This document shows positions 1 to 64,000 of a stretch of 64,000 nt of DNA, piece by piece (positions within the stretch are counted from its first letter, which is position 1; the number at the start of each line of letters is the position of its first letter). The position numbers and the translations under genes were made by a program. Under the pieces are notes generated by a model. It was not told the DNA's origin. It did no database searches and worked only from the letters and a program-made list of their open reading frames with translations. The stretch is from Duganella zoogloeoides (GTDB lineage: Bacteria > Pseudomonadota > Gammaproteobacteria > Burkholderiales > Burkholderiaceae_D), in contig NZ_CP140152.1 of the NCBI RefSeq assembly GCF_034479515.1, positions 4,588,001-4,652,000 of the forward strand, written 5' to 3'.

Positions 1-1046
1 GCCCCGGTTTCCTGCCCATTATCGCTGGCCTTGCCGCGACCGGCTGCTGGCTTGCTCGGCGCCGCCACGGCCGCCACCTCGGCCGGCACGCTGGTTTTCT
101 GCCGCTCGGCAAACTGCAATAACAACACGCTGAGCACGACACCACCGGCCACGCCGGCAGCCACCAGCGGCCAGCGCGCACCGGACGCGAACGCGCCACC
201 CTGCCCGCCCGACCCGGCACTGTCGGCACCCGCGAACACTTCTGCCGCCGCGCGCCGCAAGATGATGCGCGACACTTGCGGCTGGTTTTCCACGTAGGCA
301 CCGAGCAACGCGCGGTCGCACAGCAAGTTGATGCGGCGCGGCACGCCCTTGGTCAGGCTATGCACCAGGCCCATCAAGCGGCGCGGAAACGGCGCAATGG
401 CCGCCGCGCCGGCCACTGCCAGGCGGTGCTCGATATAGGCAGAGGTCTCCGCCTCCGATAGCGAACCCAGGTGGTAACGCGCGATCACGCGTTGCGCCAG
501 TTGCTCCAGCTCGGGCCGGGCCAGCATGGTGCGCAGCTCGGGCTGGCCGATCAGGATGATTTGCAGCAGCTTGCGTTCGCTGGTTTCCAGGTTGGTCAGC
601 AGGCGCAGTTGCTCGAGCACCTCGGCTGACAGGTTTTGCGCCTCGTCGATGATCAGCACATTGTTCTTGGCCTGCGCGTGGCTGGCCAGCAAATAGGCGT
701 TGATGGCATCGACATAGCCCTTGACGCTGACCGCACCAGCACCCTGCGGCGGCAAATCGATGCCGAACTCGTCGCAGATGGTCAGTAGCAGTTCCTCGAC
801 CGTGAGCTTGGGGTTGAAGATATAGCCCAGCTTGCAATTCTCGGGAATCTGCTCCATGAAACAGCGGCAGACCGTGGTCTTGCCGGCGCCGATTTCCCCG
901 GTAAGCAGCACGAAACCGCCGCCGCTACCGATGCCATACAGCAGATGCGCCAGCGCTTCGCGATGGCGTTCGCTCATGAACAGGTAGCGCGGGTCGGGCG
1001 CGATGGAGAACGGCGATTGTTTCAGGTTGAAGTATTGCGTGTACAT
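1..1046 (-). CDS. ExeA/GspA-like AAA ATPase, 5' part
   Basis: The start codon is at 1046 and the gene runs off the left edge, so about 348 residues are visible. The protein begins MYTQYFNLKQSPFSIAPDPR, typical of the secretion ATPases ExeA, GspA and MshM. A Walker A motif (GEIGAGKTT, residues 50-58) and a Walker B motif (VLIIDEAQNL) are present, followed by the arginine-rich lid region of this AAA family. A single hydrophobic segment near residues 294-315 is probably a membrane anchor, placing the ATPase in the cytoplasm and the missing C-terminal part outside. In ExeA the ATPase helps to insert the type II secretin through the peptidoglycan. No pilus or type II genes are visible on this side, so the exact machine is inferred. 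Confidence 0.85.
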   Translation of the reverse strand, partial: MYTQYFNLKQSPFSIAPDPRYLFMSERHREALAHLLYGIGSGGGFVLLTGEIGAGKTTVCRCFMEQIPENCKLGYIFNPKLTVEELLLTICDEFGIDLPPQGAGAVSVKGYVDAINAYLLASHAQAKNNVLIIDEAQNLSAEVLEQLRLLTNLETSERKLLQIILIGQPELRTMLARPELEQLAQRVIARYHLGSLSEAETSAYIEHRLAVAGAAAIAPFPRRLMGLVHSLTKGVPRRINLLCDRALLGAYVENQPQVSRIILRRAAAEVFAGADSAGSGGQGGAFASGARWPLVAAGVAGGVVLSVLLLQFAERQKTSVPAEVAAVAAPSKPAAGRGKASDNGQETG

Positions 1047-1100
1047 GAAAACCTTGAGAGTGCGCGTGCCGGTATTCTAGCCCCTAAGCTTTGTTTCATG

Positions 1101-1219
1101 GGGGCCGTCAAAAACCGTAGCGAGCGGCTCGATATCGCCTTGAGTAGCGCAAGCGTACGGATGTACGCTGAGCAGCGGAGAGGCGATAGCGCGCCGCGCA
1201 GTAGGTTTTTGGCGGCCCT
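1101..1219. repeat. Long imperfect palindrome (about 119 bp)
   Basis: The sequence is symmetric about position 1160. The outer arms GGGGCCGTCAAAAACC (1101-1116) and GGTTTTTGGCGGCCCT (1204-1219) pair with two mismatches. The middle arms pair around ATATCGCCT (1132-1140) and AGGCGATA. The centre GCGTAC-GGAT-GTACGC (1153-1168) is perfect. It lies between the 3' end of the 1226 gene and the start of the ExeA-like gene and codes for nothing evident. It could be a dispersed repeat, a transcribed hairpin or a protein-binding element; the sequence alone does not decide. Confidence 0.75.
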
Positions 1220-1225
1220 CACTGA

Positions 1226-1744
1226 TTAGCGCGAGCGCACTGGGGGAGGCTGCACCGGGGGTAACGGCTTGTATTTGGCGCAGTAGATCTTCGACTTGGT
1301 ATCGAAATAAACGATGCGGCTGGCCGGCTTGGCCTCGCGCACCGGGTAGGCGGACGTGTCGATGCGGATATGGTGCACGCCTACCTGGGTGATGATGGCT
1401 TGCTGCAGTTCCTCGGGCGTGGCCTCGGCCACCGCGCCCACGAAAATATAGGTGCTGGTATCGTCGCTGACCATCACTTCGGAAATCTCGCGGCCCCACA
1501 GGCTGGCGCCGTCGGTGCGGAACCAGAAGGCGCCGCCCTCGTGCTTGTAGGCCGGGCCGAAATGCTTGACCAGGTAATCGTAGTAATAAAAATTGGCGGT
1601 TTGGTCACGGCACAGCAAACCGTTGCCGATGATGGTGCCGAACGTGGTGGGAACGTTTTGGGCCAGCGCCGAACCGCCGGCCAGGCTCAGTGTTGCAACG
1701 AACGCCAGCGCGCCGCGCCGCAGCAGGAAGGATGGAACTATCAC
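1226..1744 (-). CDS. Exported protein of unknown function
   Basis: 172 residues if translation starts at the GTG at 1744, five bases after the stop of the upstream small gene, which suggests translational coupling. The N-terminus (IVPSFLLRRGALAFVATLSL, ending in ALAQ) is a clear signal peptide with a likely cut near residue 28. The mature part has a motif with four tyrosines in a row (FYYYDY), two cysteines that could pair, and a proline-rich tail. I recognise no family. A longer in-frame version starting at 1813 would overlap the neighbour and bury the signal peptide, so I prefer the GTG. Confidence 0.65.
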   Translation of the reverse strand: MIVPSFLLRRGALAFVATLSLAGGSALAQNVPTTFGTIIGNGLLCRDQTANFYYYDYLVKHFGPAYKHEGGAFWFRTDGASLWGREISEVMVSDDTSTYIFVGAVAEATPEELQQAIITQVGVHHIRIDTSAYPVREAKPASRIVYFDTKSKIYCAKYKPLPPVQPPPVRSR

Positions 1745-1748
1745 CGGC

Positions 1749-1934
1749 TCAAGTCTTCGACAGCCAGGCACGGTTGGCGCTGATGCGGGCCTTGGCCGTG
1801 GCCGGCAAGGCATCGTAGCAACCGGGATACTGCTTGAGCGCGGCTTCGCGGATTTCTTTTTGCAAGCCGTTAATCAGGAAAATATACAGCACCCCGCCGT
1901 CCTTGGTATTTTTGGTTCCCAGGTATTTGATCAT
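1749..1934 (-). CDS. Small protein of unknown function (61 aa)
   Basis: Starts at the ATG at 1934, preceded by a good ribosome binding site (GGAGG, about 7 bases upstream). The product is basic, begins MIKYLGTKNTKDGGVLYIFL and has no signal peptide or obvious domain. It is followed after four bases by the exported protein gene, so the two probably form one operon. Family not recognised. Confidence 0.6.
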   Translation of the reverse strand: MIKYLGTKNTKDGGVLYIFLINGLQKEIREAALKQYPGCYDALPATAKARISANRAWLSKT

Positions 1935-2042
1935 CTGTGGTCCTCCGTCCTTGGCCCATGGCTATGCGGTTTCATTATGACATTATCGGCGCCGCGCACG
2001 AGAAATTGAATCGCTTACCGTTCAAACCCGGCCAAACACCTT

Positions 2043-2072
2043 TTGACAGCGCGCTTTGCCACACTCTATAGT
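2043..2072 (+). promoter_or_regulatory. Sigma70-type promoter of the nag operon
   Basis: TTGACA (2043-2048), an 18-base spacer and TATAGT (2067-2072). The -10 element ends only five bases before the ATG at 2078, so transcription should begin at or next to the start codon. No ribosome binding site fits in between, suggesting a leaderless mRNA. Confidence 0.6.
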
Positions 2073-2077
2073 GCCGC

Positions 2078-2992
2078 ATGATCGAATTTCTCATCGGCGT
2101 GGACGGCGGCGGCAGCGGCACCCGCGCCTGCCTGGCCCATTCCCCCCACCAAGCTTCCGGCATACCGGTCCACCTCGGCGCCGGCACGGCCGGCCCTTCC
2201 GGCCTGTCGCTCGGCATTGCCAACGCCTGGACCGCCGTCGAACAGGCTATCGCTGCCGCCTTTGCAAGCGCTGGCCTGCCAGTGGCGCCGCGCACGGCGA
2301 TCGGGCTGGGCCTGGGGCTGGCCGGCGTGCATAACCGGCAATGGGCGGCGCAGTTCACCGCCGCCAATCCCGGCTACGCCAGCCTGGCGCTGGCATCGGA
2401 CGGCCACACCACCGTGCTGGGCGCGCATGACGGCGCGGCCGGCGCCATCATCGCGCTGGGCACGGGCAGCGTGGGCGAAGTCAGGCTGGCCGATGGCCGT
2501 CACCTGGAAGTAGGCGGCTGGGGTTTCCCGTCCGGCGACGAAGCGGGCGGCGCCTGGATCGGGCTGCACGCCATCAATCACATGCAGCAAAGTTTCGACG
2601 GCCGGCGGCCAGCAGACGCGTTTGCCGACGCCGTGGCGCAAGCGTGCGGCGTGGCGCCAGGCGGGCCCCGCGATCCGGCCGCACGGGAAATCCTCCAGCA
2701 ATGGCTGGCCGCCGCCTCGCAAACCAGGTATGCGCAACTGGCGCCGGTGGTGCTGCAACATGCCGCCTCGAACGACGCCGCCCGCGCCATCCTGCAGGCA
2801 GCGGGAACCCAGGTGGCGCGCCTGGCCCACGCCATGGATGCCGACGGCACGCTGCCGATCGCCCTGTGCGGCGGGCTGGCCGCGCCGCTGCGCCCGTATT
2901 TGCCGCCGGCGCTGCTGGCGCGCGTGGTGCCCGCGCGCGGCGATTCGGCCGCTGGCGCGCTGCGCTTGATCCACCAGCATCTGAACCAATAA
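2078..2992 (+). CDS. BadF/BadG-type ATPase, probable N-acetylglucosamine kinase
   Basis: 304 residues with the sugar-kinase/Hsp70-type ATPase fold. The phosphate-binding motif DGGGSGT is at residues 9-15, a second phosphate loop (ALGTGS) near 126-131, and the family block GWGFPSGDEAGGAWIG at about 147-162. In this family the cytoplasmic enzyme phosphorylates N-acetylglucosamine (or glucosamine) with ATP. It lies 14 bases before nagA and a GH3 hexosaminidase, which strongly supports GlcNAc as substrate and GlcNAc-6-phosphate as product. The start is fixed by the position of the DGGGSGT motif. The promoter ends five bases upstream, so the message looks leaderless. Confidence 0.85.
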   Translation: MIEFLIGVDGGGSGTRACLAHSPHQASGIPVHLGAGTAGPSGLSLGIANAWTAVEQAIAAAFASAGLPVAPRTAIGLGLGLAGVHNRQWAAQFTAANPGYASLALASDGHTTVLGAHDGAAGAIIALGTGSVGEVRLADGRHLEVGGWGFPSGDEAGGAWIGLHAINHMQQSFDGRRPADAFADAVAQACGVAPGGPRDPAAREILQQWLAAASQTRYAQLAPVVLQHAASNDAARAILQAAGTQVARLAHAMDADGTLPIALCGGLAAPLRPYLPPALLARVVPARGDSAAGALRLIHQHLNQ

Positions 2993-3006
2993 CCGGAGTG
3001 CCTCCC

Positions 3007-4104
3007 ATGCGTGCTGCAATCACAGGCAATATCCTCACTCCCCAGGGCTGGGTCTACGGGGACATCGGTTTCGATACGCATATCGCCGTCGTCAAAGGCG
3101 GCGCGGTCGATCCGGCGTCGAACACCGACGACTATATCCTGCCCGGTTTCATCGACCTGCACGTGCACGGCGGCGGCGGCAAGGACGTGATGGAAGCCGG
3201 CGACGCCGTGCGCACCATCGCCGCCCTGCACGCCGGCCACGGCACCACCAGCCTGCTGGCCACCACCATGACCGCCCCGCCCGACGACATCGAGCAGGCG
3301 CTGGGCGCCATCGGCCGTGCCGCTGCCCGGCGCGGCGCCGGCGAGGCGCGGGTACTGGGCGCCCACCTGGAAGGGCCGTACATCAACCCCGGCAAGCTCG
3401 GTGCGCAGCCCGACTACGCGCGCGCGGCCACGCTGGACGATGTACGCGCACTGGCAGCGCTGGCGCCGTTGAAACTGATCACGGTAGCGCCCGAAATCCC
3501 CGGCCACCTGGACCTGGTCAAAGCGCTGGCGAACGCCGGCATGCGGGTACAGCTCGGCCACACCGCAGGATCGTACGAAGACGGCAAGGCGGCGCTGGAA
3601 CACGGCGCCCACGGCTTCACCCACCTGTTCAACGCCATGACCGGCCTGCACCACCGTGAGCCCGGCATGGTGGGGGCGGCGCTGGCCCACGCGCAGTACG
3701 CGGAACTGATCCCCGATCTGCTGCACGTGCACCCGGGCGCGATCCGCACCGCACTGCGCTGCATCCCGAAGCTCTATTGCGTGACCGATTCCACCGCCGC
3801 CACCGGCATGCCCGACGGCGAATACATGCTGGGCCGGCAGGTGGTCATGAAATGCCTGGGCGGCGTGCGCCTGCCCGACGGCACGCTGGCCGGCAGCGCG
3901 CTCACCATGGACCAGGCGCTGCGCAACCTGGTCAAGATCGGGCTCGACCTGGCGGACGCCTCGGCGCGCGTGTCCACCTACGCCGCCGACTACCTCGACC
4001 TGCCCGACCGGGGCCGCCTGGCCACCGGCGCCTGGGCCGACCTGGTGGTGCTGGACCGCGACCTGCAACTCAAAGCCGTGTACATAGAAGGCGAACGACT
4101 GTGA
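3007..4104 (+). CDS. nagA: N-acetylglucosamine-6-phosphate deacetylase
   Basis: 365 residues, normal family length. The cytoplasmic enzyme removes acetate from GlcNAc-6-phosphate to give glucosamine-6-phosphate. The amidohydrolase metal and substrate residues are visible: HVH (His52, His54), HLEGPYI with Glu122, GHT with His185, HLFNAM with His206, and the catalytic Asp261 in VTDSTAATG. It starts at the ATG at 3007, 14 bases after the kinase gene, with a GGAG site upstream. An open frame extends further upstream but reads through the kinase gene and is not real. Its stop overlaps the GTG start of the next gene by four bases (GTGA), so the operon is translationally coupled. No nagB deaminase or uptake system is visible nearby. 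Confidence 0.95.
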   Translation: MRAAITGNILTPQGWVYGDIGFDTHIAVVKGGAVDPASNTDDYILPGFIDLHVHGGGGKDVMEAGDAVRTIAALHAGHGTTSLLATTMTAPPDDIEQALGAIGRAAARRGAGEARVLGAHLEGPYINPGKLGAQPDYARAATLDDVRALAALAPLKLITVAPEIPGHLDLVKALANAGMRVQLGHTAGSYEDGKAALEHGAHGFTHLFNAMTGLHHREPGMVGAALAHAQYAELIPDLLHVHPGAIRTALRCIPKLYCVTDSTAATGMPDGEYMLGRQVVMKCLGGVRLPDGTLAGSALTMDQALRNLVKIGLDLADASARVSTYAADYLDLPDRGRLATGAWADLVVLDRDLQLKAVYIEGERL

Positions 4105-5627
4105 CCGATAAAAACGATTTAAACCCGAACGATGTACGCCAACTGGCCGGCCAGCTGATCATGATCCGCTTCCCCGGCACCGAGCTCGATGCCGCCACCG
4201 CCGGCTTCATCAAGGCCAACGGCATCCGCGCCGTGTGCCTGTTTCGCGGCAATATGACCGACGCCACCCAGTTGTCCAAACTGACGGCCGACCTGCGCGC
4301 CGTGATGGGGCCGGAGTCGCTGATCGCCATCGACCAGGAAGGCGGCGCCGTGGTGCGCGCCACCTGGGTGCCGGCGCCGCCGTCGGCCATGGGCCTGGGC
4401 GCGGCCGACGATGCCGGCCTGGCGCAGCGCACCGGGGCGGCAGTGGCGCGCGCCATCAAATCGCTCGGTTTCAACTGGAACTTCGCGCCGGTACTGGACC
4501 TCAACAACAACCCGTACAACCCGGTGATCGCCGAGCGCTCGTTTGGGGCCGATCCACAGCGCGCCGCCGAACTGGCGCTGGCCTGGATGGCCGGCAGCCA
4601 TGCAGAAGGCGTGGCCTGCTGCGTCAAGCACTTCCCCGGCCATGGCGACACCAACGTCGATTCGCACCGCGACCTGCCCACGGTGGACAAGCCGGTGCTT
4701 GAGCTGGAGCGGATGGAACTGGCGCCGTTCCGCACCGCCGCTGCACATGCGCCGGCCATGATGACCGCGCATATCGTCTATCCCACGCTCGACGCCGACA
4801 ACCCCGCCACCATGTCGCGCGCCATCCTGCACGACCTGCTGCGCGACCAGTGGCAGTATCGCGGCATCATCATCACCGACGGCATGGACATGCATGCGAT
4901 TGCGCACCGCTACGGCGTGGGCAACGCGGCCGTGCGCGCGCTCACGGCCGGCGCCGACATGGTGATGGCGCTGGGCACACCGCAAACGCAGGAAGAAACC
5001 CTGGCGGCGATTGCCGCCGCCATCGCCTCGGGCGAACTGCCGATCGATGAAGTACAGCAGCGGCTCGCGCGGCTGGCGGCGCTGGCGCGCGACTACCCGT
5101 GCAGCCAGCCGCCTTACCTGATTGATGCCGCCGACCGCGTGGTAATGGCCGAAGGCTGGCGCCGCGCACTCACCGCGCATGGCGATCCGCAGCGCCCCGC
5201 TCCGGGCGCCAAGCTGCGCCTGGTGGTACGCCAGGACGTGGTCAGCGACGGCGTATCGGAAGCGGGCGTGCCGGCAGCACGGGTGGCCGACTCGCTGCGC
5301 CGCCTGTACGACGTCGAACTGCTGACGTATGCCGATGCCGACGCCTTCGACTGGACCGCGCTGCCGCAGGACGGCCGTTTTACCATCCTGGCGTCCACCT
5401 CGCGCCTGCGCTACGGCGAACATGCGCGCCGCACCTGGCGTCCCGATTTGCACCTGGCGCTGTGGAACCCGTACCAGGCGCTCGACATCGCCGCGCCGGC
5501 CCTGCTCACCTACGGCTTCGCGGCGCCCGCGCTCGACGCCGTCAACGACTGGTTCGCGGGCGAACTGCCAGCGTCCGGCCGCACACCGGTGCCGGGCTTC
5601 GGCGCGCCCCCGCCGACGCACACTTGA
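4101..5627 (+). CDS. nagZ: GH3 beta-N-acetylhexosaminidase, two-domain NagZ type
   Basis: 508 residues from the GTG at 4101, which overlaps the nagA stop. The GH3 barrel carries KHFPGHGDT (176-184), the Asp-X-His catalytic pair of NagZ enzymes (Asp187, His189) and the probable nucleophile Asp260 in ITDGMDM. Beyond residue ~340 there is an extra alpha/beta domain with the block LWNPYQALD and YGF, as in the longer two-domain NagZ proteins rather than the ~340-residue E. coli form. There is no signal peptide, so it should act in the cytoplasm on imported GlcNAc-containing sugars, either muropeptides or chitin oligomers. The GlcNAc released would feed the kinase and NagA of the same operon. Confidence 0.88.
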   Translation: MTDKNDLNPNDVRQLAGQLIMIRFPGTELDAATAGFIKANGIRAVCLFRGNMTDATQLSKLTADLRAVMGPESLIAIDQEGGAVVRATWVPAPPSAMGLGAADDAGLAQRTGAAVARAIKSLGFNWNFAPVLDLNNNPYNPVIAERSFGADPQRAAELALAWMAGSHAEGVACCVKHFPGHGDTNVDSHRDLPTVDKPVLELERMELAPFRTAAAHAPAMMTAHIVYPTLDADNPATMSRAILHDLLRDQWQYRGIIITDGMDMHAIAHRYGVGNAAVRALTAGADMVMALGTPQTQEETLAAIAAAIASGELPIDEVQQRLARLAALARDYPCSQPPYLIDAADRVVMAEGWRRALTAHGDPQRPAPGAKLRLVVRQDVVSDGVSEAGVPAARVADSLRRLYDVELLTYADADAFDWTALPQDGRFTILASTSRLRYGEHARRTWRPDLHLALWNPYQALDIAAPALLTYGFAAPALDAVNDWFAGELPASGRTPVPGFGAPPPTHT

Positions 5628-5731
5628 ATTCGGCGCGGAAGGCGTTTTTTATGTAACAATACGCGCGTTTGGCCGCTGTGCCTGCGCCAGCGCCCCTGAG
5701 AAAACCAAAGTCTATGATCGAAGGATTACAC

Positions 5732-7039
5732 ATGTCCCACATTCGTCTTGCTCGTATCAGCCTGATCCTGGCCGCCATCGGCCTCAACGCCGCTCCCGCC
5801 ATGCTGGGCATGAACATGGTCCACGCCCAGGACAAGGAAAAGGCCGCTGCACCAGCGCAGGCCGACACCGTCCGTCCCGAGATCTTCAAACTGATCGAAA
5901 CCAAGCAGATCAAGGAATTGCTGGACGCCAAGAACTACGCCGAAGTCAAAACCCGCATCGATACCGCGGCGGCAGCGCCCAACCTGACACCGTACGAATC
6001 GTTCGTGCTCAACCAGTTGCGCGCGCAGCTGGGCCAGACCAGCGGCGACCAGCAAATGACCGTGCAAGGTCTCGAAGGCATGATCGACTCCGGTCGCCTG
6101 ACGCCGGAGCAAAAGCTCAAATTCATCGATGCCGTGGGCAGCATTTACTACAGCAATATCAAGGACTACGACAAGGCCATCGTCTGGTTCAACCGCTATG
6201 GCGCCGAGTCGGGCGACACTGCCAAGCAGCGCCAGTTCATCATCCGCTCGTACTTCCTCAAGGACGATTTCGCCAGCGCCAAGACCGAAGTGCAGAAGGA
6301 CATCGCTGCCGCCAAGCAGGCCGGTACCGCGCCGTCGAAAGACACGCTGAACCTGCTCGGCAACATCGGCATCAAGACCAAGGACACGCCGCTGTACCTG
6401 ACCGCCGTGGAAGAGCTGGTGCGCTACTACCCGAGCGAAGACTACTGGTTCGACCTGCTGAACCGCACGCGCGGCAAGAAGACCTACGCCCAGCGCCTGG
6501 ACCTGGACATGGCCCGCCTGAAAGCGGTAGCCGCCCCGTCGAAAATGGAAACCGAAGACTACCTGGAGCAAGCCGAGCTGGCCTCGCTGGGCGGCTTTTT
6601 CACCGAAGCGAAAATCGCCATCGACAAGGCCTACCCGAACGGCACCATCCCGGCCGGCAAGGACAAGGCAGCGATCACCAAGATCCGCGACACCGCCACC
6701 CGTGGCGCCGCCGACGATGCCAAGAACATCGATGCAGGCATCGCTTCCGCTCAAAAATCGAAAGAAGGCGTCGGCCTGGTCAACCTCGGCTACAACTACA
6801 TCACCCTGGGCCAGTTCGACAAGGGTATCGACCTGATGAAGCAGGGTATCGCCAAGGGCGTGTCGAAAAATCCTGACGACGCCAAGCTGCGCCTGGGCTA
6901 CGCCCTGGCCATGGCCGGCAAGAAGGACGAATCGATCAAGCTGCTCGAAACCATCCAGGGCGATGACGGCCGCGCCGACCTGGCCCGCTTCTGGATCATG
7001 TACCAGAACAAGCCAGCCGCTGCACCAGCTGCCAAGTAA
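5732..7039 (+). CDS. Exported tetratricopeptide-like repeat protein
   Basis: 435 residues, starting at the ATG at 5732 behind AAGGA. An N-terminal signal peptide (about 31 residues, ending VHAQ) sends it to the periplasm. The rest is alanine/lysine-rich helical repeats of TPR type, for example AIVWFNRYGAESGD and, near the end, VNLGYNYITLGQFDKGIDLM, which fit the alternating small/large pattern of TPR helices. The last residues are alanine and proline rich. TPR proteins mediate protein contacts, but no partner can be named. A strong intrinsic terminator follows at 7051-7080, so this is a single-gene unit. A second in-frame ATG at 5714 has no good ribosome binding site. Confidence 0.8.
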   Translation: MSHIRLARISLILAAIGLNAAPAMLGMNMVHAQDKEKAAAPAQADTVRPEIFKLIETKQIKELLDAKNYAEVKTRIDTAAAAPNLTPYESFVLNQLRAQLGQTSGDQQMTVQGLEGMIDSGRLTPEQKLKFIDAVGSIYYSNIKDYDKAIVWFNRYGAESGDTAKQRQFIIRSYFLKDDFASAKTEVQKDIAAAKQAGTAPSKDTLNLLGNIGIKTKDTPLYLTAVEELVRYYPSEDYWFDLLNRTRGKKTYAQRLDLDMARLKAVAAPSKMETEDYLEQAELASLGGFFTEAKIAIDKAYPNGTIPAGKDKAAITKIRDTATRGAADDAKNIDAGIASAQKSKEGVGLVNLGYNYITLGQFDKGIDLMKQGIAKGVSKNPDDAKLRLGYALAMAGKKDESIKLLETIQGDDGRADLARFWIMYQNKPAAAPAAK

Positions 7040-7050
7040 GCAGCCGCAAC

Positions 7051-7080
7051 AAAAAAAGCCGGCTAACCGCCGGCTTTTTT
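7051..7080. terminator. Bidirectional intrinsic terminator
   Basis: The stem AGCCGGC/GCCGGCT with a five-base loop is flanked by seven A on the left and six T on the right, so it can work in both directions. It closes the TPR gene on the plus strand. Confidence 0.9.
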
Positions 7081-7086
7081 ACGCCA

Positions 7087-7195
7087 GTTACTTCGGGGTC
7101 AGCGTTACTTCGGGGTCAGTGCCGACATTTAGACACGAGCTCAACAGCCGCAAGGCTTAGTTCGTGTCCGAATGTCGGCACTGACCCCGAAGTTA
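7087..7195. repeat. REP-like 87-bp palindrome with a partial direct duplication
   Basis: Arms 7107-7141 and 7159-7193 match as inverted repeats over 35 positions with three mismatches. Both carry the GTCAGTGCCGACAT / ATGTCGGCACTGAC core bounded by CTTCGGGG and CCCCGAAG. The loop contains a small AGCC-GCAA-GGCT hairpin. A 16-base piece of the left arm, GTTACTTCGGGGTCAG, is repeated directly at 7087-7102 and 7104-7119. The right end runs into the stop codon of the flavoprotein gene (7193-7195). The GGGGTCAG...CTGACCCC ends resemble REP palindromes mobilised by RAYT transposases in other proteobacteria. That link is inference; no RAYT gene is in the window. Confidence 0.8.
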
Positions 7196-8110
7196 GGCGG
7201 CTTGGGCGCCGAAGATGGTGAGGCGGTGGGCAGCGACGCCGGCCATGGCGCCGTCGGCCACCGCCATGGCGACATTGCCGGCGGCGCGGGCGGAGTCGCC
7301 GCAGGCGAAGACGCCCGCCACGCTGGTGGCCTTGGTCGCGTCGGTGCGCACGAACAGGCCGGTCGGGCCCTCTTCCATCTCGCAGCCCAGTTGTTCTGCC
7401 AGCGGGCTGCCGCTGTGGGTGCGGCTCACCACGAACAGGCCCGCCATGTCGATTGCCCGGCCGTCTGCCAGTTCCACCGTGGCGTGGCCCGCGATACGCC
7501 GCACCGCCGTGCGCTCGATGGTCACGCCGCGCCTGGCCATCGACGCCAGTTGTTCTACGTCTGGCTCGAACGTCTCGTTGAGGAACAGCGTGACCTGGCC
7601 CCAGTCGGGCAGCATCAGCGCGTGGTGCATCGACAGCGGACCGACCGCCATCACGCCGATGCGTCCCTCCATCAATTCGTAGCCGTGGCAGTAAGGACAG
7701 TGAAACACGCTCATGCCCCAGCGCTCGGCCAGGCCGGGCAGCGCCGGCAGTTCATCGACCACGCCGGTGGCCAGCACCAGCGCCTGCGCGTCGAAGCCAC
7801 GGCCATCGGTTAGGGTGATACGAAAGCCCCGGGCCAGCCGCGTGGCCTGGGCGGCGGCGCCCTCCAGCCACTGCACCGTCGGATACTTCAAAAGCTGCGC
7901 CCTGCCCTCGGCGGCAATCGCGGCCGCCTCGCGGCCGTCCTGGCCGAGGAAGCCGTGCGAGTGCTGCGCGTAGCGGTTGCGGCGCTGGCCGGCGTCGATC
8001 ACCAGCACGCGGCGGCGCGCACGGGCCAGCTGGGTGGCGGCCGACAGGCCGGCATAGCTGCCGCCGACGACGATGACGTCGAACTCAGTCGACATTTTTT
8101 GGGTGGTCAT
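7193..8110 (-). CDS. NAD(P)/FAD-dependent oxidoreductase, thioredoxin-reductase-like
   Basis: 305 residues. The N-terminal FAD-binding loop VVGGSYAG (about 14-21) is followed by an ATG-type central motif, the redox-active pair CPYCHGYE (Cys138, Cys141) and a C-terminal FAD motif (GVFACGDSA). The CPYCHG form is typical of a thioredoxin-reductase-like subgroup that oxidises or reduces small dithiols rather than thioredoxin itself; the true substrate is unknown. The start at 8110 has GGAG upstream and overlaps the Rrf2 regulator gene by 26 bases, so the pair is one operon and the regulator probably controls it. The stop codon is formed at the border of the palindrome at 7107-7193. Confidence 0.85.
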   Translation of the reverse strand: MTTQKMSTEFDVIVVGGSYAGLSAATQLARARRRVLVIDAGQRRNRYAQHSHGFLGQDGREAAAIAAEGRAQLLKYPTVQWLEGAAAQATRLARGFRITLTDGRGFDAQALVLATGVVDELPALPGLAERWGMSVFHCPYCHGYELMEGRIGVMAVGPLSMHHALMLPDWGQVTLFLNETFEPDVEQLASMARRGVTIERTAVRRIAGHATVELADGRAIDMAGLFVVSRTHSGSPLAEQLGCEMEEGPTGLFVRTDATKATSVAGVFACGDSARAAGNVAMAVADGAMAGVAAHRLTIFGAQAA

Positions 8111-8549
8111 GGAGTGCTCCCTGGTGATGGGCATATTCGCGATTGAAGCGGGCCGACAGGTCGGCCAGCGTGACATCCTTGAAACGCTCGATCAGCAATG
8201 CTTCCGCCTCATCGAAGGCGCTGGCCAGGGCGTCGTTGATGGCCCGCTCGACCAGGCATCCCGGTTCCTCGGTGCGGTTGCCCATGGCGAACACGGTGGG
8301 TGAACCCACGGCTTCGTAGATGTCGCGCAGGGTCACCGTCCCGAGGTCGCAAGTGATGACCCAGCCGCCGCCATGGCCCTTGCCGGAACTGACATAGCCA
8401 CGCTCGCGCAGGCCGGCCAGCACGCGCCGCACCAGCACCGGGTTGGTATCGAGGAAGCCGGACAGCTCCTCGGAAGTGAACGGGCGGTTGGCCTGCGCCA
8501 TGTGCAGCAGCACGTGCAGGATGGAAGATAGCTTGCTGTCTCGTCTCAT
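8085..8549 (-). CDS. Rrf2-family transcriptional regulator
   Basis: 154 residues from the ATG at 8549. The N-terminal winged helix (SKLSSILHVLLHMAQ... FLDTNPVLVRRVLAGLRERGYVSSGKGHGGGW) is the Rrf2 signature. Iron-sulphur members such as IscR and NsrR have three spaced cysteines. Only two are seen here, in VITCDL and EPGCLVE, so a cluster is doubtful and a thiol or ligand-based sensor is more likely. The gene overlaps the downstream flavoprotein gene, making a redox-linked pair. A near-palindrome at 8548-8568 covers the start codon and may be its own operator. Confidence 0.85.
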   Translation of the reverse strand: MRRDSKLSSILHVLLHMAQANRPFTSEELSGFLDTNPVLVRRVLAGLRERGYVSSGKGHGGGWVITCDLGTVTLRDIYEAVGSPTVFAMGNRTEEPGCLVERAINDALASAFDEAEALLIERFKDVTLADLSARFNREYAHHQGALHDHPKNVD

Positions 8550-8568
8550 GTAACTAATGATAGTACAT
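8548..8568. promoter_or_regulatory. Candidate Rrf2 operator
   Basis: The minus strand reads ATGTACTA-TCAT-TAGT-TACAT, an inverted repeat with one extra base in the right arm. It covers the ATG of the Rrf2 gene and the bases just upstream, a usual place for autoregulation. This is assigned by position and symmetry only. Confidence 0.35.
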
Positions 8569-8604
8569 AAAACCAGATCGCGCACGCCAACCGCTAAAAA
8601 CGCT

Positions 8605-10470
8605 TTAAATGACGCTATCCCATGGCGCGGACAGCCGCATGGCGCAGTTGATCAGCCCCACCATCGAATACGTCTGCGGGAAATTGCCCCACATTTCGCC
8701 GGTGACCGGGTGCGTGTCTTCCGACAGCAAACCGAGGTGGTTGCGGGCCTTGAGCATGGTCTCGAAAATTTCGCGCGCTTCTTCCTTGCGGCCGATGCGC
8801 GCCAGTGCATCGATGCGCCAGAAGGTGCAGATGTTGAACGCGGTTTCCGGCTTGCCGAAATCGTCGGGCGCTTCGTAGCGGCGCATGTACGGGCCGTCGC
8901 ACAGGGTTTTTTCCAGCGCTTCCACGGTCTTGATGAAGCGCGGGTCCATCGGGTCGATGAAGTTCACTTCGGCCATCAACAGCACGCTGGCATCGAGATC
9001 GCGGCCGCCCAGGCTTTCGACGAATGCCTGGCGTTCCTCGCTCCATGAGTCGCGCAGCAGCGGTTCGCGGATCTGGTCGGCGCGGCCCTGCCAGTAGGCG
9101 GCGCGGTCCGGCAGTTCCAGCACGTGAGCGATTTTCGACAGGCGGTCGCACGCGGCCCAGCTCATCAACATCGACGACGTGTGCACGCGCGCACGGGTAC
9201 GCAGCTCCCACATGCCGGCGTCGGGCTGGTCGTGCACTCGGAAGGCCTGCTCGCCCACCGCTTCGAGCAGCGCGAATTCGGCCACGCCGGCGCGATTGAG
9301 CAAGCGGTGGTCGAGGAAGGCTTGCGCCGCGCCGAGCACCACGTTGCCGTACACGTCGTGCTGGAAGTGTTCCTGCGCCTGGTTACCCACGCGCACGGGC
9401 TTGTGGCCGCGATAGCCGGGCAGATGGTCGAGCGTCGATTCGGGCAGGTGTTCTTCCAGGCCGATGCCGTACAGGGGCTGGATATGGCCGCCCTTGGAAC
9501 TGGCGACGATATTGGAGAGCCAGCGCAGGTACTCTTCCATCGTGCCCACTTCGGACAGGCTGTTCAACGCCCGCACCACGAAGAACGCGTCGCGCAGCCA
9601 GCAGAAGCGGTAATCCCAGTTACGCTCGCTGCCCGGCGCCTCGGGTATGCTGGTGGTCATGGCGGCGATGATGGCGCCAGTGTCTTCGTACAGCGACATC
9701 TTGAGCGTGATCGCTGCACGGATCACCACGTCCTGGTACTCGTACGGCAGGGCCAGGCGGCGGCTCCAGTTGCGCCAGTAGTTGACGGTCTCTTTCTCGA
9801 AACGGCGGCAGATATCCTCGATGCCTTCGTTGAGCGTCTCGTCCGGGCCCAGCGTGAAGTTCAGCGATTTATTCACCAGGAACCACGATTCGGACAGCAG
9901 GTGGCTCAGCGACGCGTCGGTGTTGAGGCGCAGCGTCTGTTCCGGTCCCACATAGCGGATATGGTGGCTGCCGCGCGTGATCTGCGGCGTCACGCGGCCC
10001 CAGTCGAAGCGCGGGCGCACGCGCACGCGGATGCGCACCGCGCTGTTGAGGATACGGATGCGGCGGATCAGCATCAGCGGCCGGAACATGCGGTCGCGGC
10101 TCAGAAAGCGCGGCGCGAAGTCGGTGATCTCGATGCCGTGGTTGTCGGCGTCAGTCAGGCGCGTGCGCAGTACGGCGGTGTTGGGATCGTAGAACTGCTC
10201 GGTCTTGACGCAGTTTTCCAGCTCGATGCTCCACACGCTGCCATTGTCGGAGTTGTCGAGCAAGGCGTTGAACACCGGATCGCCGTCAAAGCGCGGCAGG
10301 CAGCACCAGACGATGTTGCCGCTTTTATCGACCATGGCGTTGTACGAGCAGTTGCCGATCACGCCGCAGTTGAGCGATGCTTCGGGGGTGACTGGAGCGT
10401 TGACGGGACCGAGCGCGGTCGGTGCGACGGGGATGCCGGGTGTGCCGGTCGTACCGTGTATTGAAGTCAT
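8605..10470 (-). CDS. Glycoside hydrolase family 15 protein (trehalase or glucoamylase type)
   Basis: 621 residues: an N-terminal beta-sandwich followed by an (alpha/alpha)6 barrel. The GH15 signature RNWDYRFCWLRDA lies at residues 283-295, and two acidic segments expected to carry the catalytic glutamates are visible (GIGLEEH and MWELR). There is no signal peptide, so it is cytoplasmic. Its ATG overlaps the otsB stop by four bases (ATGA), tying it to trehalose synthesis. Bacterial GH15 enzymes next to otsAB include trehalases, and others cut short alpha-glucans. Trehalose turnover is the likeliest role here, but the substrate cannot be read from the sequence. Confidence 0.88.
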   Translation of the reverse strand: MTSIHGTTGTPGIPVAPTALGPVNAPVTPEASLNCGVIGNCSYNAMVDKSGNIVWCCLPRFDGDPVFNALLDNSDNGSVWSIELENCVKTEQFYDPNTAVLRTRLTDADNHGIEITDFAPRFLSRDRMFRPLMLIRRIRILNSAVRIRVRVRPRFDWGRVTPQITRGSHHIRYVGPEQTLRLNTDASLSHLLSESWFLVNKSLNFTLGPDETLNEGIEDICRRFEKETVNYWRNWSRRLALPYEYQDVVIRAAITLKMSLYEDTGAIIAAMTTSIPEAPGSERNWDYRFCWLRDAFFVVRALNSLSEVGTMEEYLRWLSNIVASSKGGHIQPLYGIGLEEHLPESTLDHLPGYRGHKPVRVGNQAQEHFQHDVYGNVVLGAAQAFLDHRLLNRAGVAEFALLEAVGEQAFRVHDQPDAGMWELRTRARVHTSSMLMSWAACDRLSKIAHVLELPDRAAYWQGRADQIREPLLRDSWSEERQAFVESLGGRDLDASVLLMAEVNFIDPMDPRFIKTVEALEKTLCDGPYMRRYEAPDDFGKPETAFNICTFWRIDALARIGRKEEAREIFETMLKARNHLGLLSEDTHPVTGEMWGNFPQTYSMVGLINCAMRLSAPWDSVI

Positions 10471-11246
10471 GGCGTGTCTCCTGGGCTGATGCTACTGGTA
10501 GATGGGGCTGCCTGCGCAGCATGGACCAGCTGCGCGTGCAGCGCCTGGGGCGAGTCCAGGCGGCAGCGGGCCGCACTCGGTCCCGCGCCGACTTTCACGC
10601 CGATGCCGCCCAATTGCTGGGCGTAGGCGATACCTGCTTCGTCGGTGGTATCGTCGCCGACGAACACCGGCAGGCAATCCTTGAACGGCTCTTCCTGCAA
10701 AAATTCGGCCACGGCACTGCCCTTGTTGACAGTGGCCGGCTTCAGCTCGAGCACCATTTTGCCATGCAAAAGCACGGTGCCGGGCGATGCGATCAGCGCC
10801 GCTTCCATGGCCTGCTCGCACTGCACGCGCAGGCCAGGCGCCAGGCGATAGTGCAGCGCCAGCGCGCCGCGCTTTTCTTCGAGCAGCAGGCCGTCGTGCG
10901 CGAGCACGAGCGCGCGCAGGATCAGTTGCGCGGCATCGAGCGACGGCGCCTTGGCGACGTGCAACTGGCCGTTGTAGTCGCGGCGTTCGGCGCCATGGAC
11001 GCCGGCCACCGGCAGCTTCAACGGCGCCAGCATGGCGTCGATCTGCGCGATGGGCCGGCCGCTGACAATCGCCAGCCGGCCTTGCAGCCGTTCCGCCAGC
11101 GATGCAAGTACCTGCACCAGCCCCGGCGCCACCACCACCGTATCGGGCGTTTCCGCCAGGTCCACCAGAGTGCCGTCGAAGTCGAGGAATACCGCGCCAT
11201 CGAGCCATTCTGCGAGGGCAAATTTTTCCACTTCAGTAGCCATCAT
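10467..11246 (-). CDS. otsB: Trehalose-6-phosphate phosphatase
   Basis: 259 residues of the HAD superfamily. The enzyme removes phosphate from trehalose-6-phosphate to give trehalose. The nucleophile motif LDFDGTL is at residues 21-27 (Asp22), motif II is VSGRP, and the metal-binding motif GDDTTDE is present. The start overlaps the otsA stop by one base (TGATG), and the end overlaps the GH15 start by four, so all three enzymes are made from one coupled message. A second ATG directly follows the first and could serve as the start. Confidence 0.93.
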   Translation of the reverse strand: MMATEVEKFALAEWLDGAVFLDFDGTLVDLAETPDTVVVAPGLVQVLASLAERLQGRLAIVSGRPIAQIDAMLAPLKLPVAGVHGAERRDYNGQLHVAKAPSLDAAQLILRALVLAHDGLLLEEKRGALALHYRLAPGLRVQCEQAMEAALIASPGTVLLHGKMVLELKPATVNKGSAVAEFLQEEPFKDCLPVFVGDDTTDEAGIAYAQQLGGIGVKVGAGPSAARCRLDSPQALHAQLVHAAQAAPSTSSISPGDTP

Positions 11247-13534
11247 CAGCCCACCCGGCGCAGGTTGGTGCGGCTATGCGCGCGGATCTTCTGCATCACT
11301 TTTTCGCGCTTGCGCAGGCGTGCCGCGTCAAGCAGCATGTGGCCCGCCCAGCGGTACACATTGAAGCGGCGCACGCGGTCGCGCATGCTGCGCATCCGCT
11401 CGACCTGCTCCACCGACGGCATGGTCAGGCCGCGATACAGCGCTTCGGCACCCTGTTCGATATGGTACGGGTTGATGATCAGCGCCTCGTGCAGCTCGCG
11501 CGCGGCGCCAGTGAACTGCGACAGCACCAGCGCGCCGTGTTCGTCGTCGCGGGCGGCGATGAATTCTTTCGCCACCAGGTTCATGCCGTCGTGCAGGCTG
11601 GTCACCATGCATACTTCGCTGGCGCGGAAGTAGCGCTGCAATTCGTTCTGGTCGTGGTGCTCGATTTTCAGGATGATCGGCAGGTAGCCGTCCTTGCCAT
11701 AGCGGTCGTTGATCTTGTCGGCCAGCTTGCGCACGCGCTGCTCGAAGTTCATGTATTCCTCGAGGTCGGAGCGGCTTGGCGCGGCGATCTGCACGAAGCT
11801 GAATTTGCCCACCATGGCCGGATGCATTTCCAGCATGCGGTCCACGGCCTGGAAGCGCTCCAGGATGCCCTTGGTGTAGTCGAGGCGATCGACGCCGAAC
11901 GCCAGCAGGTGGTCTTGCGGCACGCCGAGGATCTGGCGGATCTCGGTGCGGCACACGTCCACCGGCACGGTGTCCGGGTAATCGGGCCAGGCGATCGAGA
12001 TCGGGTAGTCTTCCACCTGCGTGAGCTCATTGCCGTACGAGATGGTAGAGGCTTCCGGCTCGATCCGGGTTTCCAGGTAGCGGTCCACGGTGTCGAGGAA
12101 GTTCTTGCGATGGAACGGCGTGTGGAAGCCCAGGATGGTGCTGCCCAACATGCCTTCCAAGATCTCTTCGCGCCACGGGCAAATGCCGAACGACTCCGAG
12201 TTGGGCCACGGGATGTGCCAGAACGTGATAATCGTCGCTTTCGGCAGCGCCTCGCGCACCATGCGCGGCAGCAGGGCGAAGTGGTAATCCTGTACCAGCA
12301 CCACCGGGTTGTCGGTGCGCGCTTCCTTGATCACGGCGTCGGCAAAGCGGCGGTTGACCTTGACGTATTCTTCCCAGTCCGACGAGCGGAATACCGGGCG
12401 CACGTGGGCGATATGGCACAGGGGCCACAGGCCTTCGTTGGCGAAGCCGTAGTAGTAGCCCTTCTCTTCTTCTTCGGTCAGCCATACGCGGCGCAGCGTG
12501 TAGCTCGGATTTTTTGGCGGCACGGGGACGTGGTCATTCTTGTCCACGGTTTCGCGGTCGGCGCTGCCGGCGCCGTGGGCGATCCAGGTGCCGGAGCAGG
12601 CGCGCATGACCGCCTCCACCGCCGTCACCAGGCCGGACGCCGGCCGGCGCACCTTGACGGTGCCATCGGCGGCCTTTTCGTGGATATACGGTTCGCGGTT
12701 TGAGACGACCAGCACCTGGTCGCCGGCGAGATCCTGCTGCAGCAGGGCCTTGAGTTTTTCAGGCGCCCAGTCGGAGCCGTTGGCGGTGTAGCTGCCGCCG
12801 TCGCTGTGCTGGCGCTCCTGGTGGTATTCCTCGAGCAGGCTGCGCAACTCGCCGATCAGCGGTTCCATCTCCGGTGGCGGCGGTGGCGCGTCCGGGTCGG
12901 GCTTGGCGGTGGCGCGCGGGATCAGCTGGCCGCGCAGCACATCGTTCAAGCTGGCCAGCCAGCCGCGCCAGCTCAGGTGCGAGACCAGCAGGGTGAGGAA
13001 GGCGATCGCCACGGCCAGCAATGCGAAGAAGCCCAGCACGTACTTGGTGGTCTCGGCGCTGCGGCGCTCGATGAAGCTCATGTCGTGCACCAGGATCAGG
13101 CGGCCAAGCTCGGAACCGGCATCCATGATCGGGGTTTCAGCCACGTGCACGGGGCCGCGCGGCAGCTGCACCAGCGACTTGCGCGCGGTGCCGTCGGCCG
13201 GCGCATTCCAGCAGCCGAGCGATTGCGGATACGTGTAGGTCTTGTACAGCAGCTTGCCCGACGCATCGCAAAAGCCCAGCGCGAACAGGCGCTCGTCTTC
13301 GATGGCGCCGTCGAACAGCCGCTTGATGTGGGCGCTGTCGTTGAGCAGCACATCTTCGCGCAGCGGCACCTGCAAGGTGGTGGCCAGCAGCTGGGAGCGG
13401 TTGTCGAGGTCGCGCAGCGACCAGCGCAGCGTGAGCTTGTCCATCAATGGCACGACGATGTAGGCAAACAGGCAAAGCAGTATCGCCAGCGGCAATATGA
13501 AGCGTAAAGATAGTTTTACAGAGCGTGACAACAT
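11246..13534 (-). CDS. otsA: Membrane-anchored trehalose-6-phosphate synthase with N-terminal sensor-like region
   Basis: 762 residues; ordinary OtsA is about 450-500. Residues ~275-745 are a GT20 domain that makes trehalose-6-phosphate from UDP-glucose and glucose-6-phosphate: VVSNREPY, VQDYHF, HIPWPNSESFG, GVDRLDYTKGI and LHDGMNLVAKEF are all present. The first ~190 residues differ. One membrane helix at about 9-31, a ~130-residue segment predicted outside the membrane, a second helix at about 165-186, then a proline-rich linker (PDAPPPPPEM) and a helical stretch. This is the layout of the input end of a sensor kinase with the kinase replaced by OtsA. Catalysis would be cytoplasmic at the inner membrane. 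It is first in the operon otsA-otsB-GH15. Confidence 0.9.
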   Translation of the reverse strand: MLSRSVKLSLRFILPLAILLCLFAYIVVPLMDKLTLRWSLRDLDNRSQLLATTLQVPLREDVLLNDSAHIKRLFDGAIEDERLFALGFCDASGKLLYKTYTYPQSLGCWNAPADGTARKSLVQLPRGPVHVAETPIMDAGSELGRLILVHDMSFIERRSAETTKYVLGFFALLAVAIAFLTLLVSHLSWRGWLASLNDVLRGQLIPRATAKPDPDAPPPPPEMEPLIGELRSLLEEYHQERQHSDGGSYTANGSDWAPEKLKALLQQDLAGDQVLVVSNREPYIHEKAADGTVKVRRPASGLVTAVEAVMRACSGTWIAHGAGSADRETVDKNDHVPVPPKNPSYTLRRVWLTEEEEKGYYYGFANEGLWPLCHIAHVRPVFRSSDWEEYVKVNRRFADAVIKEARTDNPVVLVQDYHFALLPRMVREALPKATIITFWHIPWPNSESFGICPWREEILEGMLGSTILGFHTPFHRKNFLDTVDRYLETRIEPEASTISYGNELTQVEDYPISIAWPDYPDTVPVDVCRTEIRQILGVPQDHLLAFGVDRLDYTKGILERFQAVDRMLEMHPAMVGKFSFVQIAAPSRSDLEEYMNFEQRVRKLADKINDRYGKDGYLPIILKIEHHDQNELQRYFRASEVCMVTSLHDGMNLVAKEFIAARDDEHGALVLSQFTGAARELHEALIINPYHIEQGAEALYRGLTMPSVEQVERMRSMRDRVRRFNVYRWAGHMLLDAARLRKREKVMQKIRAHSRTNLRRVG

Positions 13535-13715
13535 GAAGAATTCCTCTCAGGAGATTGCAGAGTGGCAGTGAATCGCGACATCTTCGGGTGGATGCGTACA
13601 ATCGACCTCAGCCCGCCTATTGTTTCATTATTGACGGGAAAGCATTTGTTCGTTAGCGCACGCATAGGTTACATTGTGCGACGCAATATCTTTCCTTTGC
13701 CTAAAATGCTCACTC

Positions 13716-14840
13716 ATGGAACTAGAATATTTTACTGATTTACAGCAGGGTCCGTGGCGCGCCGCAGCAGTGGTCGCCATTACCGCCGTTATCTTCGTCG
13801 CTATCGCGCTGGTGCTGCACCGCGCCGGCATCGAGCTGCTCAAGCGCATCGCCCGCCACCGGCCCTACACCACCAACGCCGTCAAATATGCGTTCCGTCC
13901 CAGCCAGCTGGCGGCGGTGCTGTTCGCACTGCGCCTGGTGCTGACCGGCGCGCCGGAAACCACGCCGTTCCTGGCGTCGCTCTCGCGCATCGTCAGCGTG
14001 CTGCTGATCGTCTGCCTGACCTGGCTGGCCATCGCCTGCGTCAATTCGATCAAAAAGACCATCTCCGACCTCAACCCGGTCGATGTGCTCGACAACATGC
14101 GCGCGCGCCGCGTGCTCACCCAGACCTCGGTGCTCACCCGCAGCGCCAATGCCATCATCGTCTTGCTGGGGCTCGGCTTCATGCTGCTGACCTTACCTGG
14201 CGCGCGCCAGTTCGGCGCCAGCTTGCTCGCGTCGGCCGGCGTGGCGGGCCTGGTGGCCGGTATCGCCGCCAAGCCGGTGCTGGGCAACTTCATCGCCGGT
14301 CTGCAGATCGCGTTCTCGCAACCGATCCGCATCGACGACGTGTTGATCGTCAAGGGCGAATGGGGGCGCGTCGAGCGCATCACGGGCACCTACGTGGTGG
14401 TGCGCATCTGGGACGAGCGGCGCATGATCGTGCCGCTGCAGTGGTTTATCGAAAACCCGTTCGAGAACTGGACCCACACGTCGGCCAGCATCCTCGGCAC
14501 GGTGTTCCTGTGGCTGGACTTCAGCGTGCCGGTGCAAAAAGTGCGCGCCGAATTCGAACGCATCACCCACGCATCAACGCGCTGGGACAAACGGGTGTGC
14601 GTGCTGCACGTGACCGACGCCAACGAGAAGGGCATGCAATTGCGCCTGCTGGTGAGCGCCGTCGATTCAGGCACGGCGTTCGATTTAAGGTGCGAAATCC
14701 GCGAGGCGATGATCGCGTTCGTGGCAGCCAACTACCCCGATTCGCTGCCGCGCTTGCGTCCTGTGCTCGATTCGCCGGGGCCGCAGGATGATACCTTGGG
14801 CATGCGGCCGGTGAAGGTGGCTGATAGTCCGCCCCCTTGA
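13716..14840 (+). CDS. MscS-family mechanosensitive ion channel
   Basis: 374 residues. About four hydrophobic helices come first, with a glycine/alanine-rich pore helix near FGASLLASAGVAGLVAGIAA, followed by the conserved MscS beta domain (QPIRIDDVLIVKGEWGRVERI and IVPLQWFIENPFENWT). The C-terminal part is the cytoplasmic alpha/beta vestibule. The channel would open on membrane tension and release small solutes during hypo-osmotic shock. It is transcribed away from otsA with a 181-base shared upstream region, which links two osmotic functions (trehalose and solute release). The start at 13716 was chosen over an upstream extension that adds a non-membrane stretch. Confidence 0.9.
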   Translation: MELEYFTDLQQGPWRAAAVVAITAVIFVAIALVLHRAGIELLKRIARHRPYTTNAVKYAFRPSQLAAVLFALRLVLTGAPETTPFLASLSRIVSVLLIVCLTWLAIACVNSIKKTISDLNPVDVLDNMRARRVLTQTSVLTRSANAIIVLLGLGFMLLTLPGARQFGASLLASAGVAGLVAGIAAKPVLGNFIAGLQIAFSQPIRIDDVLIVKGEWGRVERITGTYVVVRIWDERRMIVPLQWFIENPFENWTHTSASILGTVFLWLDFSVPVQKVRAEFERITHASTRWDKRVCVLHVTDANEKGMQLRLLVSAVDSGTAFDLRCEIREAMIAFVAANYPDSLPRLRPVLDSPGPQDDTLGMRPVKVADSPPP

Positions 14841-14867
14841 CAAGGTTCAGCTATTGAGGCGCTCCAA

Positions 14868-14944
14868 GGATCCCCGCCTGCGTGGGGATGACGGATTTCA
14901 AGCCAGCGGCCATGGGTTCGTCATCCTCGCGAATGCGGGGATCC
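14868..14944. repeat. Inverted pair of GGATCCCCGC-type repeats
   Basis: The left unit (14868-14895) reads GGATCCCCGC...GGGGATGACGGA. The right unit (14919-14944) is its reverse complement over most of its length, ending GCGGGGATCC. The left unit also forms a hairpin of its own. Such 'ATCCCCGC...GCGGGGAT' elements are widely scattered between genes in beta- and gammaproteobacteria. This pair lies between the mscS-like gene and the convergent M16 peptidase gene and could also act in RNA end formation. Confidence 0.75.
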
Positions 14945-14970
14945 ATAGCACAGTTGAGCAGTGTCGGCGT

Positions 14971-17712
<2,742 letters not shown>

Positions 17713-17807
17713 GGTGTCTCGCGAGAATACGGAAGAACACAGCATACGCCCTGGCCTGCCCTGCCGGGGAGAGCCCTCAGGGAATTTTACTGAGGACGAA
17801 CTTAAAT

Positions 17808-18143
17808 TTATTTTTTCTCGGGGACCAGGCAGGCATCGACCACTTGCAGATCATTGTCCTTGGCGAACGAGATCACGAAGTGATAGGCCATCGGTTCGAG
17901 GTCACGCAGCTTGCCGTTGACCACCACCGACTTGACGCCATTGACCACGGTAGGCGTGACGTAAGGCGAAAACTGCAGGTGGGAATCGCGGCCGCCACCG
18001 ATGCCAGGCGGCTTGAAGCAGGCCATCACGCCGCACAGACGCTCGGCCCAATCGCTGGGACGGAACGCCCGGCCATTGCTGGTTTGGCCAAGGATGAAGA
18101 ACGAATCCTGCTGTTCTACCGGTTTTTGAACTGACTCTGCCAT
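17808..18143 (-). CDS. DUF3579 family protein
   Basis: 111 residues. The block FFILGQTSNGRAFRPSDWAE, followed by RLCGVM, identifies the DUF3579 family, which is almost limited to betaproteobacteria and has no assigned function. It is a small soluble protein without a signal peptide. It has its own promoter with an inverted repeat (18183-18217) and sits between the M16 peptidase and a CobD-like gene without evident coupling to either. Confidence 0.85.
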   Translation of the reverse strand: MAESVQKPVEQQDSFFILGQTSNGRAFRPSDWAERLCGVMACFKPPGIGGGRDSHLQFSPYVTPTVVNGVKSVVVNGKLRDLEPMAYHFVISFAKDNDLQVVDACLVPEKK

Positions 18144-18182
18144 GGGCGGCTGCTCTGCGATGAGACGTGTGGGTGAGGAACA

Positions 18183-18217
18183 TACGTATTATATCTTATA
18201 GAAGACCTGAATACGTA
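18183..18217 (-). promoter_or_regulatory. Promoter with flanking inverted repeat upstream of the DUF3579 gene
   Basis: On the minus strand a consensus -10 box TATAAT (18188-18193) overlaps the downstream copy of an 8-base inverted repeat, TACGTATT...AATACGTA (18210-18217 and 18183-18190, 19 bases apart). The upstream copy sits where the -35 box should be, and no good -35 is seen. This suggests a promoter controlled by a dimeric regulator. Confidence 0.45.
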
Positions 18218-18332
18218 AGCCCTTGATTTGACGTGGAGTTTTATTTAAAACATCCACAATGGTGCAGAAAATGCGCGCCCTGCACCACCGAACACCGCTA
18301 TTGTACCGCGCTATCGCCCGCTCAAGCGATCC

Positions 18333-19298
18333 TCAAGGCGTGGCGCCGAGCCATACCGCGCCGGAGAGCAGCAGCAACAACATCATCCACAGCAGCAGCG
18401 CGCGCCATACCAGGCCGACCGTGCTTTGCAGCGACCGCACGCTCGGCTCTTCGCCCGGCAGGGTGTCGGCCTCGACGTCGGAGATATCCACCGTGGCCGA
18501 GTCGATCAGCGTCACGCGCACCGCGTGTTCGGCCGGGGAACCGAGGCGCACGCCCATGGCGCCGCCGCCGGCCGACAGGATAATGCCGATCGCCTCGTCG
18601 GCCCAGCGGCGCGAGAAATTGCGCCAGGCGTAGATGGCGTCCTCGAAATTGCCCACCACGGCAAACGCCACGGCGGTCAGGCGCACCGGCAGCCAGTCGA
18701 TCCAGTAATAGGCGCGGCCCGCAAACAGGCCGAAGGCTTCGTTGCGCATGTGTTCCGGCTCGTTCCAGGCCCGCGCCACGTATTCCGACACGCGGTACAG
18801 GATGGCGCCCACCGGACCGAGTATCAGGAACCAGAAGAACACGCCGAACACGTTGCGGTGGGTGGTGATCAGCGCCTTTTCCACGGCCACGCGCGAGATT
18901 TCGTTGGCGTCCATGCCGATGGTGTCCTGGCGCGTCCATTCGGCCAGCAGCGCGCGCGCGGCGGTTTCGTCGCCGGCGTTCAGGGCCAGCTGGATCGACG
19001 TGAAATAGTGGCTGTAATGGCGAAAGCCCAGCGTGAGGTACACGATCAGCACGTTCCAGGCGAACGACGCCAGGAACCAGTCGTAGTAGTGCAGCACCCA
19101 CGAGATGGTGGCGACCGGCACCAGCAGGATCGCCATCATCAGGAACCAGCCGATGCGCCCGTGCGTGGCCTGGCCGGCATTGAACCAGGTCTCCATTCGC
19201 AATGCCAGGGCCTTGATCTCCGCGTAAATAAAATTATCCGCCCGCAGCGGTTTCATTTGCTCGATCAGCAGCGCGCACAGAATGGAAAGAAATGTCAT
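18333..19298 (-). CDS. CobD/CbiB-like integral membrane protein
   Basis: 321 residues from the ATG at 19298, with AAGGA upstream. Several hydrophobic segments (for example IGWFLMMAILLVPVATISWV and VFGVFFWFLILGPVGAILYR) and a C-terminal helix mark it as an inner-membrane protein. The pattern matches the CobD/CbiB-like family, whose true members attach aminopropanol to cobyric acid. The betaproteobacterial version beside rplS and the Nudix gene usually stands without other cobalamin genes, and none are seen here. A role in cobamide synthesis is therefore doubtful; an AmpE-like accessory role is possible. Confidence 0.75.
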   Translation of the reverse strand: MTFLSILCALLIEQMKPLRADNFIYAEIKALALRMETWFNAGQATHGRIGWFLMMAILLVPVATISWVLHYYDWFLASFAWNVLIVYLTLGFRHYSHYFTSIQLALNAGDETAARALLAEWTRQDTIGMDANEISRVAVEKALITTHRNVFGVFFWFLILGPVGAILYRVSEYVARAWNEPEHMRNEAFGLFAGRAYYWIDWLPVRLTAVAFAVVGNFEDAIYAWRNFSRRWADEAIGIILSAGGGAMGVRLGSPAEHAVRVTLIDSATVDISDVEADTLPGEEPSVRSLQSTVGLVWRALLLWMMLLLLLSGAVWLGATP

Positions 19299-19391
19299 CA
19301 ATAATCCTTTTGGTCGGTACTACGTGCAGCCATACCTCGATGCCCGTTACGATAACCTAGACGTGTAACAGAATCAAACATTAAGAAGGCG

Positions 19392-20060
19392 TCAGGCGCG
19401 CAGGAAGTGGAATAAATTCCTGAGCATGCCGGCAGTCGCGCCCCAGATGTAATAGGTGCCATACGGCATGGCGTAGAAGCTGCGCCGGCCGGACGGCAGT
19501 TCGACCGACAAGCGCTGGTGGTGCAAGCCGTCCATCAGGAACGCCAGCGGCACCTCGAAAATCTCTTCCACCTCGCCGGGATCGGCTTGCAGGGTGAACG
19601 GCGGCGTCACCAGCGCCACCACCGGCGTGACGCGATAACCGGTGCCGGTGTAATAGTCGGGCAAGCTGCCGATCACTTCAACGTGGGGGCGATCAAGGCC
19701 AATTTCTTCTTCCGCCTCGCGCAGCGCGGTCTCGACCGGGCTGGCGTCGTACGCTTCGGCGCGGCCGCCGGGAAAGCTGATCTGGCCCGGGTGGTCGGTG
19801 AGGTCGGCGTTGCGCTGGGTGAGCACCAGGCTCAAACCCTCGGGACGCTGTACCAACGCGATCAGGACCGACGCGGCAGTGGCAGGCGAACCGTCCGCCC
19901 GCACCGCATAGTTGGTTTCAGCCGCTTCGGGCGCCCACTCGGGCTGCTCGGCAAAGCGCTGGCGCAGCCAGTCGGCGTTGAGACGTTCGATCGCCAGCGC
20001 CGGTTCGCCGGCGATCGCGTCGATCGGTAATATGCGGGGGTCGAACAGCAGCTTGGCCAA
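19392..20060 (-). CDS. Nudix hydrolase, coenzyme A pyrophosphatase type
   Basis: 222 residues if translation begins at the TTG at 20060, which has CGGAG at the right distance; no ATG or GTG fits. The CoA-pyrophosphatase block LTQRNADLTDHPGQISFPGG precedes the Nudix box (about 98-122, ending TALREAEEEIGL). Family members cut CoA or its oxidised forms to 4'-phosphopantetheine and 3',5'-ADP. The gene lies just 28 bases after the terminator of rplS, so it is probably transcribed by read-through or from a weak promoter of its own. Confidence 0.82.
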   Translation of the reverse strand: MAKLLFDPRILPIDAIAGEPALAIERLNADWLRQRFAEQPEWAPEAAETNYAVRADGSPATAASVLIALVQRPEGLSLVLTQRNADLTDHPGQISFPGGRAEAYDASPVETALREAEEEIGLDRPHVEVIGSLPDYYTGTGYRVTPVVALVTPPFTLQADPGEVEEIFEVPLAFLMDGLHHQRLSVELPSGRRSFYAMPYGTYYIWGATAGMLRNLFHFLRA

Positions 20061-20087
20061 GTGGGCTCCGGAATGAAGTAACCGACT

Positions 20088-20118
20088 AAAAAGAGGGGCA
20101 CCAACTTGGCGCCCCTCT
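20088..20118 (-). terminator. Intrinsic terminator after rplS
   Basis: On the minus strand, AGAGGGGC (20111-20118) pairs with GCCCCTCT (20092-20099) across an 11-base loop and runs into TTTTT. It ends the rpsP-rimM-trmD-rplS message 22 bases after the rplS stop. Confidence 0.85.
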
Positions 20119-20139
20119 CTCCAAACACAATCGCTGCTA

Positions 20140-20529
20140 TTAAGCGGCGACTGCTTTTTTCGCCGCTGGGCGACGGTTTGGCAGTTTTTCCTTGATACGT
20201 GCCGATTTACCGGAACGATCACGCAGGTAGTACAGTTTAGCGCGACGTACGTCACCGCGGCGTTTCACTTCGATCGAAGCGATCAGCGGGGAGTACAGTT
20301 GGAAGGTACGCTCAACGCCTTCGCCGGACGAGATCTTGCGAACGATGAAGTTCGAGTTCAGGCCACGGTTACGACGGGAGATCACGACGCCTTCGTATGC
20401 CTGGGCGCGCTTGCGGGTGCCTTCGACGACGTTGACGTTCACGACCACGGTATCGCCAGGTGCAAAATCAGGGATGGTTTTGCCCAGGCGAGCGATTTCT
20501 TCTTGCTCGAGTTGTTGAATCACGTTCAT
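20140..20529 (-). CDS. rplS: 50S ribosomal protein L19
   Basis: 129 residues starting [15 protein letters not shown], with the conserved L19 core ([20 protein letters not shown] and [20 protein letters not shown]). L19 sits at the interface of the two ribosomal subunits. The C-terminal tail is lysine and alanine rich. It is the last gene of the rpsP-rimM-trmD-rplS operon and is followed by an intrinsic terminator. The start at 20529 is the first that gives the universal N-terminus. Confidence 0.98.
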
Positions 20530-20650
20530 TTTATAAACTCCAAAAGCCATCATGCCGGCGCGCTGTGGGGTTGAGCCCGATGCCCGGTAGAGGATGGTGC
20601 ACTACAATAAAAATAGACAGGTATACCTGCCCGGGGACTACAACAGGTTT

Positions 20651-21397
20651 TTATAAACCTGCCAAAAACTTTTCATCGACCTTGCTCAGCTGCCCCGCCG
20701 CGCGGGCCTTGACCAGCAGGTCGGGCCGCTTGCGCGCGGTCGCTTCCAGCATGCGCTGGCGCCGCCACTTGCCAATCTCGGCATGGTTGCCGCCCATTAA
20801 AACCGGCGGTACCGCCACGCCTTCGTACGACTCGGGGCGCGTGTAATGCGGCGAATCGAGCAGGCCGTTCACGAAACTGTCTTCAACGGCCGAGGCATCC
20901 GTGTTCAACACGCCGGGAATCAGGCGGATCACGGCATCCATCAAGGCCATTGCCGGCAACTCGCCGCCGGACAGCACGAAATCGCCGAGGCTGATTTCTT
21001 CGTCGATGCAGCGGTCCAACAGGCGCTGATCGACTGCTTCGTAGCGGCCGCACAGGATCACCAGGCCGGGTTCCTGCTTGAGCTGGACCACGCGCTCGTG
21101 CGTCAACTGCTTGCCCTGGGGCGACATGAACACCACGCGCGGCGCCGGCAAACCGGCTTCAACTTGCCGCGCTTTCGCTGCGTTGATGGTCGCTTCCAGG
21201 GGTTTGGCCAGCATCACCATGCCGGGGCCGCCACCGTACGGGCGGTCATCCACGGTGCGGTGATTGTCGGTGGTGAAATCACGCGGATTCCACAACGACA
21301 AGCCACATTTATTTTGTTCGAACGCGCGCCGGGTGACACCCGACTGCGTCAGTGCGGCGAACATTTCGGGGAACAGGGTCACGACATCAAATTGCAT
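20651..21397 (-). CDS. trmD: tRNA (guanine-N1)-methyltransferase
   Basis: 248 residues, full family length. The enzyme methylates guanine 37 next to the anticodon with S-adenosylmethionine. The trefoil-knot SPOUT motifs are clear: the N-terminus [12 protein letters not shown], the YGGGPGMVM loop, and [13 protein letters not shown] with the DFVLSGGE segment. It lies 21 bases after rimM in the classic ribosomal operon, which couples translation-factor production to maturation of tRNA and the 30S subunit. Confidence 0.97.
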
Positions 21398-21418
21398 GGC
21401 GGGCCGCCCTTATGTTCA

Positions 21419-21979
21419 CTAGTAATCAAGGCCCCAATCGACAGTAATTTTTTTCGCCTCTTTGTCCACCTTGATGATGAACGCTTCGACAAATGGAATC
21501 AGGCGCTCTTGCGCCGCGTCGTCGGGTGCTGCCTCTGCGGAAGTTGCCGGCTTGATGCGCAAGATCGACTGTGGACCGTTGCTCATCATGTCAGTCACCG
21601 TACCGAGGGACTCACCTTGCAGATTTTCTACTTCCAGACCAATCAACTCGGTCCAGTAAAACTCGTCTTCCGACAATACCGGGAAGCGGCTGCGCGGAAT
21701 GGAAACAGCGGCGCCCTTGAGCGCTTCTGCGACATTCCGGTCAGTGACGCCGACCAGCTGTGCGACCACGTCGCCGCCATGCAGTTTGCACTGCTTGACA
21801 TCGACATCGTGCAAGATGGGCTTGTCGATCCACCAGGTTTTCACCGAGAGCAGCGCATCCGCATCTTCCGAGAAAGGACGGATCCTCACCCAGCCAGCGA
21901 CGCCATAGGCACCGAAGACAAAGCCTACCTGTGCCAGATCGTCGGGGACTTGCACCCCGGATGCTTGCTTATCGGTCAA
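21419..21979 (-). CDS. rimM: 16S rRNA processing/ribosome maturation factor RimM
   Basis: 186 residues. The N-terminal RimM beta-barrel (VGFVFGAYGVAGWVRIRPFS) and the C-terminal PRC-barrel (FYWTELIGLEVENLQGE... LIPFVEAFIIKVD) are both present. RimM binds S19 and helps to fold the 30S head. It follows rpsP after 12 bases. A short alanine/aspartate insert (SAEAAPDDAAQE) in the C-terminal half is the only departure from the compact form. Confidence 0.97.
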   Translation of the reverse strand: MTDKQASGVQVPDDLAQVGFVFGAYGVAGWVRIRPFSEDADALLSVKTWWIDKPILHDVDVKQCKLHGGDVVAQLVGVTDRNVAEALKGAAVSIPRSRFPVLSEDEFYWTELIGLEVENLQGESLGTVTDMMSNGPQSILRIKPATSAEAAPDDAAQERLIPFVEAFIIKVDKEAKKITVDWGLDY

Positions 21980-21991
21980 ACCAGCAACCTA

Positions 21992-22237
21992 TTACGCTGC
22001 TTTGTTCGAAGCTACCAGGCGAGCCACGGTTGGCGACAGTTGCGCGCCGACCGATTGCCAGTGAGCCAGACGGTCAGCGGTGATGCGCAGTGGCACTTCG
22101 CCGCCTTGCGCCATCGGGTTGTAGAAACCGATGCGTTCGATGAAACGGCCATCGCGACGATTGCGCGAATCGGTTGCAACGATGTTGAAGAACGGACGCT
22201 TCTTGGCGCCTCCACGAGCTAAACGAATAACGACCAT
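21992..22237 (-). CDS. rpsP: 30S ribosomal protein S16
   Basis: 81 residues beginning [20 protein letters not shown], the universal S16 N-terminus; the [12 protein letters not shown] block is also intact. S16 binds 16S rRNA in early 30S assembly. It is the first gene of the four-gene operon, with a strong promoter 40-70 bases upstream. Confidence 0.98.
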
Positions 22238-22277
22238 AATATTTCCAAAAAGTGTGCTAGGACGGAAAAAGCCGCAA

Positions 22278-22307
22278 ATTATAGCGCGCCTGACCGCAAA
22301 GCAGCAA
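22278..22307 (-). promoter_or_regulatory. Sigma70 promoter of the rpsP operon
   Basis: The minus strand reads TTGCTG (22302-22307), an 18-base GC-rich spacer and a perfect TATAAT (22278-22283). The expected start of transcription leaves a leader of about 34 bases before rpsP. Confidence 0.8.
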
Positions 22308-22464
22308 GCGTTAATGAAATAATCGGGCAGATTGGGGTAATCGAAGATTATCCCCCGTTCCGGCCAACGGGGCAATACCTGGAGAGGCTTCTTGCCAAAA
22401 AAGTAGGCCGGGGGCGACATTATGACCGATACTGGCCGCCTCCGAACTTTTTTGCCGCATTCCA

Positions 22465-22881
22465 ATGACCGCACGCCACAAAAGCAAGACCACCGCTACC
22501 CTGCTCGCCTTCCTGTTCGGCGGCCTCGGCCTGCAACGCCTGTACCTGCGCGGCTGGCGCGATCCGTGGCTGTGGCTGCACCTGGCGGCCCTGCCCGCCG
22601 CCTGGCTGGTGGCCACGCTGGCGCCGCAAGCGGACGGCTTCTACCAGCTGTTACCGATTATGCTGTCGGGACTGGCAGGCTTCCTGGAAGCGCTGGTGCT
22701 GGGCCTGATGCCTGACGACAAGTGGGATGCGCGCTTCAATCCGCACTCCGCAAAGCAGTCGGACACGCGCTGGCCCATCGCCATCGTCCTGGTTGCCACC
22801 ATGACCATCGGCGCCGCGAGCTTGATTGCCACAATCTCACGCCTTTTCGATCTGCTCTACACAGGCGGCGCCTACGGCTAA
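22465..22881 (+). CDS. TM2/NINE-domain membrane protein
   Basis: 138 residues. It starts with a short basic stretch ([10 protein letters not shown]), then [19 protein letters not shown], the GG-x-G-x-x-R/H-x-F/L-Y turn of the TM2 (NINE) family. A second hydrophobic helix follows and a third lies near [17 protein letters not shown]. It is an inner-membrane protein of unknown role. It is followed 25 bases later by the glycine-zipper gene and may share its message. Confidence 0.78.
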
Positions 22882-22906
22882 CTTTACAATTAACGAGGAG
22901 AACAAT

Positions 22907-23497
22907 ATGAACAAGCACTCCATCCTGCTGGCAGTGGCGCTCACTACCCTGACATCGACGTCCTATGCGCAGATGAGCAAGTCGGAATACAACGCCGAGA
23001 CCAAGCGCATCGCCACCCGCTACGCGGCAGACAAGAAACTGTGCGCGGAAGAAGGCAGTTCGAGCGCGCGCATGCAGTGCCTGCGCGACGCCCAGAGCGA
23101 ATACACGCAGCACAATGCCGACGCCAAGGCGCGCTACAACACCAAGGCGCCCAAAGCGACGGCTTGCCACGACTGCGGCCGCGTCACCTCGGTCGTTGTC
23201 GGTGAAAAAGCCGGTGAAGGCGGCGCCGTGGGCCTGATCGCCGGCGGCGTGGCCGGCGCCCTGCTGGGCAACCAGGTCGGCAGCGGCGGCGGCAAGAAGC
23301 TCGCCACCCTGGCCGGTGCCGCCGGTGGCGCCTACGCGGGCAAGCAAGTGGAAGGCCATGCACGGACCACCAAGCAGTGGACCGTGCACGTGCGCTACGA
23401 CGACGGCAAGCAGGACAGTTTTGTGTACGACAACGACCCGCAGATGGCCAACGGCGACCGGGTGCAGAAGCAGAACGGCACGTTAATTCGCCGCTAA
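22907..23497 (+). CDS. Exported glycine-zipper protein
   Basis: 196 residues with GAGGAG upstream of the ATG at 22907. A signal peptide (about 21 residues, ending SYAQ) is followed by a charged region with two Cys-containing turns, then a glycine-zipper 2TM segment (VGLIAGGVAGALLGNQVG and AGAAGGAYAGKQVEG). It ends in a small beta domain with VRYDDG and GDRV. Such proteins sit in the outer envelope, like SlyB and Rcs-type lipoproteins, but there is no lipobox here. An almost identical C-terminal motif occurs in the lipoprotein at 55274. A bidirectional terminator follows. Confidence 0.82.
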   Translation: MNKHSILLAVALTTLTSTSYAQMSKSEYNAETKRIATRYAADKKLCAEEGSSSARMQCLRDAQSEYTQHNADAKARYNTKAPKATACHDCGRVTSVVVGEKAGEGGAVGLIAGGVAGALLGNQVGSGGGKKLATLAGAAGGAYAGKQVEGHARTTKQWTVHVRYDDGKQDSFVYDNDPQMANGDRVQKQNGTLIRR

Positions 23498-23567
23498 GAG
23501 CACGCGATAAACGCCTTCGCGGCGTTGCAGCGCTTCGCTCCGAAGGTGTTCTCGGGCACCCCATATC

Positions 23568-23599
23568 GTAAAAAAAGCAGCCGAGGCTGCTTTTTTTAC
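23568..23599. terminator. Bidirectional intrinsic terminator
   Basis: GCAGC-CGAG-GCTGC is flanked by seven A and seven T, symmetric in both directions. It separates the convergent glycine-zipper gene (plus) and acyl-CoA dehydrogenase gene (minus). Confidence 0.9.
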
Positions 23600-23611
23600 G
23601 TCCGGGGGAGC

Positions 23612-25402
23612 TTAGAACTGCGCCTCATCCAGCGCCAGCACGCCGGCGCTGCCATCGACAATCGCCGTGCGCAGGCTGCTCGACTGCGACAGGATGTGGT
23701 CGGCAAAGAAGCGTGCCGTGCCAATCTTGGCCCGGTAGAAGCCGGCATCACCCTCGCCCGCTTCGAGCTTGCCTTGCGCAATCGCCGCTGCGCGCGCCAT
23801 TTGCCAGCCGCCCAGCACCACGCCAGCCAGTTTCAGGTACAGCACGCTGCCGGCAAACACGGCTTTGACGTCGCTCTTGACGTTGGCCACCACGAAGTCC
23901 ACCGCTGCCGCCAGGTCGTCGGCGCCGGCCGCCAGTTGCTGGGCAATCGCTTGCAGGTTGGCGTCGCCCGATGCGGCCAGCTGCGCCTGGGTGGCGCGCA
24001 CTTGCTCGACCAGGCCCCTGGCCACGGCGCCGCCGTCGCGCACGGTCTTGCGGCCCACCAGGTCGTTGGCCTGGATCGCGGTCGTGCCTTCGTAAATCGT
24101 GAGGATCTTGGCGTCGCGGTAATGCTGGGCCGCGCCCGTCTCTTCGATGAAGCCCATGCCGCCGTGCACCTGCACGCCATCGCGCGCCACGTCCTGCGAC
24201 ATTTCGGTGGACCAGCCCTTGATGATCGGCACCAGGTATTCGTACACGGCCAGGTTCTGCTTGCGCACCGCCTCGTCGGCGTGGCTGTGGGCGATGTCGG
24301 ACAAGCCCGCCCCCACGTAGGCCAGCGCTCGCGCTGCCTCGGTTTGCGAGCGCATATTCATCAGCATGCGGCGCACGTCCGGGTGGTGGATGATGGCGAC
24401 CGGACCGGCGGAGCCAGCCACATCGCGCGACTGCACGCGGTCGCGCGCAAACGCCACCGCTTTTTGATACGCGCGCTCGGCCAGCCCAATGCCTTGCAGA
24501 CCGACGCCGAAGCGCGCCGCGTTCATCATGATGAACATGTATTCGAGGCCGCGATTTTCTTCGCCGACCAGGGTGCCGATGGCGCCGCCGTGGTCGCCGA
24601 ATTGCAGCACGGCCGTGGGGCTGGCCTTGATGCCGAGCTTGTGTTCGAGCGAGACGCAGTGGGCGTCGTTGCGCGCGCCCAGCGTGCCGTCGGCATTGAC
24701 CAGGAACTTCGGGACGATGAACAGCGAAATACCTTTGACACCGGCCGGCGCATCGGGCGTGCGCGCCAGCACCAGGTGCACGATGTTGTCGGAGAAATCA
24801 TGCTCGCCGTACGTAATAAAGATCTTGGTGCCGAACACTTTATAGGTGCCGTCACCCTGCGGCTCGGCGCGGGTGCGCACGGCGGCCAGGTCGGAGCCCG
24901 CTTGCGGCTCGGTCAGGTTCATGGTGCCGGTCCATTCGCCCGAGACCAGCTTTTCCAGGTAAATCGCTTTTTGCTCGTCGCTGCCGGCCGTCAGCAGCGC
25001 TTCGATGGCGCCGTCCGACAGCAGCGGGCACAGCGCGAACGAAATGCTGCCCGAGTTCAGCATCTCGATGCACGGCGTGGCCAGCAACTTGGGCAAGCCC
25101 TGGCCGCCAAACTCGACCGGATGCTGCACACCCTGCCAGCCCGCCTCGCCGAAGGCCTTGAACGCGGCTTTAAAGCCTTTCGAGGTGGTGACCTGGCCGT
25201 CGTGCCAATAACTTGGCTCCTTGTCGCTGGCGTGGTTCAGTGGCGCGATCACGCCGCTGACGAACTTGCCGTTTTCTTCGAGGATGGCTTCGGCCGTGTC
25301 GAGGGTGGCGTCTTCATTGCCGGGCAGCGCGGTGACGGTGGCCAGGTCGGCCAGTTCGTTGATGACGAACAGCATGTCTTTGAGGGGGGCTTGGTAGGGC
25401 AT
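23612..25402 (-). CDS. Acyl-CoA dehydrogenase, long form with C-terminal extension
   Basis: 596 residues, longer than the ~380-residue core family because of a C-terminal helical domain (about 470-596), as in the class with the 'acyl-CoA dehydrogenase C-terminal-like' region. FAD-binding segments (TMNLTEPQAGSDLAA and VFGTKIFITYGEHD), VHGGMGF and the likely catalytic glutamate in ILTIYEGTTAIQ are visible. It oxidises an acyl-CoA to the 2-enoyl-CoA and passes electrons to the electron-transfer flavoprotein encoded by the etfBA genes just upstream on the same strand. A terminator lies between etfA and this gene, so it probably has its own promoter or relies on read-through. Confidence 0.9.
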   Translation of the reverse strand: MPYQAPLKDMLFVINELADLATVTALPGNEDATLDTAEAILEENGKFVSGVIAPLNHASDKEPSYWHDGQVTTSKGFKAAFKAFGEAGWQGVQHPVEFGGQGLPKLLATPCIEMLNSGSISFALCPLLSDGAIEALLTAGSDEQKAIYLEKLVSGEWTGTMNLTEPQAGSDLAAVRTRAEPQGDGTYKVFGTKIFITYGEHDFSDNIVHLVLARTPDAPAGVKGISLFIVPKFLVNADGTLGARNDAHCVSLEHKLGIKASPTAVLQFGDHGGAIGTLVGEENRGLEYMFIMMNAARFGVGLQGIGLAERAYQKAVAFARDRVQSRDVAGSAGPVAIIHHPDVRRMLMNMRSQTEAARALAYVGAGLSDIAHSHADEAVRKQNLAVYEYLVPIIKGWSTEMSQDVARDGVQVHGGMGFIEETGAAQHYRDAKILTIYEGTTAIQANDLVGRKTVRDGGAVARGLVEQVRATQAQLAASGDANLQAIAQQLAAGADDLAAAVDFVVANVKSDVKAVFAGSVLYLKLAGVVLGGWQMARAAAIAQGKLEAGEGDAGFYRAKIGTARFFADHILSQSSSLRTAIVDGSAGVLALDEAQF

Positions 25403-25442
25403 GATGTCTCCGGATTCTGATGTCGTGTAGGGAAATTCGGGT

Positions 25443-25490
25443 AAAAAAAAGCCACGATGGTCAGGCGTCTAGCGCGCGACCAGCGTGGCT
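25443..25490 (-). terminator. Intrinsic terminator after etfA
   Basis: On the minus strand, AGCCACGCTGGTC pairs with TGACCATCGTGGCT over an irregular ~20-base loop and is followed by eight T. It lies 18 bases after the etfA stop. Confidence 0.75.
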
Positions 25491-25507
25491 CCTTGCAGCA
25501 GGGAGGA

Positions 25508-26446
25508 TTAGCCCAGCTCGGCCACCAGCTGCGGCACCACTTCAAACAGGTCGCCCACGATGCCGTAGTCAGCCACCGAGAAGATCGGCGCTTCCGGATC
25601 CTTGTTGATCGCCACGATGACTTTCGAGTCTTTCATGCCGGCCAAGTGCTGGATCGCGCCCGAGATACCGACGGCGATGTACAGGTTGGGCGCGACGATC
25701 TTGCCGGTCTGGCCCACTTGCCAGTCGTTCGGCACATAGCCGGCATCGACTGCTGCACGCGAGGCGCCCATGGCGGCGTTCAGCTTGTCGGCCAGCGGTT
25801 CCAGCACTTTGAAGGCTTCGCCCGAACCCATGCCACGGCCACCGGACACGATCACCTTGGCGGCGGTCAGTTCCGGACGGTCGGACTTGGCCAGCTCGCG
25901 GCCCACAAAACTCGACTTGCCCGAATCGGCCACAGCGGCAACGGTTTCGGTGGCAGCCGAACCACCGGTGGCAGCGGCAGCATCGAAGCCGGTAGCGCGC
26001 ACGGTGATGACCTTGATCTTGTCGGACGATTGCACGTAGGCAATCGCGTTACCGGCGTAGATCGGACGCTCGAAGGTATCGGGCGAATCGACCTTGGTGA
26101 TTTCGGAAATCTGCGCCACGTCCAGCTTGGCGGCCACGCGTGGCAGGATGTTCTTGCCGTAGGCGGTGGCTGGCGCCAGGATGTGGCTGTAGGCATCGCC
26201 CTGCGCCAGGGTCAGGATTTGCTCGGCGACGTTTTCGGCCAGGCCGTCGGCAAAGTGCGGCGCGTCGGCCACGATGACTTTCGACACACCGGCGATTTGC
26301 GCGGCAGCCGCAGCGGCAGCGCCGGCGTTGGAACCGGCCACCAGCACGTGCACGTCGCCGCCGCACTGGGCAGCTGCGGTCACGGTGTGGAGGGTGCTGC
26401 CTTTCAGGCTGGCGTTGTCGTGTTCTGCGATAACTAATGCGACCAT
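25508..26446 (-). CDS. etfA: Electron transfer flavoprotein alpha subunit
   Basis: 312 residues starting [20 protein letters not shown]. The FAD-binding C-terminal half is complete: [49 protein letters not shown] and [12 protein letters not shown]. With EtfB it forms the soluble FAD/AMP heterodimer that collects electrons from acyl-CoA dehydrogenases and gives them to ETF-ubiquinone oxidoreductase. It follows etfB by 10 bases in one operon. Confidence 0.97.
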
Positions 26447-26456
26447 GATGATTCCT

Positions 26457-27206
26457 TTAGATGACTTTGGCTTCGGTGCGCAGCTTGGCGACCAGGATGG
26501 CGGCGTCCGGCACGATGATGCCGGCCGAGCGCTTGGCAGGCTCGACAACCTTCAGCGTTTTCAGGCGCGGGGTCACATCGACGCCCAGGTCTTCCGGCTT
26601 GGTCACGTCCAGCGGTTTTTTCTTGGCCTTCATAATGTTCGGCAGCGTCACGTAGCGCGGCTCGTTCAGGCGCAGGTCGGTGGTGATGATCGCTGGCAGG
26701 GTGAGCGCCAGGGTTTCCAGGCCGCCGTCCACTTCGCGGGTAACGGTGACTTTACCGTCTTCCAGTTCCACTTTCGACGCGAACGTCGCTTGTGGCCAAC
26801 CGAGCAAGGCAGCCAGCATCTGGCCGGTCTGGTTGGAGTCGTCGTCGATGGCCTGTTTGCCCAGGATGATCAGTTGCGGCTGCTCCTTGTCGGCCAGCGC
26901 CTTGATCAGCTTGGCCACTGCCAGCGGTTCCAGTTCCACGTCGGTCTGCACCAGGATGCCGCGATCGGCGCCGATTGCCATGCCGGTGCGCAGGGTTTCC
27001 TGGCACTTGTCGACGCCGCACGATATCGCCACCACCTCGGTGACCTTGCCCGATTCCTTGAGGCGCGTGGCTTCTTCCAGCGCGATCTCGTCGAACGGGT
27101 TCATCGACATTTTGACATTGGCGATATCGACGCCGGTGCCGTCCGATTTGACGCGGACCTTGACGTTGTAGTCGACCACGCGTTTGACGGGTACCAAGAC
27201 TTTCAT
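26457..27206 (-). CDS. etfB: Electron transfer flavoprotein beta subunit
   Basis: 249 residues, normal length. The N-terminus [20 protein letters not shown] and the EtfB signature region ([19 protein letters not shown], followed by [18 protein letters not shown]) are intact; the latter is the recognition loop that docks on acyl-CoA dehydrogenase. It is the first gene of etfBA, with a -10 TATAAT promoter about 50 bases upstream. Confidence 0.97.
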
Positions 27207-27256
27207 AGCTGTGCCTTTGGGAAAATAGTGAATAACGGACTAAATTAGTGGGCTAG

Positions 27257-27286
27257 ATTATATGAGAAATCCGCCGGACACAATAA
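27257..27286 (-). promoter_or_regulatory. Promoter of etfBA
   Basis: The minus strand has TTATTG (27281-27286), an 18-base spacer and TATAAT (27257-27262). The -10 is perfect and the -35 is weak. Confidence 0.55.
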
Positions 27287-27402
27287 ATTAAAGCACGATC
27301 GTGCGATTTTTAGTTAGTGGAAGTCGTCTAAAAAGCTTCTTAGACGATCATTCCATTTGCAATGCTGAGTGAGGGCTTGGTGAGAAAGAAAACGCCAAAG
27401 GC

Positions 27403-27660
27403 TTATTTGCGGCGCATCAAAAAGACGAATTCGCGGCCCGTTTGCACGTGCGAGAGCAGTGCGTTGCCGGTTTGTTTGGCGAAAGCCTGGAAGTCGCGAA
27501 CGGAGCCAGGGTCGGTTGCCATGATGCGCAGCACTTCGCCGCTTTGCAGTTCTGCCAGGGCTTTTTTCGCCTTGAGGATCGGCAGCGGGCAATGCAGTTC
27601 GCGCGCATCGAGTTCCATGTGGAATTCCATGATTTCGTTGTCTAGTATCGTGTCGGTCAT
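27403..27660 (-). CDS. TusA/SirA-like sulfurtransferase
   Basis: 85 residues. The family motif ELDARELHCPLPILKAKKAL holds the catalytic cysteine (Cys24) in a CPxP setting. TusA-type proteins carry persulfide sulphur on this cysteine for tRNA thiolation, molybdenum cofactor or other sulphur routes. The N-terminus has an extra ~10 residues; an in-frame ATG at 27630 would give a shorter, more typical form. It is a single gene between etfBA and alaS with no linked tus genes, so the acceptor is unknown. Confidence 0.85.
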   Translation of the reverse strand: MTDTILDNEIMEFHMELDARELHCPLPILKAKKALAELQSGEVLRIMATDPGSVRDFQAFAKQTGNALLSHVQTGREFVFLMRRK

Positions 27661-27813
27661 CTTGAACCCGCTAGTTAGCTAGGAAGTAGTGCAGCATTTT
27701 CGCAATACTACTCCTTTTCAGTGCTCTTGACGCGCTGCACCAAAATAGTTCGTAGCCCGTTGCAATTCTGCAACGGGAACTTGCAAGTATACAATCAAGT
27801 CGTTCAAACAATA

Positions 27814-27840
27814 ACGGCCCGCGCTTGACACGCGGGCCGT
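27814..27840. terminator. Probable terminator of alaS
   Basis: A perfect 10-bp stem ACGGCCCGCG/CGCGGGCCGT with a seven-base loop. In the alaS direction it is followed by ATTGTTTGAACG, a weak T-run, so it is probably an imperfect intrinsic terminator. Confidence 0.65.
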
Positions 27841-27892
27841 CGATACCCCTGATTTTACAGGGTTACTTGCAATGCAGGACTATATTTTGCCC

Positions 27893-30502
<2,610 letters not shown>

Positions 30503-30572
30503 GTCGTATGCAGGGAGGGTAGCTGGCAAATGCAAAGGGTTGATTATATATGACGTCCAGTACGGCAGGGCT

Positions 30573-31325
30573 TCAGGCGAATGCCGGGCCGATCAAATCC
30601 ACCCGATCCGTGCAAAAGCCGTCCACGCCCCACAACAGGATTTCGCGGGCCCGGGCCGGATCGTTGACGGTATAGCAAAACAGGCCAAAGCCGGCTTGCT
30701 TGATGGTCGCGGCCAGTTCCGGGGTCAAATGCTTGTGGTTGGTGTTGATGGACACGGCTTGCAGCGCCCTGGCTTGCTCTTGCCAGTCGGCCGGAATGCG
30801 GTCGAGCAAATACGCGCGCGGCACCTCGGGCGCGCCATCGCGGGCGGCAGCCAGCGCCTCGAAGCTGAACGAGGACAGCAATGGCACATGGGCCATGCCG
30901 CCTGCTGCGATCTCGTCGGCATAGGCGTCGCGCGTCACCCGCGCCACCCAGGCGCCGGTAGCAGCTTCAAAACCGTCGGCGGGCTTGATTTCCACGTTCA
31001 TCCAGATGCCCTGCTCCTTGCAGTAATCGATGAACTGGGTGTAGTACGGCACCGGTTCGCCCTTGAACTGGACGCTGTGCCAGCTGCCGGCATCCATCGC
31101 CGCCAGGTCGCGCGCCAGCGTTTGCGCGACCGCGCCGGGCCCGGCCACGGTGCGGCCGAAATCGGGGTCGTGCATGACCATGCCGATGCCGTCTTTCGAC
31201 AGCATCACGTCGAACTCGACGGCGCGGAAGCCGTAAGCAAGACCGGCGCGCAAGCCGGCCACCGTGTTTTCCGGCGCCAGGATGCCGCCGCCGCGATGCG
31301 CAACAATTTTAGGATATGGCCACAT
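30573..31325 (-). CDS. ugpQ: Glycerophosphodiester phosphodiesterase
   Basis: 250 residues, cytoplasmic form without a signal peptide. The GDPD active site is clear: HRGG with His10, PENT with Glu19, EFDVML with Glu37 and Asp39, and HD at 52-53. It cleaves glycerophosphodiesters to glycerol-3-phosphate and an alcohol, recycling phospholipid head groups. It lies upstream of alaS on the same strand, with its own start at the ATG at 31325. No ugp transporter is nearby. Confidence 0.9.
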
Positions 31326-31431
31326 GATGCCGAATTAGTGATGGAATTGGGAGGGACGGAACCACGACACTATCACGATCCCGGCACAGACACTACACTG
31401 GCGGGCGAGACTTCCCAAGAGAGAGATAAAG

Positions 31432-32661
31432 ATGACTTTACCGAAAGCGCTGGGCCATATCCGCGTGCTGGACCTGAGCCGCGTGCTGGCTGGCCCCTGG
31501 TGCTCGCAAAACCTGGCCGACCTGGGCGCCGACGTGATCAAGATCGAGCGCCCCGGCAACGGCGACGACACCCGCGCCTGGGGCCCGCCCTACGCCAAAG
31601 ATGCCGCCGGCAACGACACCACCGAAGCAGCGTATTACCTGGCCGCCAATCGCGGCAAGCGCTCGGTGACGATCGACATTGCCAGTCCCGAAGGCCAGGC
31701 CCTGCTGCGCGAACTGGTGCAGCACTGCGACGTAGTCCTGGAAAACTACAAGGTGGGCCAGCTGAAACGCTACGGCCTCGATTACGATTCGCTCAAGGCC
31801 ATCAAGCCCGATCTCGTCTACTGCTCGGTGACCGGTTTCGGCCAGGACGGCCCGTATGCGCACCGCGCCGGCTACGACTTTCTGATCCAGGGCATGGGCG
31901 GCCTGATGTCGGTCACCGGCGAACGCGACGACCTGCCCGGCGGCGGCCCGCAAAAGGCCGGCGTGGCGCTGACCGACCTGATGACGGGCATGTACGCCAC
32001 CATCGCCATCCTGGCGGCACTGACCCACCGCGACCGCAGCGGCGCAGGCCAGTACATCGACATGGCGCTGCTCGACGTGCAGGTGGCCATGCTGGCCAAT
32101 ATGGGCAGCAACTACCTCAACAGCGGCAAGCCGCCCAAGCGCTGGGGCAATGCCCATCCGAACATCGTGCCGTACCAGACCTTCGCGTGTGCCGACGGCT
32201 ACATCATCGTCGCCACCGGCAACGATGGCCAGTACCAGAAATTCGTGGAGGTGGGCGGCCGCGCCGACCTGGCCTTCCACGAGCGCTACGCCACCAATCC
32301 GCTGCGCGTGAAACACCGCGAAGAACTGGTGCCGCTGCTGGCCGGGATGGTGTTGCGCCAGACCCGCGACTTCTGGATCGAGCAACTGGAGGCAGTAGGC
32401 GTACCGTGCGGCCCGATCAACAACCTCGACGACGTGTACAGCAACCCGCAAGTGCTGGCGCGCGGCATCGTCACCGAAGTGCCGCACCCCACCGCCGGCA
32501 CCGTCAAACTGGTACGCAACCCGATGCGCCTGTCGGCCTCGCCGGCGGACAATGCCGTCGCTCCGCCATTGCTGGGCCAGCACACCGACGACATCGTGCG
32601 CGATTTACTGGGCCATAGCGACGACGAGATTGCCGCGCTGCGGGCCAAGGGAGTGCTGTGA
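31432..32661 (+). CDS. CaiB/BaiF-type (class III) CoA-transferase
   Basis: 409 residues, normal length. The N-terminal LDLSRVLAGPWCSQNLADLG, the block RGKRSVTIDI, the probable catalytic Asp in GVALTDLMTGMYA, and the segment GAGQYIDMALLD mark class III CoA-transferases. These move CoA between carboxylic acids such as succinyl- and glutaryl-CoA or formyl- and oxalyl-CoA. No decarboxylase or dehydrogenase partner is adjacent, so the acid is unknown. Its stop is eight bases from the end of the convergent hicAB locus. Confidence 0.88.
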   Translation: MTLPKALGHIRVLDLSRVLAGPWCSQNLADLGADVIKIERPGNGDDTRAWGPPYAKDAAGNDTTEAAYYLAANRGKRSVTIDIASPEGQALLRELVQHCDVVLENYKVGQLKRYGLDYDSLKAIKPDLVYCSVTGFGQDGPYAHRAGYDFLIQGMGGLMSVTGERDDLPGGGPQKAGVALTDLMTGMYATIAILAALTHRDRSGAGQYIDMALLDVQVAMLANMGSNYLNSGKPPKRWGNAHPNIVPYQTFACADGYIIVATGNDGQYQKFVEVGGRADLAFHERYATNPLRVKHREELVPLLAGMVLRQTRDFWIEQLEAVGVPCGPINNLDDVYSNPQVLARGIVTEVPHPTAGTVKLVRNPMRLSASPADNAVAPPLLGQHTDDIVRDLLGHSDDEIAALRAKGVL

Positions 32662-32669
32662 GCGACGGC

Positions 32670-32963
32670 TCAAGCCTGGAACGCCCCCAACCCCTGCCGC
32701 CTCAGCGCAGCATTCAACGACCGGACCCGCTCGGCCAGTTCCGCTGGCAAGGCAACCAGCCGCTGGCCGAGTTGGGGACGTGAAGGCGCGGGCACTTGCC
32801 GGTGGTCTTCGAAATAAAAATCGAGTGCGGTGACCAGCGCGTCCTCGGCCATGCAGATGGCTTCGGCCTCGGTATCGCCCTGGGTGATCGCCTCCGGGAT
32901 ATCGGGAAAAGTAACAACGTAACCGCCCGAGGGATCGGGGGAAAAGACAGCAGGATATTGCAT
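32670..32963 (-). CDS. hicB: HicB-like antitoxin from an internal start
   Basis: 97 residues in the same frame as the fusion, starting at the ATG at 32963. AAGGAGG stands five bases upstream, one of the strongest ribosome binding sites in the window, so free HicB is probably made in excess. The partial RNase-H-like HicB fold runs to about residue 80 (VTFPDIPEAITQGDTEAEAI, ALDFYFEDHRQVP). HicB proteins of this type normally continue to ~130-140 residues with a helix-turn-helix or ribbon-helix-helix domain. Here the sequence ends with RRQGLGAFQA at the convergent CoA-transferase gene. Autorepression by HicB may therefore be lost. Confidence 0.72.
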   Translation of the reverse strand: MQYPAVFSPDPSGGYVVTFPDIPEAITQGDTEAEAICMAEDALVTALDFYFEDHRQVPAPSRPQLGQRLVALPAELAERVRSLNAALRRQGLGAFQA

Positions 32964-33161
32964 GGCAACCTCCTTGGTGGAACATTGACTGAGCTTCAGT
33001 TTTTTCTTGACCGCGTCGACCAGTGCCTGCTTGAGTTCTTTGGACGGATGGCGCGGCAGTATGGTTTGTTCGCCGTTGGCGTATAGCTTCATGTGTTTCG
33101 AGCCTTGCCTGACTTGCACGCCGCGCTGTATCAGCCAGCGCAGGAATTCGCTTTGCTTCAT
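32670..33161 (-). CDS. hicA: HicA-HicB toxin-antitoxin fusion reading frame
   Basis: 163 residues with no stop between the two parts. Residues 1-59 are a HicA mRNA-interferase toxin, a double-stranded-RNA-binding-like fold with the catalytic-type histidine in GSKHMKLY (His23) and LPRHPSKEL. Residues 60-66 (CSTKEVA) are the bridge, encoded by the HicB ribosome binding site. From Met67 follows a HicB antitoxin domain (MQYPAVFSPDPSGGYVVTFP). In most hicAB loci HicA ends near residue 60. Here the frame continues into HicB, so ribosomes starting at 33161 (GGAGAG upstream) should make a joined protein. The HicB part is only 97 residues and lacks the usual C-terminal DNA-binding domain. A sequencing or assembly error removing one stop cannot be excluded. 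Confidence 0.75.
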   Translation of the reverse strand: MKQSEFLRWLIQRGVQVRQGSKHMKLYANGEQTILPRHPSKELKQALVDAVKKKLKLSQCSTKEVAMQYPAVFSPDPSGGYVVTFPDIPEAITQGDTEAEAICMAEDALVTALDFYFEDHRQVPAPSRPQLGQRLVALPAELAERVRSLNAALRRQGLGAFQA

Positions 33162-33238
33162 GATCTCTCCGAATATAGTCGGTTTTTCTCGTCCGCTCAA
33201 GCAAGCAGAGCGGTCCCTGGACTGGGGCGTCCAGCCGA

Positions 33239-33589
33239 CTATTGCAAATCCCGTTTCAGTTCCTGGATCTGGCTGGCCATATGACTGACCGCGCCGCGGA
33301 TCTGGGCCGACAGTTGCGGGATGTTGGTGCACACGCGGCGGGCGCGTTCGGCGGAGGCGGTCATGTCGGTGACCAGCTTGCGGATGCGGGCCTGGTCGCC
33401 CGATTGCAGTACTTCGCGCGCGGTGTCGCCCAGGCGGTCCACGCGCTGGATGCTGTCGCGCAGTTCGCTGGGCAGGTGTTGTTCGGCCGAACTGGCCTCG
33501 GACGCCTGGCCGATCGCTTGTTCGACCAGGTGGAAACGGCGTTGAATATTGTCGCTGCGATCGCTGGTACGGTCGTTGGTGGGCTGCAT
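33239..33589 (-). CDS. Small helical protein of unknown function (116 aa)
   Basis: The ATG at 33589 has a perfect GGAGGTGA site upstream, so translation is well supported. The product is charged and almost entirely helical with heptad-like spacing (LVEQAIGQASEAS, IQRVDRLGDTAREVLQ, MASQIQELKRDL), suggesting a coiled coil, and has one cysteine. It has no signal peptide and I recognise no family. It lies 77 bases upstream of hicAB on the same strand and could be co-transcribed with it. Confidence 0.7.
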   Translation of the reverse strand: MQPTNDRTSDRSDNIQRRFHLVEQAIGQASEASSAEQHLPSELRDSIQRVDRLGDTAREVLQSGDQARIRKLVTDMTASAERARRVCTNIPQLSAQIRGAVSHMASQIQELKRDLQ

Positions 33590-33717
33590 GGTGTCACCTC
33601 CAGAAAGTGCGGAATGAAGAGGGAACGAACAACGTTCCCAGCTTGATTCGACACTGGCTGCGGCCGACAGATTCCGTGCTGTTTATTGATGTGGATCAGG
33701 GCGCTTGTCGCGGCTTC

Positions 33718-34968
33718 TTACTTCTCGGCCGCGCCCAGCGGCGCCAGGCTGCGCAGGCGTAACGCCACCAGCAAGCCCAGGCCCAGCGCGGCTCCCAGCA
33801 CCATCACCACGCCCGGCCAGCCGCTGCGCTCCCACATCACACCGGTGGCCGAACCGACCACGCTCGAGCCGAGGTAGTAGAAAAACAGGTACAGCGCGGA
33901 AGCGAGCGCCTTGTTCGAGAGCGCGCGCCGCCCCACCCAGCTGCTGGCCACCGAGTGCGTGGCGAAAAAGCCGTAGGTGAACAGCGCCACGCCGGCGATG
34001 ATCAGCGGCAGCCAATTCGACAGCGTGAGCAGCAGCCCGATGAGCATCATCGCCATCACCGCCCACAGCACGTGGCGGCGGCCATAGCGGTCGGCCAGCT
34101 TGCCCGCCCACACCGAGCTGTAGATGCCGAGCAAATACAGGAACGACACCGTGCCCACCAGGCTCTGGCTCAGGCCAAACGGCGCCCCCAGCAGGCGATA
34201 GGCGATGTAGTTGTACAGGCTGACAAACGCGCCCATCAGCAGGAAGGCCAGCGCGAACATCCAGGGCAAACCGGCATCGCTCAGGTGCAGCCTGAAACCG
34301 GCCGGCAAGGTGCGCCAGCCGCCGTGCGATGGCGTAAAGTGGCGCGACGGCGGCAGGCTGCGCCAGAATTCCCACGCCGCCATGATGCCGGCCACACCGA
34401 CGATGCCGACCGCCAGGCGCCACGAAAAATGGTCGCTGAGCACTGATGTAATCACCCGGCCCGCCATGCCACCAAACGCGCTGCCGCTGATGTACAAGCC
34501 CATCGACAAGCCCAGCGAGGTCGGTTCGATCTCCTCGCCAAGATAGGCCATGGCAATCGCCGGCATGCCGCCCAGGGCCACGCCCAGCAAGGCGCGCATG
34601 GCTAGCAGCTGATGGTAGTTGTGGGCAAACGCACACAGCACCGTCATCACGGCGGCAATCGCCATGGCGGCCACCATCAGCGGTTTGCGGCCCAGCCGCT
34701 CGGAAATCGCGCTGGACACCACCAGCGACACGGCCAATGCAGCGGTCGAGATCGACAATGCGAGACTGCTTTGCGCCGCGCTCAGCGCGAACTCGTGCGA
34801 CAACAACGGCATCAGCGGCTGCACGCAGTACAGCAGCGCGAAGCACGAAAAGCCGCCGAAGAACATGGCGCGGTTGCTGCGCTTGAAGTCGGCGGTGCCG
34901 GCGGCAATGCGCGGCGCCGACTTGGGCGACATGGGCAAAACAGGCGTGGCGGCAGCTGCGGTGGACAT
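33718..34968 (-). CDS. MFS transporter (drug/sugar-efflux type)
   Basis: 416 residues with about 12 membrane helices after a ~35-residue cytoplasmic start (MSTAAAATPVLPMSPK). The MFS motif A region SERLGRKPLMV between helices 2 and 3 is present, and the second half has its equivalent (GKLADRYGRRHVL). This is the profile of proton-driven efflux pumps of the YnfM/arabinose-efflux type. It is divergent from a LysR gene across a 104-base region, so the regulator probably controls it. The start at 34968 is preferred to two in-frame codons further upstream that lie in the shared promoter region. Confidence 0.88.
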   Translation of the reverse strand: MSTAAAATPVLPMSPKSAPRIAAGTADFKRSNRAMFFGGFSCFALLYCVQPLMPLLSHEFALSAAQSSLALSISTAALAVSLVVSSAISERLGRKPLMVAAMAIAAVMTVLCAFAHNYHQLLAMRALLGVALGGMPAIAMAYLGEEIEPTSLGLSMGLYISGSAFGGMAGRVITSVLSDHFSWRLAVGIVGVAGIMAAWEFWRSLPPSRHFTPSHGGWRTLPAGFRLHLSDAGLPWMFALAFLLMGAFVSLYNYIAYRLLGAPFGLSQSLVGTVSFLYLLGIYSSVWAGKLADRYGRRHVLWAVMAMMLIGLLLTLSNWLPLIIAGVALFTYGFFATHSVASSWVGRRALSNKALASALYLFFYYLGSSVVGSATGVMWERSGWPGVVMVLGAALGLGLLVALRLRSLAPLGAAEK

Positions 34969-35035
34969 GGCGAGCAATCTGAAGCAAAGGTGATAAGCCA
35001 TCTTAGGATTGCACGATACGACTGTCCAATATATA

Positions 35036-35060
35036 TTTAAGTCGTTAGTCATACTTTAAA
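35036..35060. promoter_or_regulatory. Candidate LysR-binding box
   Basis: TTTAAGT (35036-35042) and ACTTTAAA (35053-35060) form an inverted repeat spaced by ten bases, close to the T-N11-A form of LysR boxes. It lies just before the LysR start and in the region shared with the divergent MFS gene. Confidence 0.35.
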
Positions 35061-35072
35061 ACGATAACAGCC

Positions 35073-35975
35073 ATGGAACTTCGTCACCTCCGTTACTTCG
35101 TCGCCGTTGCCGAGGAACTCAGTTTTACGCGCGCGGCCGAGCGCTTGCACATCGGCCAGCCACCGCTCAGCCACCAGATCCAGATGCTGGAAGCGGAGGT
35201 GGGTGCGCAACTGCTCGAACGCAGCAAGCGCTGGGTGCGGCTGACGGAAGCAGGCAAACTTTTTCTCGACGATGCGCGGCGCATCCTGGCGCTGTCGCAC
35301 CAGGCGGTACAAACGGCGCAGCGGGCCGAGCGTGGCGAAGCCGGCGAATTGCGCGTGGGTTTTACATTTTCCACGCCGCTCACGCCCTTGTTTGCCACCG
35401 TGATCAACCGTTACCGCCAGCGCTATCCGGGCGTGACGCTGACCCTGCACGAAATGTCCACGTTCGAGCAACTTGACGCCATCGGCGACCGCCGGCTGGA
35501 CCTGGGCCTGGTGCGCCCGCCCGAGCAGGTACTGCCCGACAACGTGGACTTGACCGTGCTGCGGCGCGATCCGCTGGTGCTGGTGCTGCCGGTCGAGCAT
35601 CCGCTGGCGCACAAGCAGGCGATTGCCATCAGCGACCTCAAGGGGTTGCCGCTGGTGATGTTCCCGAAGACGGCCGGCACCGGCATCCATCCGCAGATTT
35701 TCCGGCTGTGCAAGGAGGCGGGGTTTGTGCCGAATATCGCGGTGGAGGCGGCCGAGGGTTCGACCATCATCGGCCTGGTGGCGGCCGGCAGCGGGATTTC
35801 GGTGTTGCCGAGTTCGTTCGAGATTATCCGCATGGGCGGCGTGTGCTACCGGCCGCTGGCCGATCCGGAAGCGAATACGGCGCTGCTGCTGGCGCGGCGC
35901 AAGGATGAGATTTCGCCGCTGGTGGCGGGGTTTGTGGCGGTGGCGGAGGATGTTGCAGAAGAAGCTGCGGGCTGA
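35073..35975 (+). CDS. LysR-family transcriptional regulator
   Basis: 300 residues. The N-terminal winged helix (MELRHLRYFVAVAEELSFTR, AERLHIGQPPLSHQIQMLE) occupies residues 1-60. The C-terminal periplasmic-binding-protein-like effector domain (90-295) includes DLGLVRPPE and GSGISVLPSS. It most likely activates or represses the divergent MFS transporter. The effector is not predictable; relatives of this type respond to aromatic acids or drugs. Confidence 0.92.
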   Translation: MELRHLRYFVAVAEELSFTRAAERLHIGQPPLSHQIQMLEAEVGAQLLERSKRWVRLTEAGKLFLDDARRILALSHQAVQTAQRAERGEAGELRVGFTFSTPLTPLFATVINRYRQRYPGVTLTLHEMSTFEQLDAIGDRRLDLGLVRPPEQVLPDNVDLTVLRRDPLVLVLPVEHPLAHKQAIAISDLKGLPLVMFPKTAGTGIHPQIFRLCKEAGFVPNIAVEAAEGSTIIGLVAAGSGISVLPSSFEIIRMGGVCYRPLADPEANTALLLARRKDEISPLVAGFVAVAEDVAEEAAG

Positions 35976-35997
35976 GCCGCAGCTTCAAGATGAATAC

Positions 35998-36888
35998 TTA
36001 CGAGTAATCGGCATCGAGCTCGGAACCGGCATAGTTCTCCAGCTCCGCAAACAAGGTTTTCATGGCCGTGCGGCCACGGATGTGCTGCAGCACCGTGCAG
36101 GTCGCGCGGTAACTGGCGATGCGGTCGAGCAGCACCGGGTGGTGTTGCACCGGCACGGCAGCCACCAGCGCGGCCCAGCCTTCTTCGAAATCGGGCTTGT
36201 TCTTGCGCACCGATTTGACGAAGCGTTCGAACTCCTTCTGGCCGGTACGCGCCATCACCCTGCCCCCGCCTTCCACCGCGAAAATGATCGCCAGCGCGAT
36301 CACGCCTTCGGCGTTGAGGTCGGTGTCGGACACCGGGCCTTCGCTGTGGTGGCGGCGCAGCCAGTTGGCCAGGCGCACAATCGCCTGCACTTCCTTGCGC
36401 TGCTTGAGCATGACCACGTAACGGTCGCTGCCGTTCCAGTTCTGGTTCGGGTCGGTCTGGCACAGGTCGACGAACAGGTCGCGCAGGCGCCTTGCCGCGT
36501 ACACCGGGTCGGTATCGTACTCGCCGACCAGGGCATCCTCCGGCAAGGCCGACAGTTCCTTGATCAGGCGGAAACCGATCTGGAACGCGTGCTCGGCGCC
36601 CTCCTCGATCAACAGGTCGAGGGCATCGAGGTCCGGGTCGTCGCTGTCGAGTTCAGCCTCCGGCAGCGCATGATCGAGGCCCAGCGATACCGCGCCCACC
36701 GTCAGTTGCAACGCCTTCTGGATGCCGTCGGCGGTGCGGTCGTTGGTGAACTTTTCGGCCACCATGGCGGTGATGCCGGTCAGTTCATCGGCCAGCGTGT
36801 AGGCGGCGTCATCATCGGGCTCGGCAGCCAGTTTCTGGATCGCGCGCGTCAGGCGCGGCAGGTTTTCTTTGACGATTGCTGGCAGCAT
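35998..36888 (-). CDS. Unknown protein, last gene of the J-domain operon
   Basis: 296 residues, soluble, acidic in the first half (DSDDPDLDALDLLIEEG), with no signal peptide or membrane segment. A stretch RTGQKEFERFVKSVRKNKPDFEEGWAALVAAVP and an Ala-rich helical region suggest an all-helical fold. I recognise no family. It starts 14 bases after the preceding unknown gene behind GGAACG and is the fourth gene of a tight operon led by a small J-domain protein, so it may be a client or partner of the Hsp70 system. Confidence 0.7.
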   Translation of the reverse strand: MLPAIVKENLPRLTRAIQKLAAEPDDDAAYTLADELTGITAMVAEKFTNDRTADGIQKALQLTVGAVSLGLDHALPEAELDSDDPDLDALDLLIEEGAEHAFQIGFRLIKELSALPEDALVGEYDTDPVYAARRLRDLFVDLCQTDPNQNWNGSDRYVVMLKQRKEVQAIVRLANWLRRHHSEGPVSDTDLNAEGVIALAIIFAVEGGGRVMARTGQKEFERFVKSVRKNKPDFEEGWAALVAAVPVQHHPVLLDRIASYRATCTVLQHIRGRTAMKTLFAELENYAGSELDADYS

Positions 36889-36902
36889 GGGTCAGCGTTC
36901 CA

Positions 36903-37679
36903 TCACGAGAAAATGCCGGTGCCGACACTGCGGCGCGACGCCTTGACCACGCGCGTGGACGGCACTTGCTTGCGCAGGCGGTACAGCAGTTCCTTGGTCG
37001 AGCGCTGCAGGAAGTTCTGCTCTTCGTCCGGGTCGTCGTTGAACTCGGCGTCGGCCAGGTCGGCGCTGTGGCGGAACTCGGGGAACAGCTCGAACAAGGC
37101 GCGGTCCCAGCCGTCTTCCGACGCCTGCGCCAGCGCGATCGCCAGCGGGACCATGTCGTTGTCGGACGAGGTCTGGCCGGTCAGGTACGGGCCCTTGGCA
37201 ATGATCTCGCCGGCCACTTCGAGGATTTCCTTGGGCGCCATCGAGAACAGAATCGCGAACATGGTCGCACCATGGTCAGGGGCCGAAGCGGCCGCCAGCA
37301 GCTCGTTGCGGCGCTCTTCGTCGTCGGTGGCAAACACCACGCCGTGGACGTGGGCGAACAGCGACTCGGCGATGCGCTCGGGATCGTCCTCGATCTGGTC
37401 GTCGGGCCAGGTGGCGGCAATAAAGGCCAGGCTGTCGGCCCAGGCCTTGGGCGGCACCAGCAAGGTGGCCAGCGACATCTTGCCGCCGTCAAAGCCGGCC
37501 ATGTGCAGCGCGGTCACTTGCGGCGGAATATTGGACAGCACTTCCACCACGGCCAGGTCGCCGTACTGGTCGGCGGCATCGGCAAACGCCTGCTCGGCAT
37601 GGCCCAGGGAGCCGGCCAGCACCAACTCGGTCACTTGCTTGCTCAGCGCTGGCAGATTGCGGGTTTGGTCGTCGGACAT
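36903..37679 (-). CDS. Unknown protein, third gene of the J-domain operon
   Basis: 258 residues, helical and acidic, with a basic C-terminus (QRSTKELLYRLRKQVPSTRVVK). Only three bases separate it from the upstream gene, and its GGAG site lies inside that gene's last codons, so the two are coupled. Repeating short helices with Ala/Leu spacing (VVEVLSNIPPQVTALHMAGF) suggest a superhelical repeat fold, which is only a guess. No family recognised. Confidence 0.7.
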   Translation of the reverse strand: MSDDQTRNLPALSKQVTELVLAGSLGHAEQAFADAADQYGDLAVVEVLSNIPPQVTALHMAGFDGGKMSLATLLVPPKAWADSLAFIAATWPDDQIEDDPERIAESLFAHVHGVVFATDDEERRNELLAAASAPDHGATMFAILFSMAPKEILEVAGEIIAKGPYLTGQTSSDNDMVPLAIALAQASEDGWDRALFELFPEFRHSADLADAEFNDDPDEEQNFLQRSTKELLYRLRKQVPSTRVVKASRRSVGTGIFS

Positions 37680-37682
37680 GGT

Positions 37683-38183
37683 TTAATCTCCATCCTTGTC
37701 GAACATTTGGGCAAAATCGTCGGTCGCGTTGTCTTCGTCTTCGATATCGTCGCCATCGTCGTTGGCCGACAATTGCTCGAGCGACTGGTCGTCGTCGTCC
37801 CACTTGCGCGGGTTTTTAAACAGGAAGGCGGTGATGATGGCCTGGCGCGCCAGGTCGGGCAGGTTTTCCTGCAGCGCCGCGTACATGCGGCCGGCTGCCT
37901 CGCCCTTGCACGACGCCATGGCGAACACGCGCGCGGCATCGCCGAACTCGTAGTCGCCCGCTTCGGCCAGCAGGCCTTTCGGGTCGGAAAACTCCAGGTG
38001 GTCGACCAGCGCGAAGGCCAGCATGTTGACGTCCTCGATGCCGCCGCCGGTGGCGTACTCGTCCACCAGTGCGTCGATCATGCGCTGGTAGTTCTTGCGG
38101 TCGGGCGGGTCGCCCAGGATGCCGTCGATCTGGCCTTCGAGTTCGCGCGACTGGTAGGCGAACTCCGGGTGTACTTTTCTCAT
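37683..38183 (-). CDS. Unknown acidic protein, second gene of the J-domain operon
   Basis: 166 residues from the ATG at 38183. The body is helical (YQRMIDALVDEYATGGGIED), while the last ~40 residues are extremely acidic (NDDGDDIEDEDNATDD and FDKDGD). Such tails are common in proteins that bind basic partners or chaperones. It lies 32 bases after the J-domain gene and three bases before the next unknown gene. A longer open frame to 38528 overlaps the J-domain gene in another frame and is not real. Confidence 0.7.
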   Translation of the reverse strand: MRKVHPEFAYQSRELEGQIDGILGDPPDRKNYQRMIDALVDEYATGGGIEDVNMLAFALVDHLEFSDPKGLLAEAGDYEFGDAARVFAMASCKGEAAGRMYAALQENLPDLARQAIITAFLFKNPRKWDDDDQSLEQLSANDDGDDIEDEDNATDDFAQMFDKDGD

Positions 38184-38215
38184 GTTCCTGCTTTCGTGAT
38201 GGTGTGGAGGGCGTT

Positions 38216-38509
38216 TCAGGCAGCGGGCAGCGTGGTGCCATGCAGGCTGAACAGGGAACGCCACAGCTGGTAAGCCTCGGCCTCGGCATCGATGATGATG
38301 CGGTGGTTCACGCTCTGGTTGTATTCCTCGCGCTTGACCGGATCCGACAGGATCTCGTACGCCTTGGTGATGGCCTTGAAGCGCGCTTCGGCGCCGGGCG
38401 CCTGGTTGCGGTCCGGGTGAAAACGCATCGCCAGCGAGCGGTAGATCTTCTTGATCTCGTCGTCGGTGGCGTTCGGCGCGATTCCCAGCGTGTTGTAGTG
38501 ATTTTCCAT
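38216..38509 (-). CDS. Small J-domain protein
   Basis: 97 residues from the ATG at 38509. The J domain is complete: helix [21 protein letters not shown], helix [13 protein letters not shown], the HPD motif at 31-33 that stimulates DnaK ATPase, and helix [19 protein letters not shown]. The glycine-rich and zinc regions of true DnaJ are absent; instead there is a ~30-residue tail. It leads a four-gene operon with three unknown proteins and probably recruits DnaK to one of them. Confidence 0.9.
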
Positions 38510-38694
38510 TTGGGAAACTCCGAAACAAAATAGATGAACCAAAGGCGAATTATACCTGTCGCGCCACACCCGCCCCCGGGTTCGGCATTGACAGCGACAA
38601 CGGCGGGTCGCCGCAATGCAGCATTTCCCCTGATCGCACCCGAGGGATACGGTAAAATGGTCCTTACACGAACTTCTCCAAGTCAATCTTTCAG

Positions 38695-40461
38695 ATGAGC
38701 AACGATAAAAAAAGCGCGGCGCCAGAACTCCCTTCGAACTTCCTGCGGGCCATCATCGACCACGACCAGGCGGCCGGCACCTATGTGCGCGACGATCTGC
38801 CCACCGTGATCACCCGCTTCCCGCCGGAACCCAACGGCTACCTGCACGTGGGTCACGCCAAATCGATCTGCCTGAACTTCGGCCTGGCGCGCGACTACCA
38901 GGGCCGCTGCAATCTGCGTTTCGACGACACCAACCCGGCCAAGGAAGAGCAGGAATACGTCGATACCATCATCGACAGCGTCAAGTGGCTGGGCTTTAAC
39001 TACGACTACCCGGCAGCCGATGGCGGCGTGGAACACCACCTGCACTACGCTTCCGACTACTTCGACCAGCTGTACGAAATGGCCGAGTACCTGATCGAAG
39101 AAGGCCACGCGTACGTGGACAGCCAGTCGGCAGACGATATGGCGGCCAATCGCGGCAATTTCAATACGCCGGGCGTCAATTCGCCGTTCCGCAACCGTCC
39201 TGTGGACGAATCGCTGCAAATCTTCCGCGACATGAAAGCGGGCAAGTACGCCGACGGCGAGCACATCCTGCGCGCGAAGATCAGCGAAGATGCGATGTCG
39301 TCGCCCAACATGAATATGCGCGATCCGGCCATCTACCGCATTCGCCATGCGCACCACGTGCGTACCGGCGACGCCTGGTGTATCTACCCGATGTACGATT
39401 ACACGCACCCGATCTCGGACGCGCTGGAAAACATCACCCATTCGATCTGCACGCTGGAATTCCAGGACCACCGCCCGTTCTACGACTGGCTGCTGGAAAC
39501 CTTGTCCAGGGGCGGCTTCTTCAAGCTGCCGGTGCCGCGCCAGTACGAGTTCTCGCGCCTGAACCTCACCTACGTGGTGACATCCAAGCGCAAGCTGCGC
39601 CAGCTGGTGGACGAACACATCGTCGACGGCTGGGACGATCCGCGCATGCCTACCATCGTCGGCCTGCGCCGCCGTGGCTACACGCCCGAAGCGATCCACC
39701 TGTTCTGCGAACGCATCGGCGTCACCAAGTCCGACGGCTGGATCGACATGAGCACGCTGGAAGGCTGCCTGCGCGAGGATCTCGATCCGAAAGCGCCGCG
39801 CGCCACTGCCGTGCTGCGTCCGTTGAAACTGATCATCGACAACTACCCGGAAGGCCAGAGCGAGGAATGCACGTCGCCGGTCCATCCGCACCACCCGGAA
39901 ATGGGCGTGCGCACCTTCCCGATCACGCGCGAACTGTGGATCGAGGCAGAAGACTTCATGGAAGTGCCGAGCAAGGGTTATTTCCGCTACTACCCGCCGA
40001 TCGACGACAAGCCGGGCAGCCGCGTACGCCTGCGCCATGGTTACGTGACCGAGTGCACCGGGTACGACAAGGACGAACACGGCAACGTGGTGGCCGTGCA
40101 CGTGAATTACTTCCCGGATTCGAAATCGGGCACGCCCGGCTCCGATAACTACAAGGTCAAGGGCAACATCCACTGGGTGTCCGCCGCAACCGCGTTGCCG
40201 GCCGAAGTGCGGCTGTTCGAACGCCTGTTCACCGATCCGCATCCCGATGCCGGCGGCAAGGACTTCAAGGAAGTGCTCAATCCGAACGCCAAGGAAGTGA
40301 TCACCGCCTACCTCGAGCCAGGCATGAGCGCAGCGCTGCCCGACCAGCGCTACCAGTTCGAGCGCCACGGCTACTTCGTGGCCGACCGTGTCGATGCGCA
40401 ACCGGGCAAACCGGTGTTCAACCGGATTGTCACGCTCAAGGACAGCTTCGTGGCCAAGTAA
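38695..40461 (+). CDS. glnS: Glutaminyl-tRNA synthetase
   Basis: 588 residues. A class I synthetase with [17 protein letters not shown] (the HIGH motif) near residue 50 and the KMSKS-like VTSKRKL in the middle. The C-terminal beta-barrel anticodon-binding domain (about 350-585) is complete ([20 protein letters not shown]). It charges tRNA-Gln directly. It is divergent from the J-domain operon and followed by a strong terminator, so it is a single-gene unit. Confidence 0.98.
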
Positions 40462-40475
40462 GCGATGCCCACGAC

Positions 40476-40513
40476 AAGCCGGCGCCCTCCTGCAGGAGGC
40501 GCCGGCTTTTTTT
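40476..40513 (+). terminator. Intrinsic terminator of glnS
   Basis: AGCCGGCGCCCTCC and GGAGGCGCCGGCT pair with one bulged C around a TGCA loop, followed by seven T. It ends glnS 14 bases after the stop. Confidence 0.9.
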
Positions 40514-40601
40514 ACATCCATAAATTCACTTGACTTGCAGATCGAATATTTTTTATAGTCAATAATCTATGGACTGGCGGGGCGTCTGAAAGGCAGTGGC
40601 A

Positions 40602-42455
40602 ATGGGGCGATTACTCGCGCAACGGCAGTGGTTCTCACCGTCGAAGCCGGTGTGGTGGGCGGGCATCCTGCTCTCGCTGGGCGTGGGTGCGCTATTCTAC
40701 GTGGCAGCCGACCGCGCGGTCGAATACGACGGCAACGCCCGCTTTATGCACCAGGCGCGCAATGCCCAATATCACATCAGCTCGTACATCGATTCCTACA
40801 CCAATGTCCTGCGCGCCACCGCCAGTTTTTTTGATGCCAGCGACAACGTCACGCCCGCCGATTTCCACCGCTTCGTGAGCGGACTGCGGCTGCCATCGCA
40901 CTACCCTGCCCTTGACGGCATCAACTACTCCCCCTACCTCACCGACGATGCCCGCGACGCCTTCGAGCGCGCCGCACGCCACAGCGGCGATGGCACGGCC
41001 AACGGCTACCCCGATTTCGACATCCGCCCACGCGAACGCCGGCCCGATTACTCGGTCATCACGATGATCGAGCCAATTGCCACGTTCCGCGACCGGGTGG
41101 GCCTGAACATCGCCGCCCGTCCCGCCGTGGCCGAGTCGCTGGCGCGCGCGCGCGATACGGGCGAAGTGAGCACGTCGGGCCAGTTGATTGAAATGAACAG
41201 CCTGGGCAAGGGCGGCGGCGGCATGGCAATCCGGCTGGCCTTGTACCGGCGCGGCATGCCACGCGCGACGGTCGAACAGCGCCGCGCCAATTTTATCGGC
41301 TCGGTGGGCATCGGCTTCAGCGTGCCGCGCCTGGTCCAACTGGCGATGGAACAGATGCAGGTGCGCGACGTACGGCTGCGCCTGTACGACGGCGGCAGCG
41401 CCAGCGCCCCGGTGCCGCGCGCGACCCTGCTGTTCGACAGCCAGCCGCACGGCAAGGATGAGCGCACCGCGCAACTGTACTCGGTGGTGCTGCCGCTCGA
41501 CTTCCACGGCCGCCAGTGGCAAACCCTGTTCAGCGCACCCAAGCGCGCATGGTCGAGCCGCTTCGACCTGTTCCTGCCGTGGCTGGCATTGGGCACCGGT
41601 TTTATCGGCACCCTGATGTTTTACCTGCTGTTCCACACGCTGTCCTCGTCGCGCCTGCGCGCCATCAAGATGGCCAAGGAAATGACCAGGGAATTGCGAG
41701 ACAGCCAGGCCAGGCTGCAGCAGTCGCACCACAAGCTGCGTCGCCTGGCCGCCCATGCCGACCAGATCAAGGAACAGGAACGCAAGCGCATCGCGCGCGA
41801 AATCCACGACGACCTGGGACAAAACCTGCTGGTGCTGCGCATCGAGGCCGACCTGCTGGCCACCCGCACCCGCCATCGCCACCCGCGCCTGCACGCGCGC
41901 GCCATGGGCACGCTGCACCAGATCGACAGCACCATCAAGAGCGTGCGCCACATCATCAACGACTTGCGGCCTACCGTGCTGGACCTGGGACTGAACGCGG
42001 CGGTCGAATGGCAAATCGCCCAGTTCCGCACGCGCTCGGGCATGGTCTGCGAGTTCATCGAGCATCAACAGGATATCCGCGTGGACGACCGCTGCGCAAC
42101 CGCATTTTTCCGCATCCTGCAAGAGTCGCTCAGCAATATCGCCCAGCATGCCCGCGCCAGCGTGGTGCGGGTGGAATTGGCCGAGGTGGACAATATGCTG
42201 ACCATGACCATTACCGACAACGGCGTGGGGCTGCGCGCCAACAGCCGCAACAAGGTGGGATCGTTCGGCCTGGTCGGCATCGAGGAACGCATCATCCTGC
42301 TGGGCGGCACCTGCACCATCGAGGGCGGGGCCAACGGCGGCACCGTGGTATCGATCGCGGTCCCGCTGGGACGCGAGTCGCCTGCAGGCACTCGCGCTAC
42401 GGAGAAATCTCACCGCGTTAGGAGTTTCCTTACGGCCGTTGATAAAAATCAATAG
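40602..42455 (+). CDS. CHASE-domain sensor histidine kinase (NarL/HPK7 type)
   Basis: 617 residues. Membrane helix 1 at about 19-36; a periplasmic CHASE domain (LRLPSHYPALDGINYSPYL) to about 300; helix 2 at about 322-343; a short coiled coil; a HisKA_3 dimerisation domain with the phospho-acceptor His402 in AREIHDDLGQN; and a HATPase domain with ILQESLSNIAQHA, DNGVGL and GLVGIEERI. CHASE domains sense small organic ligands such as adenine-like or peptide signals. No response regulator is beside it, so its partner must be elsewhere. The ATG at 40602 has AAAGG eight bases upstream; the GTG at 40596 is less well placed. Confidence 0.9.
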   Translation: MGRLLAQRQWFSPSKPVWWAGILLSLGVGALFYVAADRAVEYDGNARFMHQARNAQYHISSYIDSYTNVLRATASFFDASDNVTPADFHRFVSGLRLPSHYPALDGINYSPYLTDDARDAFERAARHSGDGTANGYPDFDIRPRERRPDYSVITMIEPIATFRDRVGLNIAARPAVAESLARARDTGEVSTSGQLIEMNSLGKGGGGMAIRLALYRRGMPRATVEQRRANFIGSVGIGFSVPRLVQLAMEQMQVRDVRLRLYDGGSASAPVPRATLLFDSQPHGKDERTAQLYSVVLPLDFHGRQWQTLFSAPKRAWSSRFDLFLPWLALGTGFIGTLMFYLLFHTLSSSRLRAIKMAKEMTRELRDSQARLQQSHHKLRRLAAHADQIKEQERKRIAREIHDDLGQNLLVLRIEADLLATRTRHRHPRLHARAMGTLHQIDSTIKSVRHIINDLRPTVLDLGLNAAVEWQIAQFRTRSGMVCEFIEHQQDIRVDDRCATAFFRILQESLSNIAQHARASVVRVELAEVDNMLTMTITDNGVGLRANSRNKVGSFGLVGIEERIILLGGTCTIEGGANGGTVVSIAVPLGRESPAGTRATEKSHRVRSFLTAVDKNQ

Positions 42456-42520
42456 GCATTGCTTCGGCATGGGCAAAATCGACTTGTTGCCATTTTCCTC
42501 AACCCAAGCAAAGGAACGTC

Positions 42521-43039
42521 ATGAATGCCATCGCCGCGCTGGACCTGGAGCCGATCAAAGTCAAACTGATGCATAACAAGTCCGGCGAAGGCTGGACGCT
42601 CGAACGCGCCAACGCGGTCGAGCTTGAATATCGCCGGTTTCTGACCCTGATGAAAAAATTCCCCGACGAGCAAACCTCGCCGCTGGTCGATGTCGATACC
42701 TTTTGGCATTACCACATTCTCGACACGATGAAATACGCCGCCGATTGCCAGGCCGTGTTCGGCTACTTCCTGCACCACTTCCCGTACATCGGCATGCGCG
42801 GTGAAGAAGATGCCGCCACCCTGGAGCGCATCGGCAATCGCATGAAAGAGTTGTACGAGGAGGAATTCGGCATCGCCTATGGCAGTGTCGCCGCCAATCC
42901 TGGCACCGCCTATTGCGGCGCCACGACGATACAGGCTGGGCAGTACGCTTATTGCGGCTGGACGCCGGGGGCATATCGCGGCAGCGCGACCGCGTCGCTG
43001 GCCTCGCCGCTGTACACCGAAAGGCCACGCCTGAGCTGA
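42521..43039 (+). CDS. Glycine-rich-domain-containing-like protein (GRDP type)
   Basis: 172 residues. The block VDTFWHYHILDTMKYAADCQ with GYFLHHFPYIGMRGEED is characteristic of the PF07173-type 'glycine-rich domain-containing protein-like' family, best known from plants and fungi but also found in bacteria. The His-rich motif could bind metal. The C-terminal ~45 residues contain Cys, Gly and Tyr (AYCGATTIQAGQYAYCGW). AAAGGA lies upstream of the ATG. Its function is unknown. Confidence 0.72.
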   Translation: MNAIAALDLEPIKVKLMHNKSGEGWTLERANAVELEYRRFLTLMKKFPDEQTSPLVDVDTFWHYHILDTMKYAADCQAVFGYFLHHFPYIGMRGEEDAATLERIGNRMKELYEEEFGIAYGSVAANPGTAYCGATTIQAGQYAYCGWTPGAYRGSATASLASPLYTERPRLS

Positions 43040-43093
43040 CATCTGCCAAATAAAGTGGCATACTCTGGATTCAATCGATGTTGGGAGCCCACC

Positions 43094-43285
43094 ATGGCCG
43101 TCAATTCCGTCGCATCCAGTAACGTTAATATCCAGACCACGCCACCGCCGCGCCAGGCGGAACCGGTCGCGCGCCAGGCTGAGCCTGTGGCCCCGCCACC
43201 GCAACAACAGCAGCAACCGCCACCGCAGCCGATGGTCAACACCAGCGGCCAGCGGCTCGGCAGCATGATCAATACAACTGCCTAG
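43094..43285 (+). CDS. Small proline/glutamine-rich protein (63 aa)
   Basis: It starts at the ATG at 43094 with GGGAG upstream. Short repeats of RQAEPV(A) followed by PPPQQQQQPPPQP make most of the chain, which ends GQRLGSMINTTA. It should be disordered, with no signal peptide or domain. It is followed by a perfect bidirectional terminator. It may be in one unit with the GRDP-like gene 54 bases upstream. Confidence 0.55.
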   Translation: MAVNSVASSNVNIQTTPPPRQAEPVARQAEPVAPPPQQQQQPPPQPMVNTSGQRLGSMINTTA

Positions 43286-43303
43286 CAACTGCCCCGCCAA
43301 AAC

Positions 43304-43340
43304 AAAACGGCGCGTCCCCGCAAGGGTGACGCGCCGTTTT
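43304..43340. terminator. Bidirectional intrinsic terminator
   Basis: A perfect 13-bp stem AAAACGGCGCGTC/GACGCGCCGTTTT around an 11-base loop. It serves the plus-strand small gene and the minus-strand HTH gene, which end on either side. Confidence 0.9.
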
Positions 43341-43357
43341 ATTGAGCGGTGGGCAAA

Positions 43358-43597
43358 TTAATTTGCCATCATCTCGCGCAGTTCGCGAATGCTGAAATCG
43401 CTGATTTCATGCATGCGGATCAGGATGGTCGCACCGATCGGCAGCGTATTGTGGCGGATCTTGCTGATCACCGGCGGCGCCACTTCCAGCGCGCGCGACA
43501 GGGCTGCATCGTTTTTCAGTTGCAGTTTTTCAATGATCGCATCGAGGACGCGGTTAGGGTTGTAGGTTGGGGAGGAGGTGATTTCTTTAATGGACAT
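43358..43597 (-). CDS. Small helix-turn-helix (Cro/XRE-like) protein
   Basis: 79 residues. The segment LKNDAALSRALEVAPPVISK, followed by IRHNTLPIGATILIRMHEIS, reads as a phage-repressor-like HTH with a recognition helix around VISKIRHN. No other domain is present, so it would bind DNA as a dimer or higher oligomer. It is a single gene behind an AT-rich region. Its targets are unknown. Confidence 0.75.
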   Translation of the reverse strand: MSIKEITSSPTYNPNRVLDAIIEKLQLKNDAALSRALEVAPPVISKIRHNTLPIGATILIRMHEISDFSIRELREMMAN

Positions 43598-43885
43598 GAT
43601 ATTTAGCAGGTTCGGGGTCGCCCGTTGGAAGAAAGCGACACATTGACTAATAAAATTATCGGTGCAGTTAGAGAAACCATGCGCTCACGATAGCCGCCGA
43701 TCCCGCTACTACACATCTTTGTTATTTAACGGATAAGCGGAAATACACTCTCCGTGACAATGTGTGAGATTCTAACCCGATTTCTTATGCTAGATCAAAA
43801 AAGAATTGTAAAAAAAGGTATAGAAGCCTGTAATGTTAACCTGAGGCTGCTTAAATTGCATAAATGCAAGGCGTCTTTACAAAAT
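43598..43885. other. AT-rich intergenic region with a short palindrome
   Basis: 288 bases between the HTH gene and the SDR gene, clearly richer in A+T than its surroundings (runs such as AAAAAAGAATTGTAAAAAAAGG). It contains the perfect palindrome TTGCATAAATGCAA (43856-43869). No open frame with a ribosome binding site is seen. It must hold the promoter of the HTH gene and may be a remnant of transferred DNA. Confidence 0.5.
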
Positions 43886-44767
43886 TTACAAGGTTGCCAA
43901 CAAAGATGCCACCGTGGCATGCCTTAGCCGCACACCCAACTCCTGCTTGACACGGCCATTGGCCAGCCGGCGCGACTCGGACATGAACGACAGCAGCGCC
44001 GGCGTGACCACCTGCTGCAATTGTGCTCGCGGCAACCGTGGCGGCCGCGCCAGGCCCAGCGCATCGGCCACGGCGTCGAAGTAATCGGCCATTTTCATAT
44101 TGCTGTCATCGACCGCATGGTAGAGCCGATTGGGCTTGCCGTGCCGCAGCGCGCCGACGATGATGGCAGCCAGGTCGTCGGCATGGATGTGGTTGGTATA
44201 CACGTCGTGCTCGGCGATCAGCGCTGGCGTGCCCTGCTCCAGGCGCTTGCGCGGCAGCCGTTCGGCGCCATAGATGCCGGGCACGCGTAGGATGGACAGC
44301 GTCGAATCGCTGCGCACGGCCCAGCGCCGCAACACACCTTCGGCATCCACCCGCCGCGTGGCGCGCGGATTGCGCGGCGCCACCGGCCGGGTCTCGTCGA
44401 ACAGGGCGCCGCCACAATCGCCATAGACGCCCGTGGTGCTCACATAAACCAGTCGGGCGTGCTCAGGTAAAATGGCGGTGAGATTGCGCGTGCGGCGGTC
44501 CAGCGGCCCCTCGCCCTGCGGCGGCGCCAGGTGCACGATGGTCGATGCCAGGCCAGCCAGGCGGCGCAGGCTGGCCGGCTGGTCGAGATCGGCAACCATG
44601 GGCACGGCGCCCAGCGCCCGCAGTTCGGCGCAGCGCTCAGGACTGCTGGTGGTGGCAAACACGCGATAGTGGCCGCGCAACAGCGGCAGCAGGCGCTTGC
44701 CGACGTCGCCGCAGCCCACGATCAGCAGGCGCGGCAGGTTGAATGTAGAACGATTAGGGTTTTTCAT
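43886..44767 (-). CDS. NAD(P)-dependent epimerase/short-chain-type reductase
   Basis: 293 residues from the ATG at 44767. The N-terminal Rossmann loop LLIVGCGDVGKRL (GxGxxG) and the extended-SDR segment LVYVSTTGVYGD, followed by FDETRPVAPRNPRA, resemble the YeeZ-like and complex-I-assembly (NDUFA9-type) reductases. The usual YxxxK catalytic pair is not obvious, since the tyrosine in VYG lacks a clear lysine partner. It may act as a nucleotide-binding or isomerase-type protein. It is divergent from the flavodoxin-reductase gene, with only 12 bases between starts. Confidence 0.82.
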   Translation of the reverse strand: MKNPNRSTFNLPRLLIVGCGDVGKRLLPLLRGHYRVFATTSSPERCAELRALGAVPMVADLDQPASLRRLAGLASTIVHLAPPQGEGPLDRRTRNLTAILPEHARLVYVSTTGVYGDCGGALFDETRPVAPRNPRATRRVDAEGVLRRWAVRSDSTLSILRVPGIYGAERLPRKRLEQGTPALIAEHDVYTNHIHADDLAAIIVGALRHGKPNRLYHAVDDSNMKMADYFDAVADALGLARPPRLPRAQLQQVVTPALLSFMSESRRLANGRVKQELGVRLRHATVASLLATL

Positions 44768-44779
44768 CTGAAGGATTGT

Positions 44780-45826
44780 ATGACGTTTCAAATTACTGTA
44801 CAGCCTAGCGGCCACCAATTCCACTGCGACGAGGATGAAACCATCCTCGCGGCTGCCATCCGCGCCGGCGTGGGACTGCCCTATGGGTGCAAAAACGGCG
44901 CTTGCAGCTCCTGCAAGGGCAAGATAGTCTCGGGCGCCGTCACCCACAAGGCGCACCAGGAACGGGCGCTGAGCCTGGACGAGGAAGCGGCCGGCTTCGC
45001 GCTGTTCTGTTGCGCCACCACTGCCGGTGACCTGGTGATCGAGGCCCGCGAAGTGGCCGGCAGCGCCGAATATCCGATCCGCAAGATGCCGTCGCGCGTC
45101 TCCACGCTCGAGAAAGTCGCGCCGGACGTGATCGTGATGACATTGCAACTGCCAGCCAACGAAACGCTCAAGTTCCGCGCCGGCCAGTACATCGAATTCC
45201 TGCTGCGCGACGGCAAGCGCCGCAGCTACAGCATCGCCACCGCGCCGGGTGTGGACCAGCCGCTCACGCTGCACATCCGCCACCTGCCCGGCGGCCTGTT
45301 TACCGACCAGGTATTTACCACCATGAAGGAGCGCGACATCCTGCGCTTCGAGGGCCCGATGGGCACCTTCTTCGTGCGCGACGACAGCGACAAGCCGATG
45401 GTGCTGCTGGCGTCCGGCACCGGCTTCGCGCCGATCAAGGCCATCGTCGAACACCTGCGCGCCGAGGGTTCCACCCGCCCCATGACCCTGTACTGGGGCG
45501 GCCGCCGGCCGCAAGACCTGTACATGGACGCGCTGTGCCGCCAGTGGGAAGCGATCCTGCCCAACTTCACTTATGTGCCGGTGGTATCGAATGCGCTGCC
45601 GGAAGACAGCTGGACCGGACGCACGGGCTTCGTGCACCAGGCCGTAGTAAACGACCTGCCCGACCTGTCGGGCCACCAGGTGTACGCGTGCGGTGCGCCA
45701 TTGATGGTCGAGGCGGCGCTGCGCGACTTCGTGGCCCGGTGCGGCTTGCCCGAGGACGAGTTCTACGCGGACGCCTTCACCACCGAGGCCGATCTGCACC
45801 AACCAGGTTTGATCCAGCAACCGTAA
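44780..45826 (+). CDS. CDP-6-deoxy-delta-3,4-glucoseen reductase-like 2Fe-2S/FAD oxidoreductase
   Basis: 348 residues. The plant-type 2Fe-2S domain comes first (Cys37, Cys42, Cys45 and Cys77 in YGCKNGACSSCKG and LFCCAT). A ferredoxin-NADP reductase-like FAD domain follows (RSYS at 148-151), then an NAD domain (LASGTGFAPIKAIVEH and VYACGAPLMVEAA). This arrangement is that of AscD/RfbI-type reductases and of multicomponent oxygenase reductases. No dideoxysugar or oxygenase gene is near, so its partner is unknown; many proteobacteria keep such a gene alone. AAGGA lies upstream. Confidence 0.85.
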   Translation: MTFQITVQPSGHQFHCDEDETILAAAIRAGVGLPYGCKNGACSSCKGKIVSGAVTHKAHQERALSLDEEAAGFALFCCATTAGDLVIEAREVAGSAEYPIRKMPSRVSTLEKVAPDVIVMTLQLPANETLKFRAGQYIEFLLRDGKRRSYSIATAPGVDQPLTLHIRHLPGGLFTDQVFTTMKERDILRFEGPMGTFFVRDDSDKPMVLLASGTGFAPIKAIVEHLRAEGSTRPMTLYWGGRRPQDLYMDALCRQWEAILPNFTYVPVVSNALPEDSWTGRTGFVHQAVVNDLPDLSGHQVYACGAPLMVEAALRDFVARCGLPEDEFYADAFTTEADLHQPGLIQQP

Positions 45827-45887
45827 TCGCATCCACCAGCAGGGCCCGGGATGCAGAGTCCCGAGGCTCTGCTCCCTGAAAGCCTTC

Positions 45888-47138
45888 ATGTCCGACAGTC
45901 CCGCCATTTCCAACGGTTTCAGCGTCCTGCGCCACCGTAACTTTACCTTCTACCTGTTTGCCCGCACGCTCGGCACCCTGGCGGTGCAAATGCAGAACGT
46001 TGCCATCGGTTGGCAAGTCTATTCGATGACCGGCAACCTCTTCGACCTGGGCCTGATCGGCCTGGCGCAGTTTGCGCCGTTCCTGCTGCTGATCCTGATC
46101 GCCGGCCACGCCGCCGACCGCTACAACCGCCGCAACCTGATCGCCCTCGCGCTGGCTGCGCAACTGCTGTGCGGCCTGTCGCTGCTGGCCTTTACCTATG
46201 CGGGCCTGACGCAGGTGTGGCCGGTGTTCGCGGTACTGGTGCTGTTCGGCAGCGCGCGCGCCTTCATGGGGCCGGCCACGCAAGCGATCCTGGTCAACCT
46301 GGTGCCGCCCGAGAGTTTCGCCAAGGCGGTGGCGCTCAGTTCTTCCAGCATGCACGTGGCCGTGATCCTCGGCCCCACCCTGGGCGGCCTGTTCTATCTG
46401 GCCGGCCCGAAAACCGTTTATATGGTTTCCTCGAGCATGCTGGTGATCTCGGTGATCCTGATGTGCCTGGTCAAGTCGGTCAAGCAGCCGAGCAACCGGG
46501 CGCCGGCCACCTGGCACACGGTGCTCGAAGGCTTGCGCTTCGTGCGCTCGCGGCCGGTGGTGCTGGGCGCCATTTCGCTCGACCTGTTCGCGGTGCTGTT
46601 CGGCGGCGCCACTGCGCTGCTGCCGGCGCTGGCGCACGACGTGCTGCACGTGGGGCCGCAGGGACTGGGCATGCTGCGTACCGCGCCCGGCATCGGTGCG
46701 GCGCTGTGCTCGATCGCGCTGGCCTTCTTCCCGATCACGCGCCGCGTGGGCGCCTGGATGTTCGGCGGCGTGGCCATCTTCGGCGTGGGCACGCTGGTGC
46801 TGGGCGCCACATCCACTTTCGTGGTGGCGCTGGTGGCCCTGTTCCTGATGGGCATGGGCGACATGGTGAGCGTGTACGTGCGCCACCTGCTGGTACAGTA
46901 CGAAACCCCGGACGAAATCCGGGGCCGGGTCAGCGCCGTCAACTCGGTATTCATCGGCGCCTCCAACGAACTCGGTGAATTCGAATCGGGCGTGACCGCG
47001 GGCTGGATGGGCCTCACGCGCGCGGTGCTGTTCGGCGGCGCGGCCACCCTGGTGGTGACCGGCCTGTGGGCCTACCTCTTCCCCGTGCTCTCGCGCATGG
47101 ACCGCTTCCCCCACGACCAGAAGAAGGTAAGCAAATGA
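45888..47138 (+). CDS. MFS transporter (12 helices)
   Basis: 416 residues. Twelve hydrophobic segments and an MFS motif A-like loop (GHAADRYNRRNLIALAL) are visible. This branch (enterobactin-exporter/MdtH-like) exports siderophores or drugs. Its stop codon overlaps the first of two tandem 14-bp units that lead into the DUF1345 gene (ATGA), so the genes are translationally linked. The C-terminus (HDQKKVSK) is itself encoded by the first unit. Confidence 0.85.
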   Translation: MSDSPAISNGFSVLRHRNFTFYLFARTLGTLAVQMQNVAIGWQVYSMTGNLFDLGLIGLAQFAPFLLLILIAGHAADRYNRRNLIALALAAQLLCGLSLLAFTYAGLTQVWPVFAVLVLFGSARAFMGPATQAILVNLVPPESFAKAVALSSSSMHVAVILGPTLGGLFYLAGPKTVYMVSSSMLVISVILMCLVKSVKQPSNRAPATWHTVLEGLRFVRSRPVVLGAISLDLFAVLFGGATALLPALAHDVLHVGPQGLGMLRTAPGIGAALCSIALAFFPITRRVGAWMFGGVAIFGVGTLVLGATSTFVVALVALFLMGMGDMVSVYVRHLLVQYETPDEIRGRVSAVNSVFIGASNELGEFESGVTAGWMGLTRAVLFGGAATLVVTGLWAYLFPVLSRMDRFPHDQKKVSK

Positions 47139-47164
47139 AGGTAAACAAATGAAGGTAAACAAAT
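47123..47164 (+). repeat. Three tandem 14-bp units
   Basis: GAAGGTAARCAAAT is repeated three times without gaps (47123-47136, 47137-47150, 47151-47164). Each unit carries an AAGG ribosome-binding core and ends at an ATGA stop/start overlap. The first unit differs by one base (G for A). Confidence 0.9.
47135..47152 (+). CDS. Five-codon minigene MKVNK (copy 1)
   Basis: ATG AAG GTA AAC AAA TGA. Its ATG overlaps the stop of the MFS gene and its stop overlaps the ATG of the second copy. It was made by duplication of the 14-bp unit. Whether it is translated is unknown, but the spacing of AAGG to each ATG is suitable. Confidence 0.35.
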   Translation: MKVNK

Positions 47165-47166
47165 GA
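47149..47166 (+). CDS. Five-codon minigene MKVNK (copy 2)
   Basis: Identical to copy 1. Its TGA overlaps the ATG of the DUF1345 gene at 47163, forming a chain of three ATGA junctions from the MFS gene to DUF1345. Confidence 0.35.
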   Translation: MKVNK

Positions 47167-47822
47167 GCTGGCGCCCCACGCTGCCGCGCATCATCCACAG
47201 CCGGCCGCACCTGAGCCTGGCGGTAGCGGTCGGTGCGCTGGTGTGGCCGTTCCTGCCGGACGACTGGCACTGGCTCACGCGCGTCCTGACGGCATGGGAC
47301 GTGGCGGTGTGGCTGTACCTGGTGACGATGGTGTCGATGATGCTGCGCGCCGACCATCACGACATCCGCCGCGCCGCCAGCCGCCAGGACGAAAAAGGCC
47401 CGGTGATCCTGGCCACGCTGTCGGTGGCGATCCTGATCTCGCTGGCCGCCATCGTGCTGCAACTGGCGTCGCTGAAAAACCATCCCGACGACCTGCCGCT
47501 GCAATACACCTTCGTGGCGCTGACCGTGATCGGCTCGTGGCTGATGACGGGCGTGATGTTCTGCTCGCACTATGCCCACCTGTATTACACCAACAAGGAG
47601 ACCGAGCCGCTGCTGGGCTTCCCGGACCAGCACCTGCAGCCGAACTACTGGGACTTCCTGTACTTCTCGTTCACGATCTCGGTGGCGGTGCAGACGTCGG
47701 ACGTGACCGTGCGCAGCCGGCGCATGCGCAAGGTGGTGCTGGGCCAGTCGGTGCTGTGCTTCTTCTACAACCTGGCCATCCTCGGTCTGTCGATCAACAT
47801 CGCAGCGTCGCTGATCAACTGA
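47163..47822 (+). CDS. DUF1345 membrane protein
   Basis: 219 residues with about five membrane helices. The blocks LYLVTMVSMMLRADHHDIRR, MFCSHYAHLYY and YWDFLYFSFTISVAVQTSDV are typical of DUF1345, a family of unknown function that resembles the pore region of potassium channels near YFSFT. It is translated by coupling through the 14-bp repeat units behind the MFS gene. Confidence 0.85.
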   Translation: MSWRPTLPRIIHSRPHLSLAVAVGALVWPFLPDDWHWLTRVLTAWDVAVWLYLVTMVSMMLRADHHDIRRAASRQDEKGPVILATLSVAILISLAAIVLQLASLKNHPDDLPLQYTFVALTVIGSWLMTGVMFCSHYAHLYYTNKETEPLLGFPDQHLQPNYWDFLYFSFTISVAVQTSDVTVRSRRMRKVVLGQSVLCFFYNLAILGLSINIAASLIN

Positions 47823-47934
47823 GCTTATCAACTGCCGCGTATGGTTGTTATCGAAGGTGGGGTATTTAACGCGAACCTAAGCATAAAAGGAGTAATATGA
47901 TTTTGCAGACAAACAAAAAGACAGGAGCAATCGT

Positions 47935-48312
47935 ATGCAAATCAATGTTAATTCCGATAAGACCGTCGCCGTTCATGCAGGCCTCCACGACCATGTACGC
48001 ACCGTCGTCAGCGATTCACTCCACCGTTTCGGCGAACAGATCACCAGCGTCGAAGTTCACCTCAGCGACAACCTGGGCCAGAAATCGGCAGACGGCGACA
48101 ACCGCTGCCTGATGGAAGCGCGCATTACCGGCTACAAGCCGATTGCCGTCAGCGACCACAGCGCCACTCTGCACCAGGCGATCGGCGGCGCCTCCGCCAA
48201 GCTCAAGCGCGCCATCGACAGCGCCCTGGGCCGTCTGCAAGACAAGGACAAGCACGCATCGGCCAAGGATGCCGTGCCGGCCGAAGACGACGTCGAAGAA
48301 GACATCAAGTAA
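47935..48312 (+). CDS. HPF/RaiA-family ribosome-associated protein
   Basis: 125 residues beginning MQINVNSDKTVAVHAGLHDH. The beta-alpha-beta-beta-beta-alpha fold of the hibernation factors is recognisable (VEVHLSDNLGQKS, CLMEARITGYKPIAVSD, KLKRAIDSALGRLQDKDKH). The last ~15 residues form an acidic tail (AEDDVEEDIK) in place of the long RaiA/HPF extension. It should bind the 30S A and P sites in stress or stationary phase. It is not beside rpoN, so it is probably a second, stress-related copy. An overlapping frame with its own ribosome binding site begins 38 bases upstream. Confidence 0.82.
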   Translation: MQINVNSDKTVAVHAGLHDHVRTVVSDSLHRFGEQITSVEVHLSDNLGQKSADGDNRCLMEARITGYKPIAVSDHSATLHQAIGGASAKLKRAIDSALGRLQDKDKHASAKDAVPAEDDVEEDIK

Positions 48313-48330
48313 TACCACTGCGCAGGCAGC

Positions 48331-48352
48331 GGCCCGGCATCACTCCCGGGCC
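48331..48352. terminator. GC-rich hairpin between convergent genes
   Basis: GGCCCGG and CCGGGCC pair around an eight-base loop at the junction of the RaiA-like gene and the convergent cobalamin-binding-type gene. No T-run follows in either direction, so termination is uncertain. Confidence 0.35.
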
Positions 48353-49119
48353 AGTTGCCGCAAGTAGCGCAACCCCGCCAGCGCGCGGCTGCCATACCAC
48401 GACAACATTTCCCCATCGACCAGCAGCACCGGCTTGCCGATCTGCTGTTCGAGCGCATGCACATGCGCCTCGGTGAACCGGTACGGTTCGCTCGACAACA
48501 ACACCCCATCGATCCCGTCCACCAGGTCCGCCGACCAGCGGAACTGCGGATAGCGCACGTCGCCCAGGTCCGGCACCTGCCAGCCGATTTCGGCCAGCAT
48601 GCGGGCGATATAGGTGTCGGGCGAAATCGTCATCCACGGGTCTTGCCAGATCACGTACAACATGGTTTGCGGCGGGCCTTTGGGGCTGGCCTGCAGCGCC
48701 GCGTATTCGGCCTCGAAGTCGGCGCACCAGCGCGCGGCCGCTTCCTCGCGGCAGAACACGCCGCCCAGCAGGCGCGCCAGCGCCAGGTTGTCCTGCGGTC
48801 CCAGCGGATGCGTGACGATGATGTTGGGGATGAACTCGGCCAGCAGGTCGGCCGTCTCTTCCTCGTTCTCGTCGATATTGACCACCAGGTGGGTGGGTGC
48901 GAGCTGGCGGATCTTCTCGATATTGACGTCCTTGGTGCCGCCCACCTTGGGAATGTCGCGCACCAGTTCGGCCGGATGGATGCAGAAGCCGGTGCGCCCC
49001 ACCAGTTGCGGCGCCAGGCCCAGGTCGCACAGCAACTCGGAAATCGACGGCACCAGCGAGACGATGCGGGCATTCGGATCGGCCTGGTGCTGGGTGCCGA
49101 TGGCATCGGTGTAAACCAT
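48340..49119 (-). CDS. Cobalamin-binding-type periplasmic-binding-fold protein without signal peptide
   Basis: 259 residues. Segments RIVSLVPSISELLCDLGL, VGRTGFCIHPAE, VGGTKDVNIEKI and LAPTHLVVNIDENEEE follow the BtuF/helical-backbone metal-receptor fold. There is no N-terminal signal peptide and no cleavage site; the start MVYTDAIGTQHQA leads straight into the domain. It should therefore be cytoplasmic, unlike BtuF, and no btuCD genes are adjacent. It may be a cytoplasmic cobamide or haem binder, or the start may be misassigned; no upstream signal-like extension was found. Confidence 0.78.
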   Translation of the reverse strand: MVYTDAIGTQHQADPNARIVSLVPSISELLCDLGLAPQLVGRTGFCIHPAELVRDIPKVGGTKDVNIEKIRQLAPTHLVVNIDENEEETADLLAEFIPNIIVTHPLGPQDNLALARLLGGVFCREEAAARWCADFEAEYAALQASPKGPPQTMLYVIWQDPWMTISPDTYIARMLAEIGWQVPDLGDVRYPQFRWSADLVDGIDGVLLSSEPYRFTEAHVHALEQQIGKPVLLVDGEMLSWYGSRALAGLRYLRQLARE

Positions 49120-49240
49120 GCAAACTCCTCAATGTTTCAGTGTTGGATAGACTACATCATGCAACAACTACCTGTGTAAAATTTACACCAGTTTCAGGCC
49201 CCGGCGTGACCGCCCGCCTGCCTTTGGGCTATCATGAGAA

Positions 49241-50272
49241 ATGCTTGCCAGCACTCATCGCTGCGCCATTGAAAGAACCACCTTGAAACAGATTAGTACC
49301 TTCGGCAAGTCTGGCTACCGGCCCGGCAACTTGCAGCTCCTGCGCGACGCCAATGACGATGCTGCCGTCGCCAGGTTGCTGGCCAACTGTCCCGTCATGC
49401 GCCTGGAAGCAGGCAAGGCCATCCCCGAATCTAACCAGGCGCAGCTTTACATTGTATTGCGGGGCGTGCTCGCGGTGGAAACCGACAGCAACACCGGCGT
49501 GGCCGACGGCAATGGCAGTGTCAGCAAGGTGCTGCCCGGCGAGAGCCTCGGTGAGCAGTCGGTGCTGGACGAGGAGGCCAACCTGTCGCGCATCACGGCG
49601 CTCGAAGACAGCGATATCCTGGTGATCGAAGCGGACCTGGTGTGGAAACTGATCGACCAGTCGAACGTGGTGGCGCGTAACCTGCTGCGCCTGCTGTCAT
49701 TCCGTATCCGCGCCGCCAACGCCCAGCTGCGCACGCGTCAGAAACTGGGCGAGTTCTACCGCCGGTTGTCGATGAACGATGGCCTCACAGGGCTGTACAA
49801 CCGGGCCTGGCTCAACGACCTGCTCCCGAAGCTGGCGGCGACAGCGCAGAGTTCGGGGGCGCCGCTGGCGCTGATCATGATCGACCTCGACCACTTCAAA
49901 CGCTTCAACGACACCCACGGCCACCTGGCCGGCGACCAGGCGCTGCGCACCGCCGCGCAAGTATTGAGCGGCGCCCTGCGGCCGACCGATTTCGCCGTGC
50001 GCTACGGCGGCGAGGAGATGATGGTGCTGCTGCCCGACACCAACGGCAAGATGGCGGTGGCGGTGGCCGAACGGCTGTGCGAACGCATGCAGCAGGCGGT
50101 TGTGTTTGCCGACATGCGCCAGCCGATGCCGCACATCACCGCCTCGTTCGGCGTGGCCACGCTGCGGCCGCAGCAAAGCGAGCAGGACCTGATTGCCAGC
50201 GCGGACGCTGCGCTCTACCGTGCCAAGGAACTGGGCCGTAACCAGGTGGTGCAGGAAGCGCTTGCCGATTAA
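49241..50272 (+). CDS. Diguanylate cyclase with cyclic-nucleotide-binding-like sensor
   Basis: 343 residues. The N-terminal ~150 residues are a cNMP-binding/CRP-like beta-roll (LYIVLRGVLAVETDSN, LPGESLGEQSVLDEEANLSR). A helical linker is followed by a GGDEF domain with the signature GGEEM at 256-260 (RYGGEEM) and a product-inhibition I-site RPTD at 247-250. GGEEM replaces the last F of GGEEF, which is tolerated in some active enzymes. It should make cyclic di-GMP. An alternative TTG start at 49283 is possible. Its stop overlaps the convergent DUF5610 gene by three bases. Confidence 0.88.
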   Translation: MLASTHRCAIERTTLKQISTFGKSGYRPGNLQLLRDANDDAAVARLLANCPVMRLEAGKAIPESNQAQLYIVLRGVLAVETDSNTGVADGNGSVSKVLPGESLGEQSVLDEEANLSRITALEDSDILVIEADLVWKLIDQSNVVARNLLRLLSFRIRAANAQLRTRQKLGEFYRRLSMNDGLTGLYNRAWLNDLLPKLAATAQSSGAPLALIMIDLDHFKRFNDTHGHLAGDQALRTAAQVLSGALRPTDFAVRYGGEEMMVLLPDTNGKMAVAVAERLCERMQQAVVFADMRQPMPHITASFGVATLRPQQSEQDLIASADAALYRAKELGRNQVVQEALAD

Positions 50273-50976
50273 ACCTTGGGCGGGTCGATCTGGAAGCCGC
50301 TGTCTTTATCGTTGTCGGCGGCCTTGGGCGTAATGGTAATGGCCGCGCTGGCGTTGCCGGTGGCCGTGGCGCTGGCAGCGTTCTCGGCTGGCGGCGGCGC
50401 CTTCTGGGCGGCGACAAAGTCGGCAAAACCTTGCTGGATCAAATCGTAGGTCTTGTCGATATTGGACGACAGTTCGCCGCTCAATACCTTGAAGCCGTCG
50501 AGGATGCTGCGCGCTTCCTTGAAGCCCTGCTCCACGCCCTTCTTGATGGTATCCATGAAGTTGTTCAGAGAAGTCTCGTCGTCCTGGCCCGGGTTTTGCC
50601 GCTTGTACGCTTCGTAAAAACCGGTGGACAGCGATACAATGCGGTTCGCGGTAGCCTCGGGCGAGTTGTCCTGCGACGACGCGTTTTGGATCGCATCTTT
50701 GCCGAAGTCGGCTTCGAGCGCCTCGTTGATGCCGGTCAGTGCGGTCTTGAACACCACCGACATCGGATCGTTCCCCGATTTGAGCGACACCGTGAGCGAC
50801 GCTTCCACGATCGATGCATTAAGCTGTGCTTTTGCCTTGGCCGCTGGCGACATGTCCGCCGCTTTATCAGTGGATGCGGTCGCTGCGGTGGCAGCCGTAT
50901 TGGCCTTGAGCGCACTGGTGCTGCCGGCGCTGCCGGTGCTGCTGCTGCCTGGAGTAATAGAGACTGGAGTAGCCAT
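50269..50976 (-). CDS. DUF5610 domain protein
   Basis: 235 residues with GGGAG before the ATG at 50976. A serine/threonine/alanine-rich leader (ITPGSSSTGSAGSTS), then a helical domain with SLKSGNDPMSVVFKTALTGI, AIQNASSQDNSPEATANRIV and SLSTGFYEAYKRQNPG, is the DUF5610 pattern. There is no signal peptide. The function is unknown; low-complexity linkers on both sides suggest a surface or flagellar-type protein. It is divergent from the exonuclease I gene. Confidence 0.75.
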   Translation of the reverse strand: MATPVSITPGSSSTGSAGSTSALKANTAATAATASTDKAADMSPAAKAKAQLNASIVEASLTVSLKSGNDPMSVVFKTALTGINEALEADFGKDAIQNASSQDNSPEATANRIVSLSTGFYEAYKRQNPGQDDETSLNNFMDTIKKGVEQGFKEARSILDGFKVLSGELSSNIDKTYDLIQQGFADFVAAQKAPPPAENAASATATGNASAAITITPKAADNDKDSGFQIDPPKV

Positions 50977-51055
50977 GATAGTGCTCCCTGTAGGTGCCTG
51001 AGTACCGATTATCGGCAGATTTACCAATAACTGTAGCCCCCCTGAATACGCCTCC

Positions 51056-52498
51056 ATGACCACACAGACTTTCCTTTGGCACGACTATGAAACCTTCGGC
51101 GCCATGGCGCGGCGCGATCGCCCGGCGCAATTCGCCGCGATCCGCACCGATGCCGAGCTCAACGAGATTGGCGATCCGATCATGCTGTATTGCCAGCCCG
51201 CCAATGATTTCTTGCCTGATCCGCAATCATGCCTGATCACCGGCATCACGCCGCAGCAGTGCCTTGAATGGGGCGTGCCCGAGCACCAGTTCGCCCGCAC
51301 CATCGAGCAGGCGTTTTCGGAACCCGGCACCATCGGCGTCGGCTACAACACCATTCGCTTCGATGACGAGATCACCCGCTTCATGTTCTGGCGCAACCTG
51401 ATCGACCCGTATGCGCGCGAATGGCAAAACGGCTGCGGCCGCTGGGACTTGCTTGACGTGGTGCGCATGACCTATGCGCTGCGCCCGGAAGGCATCGAGT
51501 GGCCGGTCAAGGAAGACGGCAAACCCAGCTTCAAGCTCGAACACCTGGCCAAGGCCAACGGCCTGCTGCACGAAGCGGCGCACGATGCGCTGTCCGACGT
51601 GCGCGCCACCATCGCGCTGGCGCGCCTGATCCGCCAGCACCAGCCCAAGCTGTTCGATTTCTGCTTCGCGCTGCACAAGAAAGACCGCGTGGCCGACGAG
51701 ATCGGCATGCACCTGGCGCCGCAACTGCGCGCGCCGTTCCTGCACGTGTCCGGCATGTTCCCGGCCGAGCGCGGCTGCCTGGCGCTGGTCTGGCCGCTGG
51801 CCACGCACCCGACCAACAAGAACGAAGTGATCGTCTGGGATTGCACCTACGATCCGACCGAATTGTTCACGCTCGACGCCGACACCATCCGCACCCGCAT
51901 CTTCAGCCGCGCCGACGCCCTGCCCGAAGGCATGACGCGGCTGCCGGTCAAGAGCATCCATTTGAACAAGTCACCGATGCTGGTAGCGAATTTAAAGACC
52001 TTGTCGCCGGCCATGGCCGCGCGCTGGGGCATCGATCTCGAGCAGAGCAAGGCCCACGCCGCAATTGCCGCCGCCGGCCGCAACCTTGATGCCGAATGGG
52101 CGCAAGTGTTCCACCGCCCGCCGGGCGAACCGCTCGACGTGGACGAAGATTTGTACAACGGTTTTGTCAGCCGCGACGACCGCCGCTTGCTCGATACCCT
52201 GCGCAAGGAAAGCCCGGCGCGGCTGGCCGTGGCGTCACCGTCGTTCGGCGACGCGCGCCTGGCCGAACTGGTGTTCCGCTACCGCGCGCGCAACTACCCG
52301 GAGACCTTGTCGGAAACCGAAATGGAGCACTGGGAACAGCACCGTGCAGCGAAGTTTTACGAAGGCACAGGCGGCGCCCGCACCATCGACCAGTTCTTCG
52401 GCGAGATCGATCACCTGCAGCAAGATGCCGATGAGCGGGCCGAGCAGATCCTGGCGGATTTGTACGAATACGCGGAAATGGTGGCGCCGGCGCATTGA
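51056..52498 (+). CDS. sbcB: Exodeoxyribonuclease I
   Basis: 480 residues, normal length. A DEDDh exonuclease: WHDYETFG (Asp10, Glu12), RFDDEITR, and HDALSDVRATIAL near residue 180. The C-terminal SH3-like and helical domains of ExoI follow (RAEQILADLYEYAEM at the end). It digests single-stranded DNA 3' to 5' in mismatch repair and recombination. No Shine-Dalgarno site is evident at the start. Confidence 0.94.
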   Translation: MTTQTFLWHDYETFGAMARRDRPAQFAAIRTDAELNEIGDPIMLYCQPANDFLPDPQSCLITGITPQQCLEWGVPEHQFARTIEQAFSEPGTIGVGYNTIRFDDEITRFMFWRNLIDPYAREWQNGCGRWDLLDVVRMTYALRPEGIEWPVKEDGKPSFKLEHLAKANGLLHEAAHDALSDVRATIALARLIRQHQPKLFDFCFALHKKDRVADEIGMHLAPQLRAPFLHVSGMFPAERGCLALVWPLATHPTNKNEVIVWDCTYDPTELFTLDADTIRTRIFSRADALPEGMTRLPVKSIHLNKSPMLVANLKTLSPAMAARWGIDLEQSKAHAAIAAAGRNLDAEWAQVFHRPPGEPLDVDEDLYNGFVSRDDRRLLDTLRKESPARLAVASPSFGDARLAELVFRYRARNYPETLSETEMEHWEQHRAAKFYEGTGGARTIDQFFGEIDHLQQDADERAEQILADLYEYAEMVAPAH

Positions 52499-52525
52499 GC
52501 ACCAGCGTCACCGTTACCGAAAAAA

Positions 52526-53344
52526 TCAGCGATACAGGTTGATGGCGTCGCGCGTCTCCAGCGCCACGCGGCGGGCGGCGCTGGCAAAGTCTTCGCCCGC
52601 CTGCGGCGCCGCGTACAGGATCGCCCGCGACGAATTGATCATCATGCCAGCGCCAGCAGCTGTCTTGCCCGACTGCACGGTCGCGGCGATATCGCCGCCT
52701 TGGGCGCCGATGCCCGGCACCAGCAGCGGCATGTCGCCCACGATGGCGCGCACCTGCGCCAGCTCTTCCGGATACGTCGCGCCCACCACCAGCGCGCACT
52801 GGCCGTTGCTGTTCCACTTTTCCGCCACCAGGCGCGCCACGTGCTGGTACAGCGGCTGGCCGCCAACGTCGAGGAATTGCAGGTCCGAGCCGCCTGCGTT
52901 CGAGGTGCGGCACAGGATGATCACGCCCCGGTCGCGCCATTCCATGTACGGCTCGACCGAATCGGAACCCATGTACGGATTGACGGTCACCGCGTCGGCG
53001 CCGTAGCGGTCGTAGGCCTCCCGTGCGTACTGGCGCGCGGTGGCGCCGATGTCGCCGCGCTTGGCGTCGAGGATCAGCGGAATGTGCGGATACTGTTCGC
53101 GCACGTAAGCGCAGATTTTTTCGAGCTGGTCTTCCGCCGACAGCGCGGCAAAATAGGCGATCTGCGGCTTGAACGAGCACGCCAGCTCGGCGGTGGCGTC
53201 GATGATCTCGCGGCAAAAGTGATAGATGCCTTGCGGGTCGTTCTGGAACTGCGCCGGCAGCTTGGCCATGTCAGGATCGAGGCCCACGCACAGCAGCGAG
53301 TCGTTGCTGGTCCACGCGGCGGACAGTTTGTTGATGAAATTCAC
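52526..53344 (-). CDS. pyrF: Orotidine 5'-phosphate decarboxylase (272-residue type)
   Basis: 272 residues, the long form found in actinobacteria and many proteobacteria. The active-site block [11 protein letters not shown] (Asp93, Lys95, Asp98) is complete, with [11 protein letters not shown] at the N-terminus and [14 protein letters not shown] and [12 protein letters not shown]. It makes UMP from OMP, the last step of pyrimidine synthesis. It is convergent with sbcB, 27 bases away. Confidence 0.95.
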
Positions 53345-53454
53345 GGCGCATCCTTGTAGTCTGTTGCAAACCCTCTATTGTAACGCGGCCGCAGTTACCT
53401 CCTTGAGCTCCGCTGTTAAAATTTGCCCCGTCATCCCCTATTGAAAGCTCTGCC

Positions 53455-54216
53455 ATGAAATTATCCGGAAAAGTCGCCATCGTCACCGGCGCCACCCAGG
53501 GCATCGGCCTGGCCTGCGCCCAGCGCCTGGTCGCCGAAGGCGCCAAGGTCATGCTGGTGGACATCAAGCCCGACGGCGAGCAAGCCGCTGCCGCGCTCGG
53601 CGCCGCCGCCCGCTTCTTCGCTGCCGACGTCAGCCAGAAGGTGGACGTGGACGCCATGGTGGCCGACACCCTGGCCGCGTTCGGCCGCATCGACATCCTG
53701 ATCAACAATGCCGGCGTGACGCACGCGGCCGACTTCCTCGACGTCACCGAGGACGACTTCGACCGCGTGCTGCGCATCAACCTGAAATCGATGTTCCTGT
53801 GCGGCCAGGCCGTGGCCCGCGAGATGGTCAAACAGCAAAGCGGCGTCATCATCAATATGTCGAGCGTGAACGCCGAGCTGGCGATTCCGAACCAGGTGCC
53901 GTACGTGGTGTCGAAAGGCGCGATCAACCAGCTGACCAAGGTGATGTCGCTCAACCTGATTCCGTACGGCATCCGCGTCAACGCCATTGGCCCCGGCACT
54001 ATCCTGACCGAGCTGGCCAAGCAGGCAGTCATGTCCAGCCCGGAAGCACGCCACACGATTTTGTCGCGCACGCCGATGGGCCGCTGCGGCGAGCCGGAAG
54101 AAGTCGCATCGATCGCAGCGTTCCTGGCCAGCGACGATGCCAGCTACATGACGGGGCAAACCCTGTACGTTGACGGCGGCCGGATGGCCCTCAATTACAC
54201 GGTGCCGGTGAAATAA
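53455..54216 (+). CDS. Short-chain dehydrogenase/reductase (SDR)
   Basis: 253 residues of classical SDR type. TGATQGIG (11-18) for NAD(P), NNAG (84-87), catalytic Ser137, Tyr150 and Lys154 (YVVSKG), and the C-terminal YMTGQTLYVDGG are all present. The acid after the second beta strand (VDIKPDGE) suggests preference for NAD. The substrate is unknown; relatives oxidise sugars or polyols. It is a single gene. Confidence 0.88.
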   Translation: MKLSGKVAIVTGATQGIGLACAQRLVAEGAKVMLVDIKPDGEQAAAALGAAARFFAADVSQKVDVDAMVADTLAAFGRIDILINNAGVTHAADFLDVTEDDFDRVLRINLKSMFLCGQAVAREMVKQQSGVIINMSSVNAELAIPNQVPYVVSKGAINQLTKVMSLNLIPYGIRVNAIGPGTILTELAKQAVMSSPEARHTILSRTPMGRCGEPEEVASIAAFLASDDASYMTGQTLYVDGGRMALNYTVPVK

Positions 54217-54342
54217 ATCCGACATAAAAAGAAGTTATGCGAAAACCTGATGTCTGGTATCTAAAACATCAATTAGACACATATCTAGCGGAAGCCCATA
54301 ATTGCACCTGTCTCCACTATTCTCCTCCAAGAAAATAGTTTT

Positions 54343-54373
54343 AAGCCCGCTTTCACCAGCGGGCTTTTTTTTT
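54343..54373 (+). terminator. Intrinsic terminator
   Basis: AAGCCCGCT/AGCGGGCTT around a six-base loop with nine T following. It lies ~127 bases after the SDR stop. Confidence 0.85.
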
Positions 54374-54477
54374 GCACGCGATTTACCTTTCTTGTGGATT
54401 GTCATAACCGCGTCATATTGACGGCCTATACTCGATTCATCTTGAGTACATGCAACCGATAGGCATGACTGAAGAAA

Positions 54478-54502
54478 GGTGCACCGGCAGCCCCGGTGCA
54501 CC
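54478..54502 (+). promoter_or_regulatory. Perfect hairpin in the VanZ leader
   Basis: GGTGCACCGG-CAGCC-CCGGTGCACC, without a T-run, 38 bases before the ATG. It could be an RNA structure in the leader or a regulator binding site. Confidence 0.45.
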
Positions 54503-54540
54503 ACTCCCCAATTCCTGCTGTGCGTGGTAAGGTTTGCTTT

Positions 54541-54933
54541 ATGATCAAGCAAATTTTTCTTTCTTCCTCGCACGCACGCCTGCGTTACTGGACTGCCATC
54601 CTCCTCTTCCTGATGATACTGGTGCTGGGTTCCCTGCCCGGCGCCCGGCAGGAAATCGGCCAGGTGGCCTCCGGTGTCCTGCTGCACTCTATCGCCTACG
54701 CCGGACTGACTTTCCTGTTGTTTACCGGTAGCACTGGTACGCTGGTGCAGCGCGCCGTCAAGTCCGTGTTGACGATTGCCGCCATGGGCGCCCTGGACGA
54801 ATACGTGCAGAGTTTCTTCCCGTATCGCCACGGTGCCGTCTCCGACTGGCTGGTCGATTGCAGCGCTGCCGTGCTGGCCACCCTGGTCATGTGCGTCTTG
54901 TGGTCCCGGTATCGCATCCAGTCGTCAGACTGA
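54541..54933 (+). CDS. VanZ-like membrane protein
   Basis: 130 residues with four hydrophobic helices. The VanZ-family turn ALDEYVQSFFPYRHGAVSDW (Asp-Glu ... Gln-Ser-Phe ... Gly ... Asp) is clear, followed by LVDCSAAVLAT. VanZ proteins confer low-level teicoplanin resistance in one system, but most, like this one, are of unknown function. GTAAGG lies upstream of the ATG. Confidence 0.82.
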   Translation: MIKQIFLSSSHARLRYWTAILLFLMILVLGSLPGARQEIGQVASGVLLHSIAYAGLTFLLFTGSTGTLVQRAVKSVLTIAAMGALDEYVQSFFPYRHGAVSDWLVDCSAAVLATLVMCVLWSRYRIQSSD

Positions 54934-55126
54934 CCTCACTGCCGGGGCCGGGGCCGCTGGCCCGCGCCACGTCGTGCCGCATTTGAGCAAGCTGCTCGAC
55001 CTGGGCCACGCGTACCAGGCTGTGCAATGCGTGCGTCATCAAGTGCTTGCAACGGGGATCTTGCTGCTCCCCGCAGGTTGAAACTATTAACTCTTCGATA
55101 ATGGTATCTGTCACGCGTGTCAACAT
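54887..55126 (-). CDS. Possible small protein overlapping VanZ (79 aa)
   Basis: An ATG at 55126 with AAAGGA at the right distance opens a 79-residue frame on the minus strand whose last 47 bases overlap the end of the VanZ gene. The product is helical at the start (MLTRVTDTIIEELIVSTCGE) with two early cysteines and a threonine-rich tail. The ribosome binding site and fair codon use speak for it; the overlap and the lack of a known family speak against. Confidence 0.4.
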   Translation of the reverse strand: MLTRVTDTIIEELIVSTCGEQQDPRCKHLMTHALHSLVRVAQVEQLAQMRHDVARASGPGPGSEVSLTTGCDTGTTRRT

Positions 55127-55273
55127 ATCGATGTCCTTTAAAAGTGATACCGGACAATTATTGCCTGTGGGTAGCATGTTTCAATTGATGTACATCAAGC
55201 GACGAAGCGTGGGTGTGAACGAAATATGGAAGTTCGACTCTGACCTGTTTTGATTATTTCAATGGAGGCAGAT

Positions 55274-55792
55274 ATGAACCGTGCAACATTCGGCAAACAG
55301 GGCAAATGGGCAGCAATGCTGGGGGTGCTGGTCATCGTGGGGCTGGCGGGGTGCGCTTCGGATTCAATGGACAGCAACAGCGGCTATACCTCGAGCGGCG
55401 GCAGTGGTTCGGGAACCGCTGCCACGGGCACCGGACCCGGCGGCGGTGGCGGTGTGCCGGCGGCAGGCACTGCAGGGGCCGGTACTAGCAGCTCGGGCAT
55501 GAACAGCACGGCGCAGGGGGCAGGCAGCATGGGTAGCACCTCGGCACAGGCATCCTATGGCGTGGTGCAAGCAATCGATCCAATGTCGCGCGATATGAAC
55601 AACACCTCCGGCATTGGCGTAAGCGGTGCGGCGGCAGCTGGCGGCACCATGAGCGCCAGCGCCGAACCACCTTATCGCATCACCGTGCGCATGGACGACG
55701 GCACCAGCCAGAGCATCGTGGTCGATACCATGCCACCATACAAGATCGGCGACCGGGTGCGCTACATGAGCGGCGTACTGAGCGCTTACTAA
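55274..55792 (+). CDS. Glycine/serine-rich lipoprotein
   Basis: 172 residues with GGAGG upstream of the ATG at 55274. A lipoprotein signal ends in the lipobox LAGC (cysteine about residue 29). A long low-complexity region of Gly, Ser, Ala and Thr (TGPGGGGGVPAAGTAGAGTS) acts as a spacer. The last 40 residues form a small beta domain (YRITVRMDDGTSQSIVV, YKIGDRVRYMSG) like the one at the end of the glycine-zipper protein at 22907. It probably sits in the outer membrane or on the surface. Confidence 0.78.
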   Translation: MNRATFGKQGKWAAMLGVLVIVGLAGCASDSMDSNSGYTSSGGSGSGTAATGTGPGGGGGVPAAGTAGAGTSSSGMNSTAQGAGSMGSTSAQASYGVVQAIDPMSRDMNNTSGIGVSGAAAAGGTMSASAEPPYRITVRMDDGTSQSIVVDTMPPYKIGDRVRYMSGVLSAY

Positions 55793-55804
55793 CGCGGCAA
55801 GCGC

Positions 55805-56716
55805 CTAATAAAGCTGCTCGACCTGGTAGCCGCGACGCTTGAGCAATTGCGGCAGGCCGTCATCACCGATCAGGTGCAGCAAGCCCACGCCCACGAACGC
55901 TACCTGGTCCTGCTGCATGATGCGCTCGATATTGGCCGCCATTTCCGGATTGCGCCTGCCCAATAAAACGCGCTGCATGAACTCGGCGCCTATCGAATTG
56001 CCGCTGGTGGCCGTGCGCCAGGCGGCCTGGATGCCCGGAATGTCGGCAGCGTTCCACGCCTCGATCAGCGCCAGCGATTTTTTCATGGCCGTACCGCTTT
56101 CCAGGTCGGCCAGGCTTTCGACCAGGTACTGCTCCTGCTGGCGCGCGTCCAGCGTGTCGAACAAGCCCAGCTGGTACTCGGCGCTTTCCAGCTGGCGCAC
56201 GGCCTTGTCCTGCTCCTGGGCGGCTGCCAGCAGTGCGTATTCCACCGCCTGGGCGCGCTTGAAGCCGCGCGCATCGAGTTCCACGCCCACCAGCAGGTTG
56301 GCGATCAGCCACGGCTTGAATTGCTGCACCGATTGCAAGGACATGCCGGCCCTGGCCAGCGCTGGCGCCAGTTTCTGCAAGGTGTCCGGCTGCAAGTGGT
56401 TTTGCACCTTGTCGCCAGCCGGGTAGCGGCCGTGCAGCGCCATGGCTTTCTGGAACGAGGCGTTTTCACGGATATCGAGCTCGATCACCAGCGCCCGGGA
56501 ATGTTGCAGCGCGCGCGACGCTTCCGCATCGAGCGGATAAAAGCCGTCCTTGCCCACGTGGATGGTGCCAAACAAATAGCTGGTCTTGCCATCCAAAGTG
56601 ACTTTGTATAGCTGACCGCGACGCGGCACACTCGCTTCGCTGAGGCCAGCAGCCTGCGCCGCCTGCCCCAACAGAGAAGCAACAAATGCAAACAAGACAA
56701 TCATTTTGACAGGCAT
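55805..56716 (-). CDS. TraB/GumN-family protein, exported
   Basis: 303 residues from the ATG at 56716. A signal peptide (ending AQAAG) precedes the conserved GTIHVGKDGFYPLD block and the C-terminal MAANIERIMQQDQVAFVGVG... HLIGDDGLPQLLKRRGY, both typical of the TraB/GumN (Tiki-like) family. Members are thought to be metalloproteases with a conserved His in GTIH. It would act in the periplasm. It is convergent with the lipoprotein gene. Confidence 0.85.
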   Translation of the reverse strand: MPVKMIVLFAFVASLLGQAAQAAGLSEASVPRRGQLYKVTLDGKTSYLFGTIHVGKDGFYPLDAEASRALQHSRALVIELDIRENASFQKAMALHGRYPAGDKVQNHLQPDTLQKLAPALARAGMSLQSVQQFKPWLIANLLVGVELDARGFKRAQAVEYALLAAAQEQDKAVRQLESAEYQLGLFDTLDARQQEQYLVESLADLESGTAMKKSLALIEAWNAADIPGIQAAWRTATSGNSIGAEFMQRVLLGRRNPEMAANIERIMQQDQVAFVGVGLLHLIGDDGLPQLLKRRGYQVEQLY

Positions 56717-56976
56717 GCGAATTCCCGACGATGACAGCGGATGCCATCGAAATAACATTAATTGGTGGAGTTTGGAGGATTGCGGCGGCCTGCCGTCCTG
56801 TTTCCCATAGTAAATCAGGAAAACGCCGCGGAAAAACTATTTGTGACTTTAAGCGAGCTAAGCGTCTGATTTAATACACTTTAATAACAGGGAGACAAGA
56901 GTATCGTCACTTTACGCTGCTGCAATAACCACACCGAGTGCGGGGGCTAAGTTGAAACTGTCGGTTACGGCCCGAT

Positions 56977-57996
56977 ATGCCTTTCATGATCCCATTTTCC
57001 ATCCTCGACCTCTCGCCGATCGCCGAAGGCAGCAACGCTTCCGCATCGTTCCGCAATACCCTCGATCTCGCCCAGCACGGCGAGCGGTGGGGGTTCCAGC
57101 GCTACTGGCTGGCCGAACACCACGGCATGCCCGGCATCGCCAGCGCTGCCACGGCCGTCTTGCTGGCCCACGTGGCGGGCGGCACGTCCACCATCCGGGT
57201 GGGCGCCGGCGGCATCATGCTGCCCAACCATTCGCCGCTGGTCATCGCCGAACAGTTCGGCACGCTTGAAGCGCTGTACCCTGGCCGGATCGACCTGGGC
57301 CTGGGCCGTGCGCCCGGCTCCGACCAGGTCACGGCACGCGCCCTGCGCCGCAACCTCGAATCCGATTCGGATGCGTTCCCGCAAGACGTGCTGGAATTGC
57401 AGGATTACATGAGCGACACGCCGCGCCAGCGCGTGCTGGCCGTGCCCGGCAAGGGCGCCAAGGTGCCGATGTGGATACTCGGATCGAGCACCTTCGGCGC
57501 GCAACTGGCCGCCCACCTGGGCTTGCCGTTTGCGTTCGCGTCGCACTTCGCGCCATCGATGATGCAGCAAGCCATTGCTCTCTACCGTAGCAACTTCCAG
57601 CCATCGGCGCAGCTCGACAAGCCTTACGTGATGCTGGGCTTTAACGTGTTTGCAGCCGATACCGACGAGGAAGCGCACTTCCGCGCGACGTCGATGCAGC
57701 AGGCATTCGTCAACCTGCGCACCGGCAACCCCGGCAAGCTGCAACCACCCCGGGCTGGCTACCTGGAATCGCTGGGCGTATCCGAGCGCACCATGCTCGA
57801 CTCGGTGCTGTCGTGCACGGCCATTGGCGCGCCGGACACTGTACGCCAGCGGCTGCAGGAATTCATCGCGCGCACCGGCGCCGACGAATTGATGATCACC
57901 TCGCAGATCTTCGACCACCAGCACCGGCTGCGGTCGTATGAAATCACGGCGGAAGTCCGCCAGTCGATACAGCGTTCAGAAGCCGGATTCTCTTAA
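56977..57996 (+). CDS. LLM-class (luciferase-like) flavin-dependent oxidoreductase
   Basis: 339 residues. The N-terminus [14 protein letters not shown] and the block [20 protein letters not shown] are those of the YhbW-like branch of luciferase-like monooxygenases, which bind [16 protein letters not shown] and [14 protein letters not shown] are further family marks. The substrate is unknown. A second in-frame ATG at 56986 gives a slightly shorter product. Confidence 0.88.
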
Positions 57997-58068
57997 CGGC
58001 CTGCCCGCCAGCACCAAACACCGGCTCACTGTAGAATTGCCGCCTTTTCAAAAGAGGAGCAATCCCCC

Positions 58069-59256
58069 GTGAGCCAGTCCCACGCCCAGCAAGAGCTTAC
58101 TCCCGGCATGGTCTGGTTGTTTGCCGTTGCGACCGGCTTAATCGTCGCCAACCTGTATTACGCCCAAACCCTCATCGGCCCCATCAGCCGCGCCACCGGC
58201 CTTGATCCCGGCGCTGCCGGCCTGATCGTCACCCTCACCCAGCTCGGCTATTGCCTCGGCCTGCTGTTCATCGTTCCTCTCGGCGACCTGGTGGAAAACC
58301 GCCGCCTGATTTTCATCTCGCTGGTGGTCTGCGCGCTGGCCCTGGTGGCTGCCGCGGTGGCCGCCAATCCGCTGGTGTTCCTGGCCGCCGCGCTGTGCAT
58401 CGGCCTCGGTTCCGTTGCCGCGCAAATCATCGTGCCGTTTGCCGCCCACCTGGCGCGCCCCGAGGAACGGGGCCAGACCGTGGGCAAGGTCGTCAGTGGC
58501 CTCCTGATGGGCATTATGCTGGCGCGCCCGGTCGCCAGCCTGGTGGCCGACGCCTTGAATTGGCACGCGATCTTCGTGCTGTCGGCGGTCGTCACCATCG
58601 CCCTCGCCTTTTTGCTGCGCGCGCGTCTGCCGCAACGCCAGCCCGAAGGTGGCATGCATTATTTCCAGCTGCTGGGATCGATGTGGCACTTGCTCAAGAC
58701 CACGCCGGTGCTGCGCCGCCGCGCCGCCTACCAGGCCTGCATGTTCGGCGCCTTCAGCCTGTTCTGGACTTGCGTGTCGCTGGAATTGACGGGGCCGAAT
58801 TTCGGCATCAGCCAGACCGGCGTGGCGATCTTCGCGCTGGCCGGCGTGGCGGGCGCCATCGCCTCGCCGATTGCCGGCCGCCGCGCCGACCAGGGCAAGA
58901 GCCGCTCGACCACGCTGATCGCCCTGCTGCTGGGCGCGCTCGCCTTTACGGCGCCGCTGCTGGTCGATGCCGGCCGCCTCGCCAACCTGGCAATCCTCGT
59001 GTGCTGTTCGATCGTGCTCGATGCCGGCGTCTCGGCCAGCCTGGTCACCGGCCAGCGCGCGATCTTCTCGCTGCCAGCCGATGTGCGCAGCCGCCTGAAC
59101 GGCCTGTACATGGCGCTGTTCTTCATGGGTGGCGCTATCGGCTCGTCGCTGGGCGGCTGGATGTTCGCCCACCACGGCTGGCACGGCGTGCTGCTGACCG
59201 GACTGGTGTTCCCGCTGGTCGGGCTGGCGGTATTCACCACCGAGCCGCGCAAGTAG
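58069..59256 (+). CDS. MFS transporter
   Basis: 395 residues from the GTG at 58069, preceded by GAGGAG. Twelve hydrophobic helices are visible. The motif A-like loop is weakly conserved (PLGDLVENRRLIFISLVVC), and the second half has its counterpart (PIAGRRADQGKSRST). The overall pattern is of YnfM/drug-efflux type; the substrate is unknown. It follows the luciferase-like oxidoreductase gene by 72 bases and may share its message. Confidence 0.85.
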   Translation: MSQSHAQQELTPGMVWLFAVATGLIVANLYYAQTLIGPISRATGLDPGAAGLIVTLTQLGYCLGLLFIVPLGDLVENRRLIFISLVVCALALVAAAVAANPLVFLAAALCIGLGSVAAQIIVPFAAHLARPEERGQTVGKVVSGLLMGIMLARPVASLVADALNWHAIFVLSAVVTIALAFLLRARLPQRQPEGGMHYFQLLGSMWHLLKTTPVLRRRAAYQACMFGAFSLFWTCVSLELTGPNFGISQTGVAIFALAGVAGAIASPIAGRRADQGKSRSTTLIALLLGALAFTAPLLVDAGRLANLAILVCCSIVLDAGVSASLVTGQRAIFSLPADVRSRLNGLYMALFFMGGAIGSSLGGWMFAHHGWHGVLLTGLVFPLVGLAVFTTEPRK

Positions 59257-59356
59257 CCAAGACCGTCGCCCGCGGCCTGCTGTCGTGGCAGCGTGCGCCG
59301 GCCCTGCCGCCGAGGCGCGCAAGCAGCGCCTCATTCCCTGCCGGGACAGGTTCTTG

Positions 59357-61171
59357 CTACGGCTTGAGGTTGATATATACGGGCGCATCGCGGTCGGTGG
59401 TCAACCAGCCATCGACCAGCTTCAATTCCGTCACCTGCATCGAACTGCGCTTGTTGTCCGGCACGCCCGGATGGACGAAATAGAACAGGTAGGCGCGGTC
59501 GTCGCTGATCACCACTTCCGGGTGATGGCCGCCGTTCTGGTCGTCGGCGCCCTTGCCCGGCTTGTCGAGCAAGCTGTGCGGCTGGCGGCTCCAGGTTTTC
59601 GCGTCGTCCGAGCGGTAGGCGCCCAGTCCTTCGTTGCCGAGCAAGTCGGTCAGCAGCCAGTACTTCCCTTTCCACAAGAACGGCAGCGGCGCCTCGCCCC
59701 GGTCGCGCGGCAGTTGCGCCGTGCCCTTGTCGGTCCAGCCATATAAATCCTTGCTGTCGGCGTAGTAAATCGACTTGCCGGTAGGCTCGTTGTTGTACCA
59801 CATGCGCCAGGTGCCATCTTTCAGCCGCAGCACGCCGGCATCGATCACGCGGTCGCTCGAGAGCTTGAGCGTGCTTTCATATTTCCATTGCTTGAGATTG
59901 GCGCTGGTGAGGTGGACGATGGCGCGCGGATGCTTCCAGTCCTCGAACACACCGGGCACCACGGTCAGGTACATATGGTAGGTGTTCTCGTGCTTGAGCA
60001 CGGCCGGCGCCCAGTAGGTGGCCGTGCCGCCAGTATTCGGAATCTCTTTCGGGAAATCGACGGTGCCGCGATAGGTCCAGGCGCGGCCGTCGAGCGACTC
60101 GGCCACGCCGATCGGCGTGCCATGCACCCAGCTCACGCTGGACAACCCCGGCACATTGGCGCGGCGGTTGGTATAAAACATTTTCCACTTTTTCTCGGCG
60201 TCGTCGTAGATGATGGACGGATCGGCCGCACCGTCAAACACGGGGTCGCGGAACAACGGTTTTGGCGCAGGAATCTGCATGCTGCCATCGGCGCCATAAG
60301 CGAGTTCCGTCATCAGGATCGAGCGCCGGTGATCACCGCCACCGGGCAGTACCTTGTCGTGGTAGAACAGCAGCGACTTGCCATCGCGCTCGAGTATCGC
60401 GTGATGGTTGGTGGAGATTTGCAGGAAATCGATCAGCACGCCGCGATACGTAAACGGCCCCAGCGGCGAAGCGCCGGTGGCATAGACGATTTGCCCGGGC
60501 CAGCCGGTCGAAAACGAGAAATAATACGTGCCGTTGTGCTGGTGCAGGAACGGCGCTTCGCCATAGCCGGTCTTGGCCGGGAAGTTGTTGACCGCGACGT
60601 TCTTGATGCCGCCCACGGTGGCCTTGAGGTCGGCCGACAATTGCACCACTTTCGGCACGCGGGTGCCGAAGTACAGGAACACGCGGCCATCGTTGTCGCG
60701 GAACACGGCCGGATCGATCGGCTCGTCGCCGGCGTTGGTATCGCGCGGCGTTTCCACCAGTGGTTTGCCGATCAGATCGGCGAACGGGCCGAGCGGGTTG
60801 TCGGCCACGGCGATGCCGATCTGCTTGCCGCCGACGGGCGCGAAGAAGTAATACTTGCCCTGGTGTTCGAACGCTTCCGGCGCCCAGGCCTTGGCGTCGG
60901 CGCTGGCCCATTTGAAGATATTGGCCGGCAAAATGGGGCCGTGATCTTTCCAGTTGGCGAGGTTGCTGGACGTGAGCACGCGCCACGACGTGGAATCCCA
61001 GTATTTGCCCGAGTTGTTCTGGTCGTCGGTGGCGTATACGACGTATTGGCCGGCGAAGTAATGGGGCGACGGGTCGGCGCTGAAGTTATTGGTCAACAGC
61101 GTCTGGGCGCTGGCAGGCGCTGCCACAGCAGCAGCCAGGGACAGCGCCAGGCCGGCGAATACGGCGTTCAT
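59357..61171 (-). CDS. Glycoside hydrolase family 43-like protein with two five-bladed propeller domains
   Basis: 604 residues with a signal peptide of about 22 residues (ending ASAQ). The first propeller (25-300) has the GH43 acids in place: DPSPHYFAGQYVVYATDD (base Asp), IDPAVFRDNDGRVFLYFG (pKa-modulating Asp) and GYGEAPFLHQHNGTYY (acid Glu). The second half (300-604) is a related propeller (DPSIIYDDAEKKWKMFYTNR, WAPAVLKHENTYHMYL). It is exported, so it should attack arabinose- or xylose-containing plant polysaccharides. No sugar transporter is nearby. GGAG precedes the ATG. A terminator of the upstream M28 gene separates the two. Confidence 0.85.
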   Translation of the reverse strand: MNAVFAGLALSLAAAVAAPASAQTLLTNNFSADPSPHYFAGQYVVYATDDQNNSGKYWDSTSWRVLTSSNLANWKDHGPILPANIFKWASADAKAWAPEAFEHQGKYYFFAPVGGKQIGIAVADNPLGPFADLIGKPLVETPRDTNAGDEPIDPAVFRDNDGRVFLYFGTRVPKVVQLSADLKATVGGIKNVAVNNFPAKTGYGEAPFLHQHNGTYYFSFSTGWPGQIVYATGASPLGPFTYRGVLIDFLQISTNHHAILERDGKSLLFYHDKVLPGGGDHRRSILMTELAYGADGSMQIPAPKPLFRDPVFDGAADPSIIYDDAEKKWKMFYTNRRANVPGLSSVSWVHGTPIGVAESLDGRAWTYRGTVDFPKEIPNTGGTATYWAPAVLKHENTYHMYLTVVPGVFEDWKHPRAIVHLTSANLKQWKYESTLKLSSDRVIDAGVLRLKDGTWRMWYNNEPTGKSIYYADSKDLYGWTDKGTAQLPRDRGEAPLPFLWKGKYWLLTDLLGNEGLGAYRSDDAKTWSRQPHSLLDKPGKGADDQNGGHHPEVVISDDRAYLFYFVHPGVPDNKRSSMQVTELKLVDGWLTTDRDAPVYINLKP

Positions 61172-61265
61172 AGGATCTCCATTGTGGTGTTATGGAGGCT
61201 ATGGTAGGACTGACAGTTGGTACGGTGCTATGAATTTATTGGCGGCAGCTATATCAAAAAAGCAC

Positions 61266-61293
61266 AAAAAAGCGCCCGGGGATGCCGGGCGCT
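61266..61293 (-). terminator. Intrinsic terminator after the M28 peptidase gene
   Basis: Minus strand AGCGCCCGG-CATCC-CCGGGCGCT followed by six T. It ends the M28 message about 30 bases after its stop. Confidence 0.85.
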
Positions 61294-61323
61294 CGGTTGT
61301 CATTCAGGTGATCAATCTATTGA

Positions 61324-62955
61324 TTATTTTGCGTTGCGTGGCTTGGCAAATGCATCGCCCGCCTTCCACTCCGGCAGCTTCGGATTGTTGGCGATGATGC
61401 GGCCCAGGTTGAGCGTGTACTGCGCCGTCTGCACCATGCCCGACAGGTCCCAGCTGGCATCGTATTCGTCGCTGGCCTGGTGGTAGCGCTTGCCGTAAGC
61501 CTTGGCTTTTTCTTTCGAACCGGTCGGGTCCTTGATGTACTCGCTGCCCGACTCGATAGAGAACGCCGGTACGCCATTCTTGGCAAAGCTGAAGTGGTCG
61601 CTGCGGAAGTAGCCGCCGGCCAGGTCCGGTTCGGCCTTGGCGATATGCATGCCCATGGCTTTGGCGGCCGTCTCGGCCATCTTGCCCAGCTCGGTGCGCT
61701 CGCTGCCCTGGGTGCCGATGTCGCGCGTGGCGCCCACGAAATTCAGGCTGTCGAGGTTGAGGTTGGCGGCGGTTTTCGCCAGCGGCCACAACGGCGACGA
61801 CGCGTAGGCAGCACTGCCCAGCAAGCCCTGCTCTTCGGCTGCCACCCACAGGAACATCTGGCTGCGCCTGGCTGGTGCACGCTTGGCTTCCTGCGCCATG
61901 GCCAGCAACGCTGCCGAGCCCGAGGCGTTGTCCACGGCGCCGTTGAAGATGGTGTCGCCGCTCTCGCCTTGCTTGCCCAGGTGGTCGTAGTGGGCGCTGT
62001 AGATCACCACTTCGTCCTTGAGCCTGGGGTCAGTACCAGGCACCACGGCGGCGATATTGAATTGTTCGACCTTGCGCACGGCTGCCTTCATTTCGCCGTT
62101 CACCTTGGCTGCCAGCGGCACCGGTTTGAAGTCGGCGCGCTCGGCGGCGGCACGCAGCGTGTCTAGGTCCTGGCCGGCGGCCTTGAACAGCGCGCGCGCG
62201 GTGTCGTCGGTCATCCAGCCCTGCAAGGCGGTGCCCAGCGTGCCGGCGGCCAGCTGGAAGCGTTCCACGCCCGACCAGCTGTTCTGGATCACGCTCCAGC
62301 CATACGAGGCGGTGGGCGTGGTGTGGATCAGGATCACGCCGGCCGCGCCCTGGCGCTGGGCTTCTTCGAATTTATAGGTCCAGCGGCCGTAGTAGGTCAG
62401 GCCCTTGCCGTTGAAGCGGTTCGGCTGCTCGGCGGTCGGTTGCGGATCGTTGACCATCGCTACCAGGATCTTGCCCTTCAGGTCCACGCCCTTGAAGTCA
62501 TCCCATTTTTCATCGTCGGCCTTGATGCCGTAGCCCACAAACACCAGCTCCGCGTTCAACTGGTGCACGGCGATGGCGTCGCCGGGCGCAAACACCCAGT
62601 CCTTGCCGAAGGCGGCCGGCAGCGCCTGGCCGTTCGCTTCCAGTTTCAACGTGCTCTCGGCAGGCAGGGTCTTGATGCCGGCGATCTGCACCGACTGGCG
62701 GAAGCTGTTGCCGTTGCCAGGCGTGAGGCCCAGCGCCTGCGCCTGGGTTTCCAGGTACAGGGCAGCCAGGTCGGCGCCGCGCTGGCCGGTACCGCGGCCT
62801 TCGAGCAGGTCGTTGGACAGGAACGCGAGGTGGGCGCGCAGCGGCGCTTCCTGCACCAGCGGTGCGGTGGCGGTGCTGGCTGCGTGAGCCGGGAATGCGA
62901 GCGCCAGGCTTATGGCCAGGGCGGAGGCAACGAAGGAAGGGGTCATTTTGTGCAT
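61324..62955 (-). CDS. M28-family zinc aminopeptidase, exported
   Basis: 543 residues from the ATG at 62955 with AGGA upstream. A signal peptide (about 23 residues, ending AHAAS) is followed by a protease-associated region and the M28 catalytic core. The two-zinc ligands are all visible: SAHYDHLG, GAVDNASGSA, VAAEEQGLLGS (catalytic and ligand Glu), LNLDSLNF and YHQASDEYD. It would trim peptides in the periplasm or outside the cell. Confidence 0.9.
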   Translation of the reverse strand: MHKMTPSFVASALAISLALAFPAHAASTATAPLVQEAPLRAHLAFLSNDLLEGRGTGQRGADLAALYLETQAQALGLTPGNGNSFRQSVQIAGIKTLPAESTLKLEANGQALPAAFGKDWVFAPGDAIAVHQLNAELVFVGYGIKADDEKWDDFKGVDLKGKILVAMVNDPQPTAEQPNRFNGKGLTYYGRWTYKFEEAQRQGAAGVILIHTTPTASYGWSVIQNSWSGVERFQLAAGTLGTALQGWMTDDTARALFKAAGQDLDTLRAAAERADFKPVPLAAKVNGEMKAAVRKVEQFNIAAVVPGTDPRLKDEVVIYSAHYDHLGKQGESGDTIFNGAVDNASGSAALLAMAQEAKRAPARRSQMFLWVAAEEQGLLGSAAYASSPLWPLAKTAANLNLDSLNFVGATRDIGTQGSERTELGKMAETAAKAMGMHIAKAEPDLAGGYFRSDHFSFAKNGVPAFSIESGSEYIKDPTGSKEKAKAYGKRYHQASDEYDASWDLSGMVQTAQYTLNLGRIIANNPKLPEWKAGDAFAKPRNAK

Positions 62956-63060
62956 GATGTCCTGATGTGTTGGTCGCGGCCCGGTCAAAATTTGCCGCGC
63001 GCACATTGTATGACATTTGGTCACACCGCCTGGCGGCGCCGGGCGCGCTAAAATGATGGC

Positions 63061-64000
63061 ATGACAGACCGCAACTCAGACCGTAATTCGGACGCCAAGC
63101 CAGGGGGAAACTCCTTGGACGACTTGGTGGGCAACTCTTCGGCCAACCTGGCGCGCCACGCGGCAGGCAACTCAGCAGGCATCTCGGCGGGCAACTCTGC
63201 GGCCAACTACGTCGGCCGCTTCGCGCCATCGCCCACCGGGCCGCTGCATATCGGCTCGCTGGTGGCTGCCATGGCCAGCTACCTCGATGCCAAGGTCCAC
63301 CACGGCCAGTGGCTGGTACGCATCGAGGATGTCGATGGCGACCGCAACGTGGCCGGCGCCGACGCGCACATCCTCGCCTCGCTGCAACGCTGCGGCATGG
63401 CCTGGGATGGCGACGTCACCTGGCAAAGCCGCCGCACCGGCCTGTACGACGCCGCGCTGCGCCAGCTTGGCGACCTGGTCTACCCGTGCGGCTGCTCGCG
63501 GCGCGAGATCGCCGATTCGCAACTGAGCCTCACCGGCCGCCAGGCCCAGGCGCTGATTTATCCCGGCACCTGCCGCCATGGCCTCGCACCCGGCAAGACC
63601 GCGCGCGCACTGCGCCTGAAAGTGCCGCAGTCGCCGCCGTGCGTGATCGCTTTCGAGGACCGCTGGGCCGGCCACATCAGCCAGGACCTGACCGACGAGG
63701 TGGGCGACTTCGTGATCAAGCGCGCGGACGGCTTCTGGGCCTACCAGCTGGCGGTGGTGGTGGACGATGGCGCGCAAGGCATCACCGACATCGTGCGCGG
63801 CGCCGACCTGCTCGACTCCACGCCGCGCCAGCTCTACCTGCAGCAGGTGCTGGGCTTGCCCCAGCCGACCTACCTGCATGTGCCGGTGGTGGTGAACAGC
63901 GTGGGCGAAAAACTGTCGAAGCAGACCGGCGCCCAGGCTTTCGATACGGGCGCCGCACCGGCCGACCTGTTGCAGCAGGCGCTGCTGCCGGCCGCGCGCT
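63061..64000 (+). CDS. gluQ: Glutamyl-Q tRNA(Asp) synthetase, 5' part
   Basis: 313 codons are visible and the gene continues past the right edge. From about residue 50 it matches GluQRS (YadB): YVGRFAPSPTGPLHIGSLVA with HIGS, RIEDVDGDR, the zinc site YPCGCSRREI, and the KMSKS-like KLSKQ. The enzyme attaches glutamate to queuosine at position 34 of tRNA-Asp. The first ~49 residues are an unusual low-complexity stretch with repeated GNS (VGNSSANLA, AAGNSAGISAGNSAAN) and look like an extension. No ATG lies between 63061 and the domain, so either this extension is real or a TTG/GTG within it is the start. It is divergent from the M28 gene. Confidence 0.88.
   Translation, partial: MTDRNSDRNSDAKPGGNSLDDLVGNSSANLARHAAGNSAGISAGNSAANYVGRFAPSPTGPLHIGSLVAAMASYLDAKVHHGQWLVRIEDVDGDRNVAGADAHILASLQRCGMAWDGDVTWQSRRTGLYDAALRQLGDLVYPCGCSRREIADSQLSLTGRQAQALIYPGTCRHGLAPGKTARALRLKVPQSPPCVIAFEDRWAGHISQDLTDEVGDFVIKRADGFWAYQLAVVVDDGAQGITDIVRGADLLDSTPRQLYLQQVLGLPQPTYLHVPVVVNSVGEKLSKQTGAQAFDTGAAPADLLQQALLPAAR

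Follow-up and report, generated by a model that had tools for sequence, protein, structure and literature searches.

Described HicAB Systems

In the available sections of the classification by Gerdes 2024 (PMC10865869), class 1 comprises tightly linked but separate genes in the order hicA-hicB, with HicB proteins of 67–97 residues that have no DNA-binding domain. In class 11, HicA is located N-terminal to HicB in a single gene and the antitoxin keeps a C-terminal helix-turn-helix (HTH) or ribbon-helix-helix (RHH), and in the fused HicBA proteins of class 12 the order is B-A. How operons with a DNA-binding-free HicB are controlled is left open in these sections. HicAB from E. coli K-12 (6hpb) is encoded by two genes; its HicB carries an HTH, and its promoter is regulated through an operator. 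A HicA-HicB complex from Y. pestis was solved without the C-terminal domain of HicB, and the HicA histidine is covered by HicB in the complex (PMC11594946, available part). Toxin and antitoxin also share one chain in CapRel, where the toxin pyrophosphorylates tRNA and the antitoxin domain senses a phage capsid protein, according to the available sections of PMC10865869.

The locus described here lies in a window of 64,000 nucleotides (the whole stretch of DNA that was analysed) from Duganella zoogloeoides. With class 1, as far as these sections define it, it shares the gene order and a small HicB of 97 residues without a DNA-binding domain, but it consists of one frame instead of two genes, although an internal start could free HicB. 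With class 11 it shares a HicA N-terminal to HicB in one gene, whereas neither an HTH nor an RHH is present; contrary to class 12, its order is A-B. Both domains are ~45–50% identical to those of E. coli K-12 HicAB, the HicA His included. Like CapRel, the locus places toxin and antitoxin in one chain, but it could add free antitoxin, and a trigger is known for CapRel only. HicA joined in A-B order to a tail-less HicB is absent from the 14 classes given in the figure legend of PMC10865869. Each part is already known, and what appears to be new at the sequence level is the combination of an A-B fusion with a DNA-binding-free HicB.

The Fused Reading Frame and Its Domains

HicA, a bridge, and HicB are encoded in a single open frame of 163 amino acids on the minus strand (33161 to 32670), which runs from an ATG at 33161–33159 to a TGA at 32672–32670; the plus-strand frame over the same interval is interrupted by stops. 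The HicA toxin domain occupies residues 1–58 (32988–33161), and the bridge region spans codons 58–66 (S Q C S T K E V A; 32964–32990), where relatives mostly stop at codon 58 or 59. The bridge between the domains proper consists of eight codons, Q-C-S-T-K-E-V-A (32987–32964), followed by the HicB ATG at 32963 and the HicB antitoxin domain, with 97 amino acids and no DNA-binding domain (residues 67–163; 32670–32963). A ribosome-binding site for free HicB, AAGGAGG (32969–32975, also on the minus strand), is located 5 nt ahead of this ATG and is read in frame as the codons K, E, and V, so that translation of free HicB can still begin at a predicted internal start, served by this strong site within the bridge. 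These features match what the earlier note had described, without naming a strand: a one-frame fusion with a strong internal HicB start, bordering a convergent gene and yielding products of ~18 kDa and ~10.5 kDa. The computed masses are 18.1 kDa for the fusion and 10.5 kDa for HicB alone, and 8 bases separate HicB from the end of a CoA-transferase-like gene in convergent orientation.

Residues 1–58 match the E. coli HicA structure 6hpb_A with an E value of 2.3e-13, and Foldseek aligns the HicA domain with E. coli HicA at a TMt of 0.92 and an rmsd of 0.9; residues 67–155 match E. coli HicB in a comparison with solved structures. The HicB part passes the cut-off of PF15919 (HicB_lk_antitox, 36.6 bits, cut-off 27), the HicA part falls 0.8 bits short of that of PF07927 (HicA_toxin, 26.2 bits, cut-off 27), and the NCBIfam search assigned no family. 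His23 aligns with the active-site His of HicA and is found in 90% or more of 47 alignment rows, and the partial RNase H core of HicB is present. In the AlphaFold2 model of the fused chain (mean pLDDT 81, pTM 0.55), both E. coli chains were matched; confidence falls below 50 at residues 60–63 of the bridge and is also low at the last residues, and the pTM of 0.55 leaves the docking between the domains unsettled. By these matches, the two domains are more than a product of chance. Compared with locus L009, pN and pS are 0.14 and 0.94 for hicA and 0.24 and 0.74 for hicB, a strong constraint, mostly older than the fusion, that gives no sign of decay and counts against a disarmed toxin.

The Tail-Less HicB Antitoxin

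The DNA-binding tail that the earlier note had reported as missing is indeed absent: HicB ends after 97 amino acids, and an inspection by eye of ~180 bases downstream, in three frames, revealed no HTH remnant. Eight other close HicB proteins among the matches listed (P0002–P0007, P0009, and P0010) have 97–99 residues, and when 79 HicB cores are placed in a tree, the nine form one clade with a support of 100/99, although this tree is built on few columns and has a bootstrap that had not settled. Members of this clade are 66–96% identical to the D. zoogloeoides HicB, diverse in sequence and constant in length, and the tail-less HicB is accordingly old and conserved. All 18 short HicB proteins in the tree need seven changes, and tails have therefore probably been lost several times. 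A recent loss of the tail in this genome by a nonsense mutation or a frameshift was considered and ruled out by the lack of an HTH remnant in three frames, together with the clade of similar length.

The HicA proteins P0122, P0123, and P0125 are probably the same-contig partners of the tail-less P0004, P0006, and P0005, respectively, judging by their sequences and by longest contigs of equal length within each pair (1569 for P0122 and P0004). Since the tail-less clade is conserved and these three members apparently have a separate or out-of-frame HicA, the loss of the tail would have preceded the fusion. The proposal that fusion and tail loss formed a single switch finds no support, given that the tail-less HicB belongs to a conserved clade and the fusion is seen in one genome only. 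A separate Duganella HicB (L010, 1501–1794) has a premature stop with an HTH-like stretch still in frame beyond it, and represents a recent truncation, unlike the D. zoogloeoides protein.

Tethering as a Probable Means of Disarming HicA

The likeliest reading, to which somewhat better than an even chance is given, is that the loss of the hicA stop tethers HicA and so disarms it, while HicB is still made. A compact hicAB cassette of the tail-less type is located between two convergent genes of the Duganella chromosome, and the hicA stop codon would have been lost in this genome, joining the two proteins because the short spacer is in phase. HicA would then be made only tethered to HicB, and in known complexes the HicB core covers the active site of the toxin; free HicB would also be made from its own ribosome site (AAGGAGG-ATG) within the bridge. 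The expected outcome is a pair tethered at 1:1, an excess of antitoxin, and no autorepression. The fused toxin is probably inactivated permanently, because HicB covers the HicA histidine and the solved Y. pestis complex lacks the C-terminal domain of HicB; we infer that HicB neutralises HicA in cis, that the internal start is used, and that the toxin is not released.

A working single-chain toxin-antitoxin, in which HicA is held by the tethered HicB until a trigger frees it, either a phage protein, on the model of CapRel, or a bridge-cutting protease, appears unlikely. Such a role has been proposed for fused HicAB by analogy with CapRel in the available sections of PMC10865869, and both domains look intact in the sequence and in the model. 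However, a single genome shows the fusion, the cassette is a lone insertion among genes that read as ordinary ones for metabolism and transport, the HicB made from the internal start would go on inhibiting the toxin, and no sign of cleavage was found. The release of the toxin by proteolysis at the bridge, put forward in the earlier note, finds no support either, as no test run pointed to bridge cleavage. Still more doubtful is a functional one-gene system of a fifteenth kind, where HicA would be tethered to a DNA-binding-free HicB, a second start would add free antitoxin, and regulation would proceed through translation only and a domain-separating trigger, in a lineage already devoid of tail and operator.

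Distribution of the Fusion Among Relatives

In total, 45 distinct loci with both genes were compared, after 15 without a hicA hit and 10 duplicates had been dropped. A stop within or right after hicA is present in 44 of the 44 other loci. Three further places with ambiguous tables were then fetched and have stops too (a fourth was L003 again). Among the 45 loci, an altered hicA end occurs in L019, with 75 codons. In L033, hicA is cut to 18 codons and the downstream hicB is intact, a state that resembles an orphan antitoxin.

A base-calling error or a strain-level mutation, in an isolate or species that normally has a stop between the genes, would agree with the stops at all of these places, but the genome is a single closed contig (a 6.32-Mb chromosome, completeness 100) and the related HicA P0122 also lacks the usual stop, though out of phase, which makes this explanation quite improbable.

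Six of the ten closest HicA proteins end at 57–58 amino acids (P0123–P0126, P0129, and P0130); as for the other four, P0131 has an extra N-terminus, and P0127, P0128, and P0122 have 52, 54, and 85 residues. Reading of the P0122 sequence indicates that it continues out of phase into hicB for ~15 codons, its probable partner being P0004. In four tail-less relatives (L003, L007, L031, and L037), the hicA-hicB spacers measure 9–21 nt and are in phase with hicB, so that one lost stop could fuse the two genes. In the 39 loci with a HicB tail, the spacer is in phase in 14 and measures at least 38 nt in 37.

Ten HicA-HicB chains were found among the best 120 of 5473 profile matches, all ten keeping the HTH region by sequence, and no second HTH-less chain occurs among these 120. 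P0238 is devoid of most of HicA and P0008 of its first helix, and the end of HicA is disturbed in P0235, P0247, and P0277; some of these chains look like frameshifts and not like a stop loss. HicA and HicB thus become joined sporadically. The closest HicB among the matches listed, P0002 from Duganella sp. FT27W, has no separate NCBI-source HicA nearby (all 113 matches) and no fused protein (best 120 of 676), and it could share the fusion unseen, if annotated from the internal start.

Searches with the fused protein in genome sets that overlap gave matches in 65 of 392 genomes of the family and 23 of 74 of the genus at 1e-8, in 6 of 40, 2 of 62, and 2 of 17 genomes of three other genera at 1e-20, and in 3 of 399 genomes of the order, host genome included, at 1e-32. 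No listed match besides the host exceeds 69% identity to the fused protein, none of the fetched loci fell in the clade of 97–99-residue HicB proteins, and the plasmid search returned partial matches to the HicB region only, in four records. From these comparisons, the fusion looks private to one genome and derived. The stops found between the two parts in relatives, which the earlier note had regarded as speaking against the fusion, count against its conservation and not against its presence in this genome.

Operator and Promoter

A 16-base motif was fitted to the 75 bases before hicA in the 39 loci with a HicB tail. The motif, with the consensus TAAACAATTTTGTTTA, is found in 32 of them, some of which are near-copies of one another (leave-one-out, shuffle p at most 0.017), and a second palindrome, ACAACA..TGTTGT, recognised by eye after the fit, is present in six of the remaining seven; L002 has neither, and 38 of the 39 hold one or the other. 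Four of the five tail-less loci have no good site, with negative scores and shuffle p values of 0.43 for D. zoogloeoides (best site −8.5 at the hicA promoter), 0.20 for L003, 0.04 for L031, and 0.21 for L037. The first motif is present in L007, so that a palindrome occurs in one of the five. Fisher's test of tail against operator gives p 1.8e-4 with both palindromes and 0.010 with the fitted motif only, kinship being ignored; L100, where HicB is cut by the contig end and the motif is present, was left out of the count. A generic palindrome test was discarded as a discriminator: it separated nothing, with 13 of 39 tailed loci at a shuffle p of 0.1 or less, and the motif model alone did. The best free-form palindrome at the D. 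zoogloeoides hicA promoter has a shuffle p of 0.28.

Because the palindromic operator of the relatives was not found in this promoter, a loss of autorepression is plausible; the earlier note had deduced such a loss, and the missing tail together with the missing usual operator argues in its favour. Two 6-bp inverted repeats are located upstream of hicA, and given these, another regulator or operator may exist.

One consensus match to a promoter, TTGAGC-17-TATATT (33172–33200, minus strand), was detected, where shuffled sequences gave 0.3 on average. It ends 10 nt before the hicA ATG, whereas the best promoter-like site ends 25–35 nt before hicA in 31 of the 39 tailed loci. The hicA ribosome site, GGAGAG, is located at 33170–33165, and transcription from the predicted promoter would be expected to start within or just past it. 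In E. coli, the transcript from the second hicAB promoter, near the toxin ribosome site, gives HicB and not HicA (PMC5535158 and PMC10865869, available parts). With a promoter-like site so close to hicA, the mRNA may lack the hicA ribosome site, favouring HicB. A fused frame that is hardly translated, with an mRNA starting inside the hicA ribosome site and yielding mostly HicB as an orphan antitoxin, would accord with this spacing and with the E. coli case, but the promoter is a consensus match only and the fused protein, searched against its own genome at E 0.001, matched itself alone, with no second HicA or HicB and hence nothing of its kind to neutralise, so that this explanation is held to be about as doubtful as a base-calling error or strain-level mutation.

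Judging by this locus and its relatives, loss of the HicB tail tends to be accompanied by loss of the operator. With a short in-phase spacer, a single mutation would then be enough for the fusion. Two-gene toxin-antitoxins could in this simple way become one-gene ones, and such a locus would naturally show whether the tether by itself suffices to disarm HicA. The correlated loss of tail and operator is, in our view, a more useful lead than the fusion, which rests on a single genome.

Insertion Site and Spacer Structures

The cassette is flanked by the convergent CoA-transferase-like gene (31432–32661), downstream of hicB, and by a gene for a 116-residue protein (33239–33589), upstream of hicA. 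Further out are an MFS-like transporter, a LysR-like regulator, a glycerophosphodiester-phosphodiesterase-like protein, and AlaRS, all of these names resting on a reading of the translations and not on a family search. In G120 (locus L054), a near relative with flanks of 87–93% DNA identity, only six bases separate the stop codons of the two flanking genes. In D. zoogloeoides, the distance is 577 bases, almost entirely hicAB cassette (32662–33233, without counterpart at the same spot in G120). Genome G040 has different, repeat-like DNA at the insertion spot, and D. aceris holds a different hicAB, made up of two separate genes, which closely follows a relative of the gene for the 116-residue protein, with ~3 kb extra before the CoA-transferase gene. 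The hicAB of D. aceris was rejected as a direct ortholog, since its HicB sits in another tree group. The spot between the gene for the 116-residue protein and the CoA-transferase-like gene (32662–33238) is, judging by these comparisons, a place where cassettes come and go. Its content varies among related Duganella (L031, L054, and L055), from a gap of six bases to repeat-like DNA or other hicAB cassettes.

Of 38 tailed loci, 16 have a spacer stem of at least 5 pairs, as does one of six short ones (L100, cut by the contig end), a distribution too uneven to use. Seven of the 38 tailed operons (L011, L012, L087, L088, L096, L098, and L099) carry a GC-rich hairpin of the GCCCC-gaaa-GGGGC type after the hicA stop.
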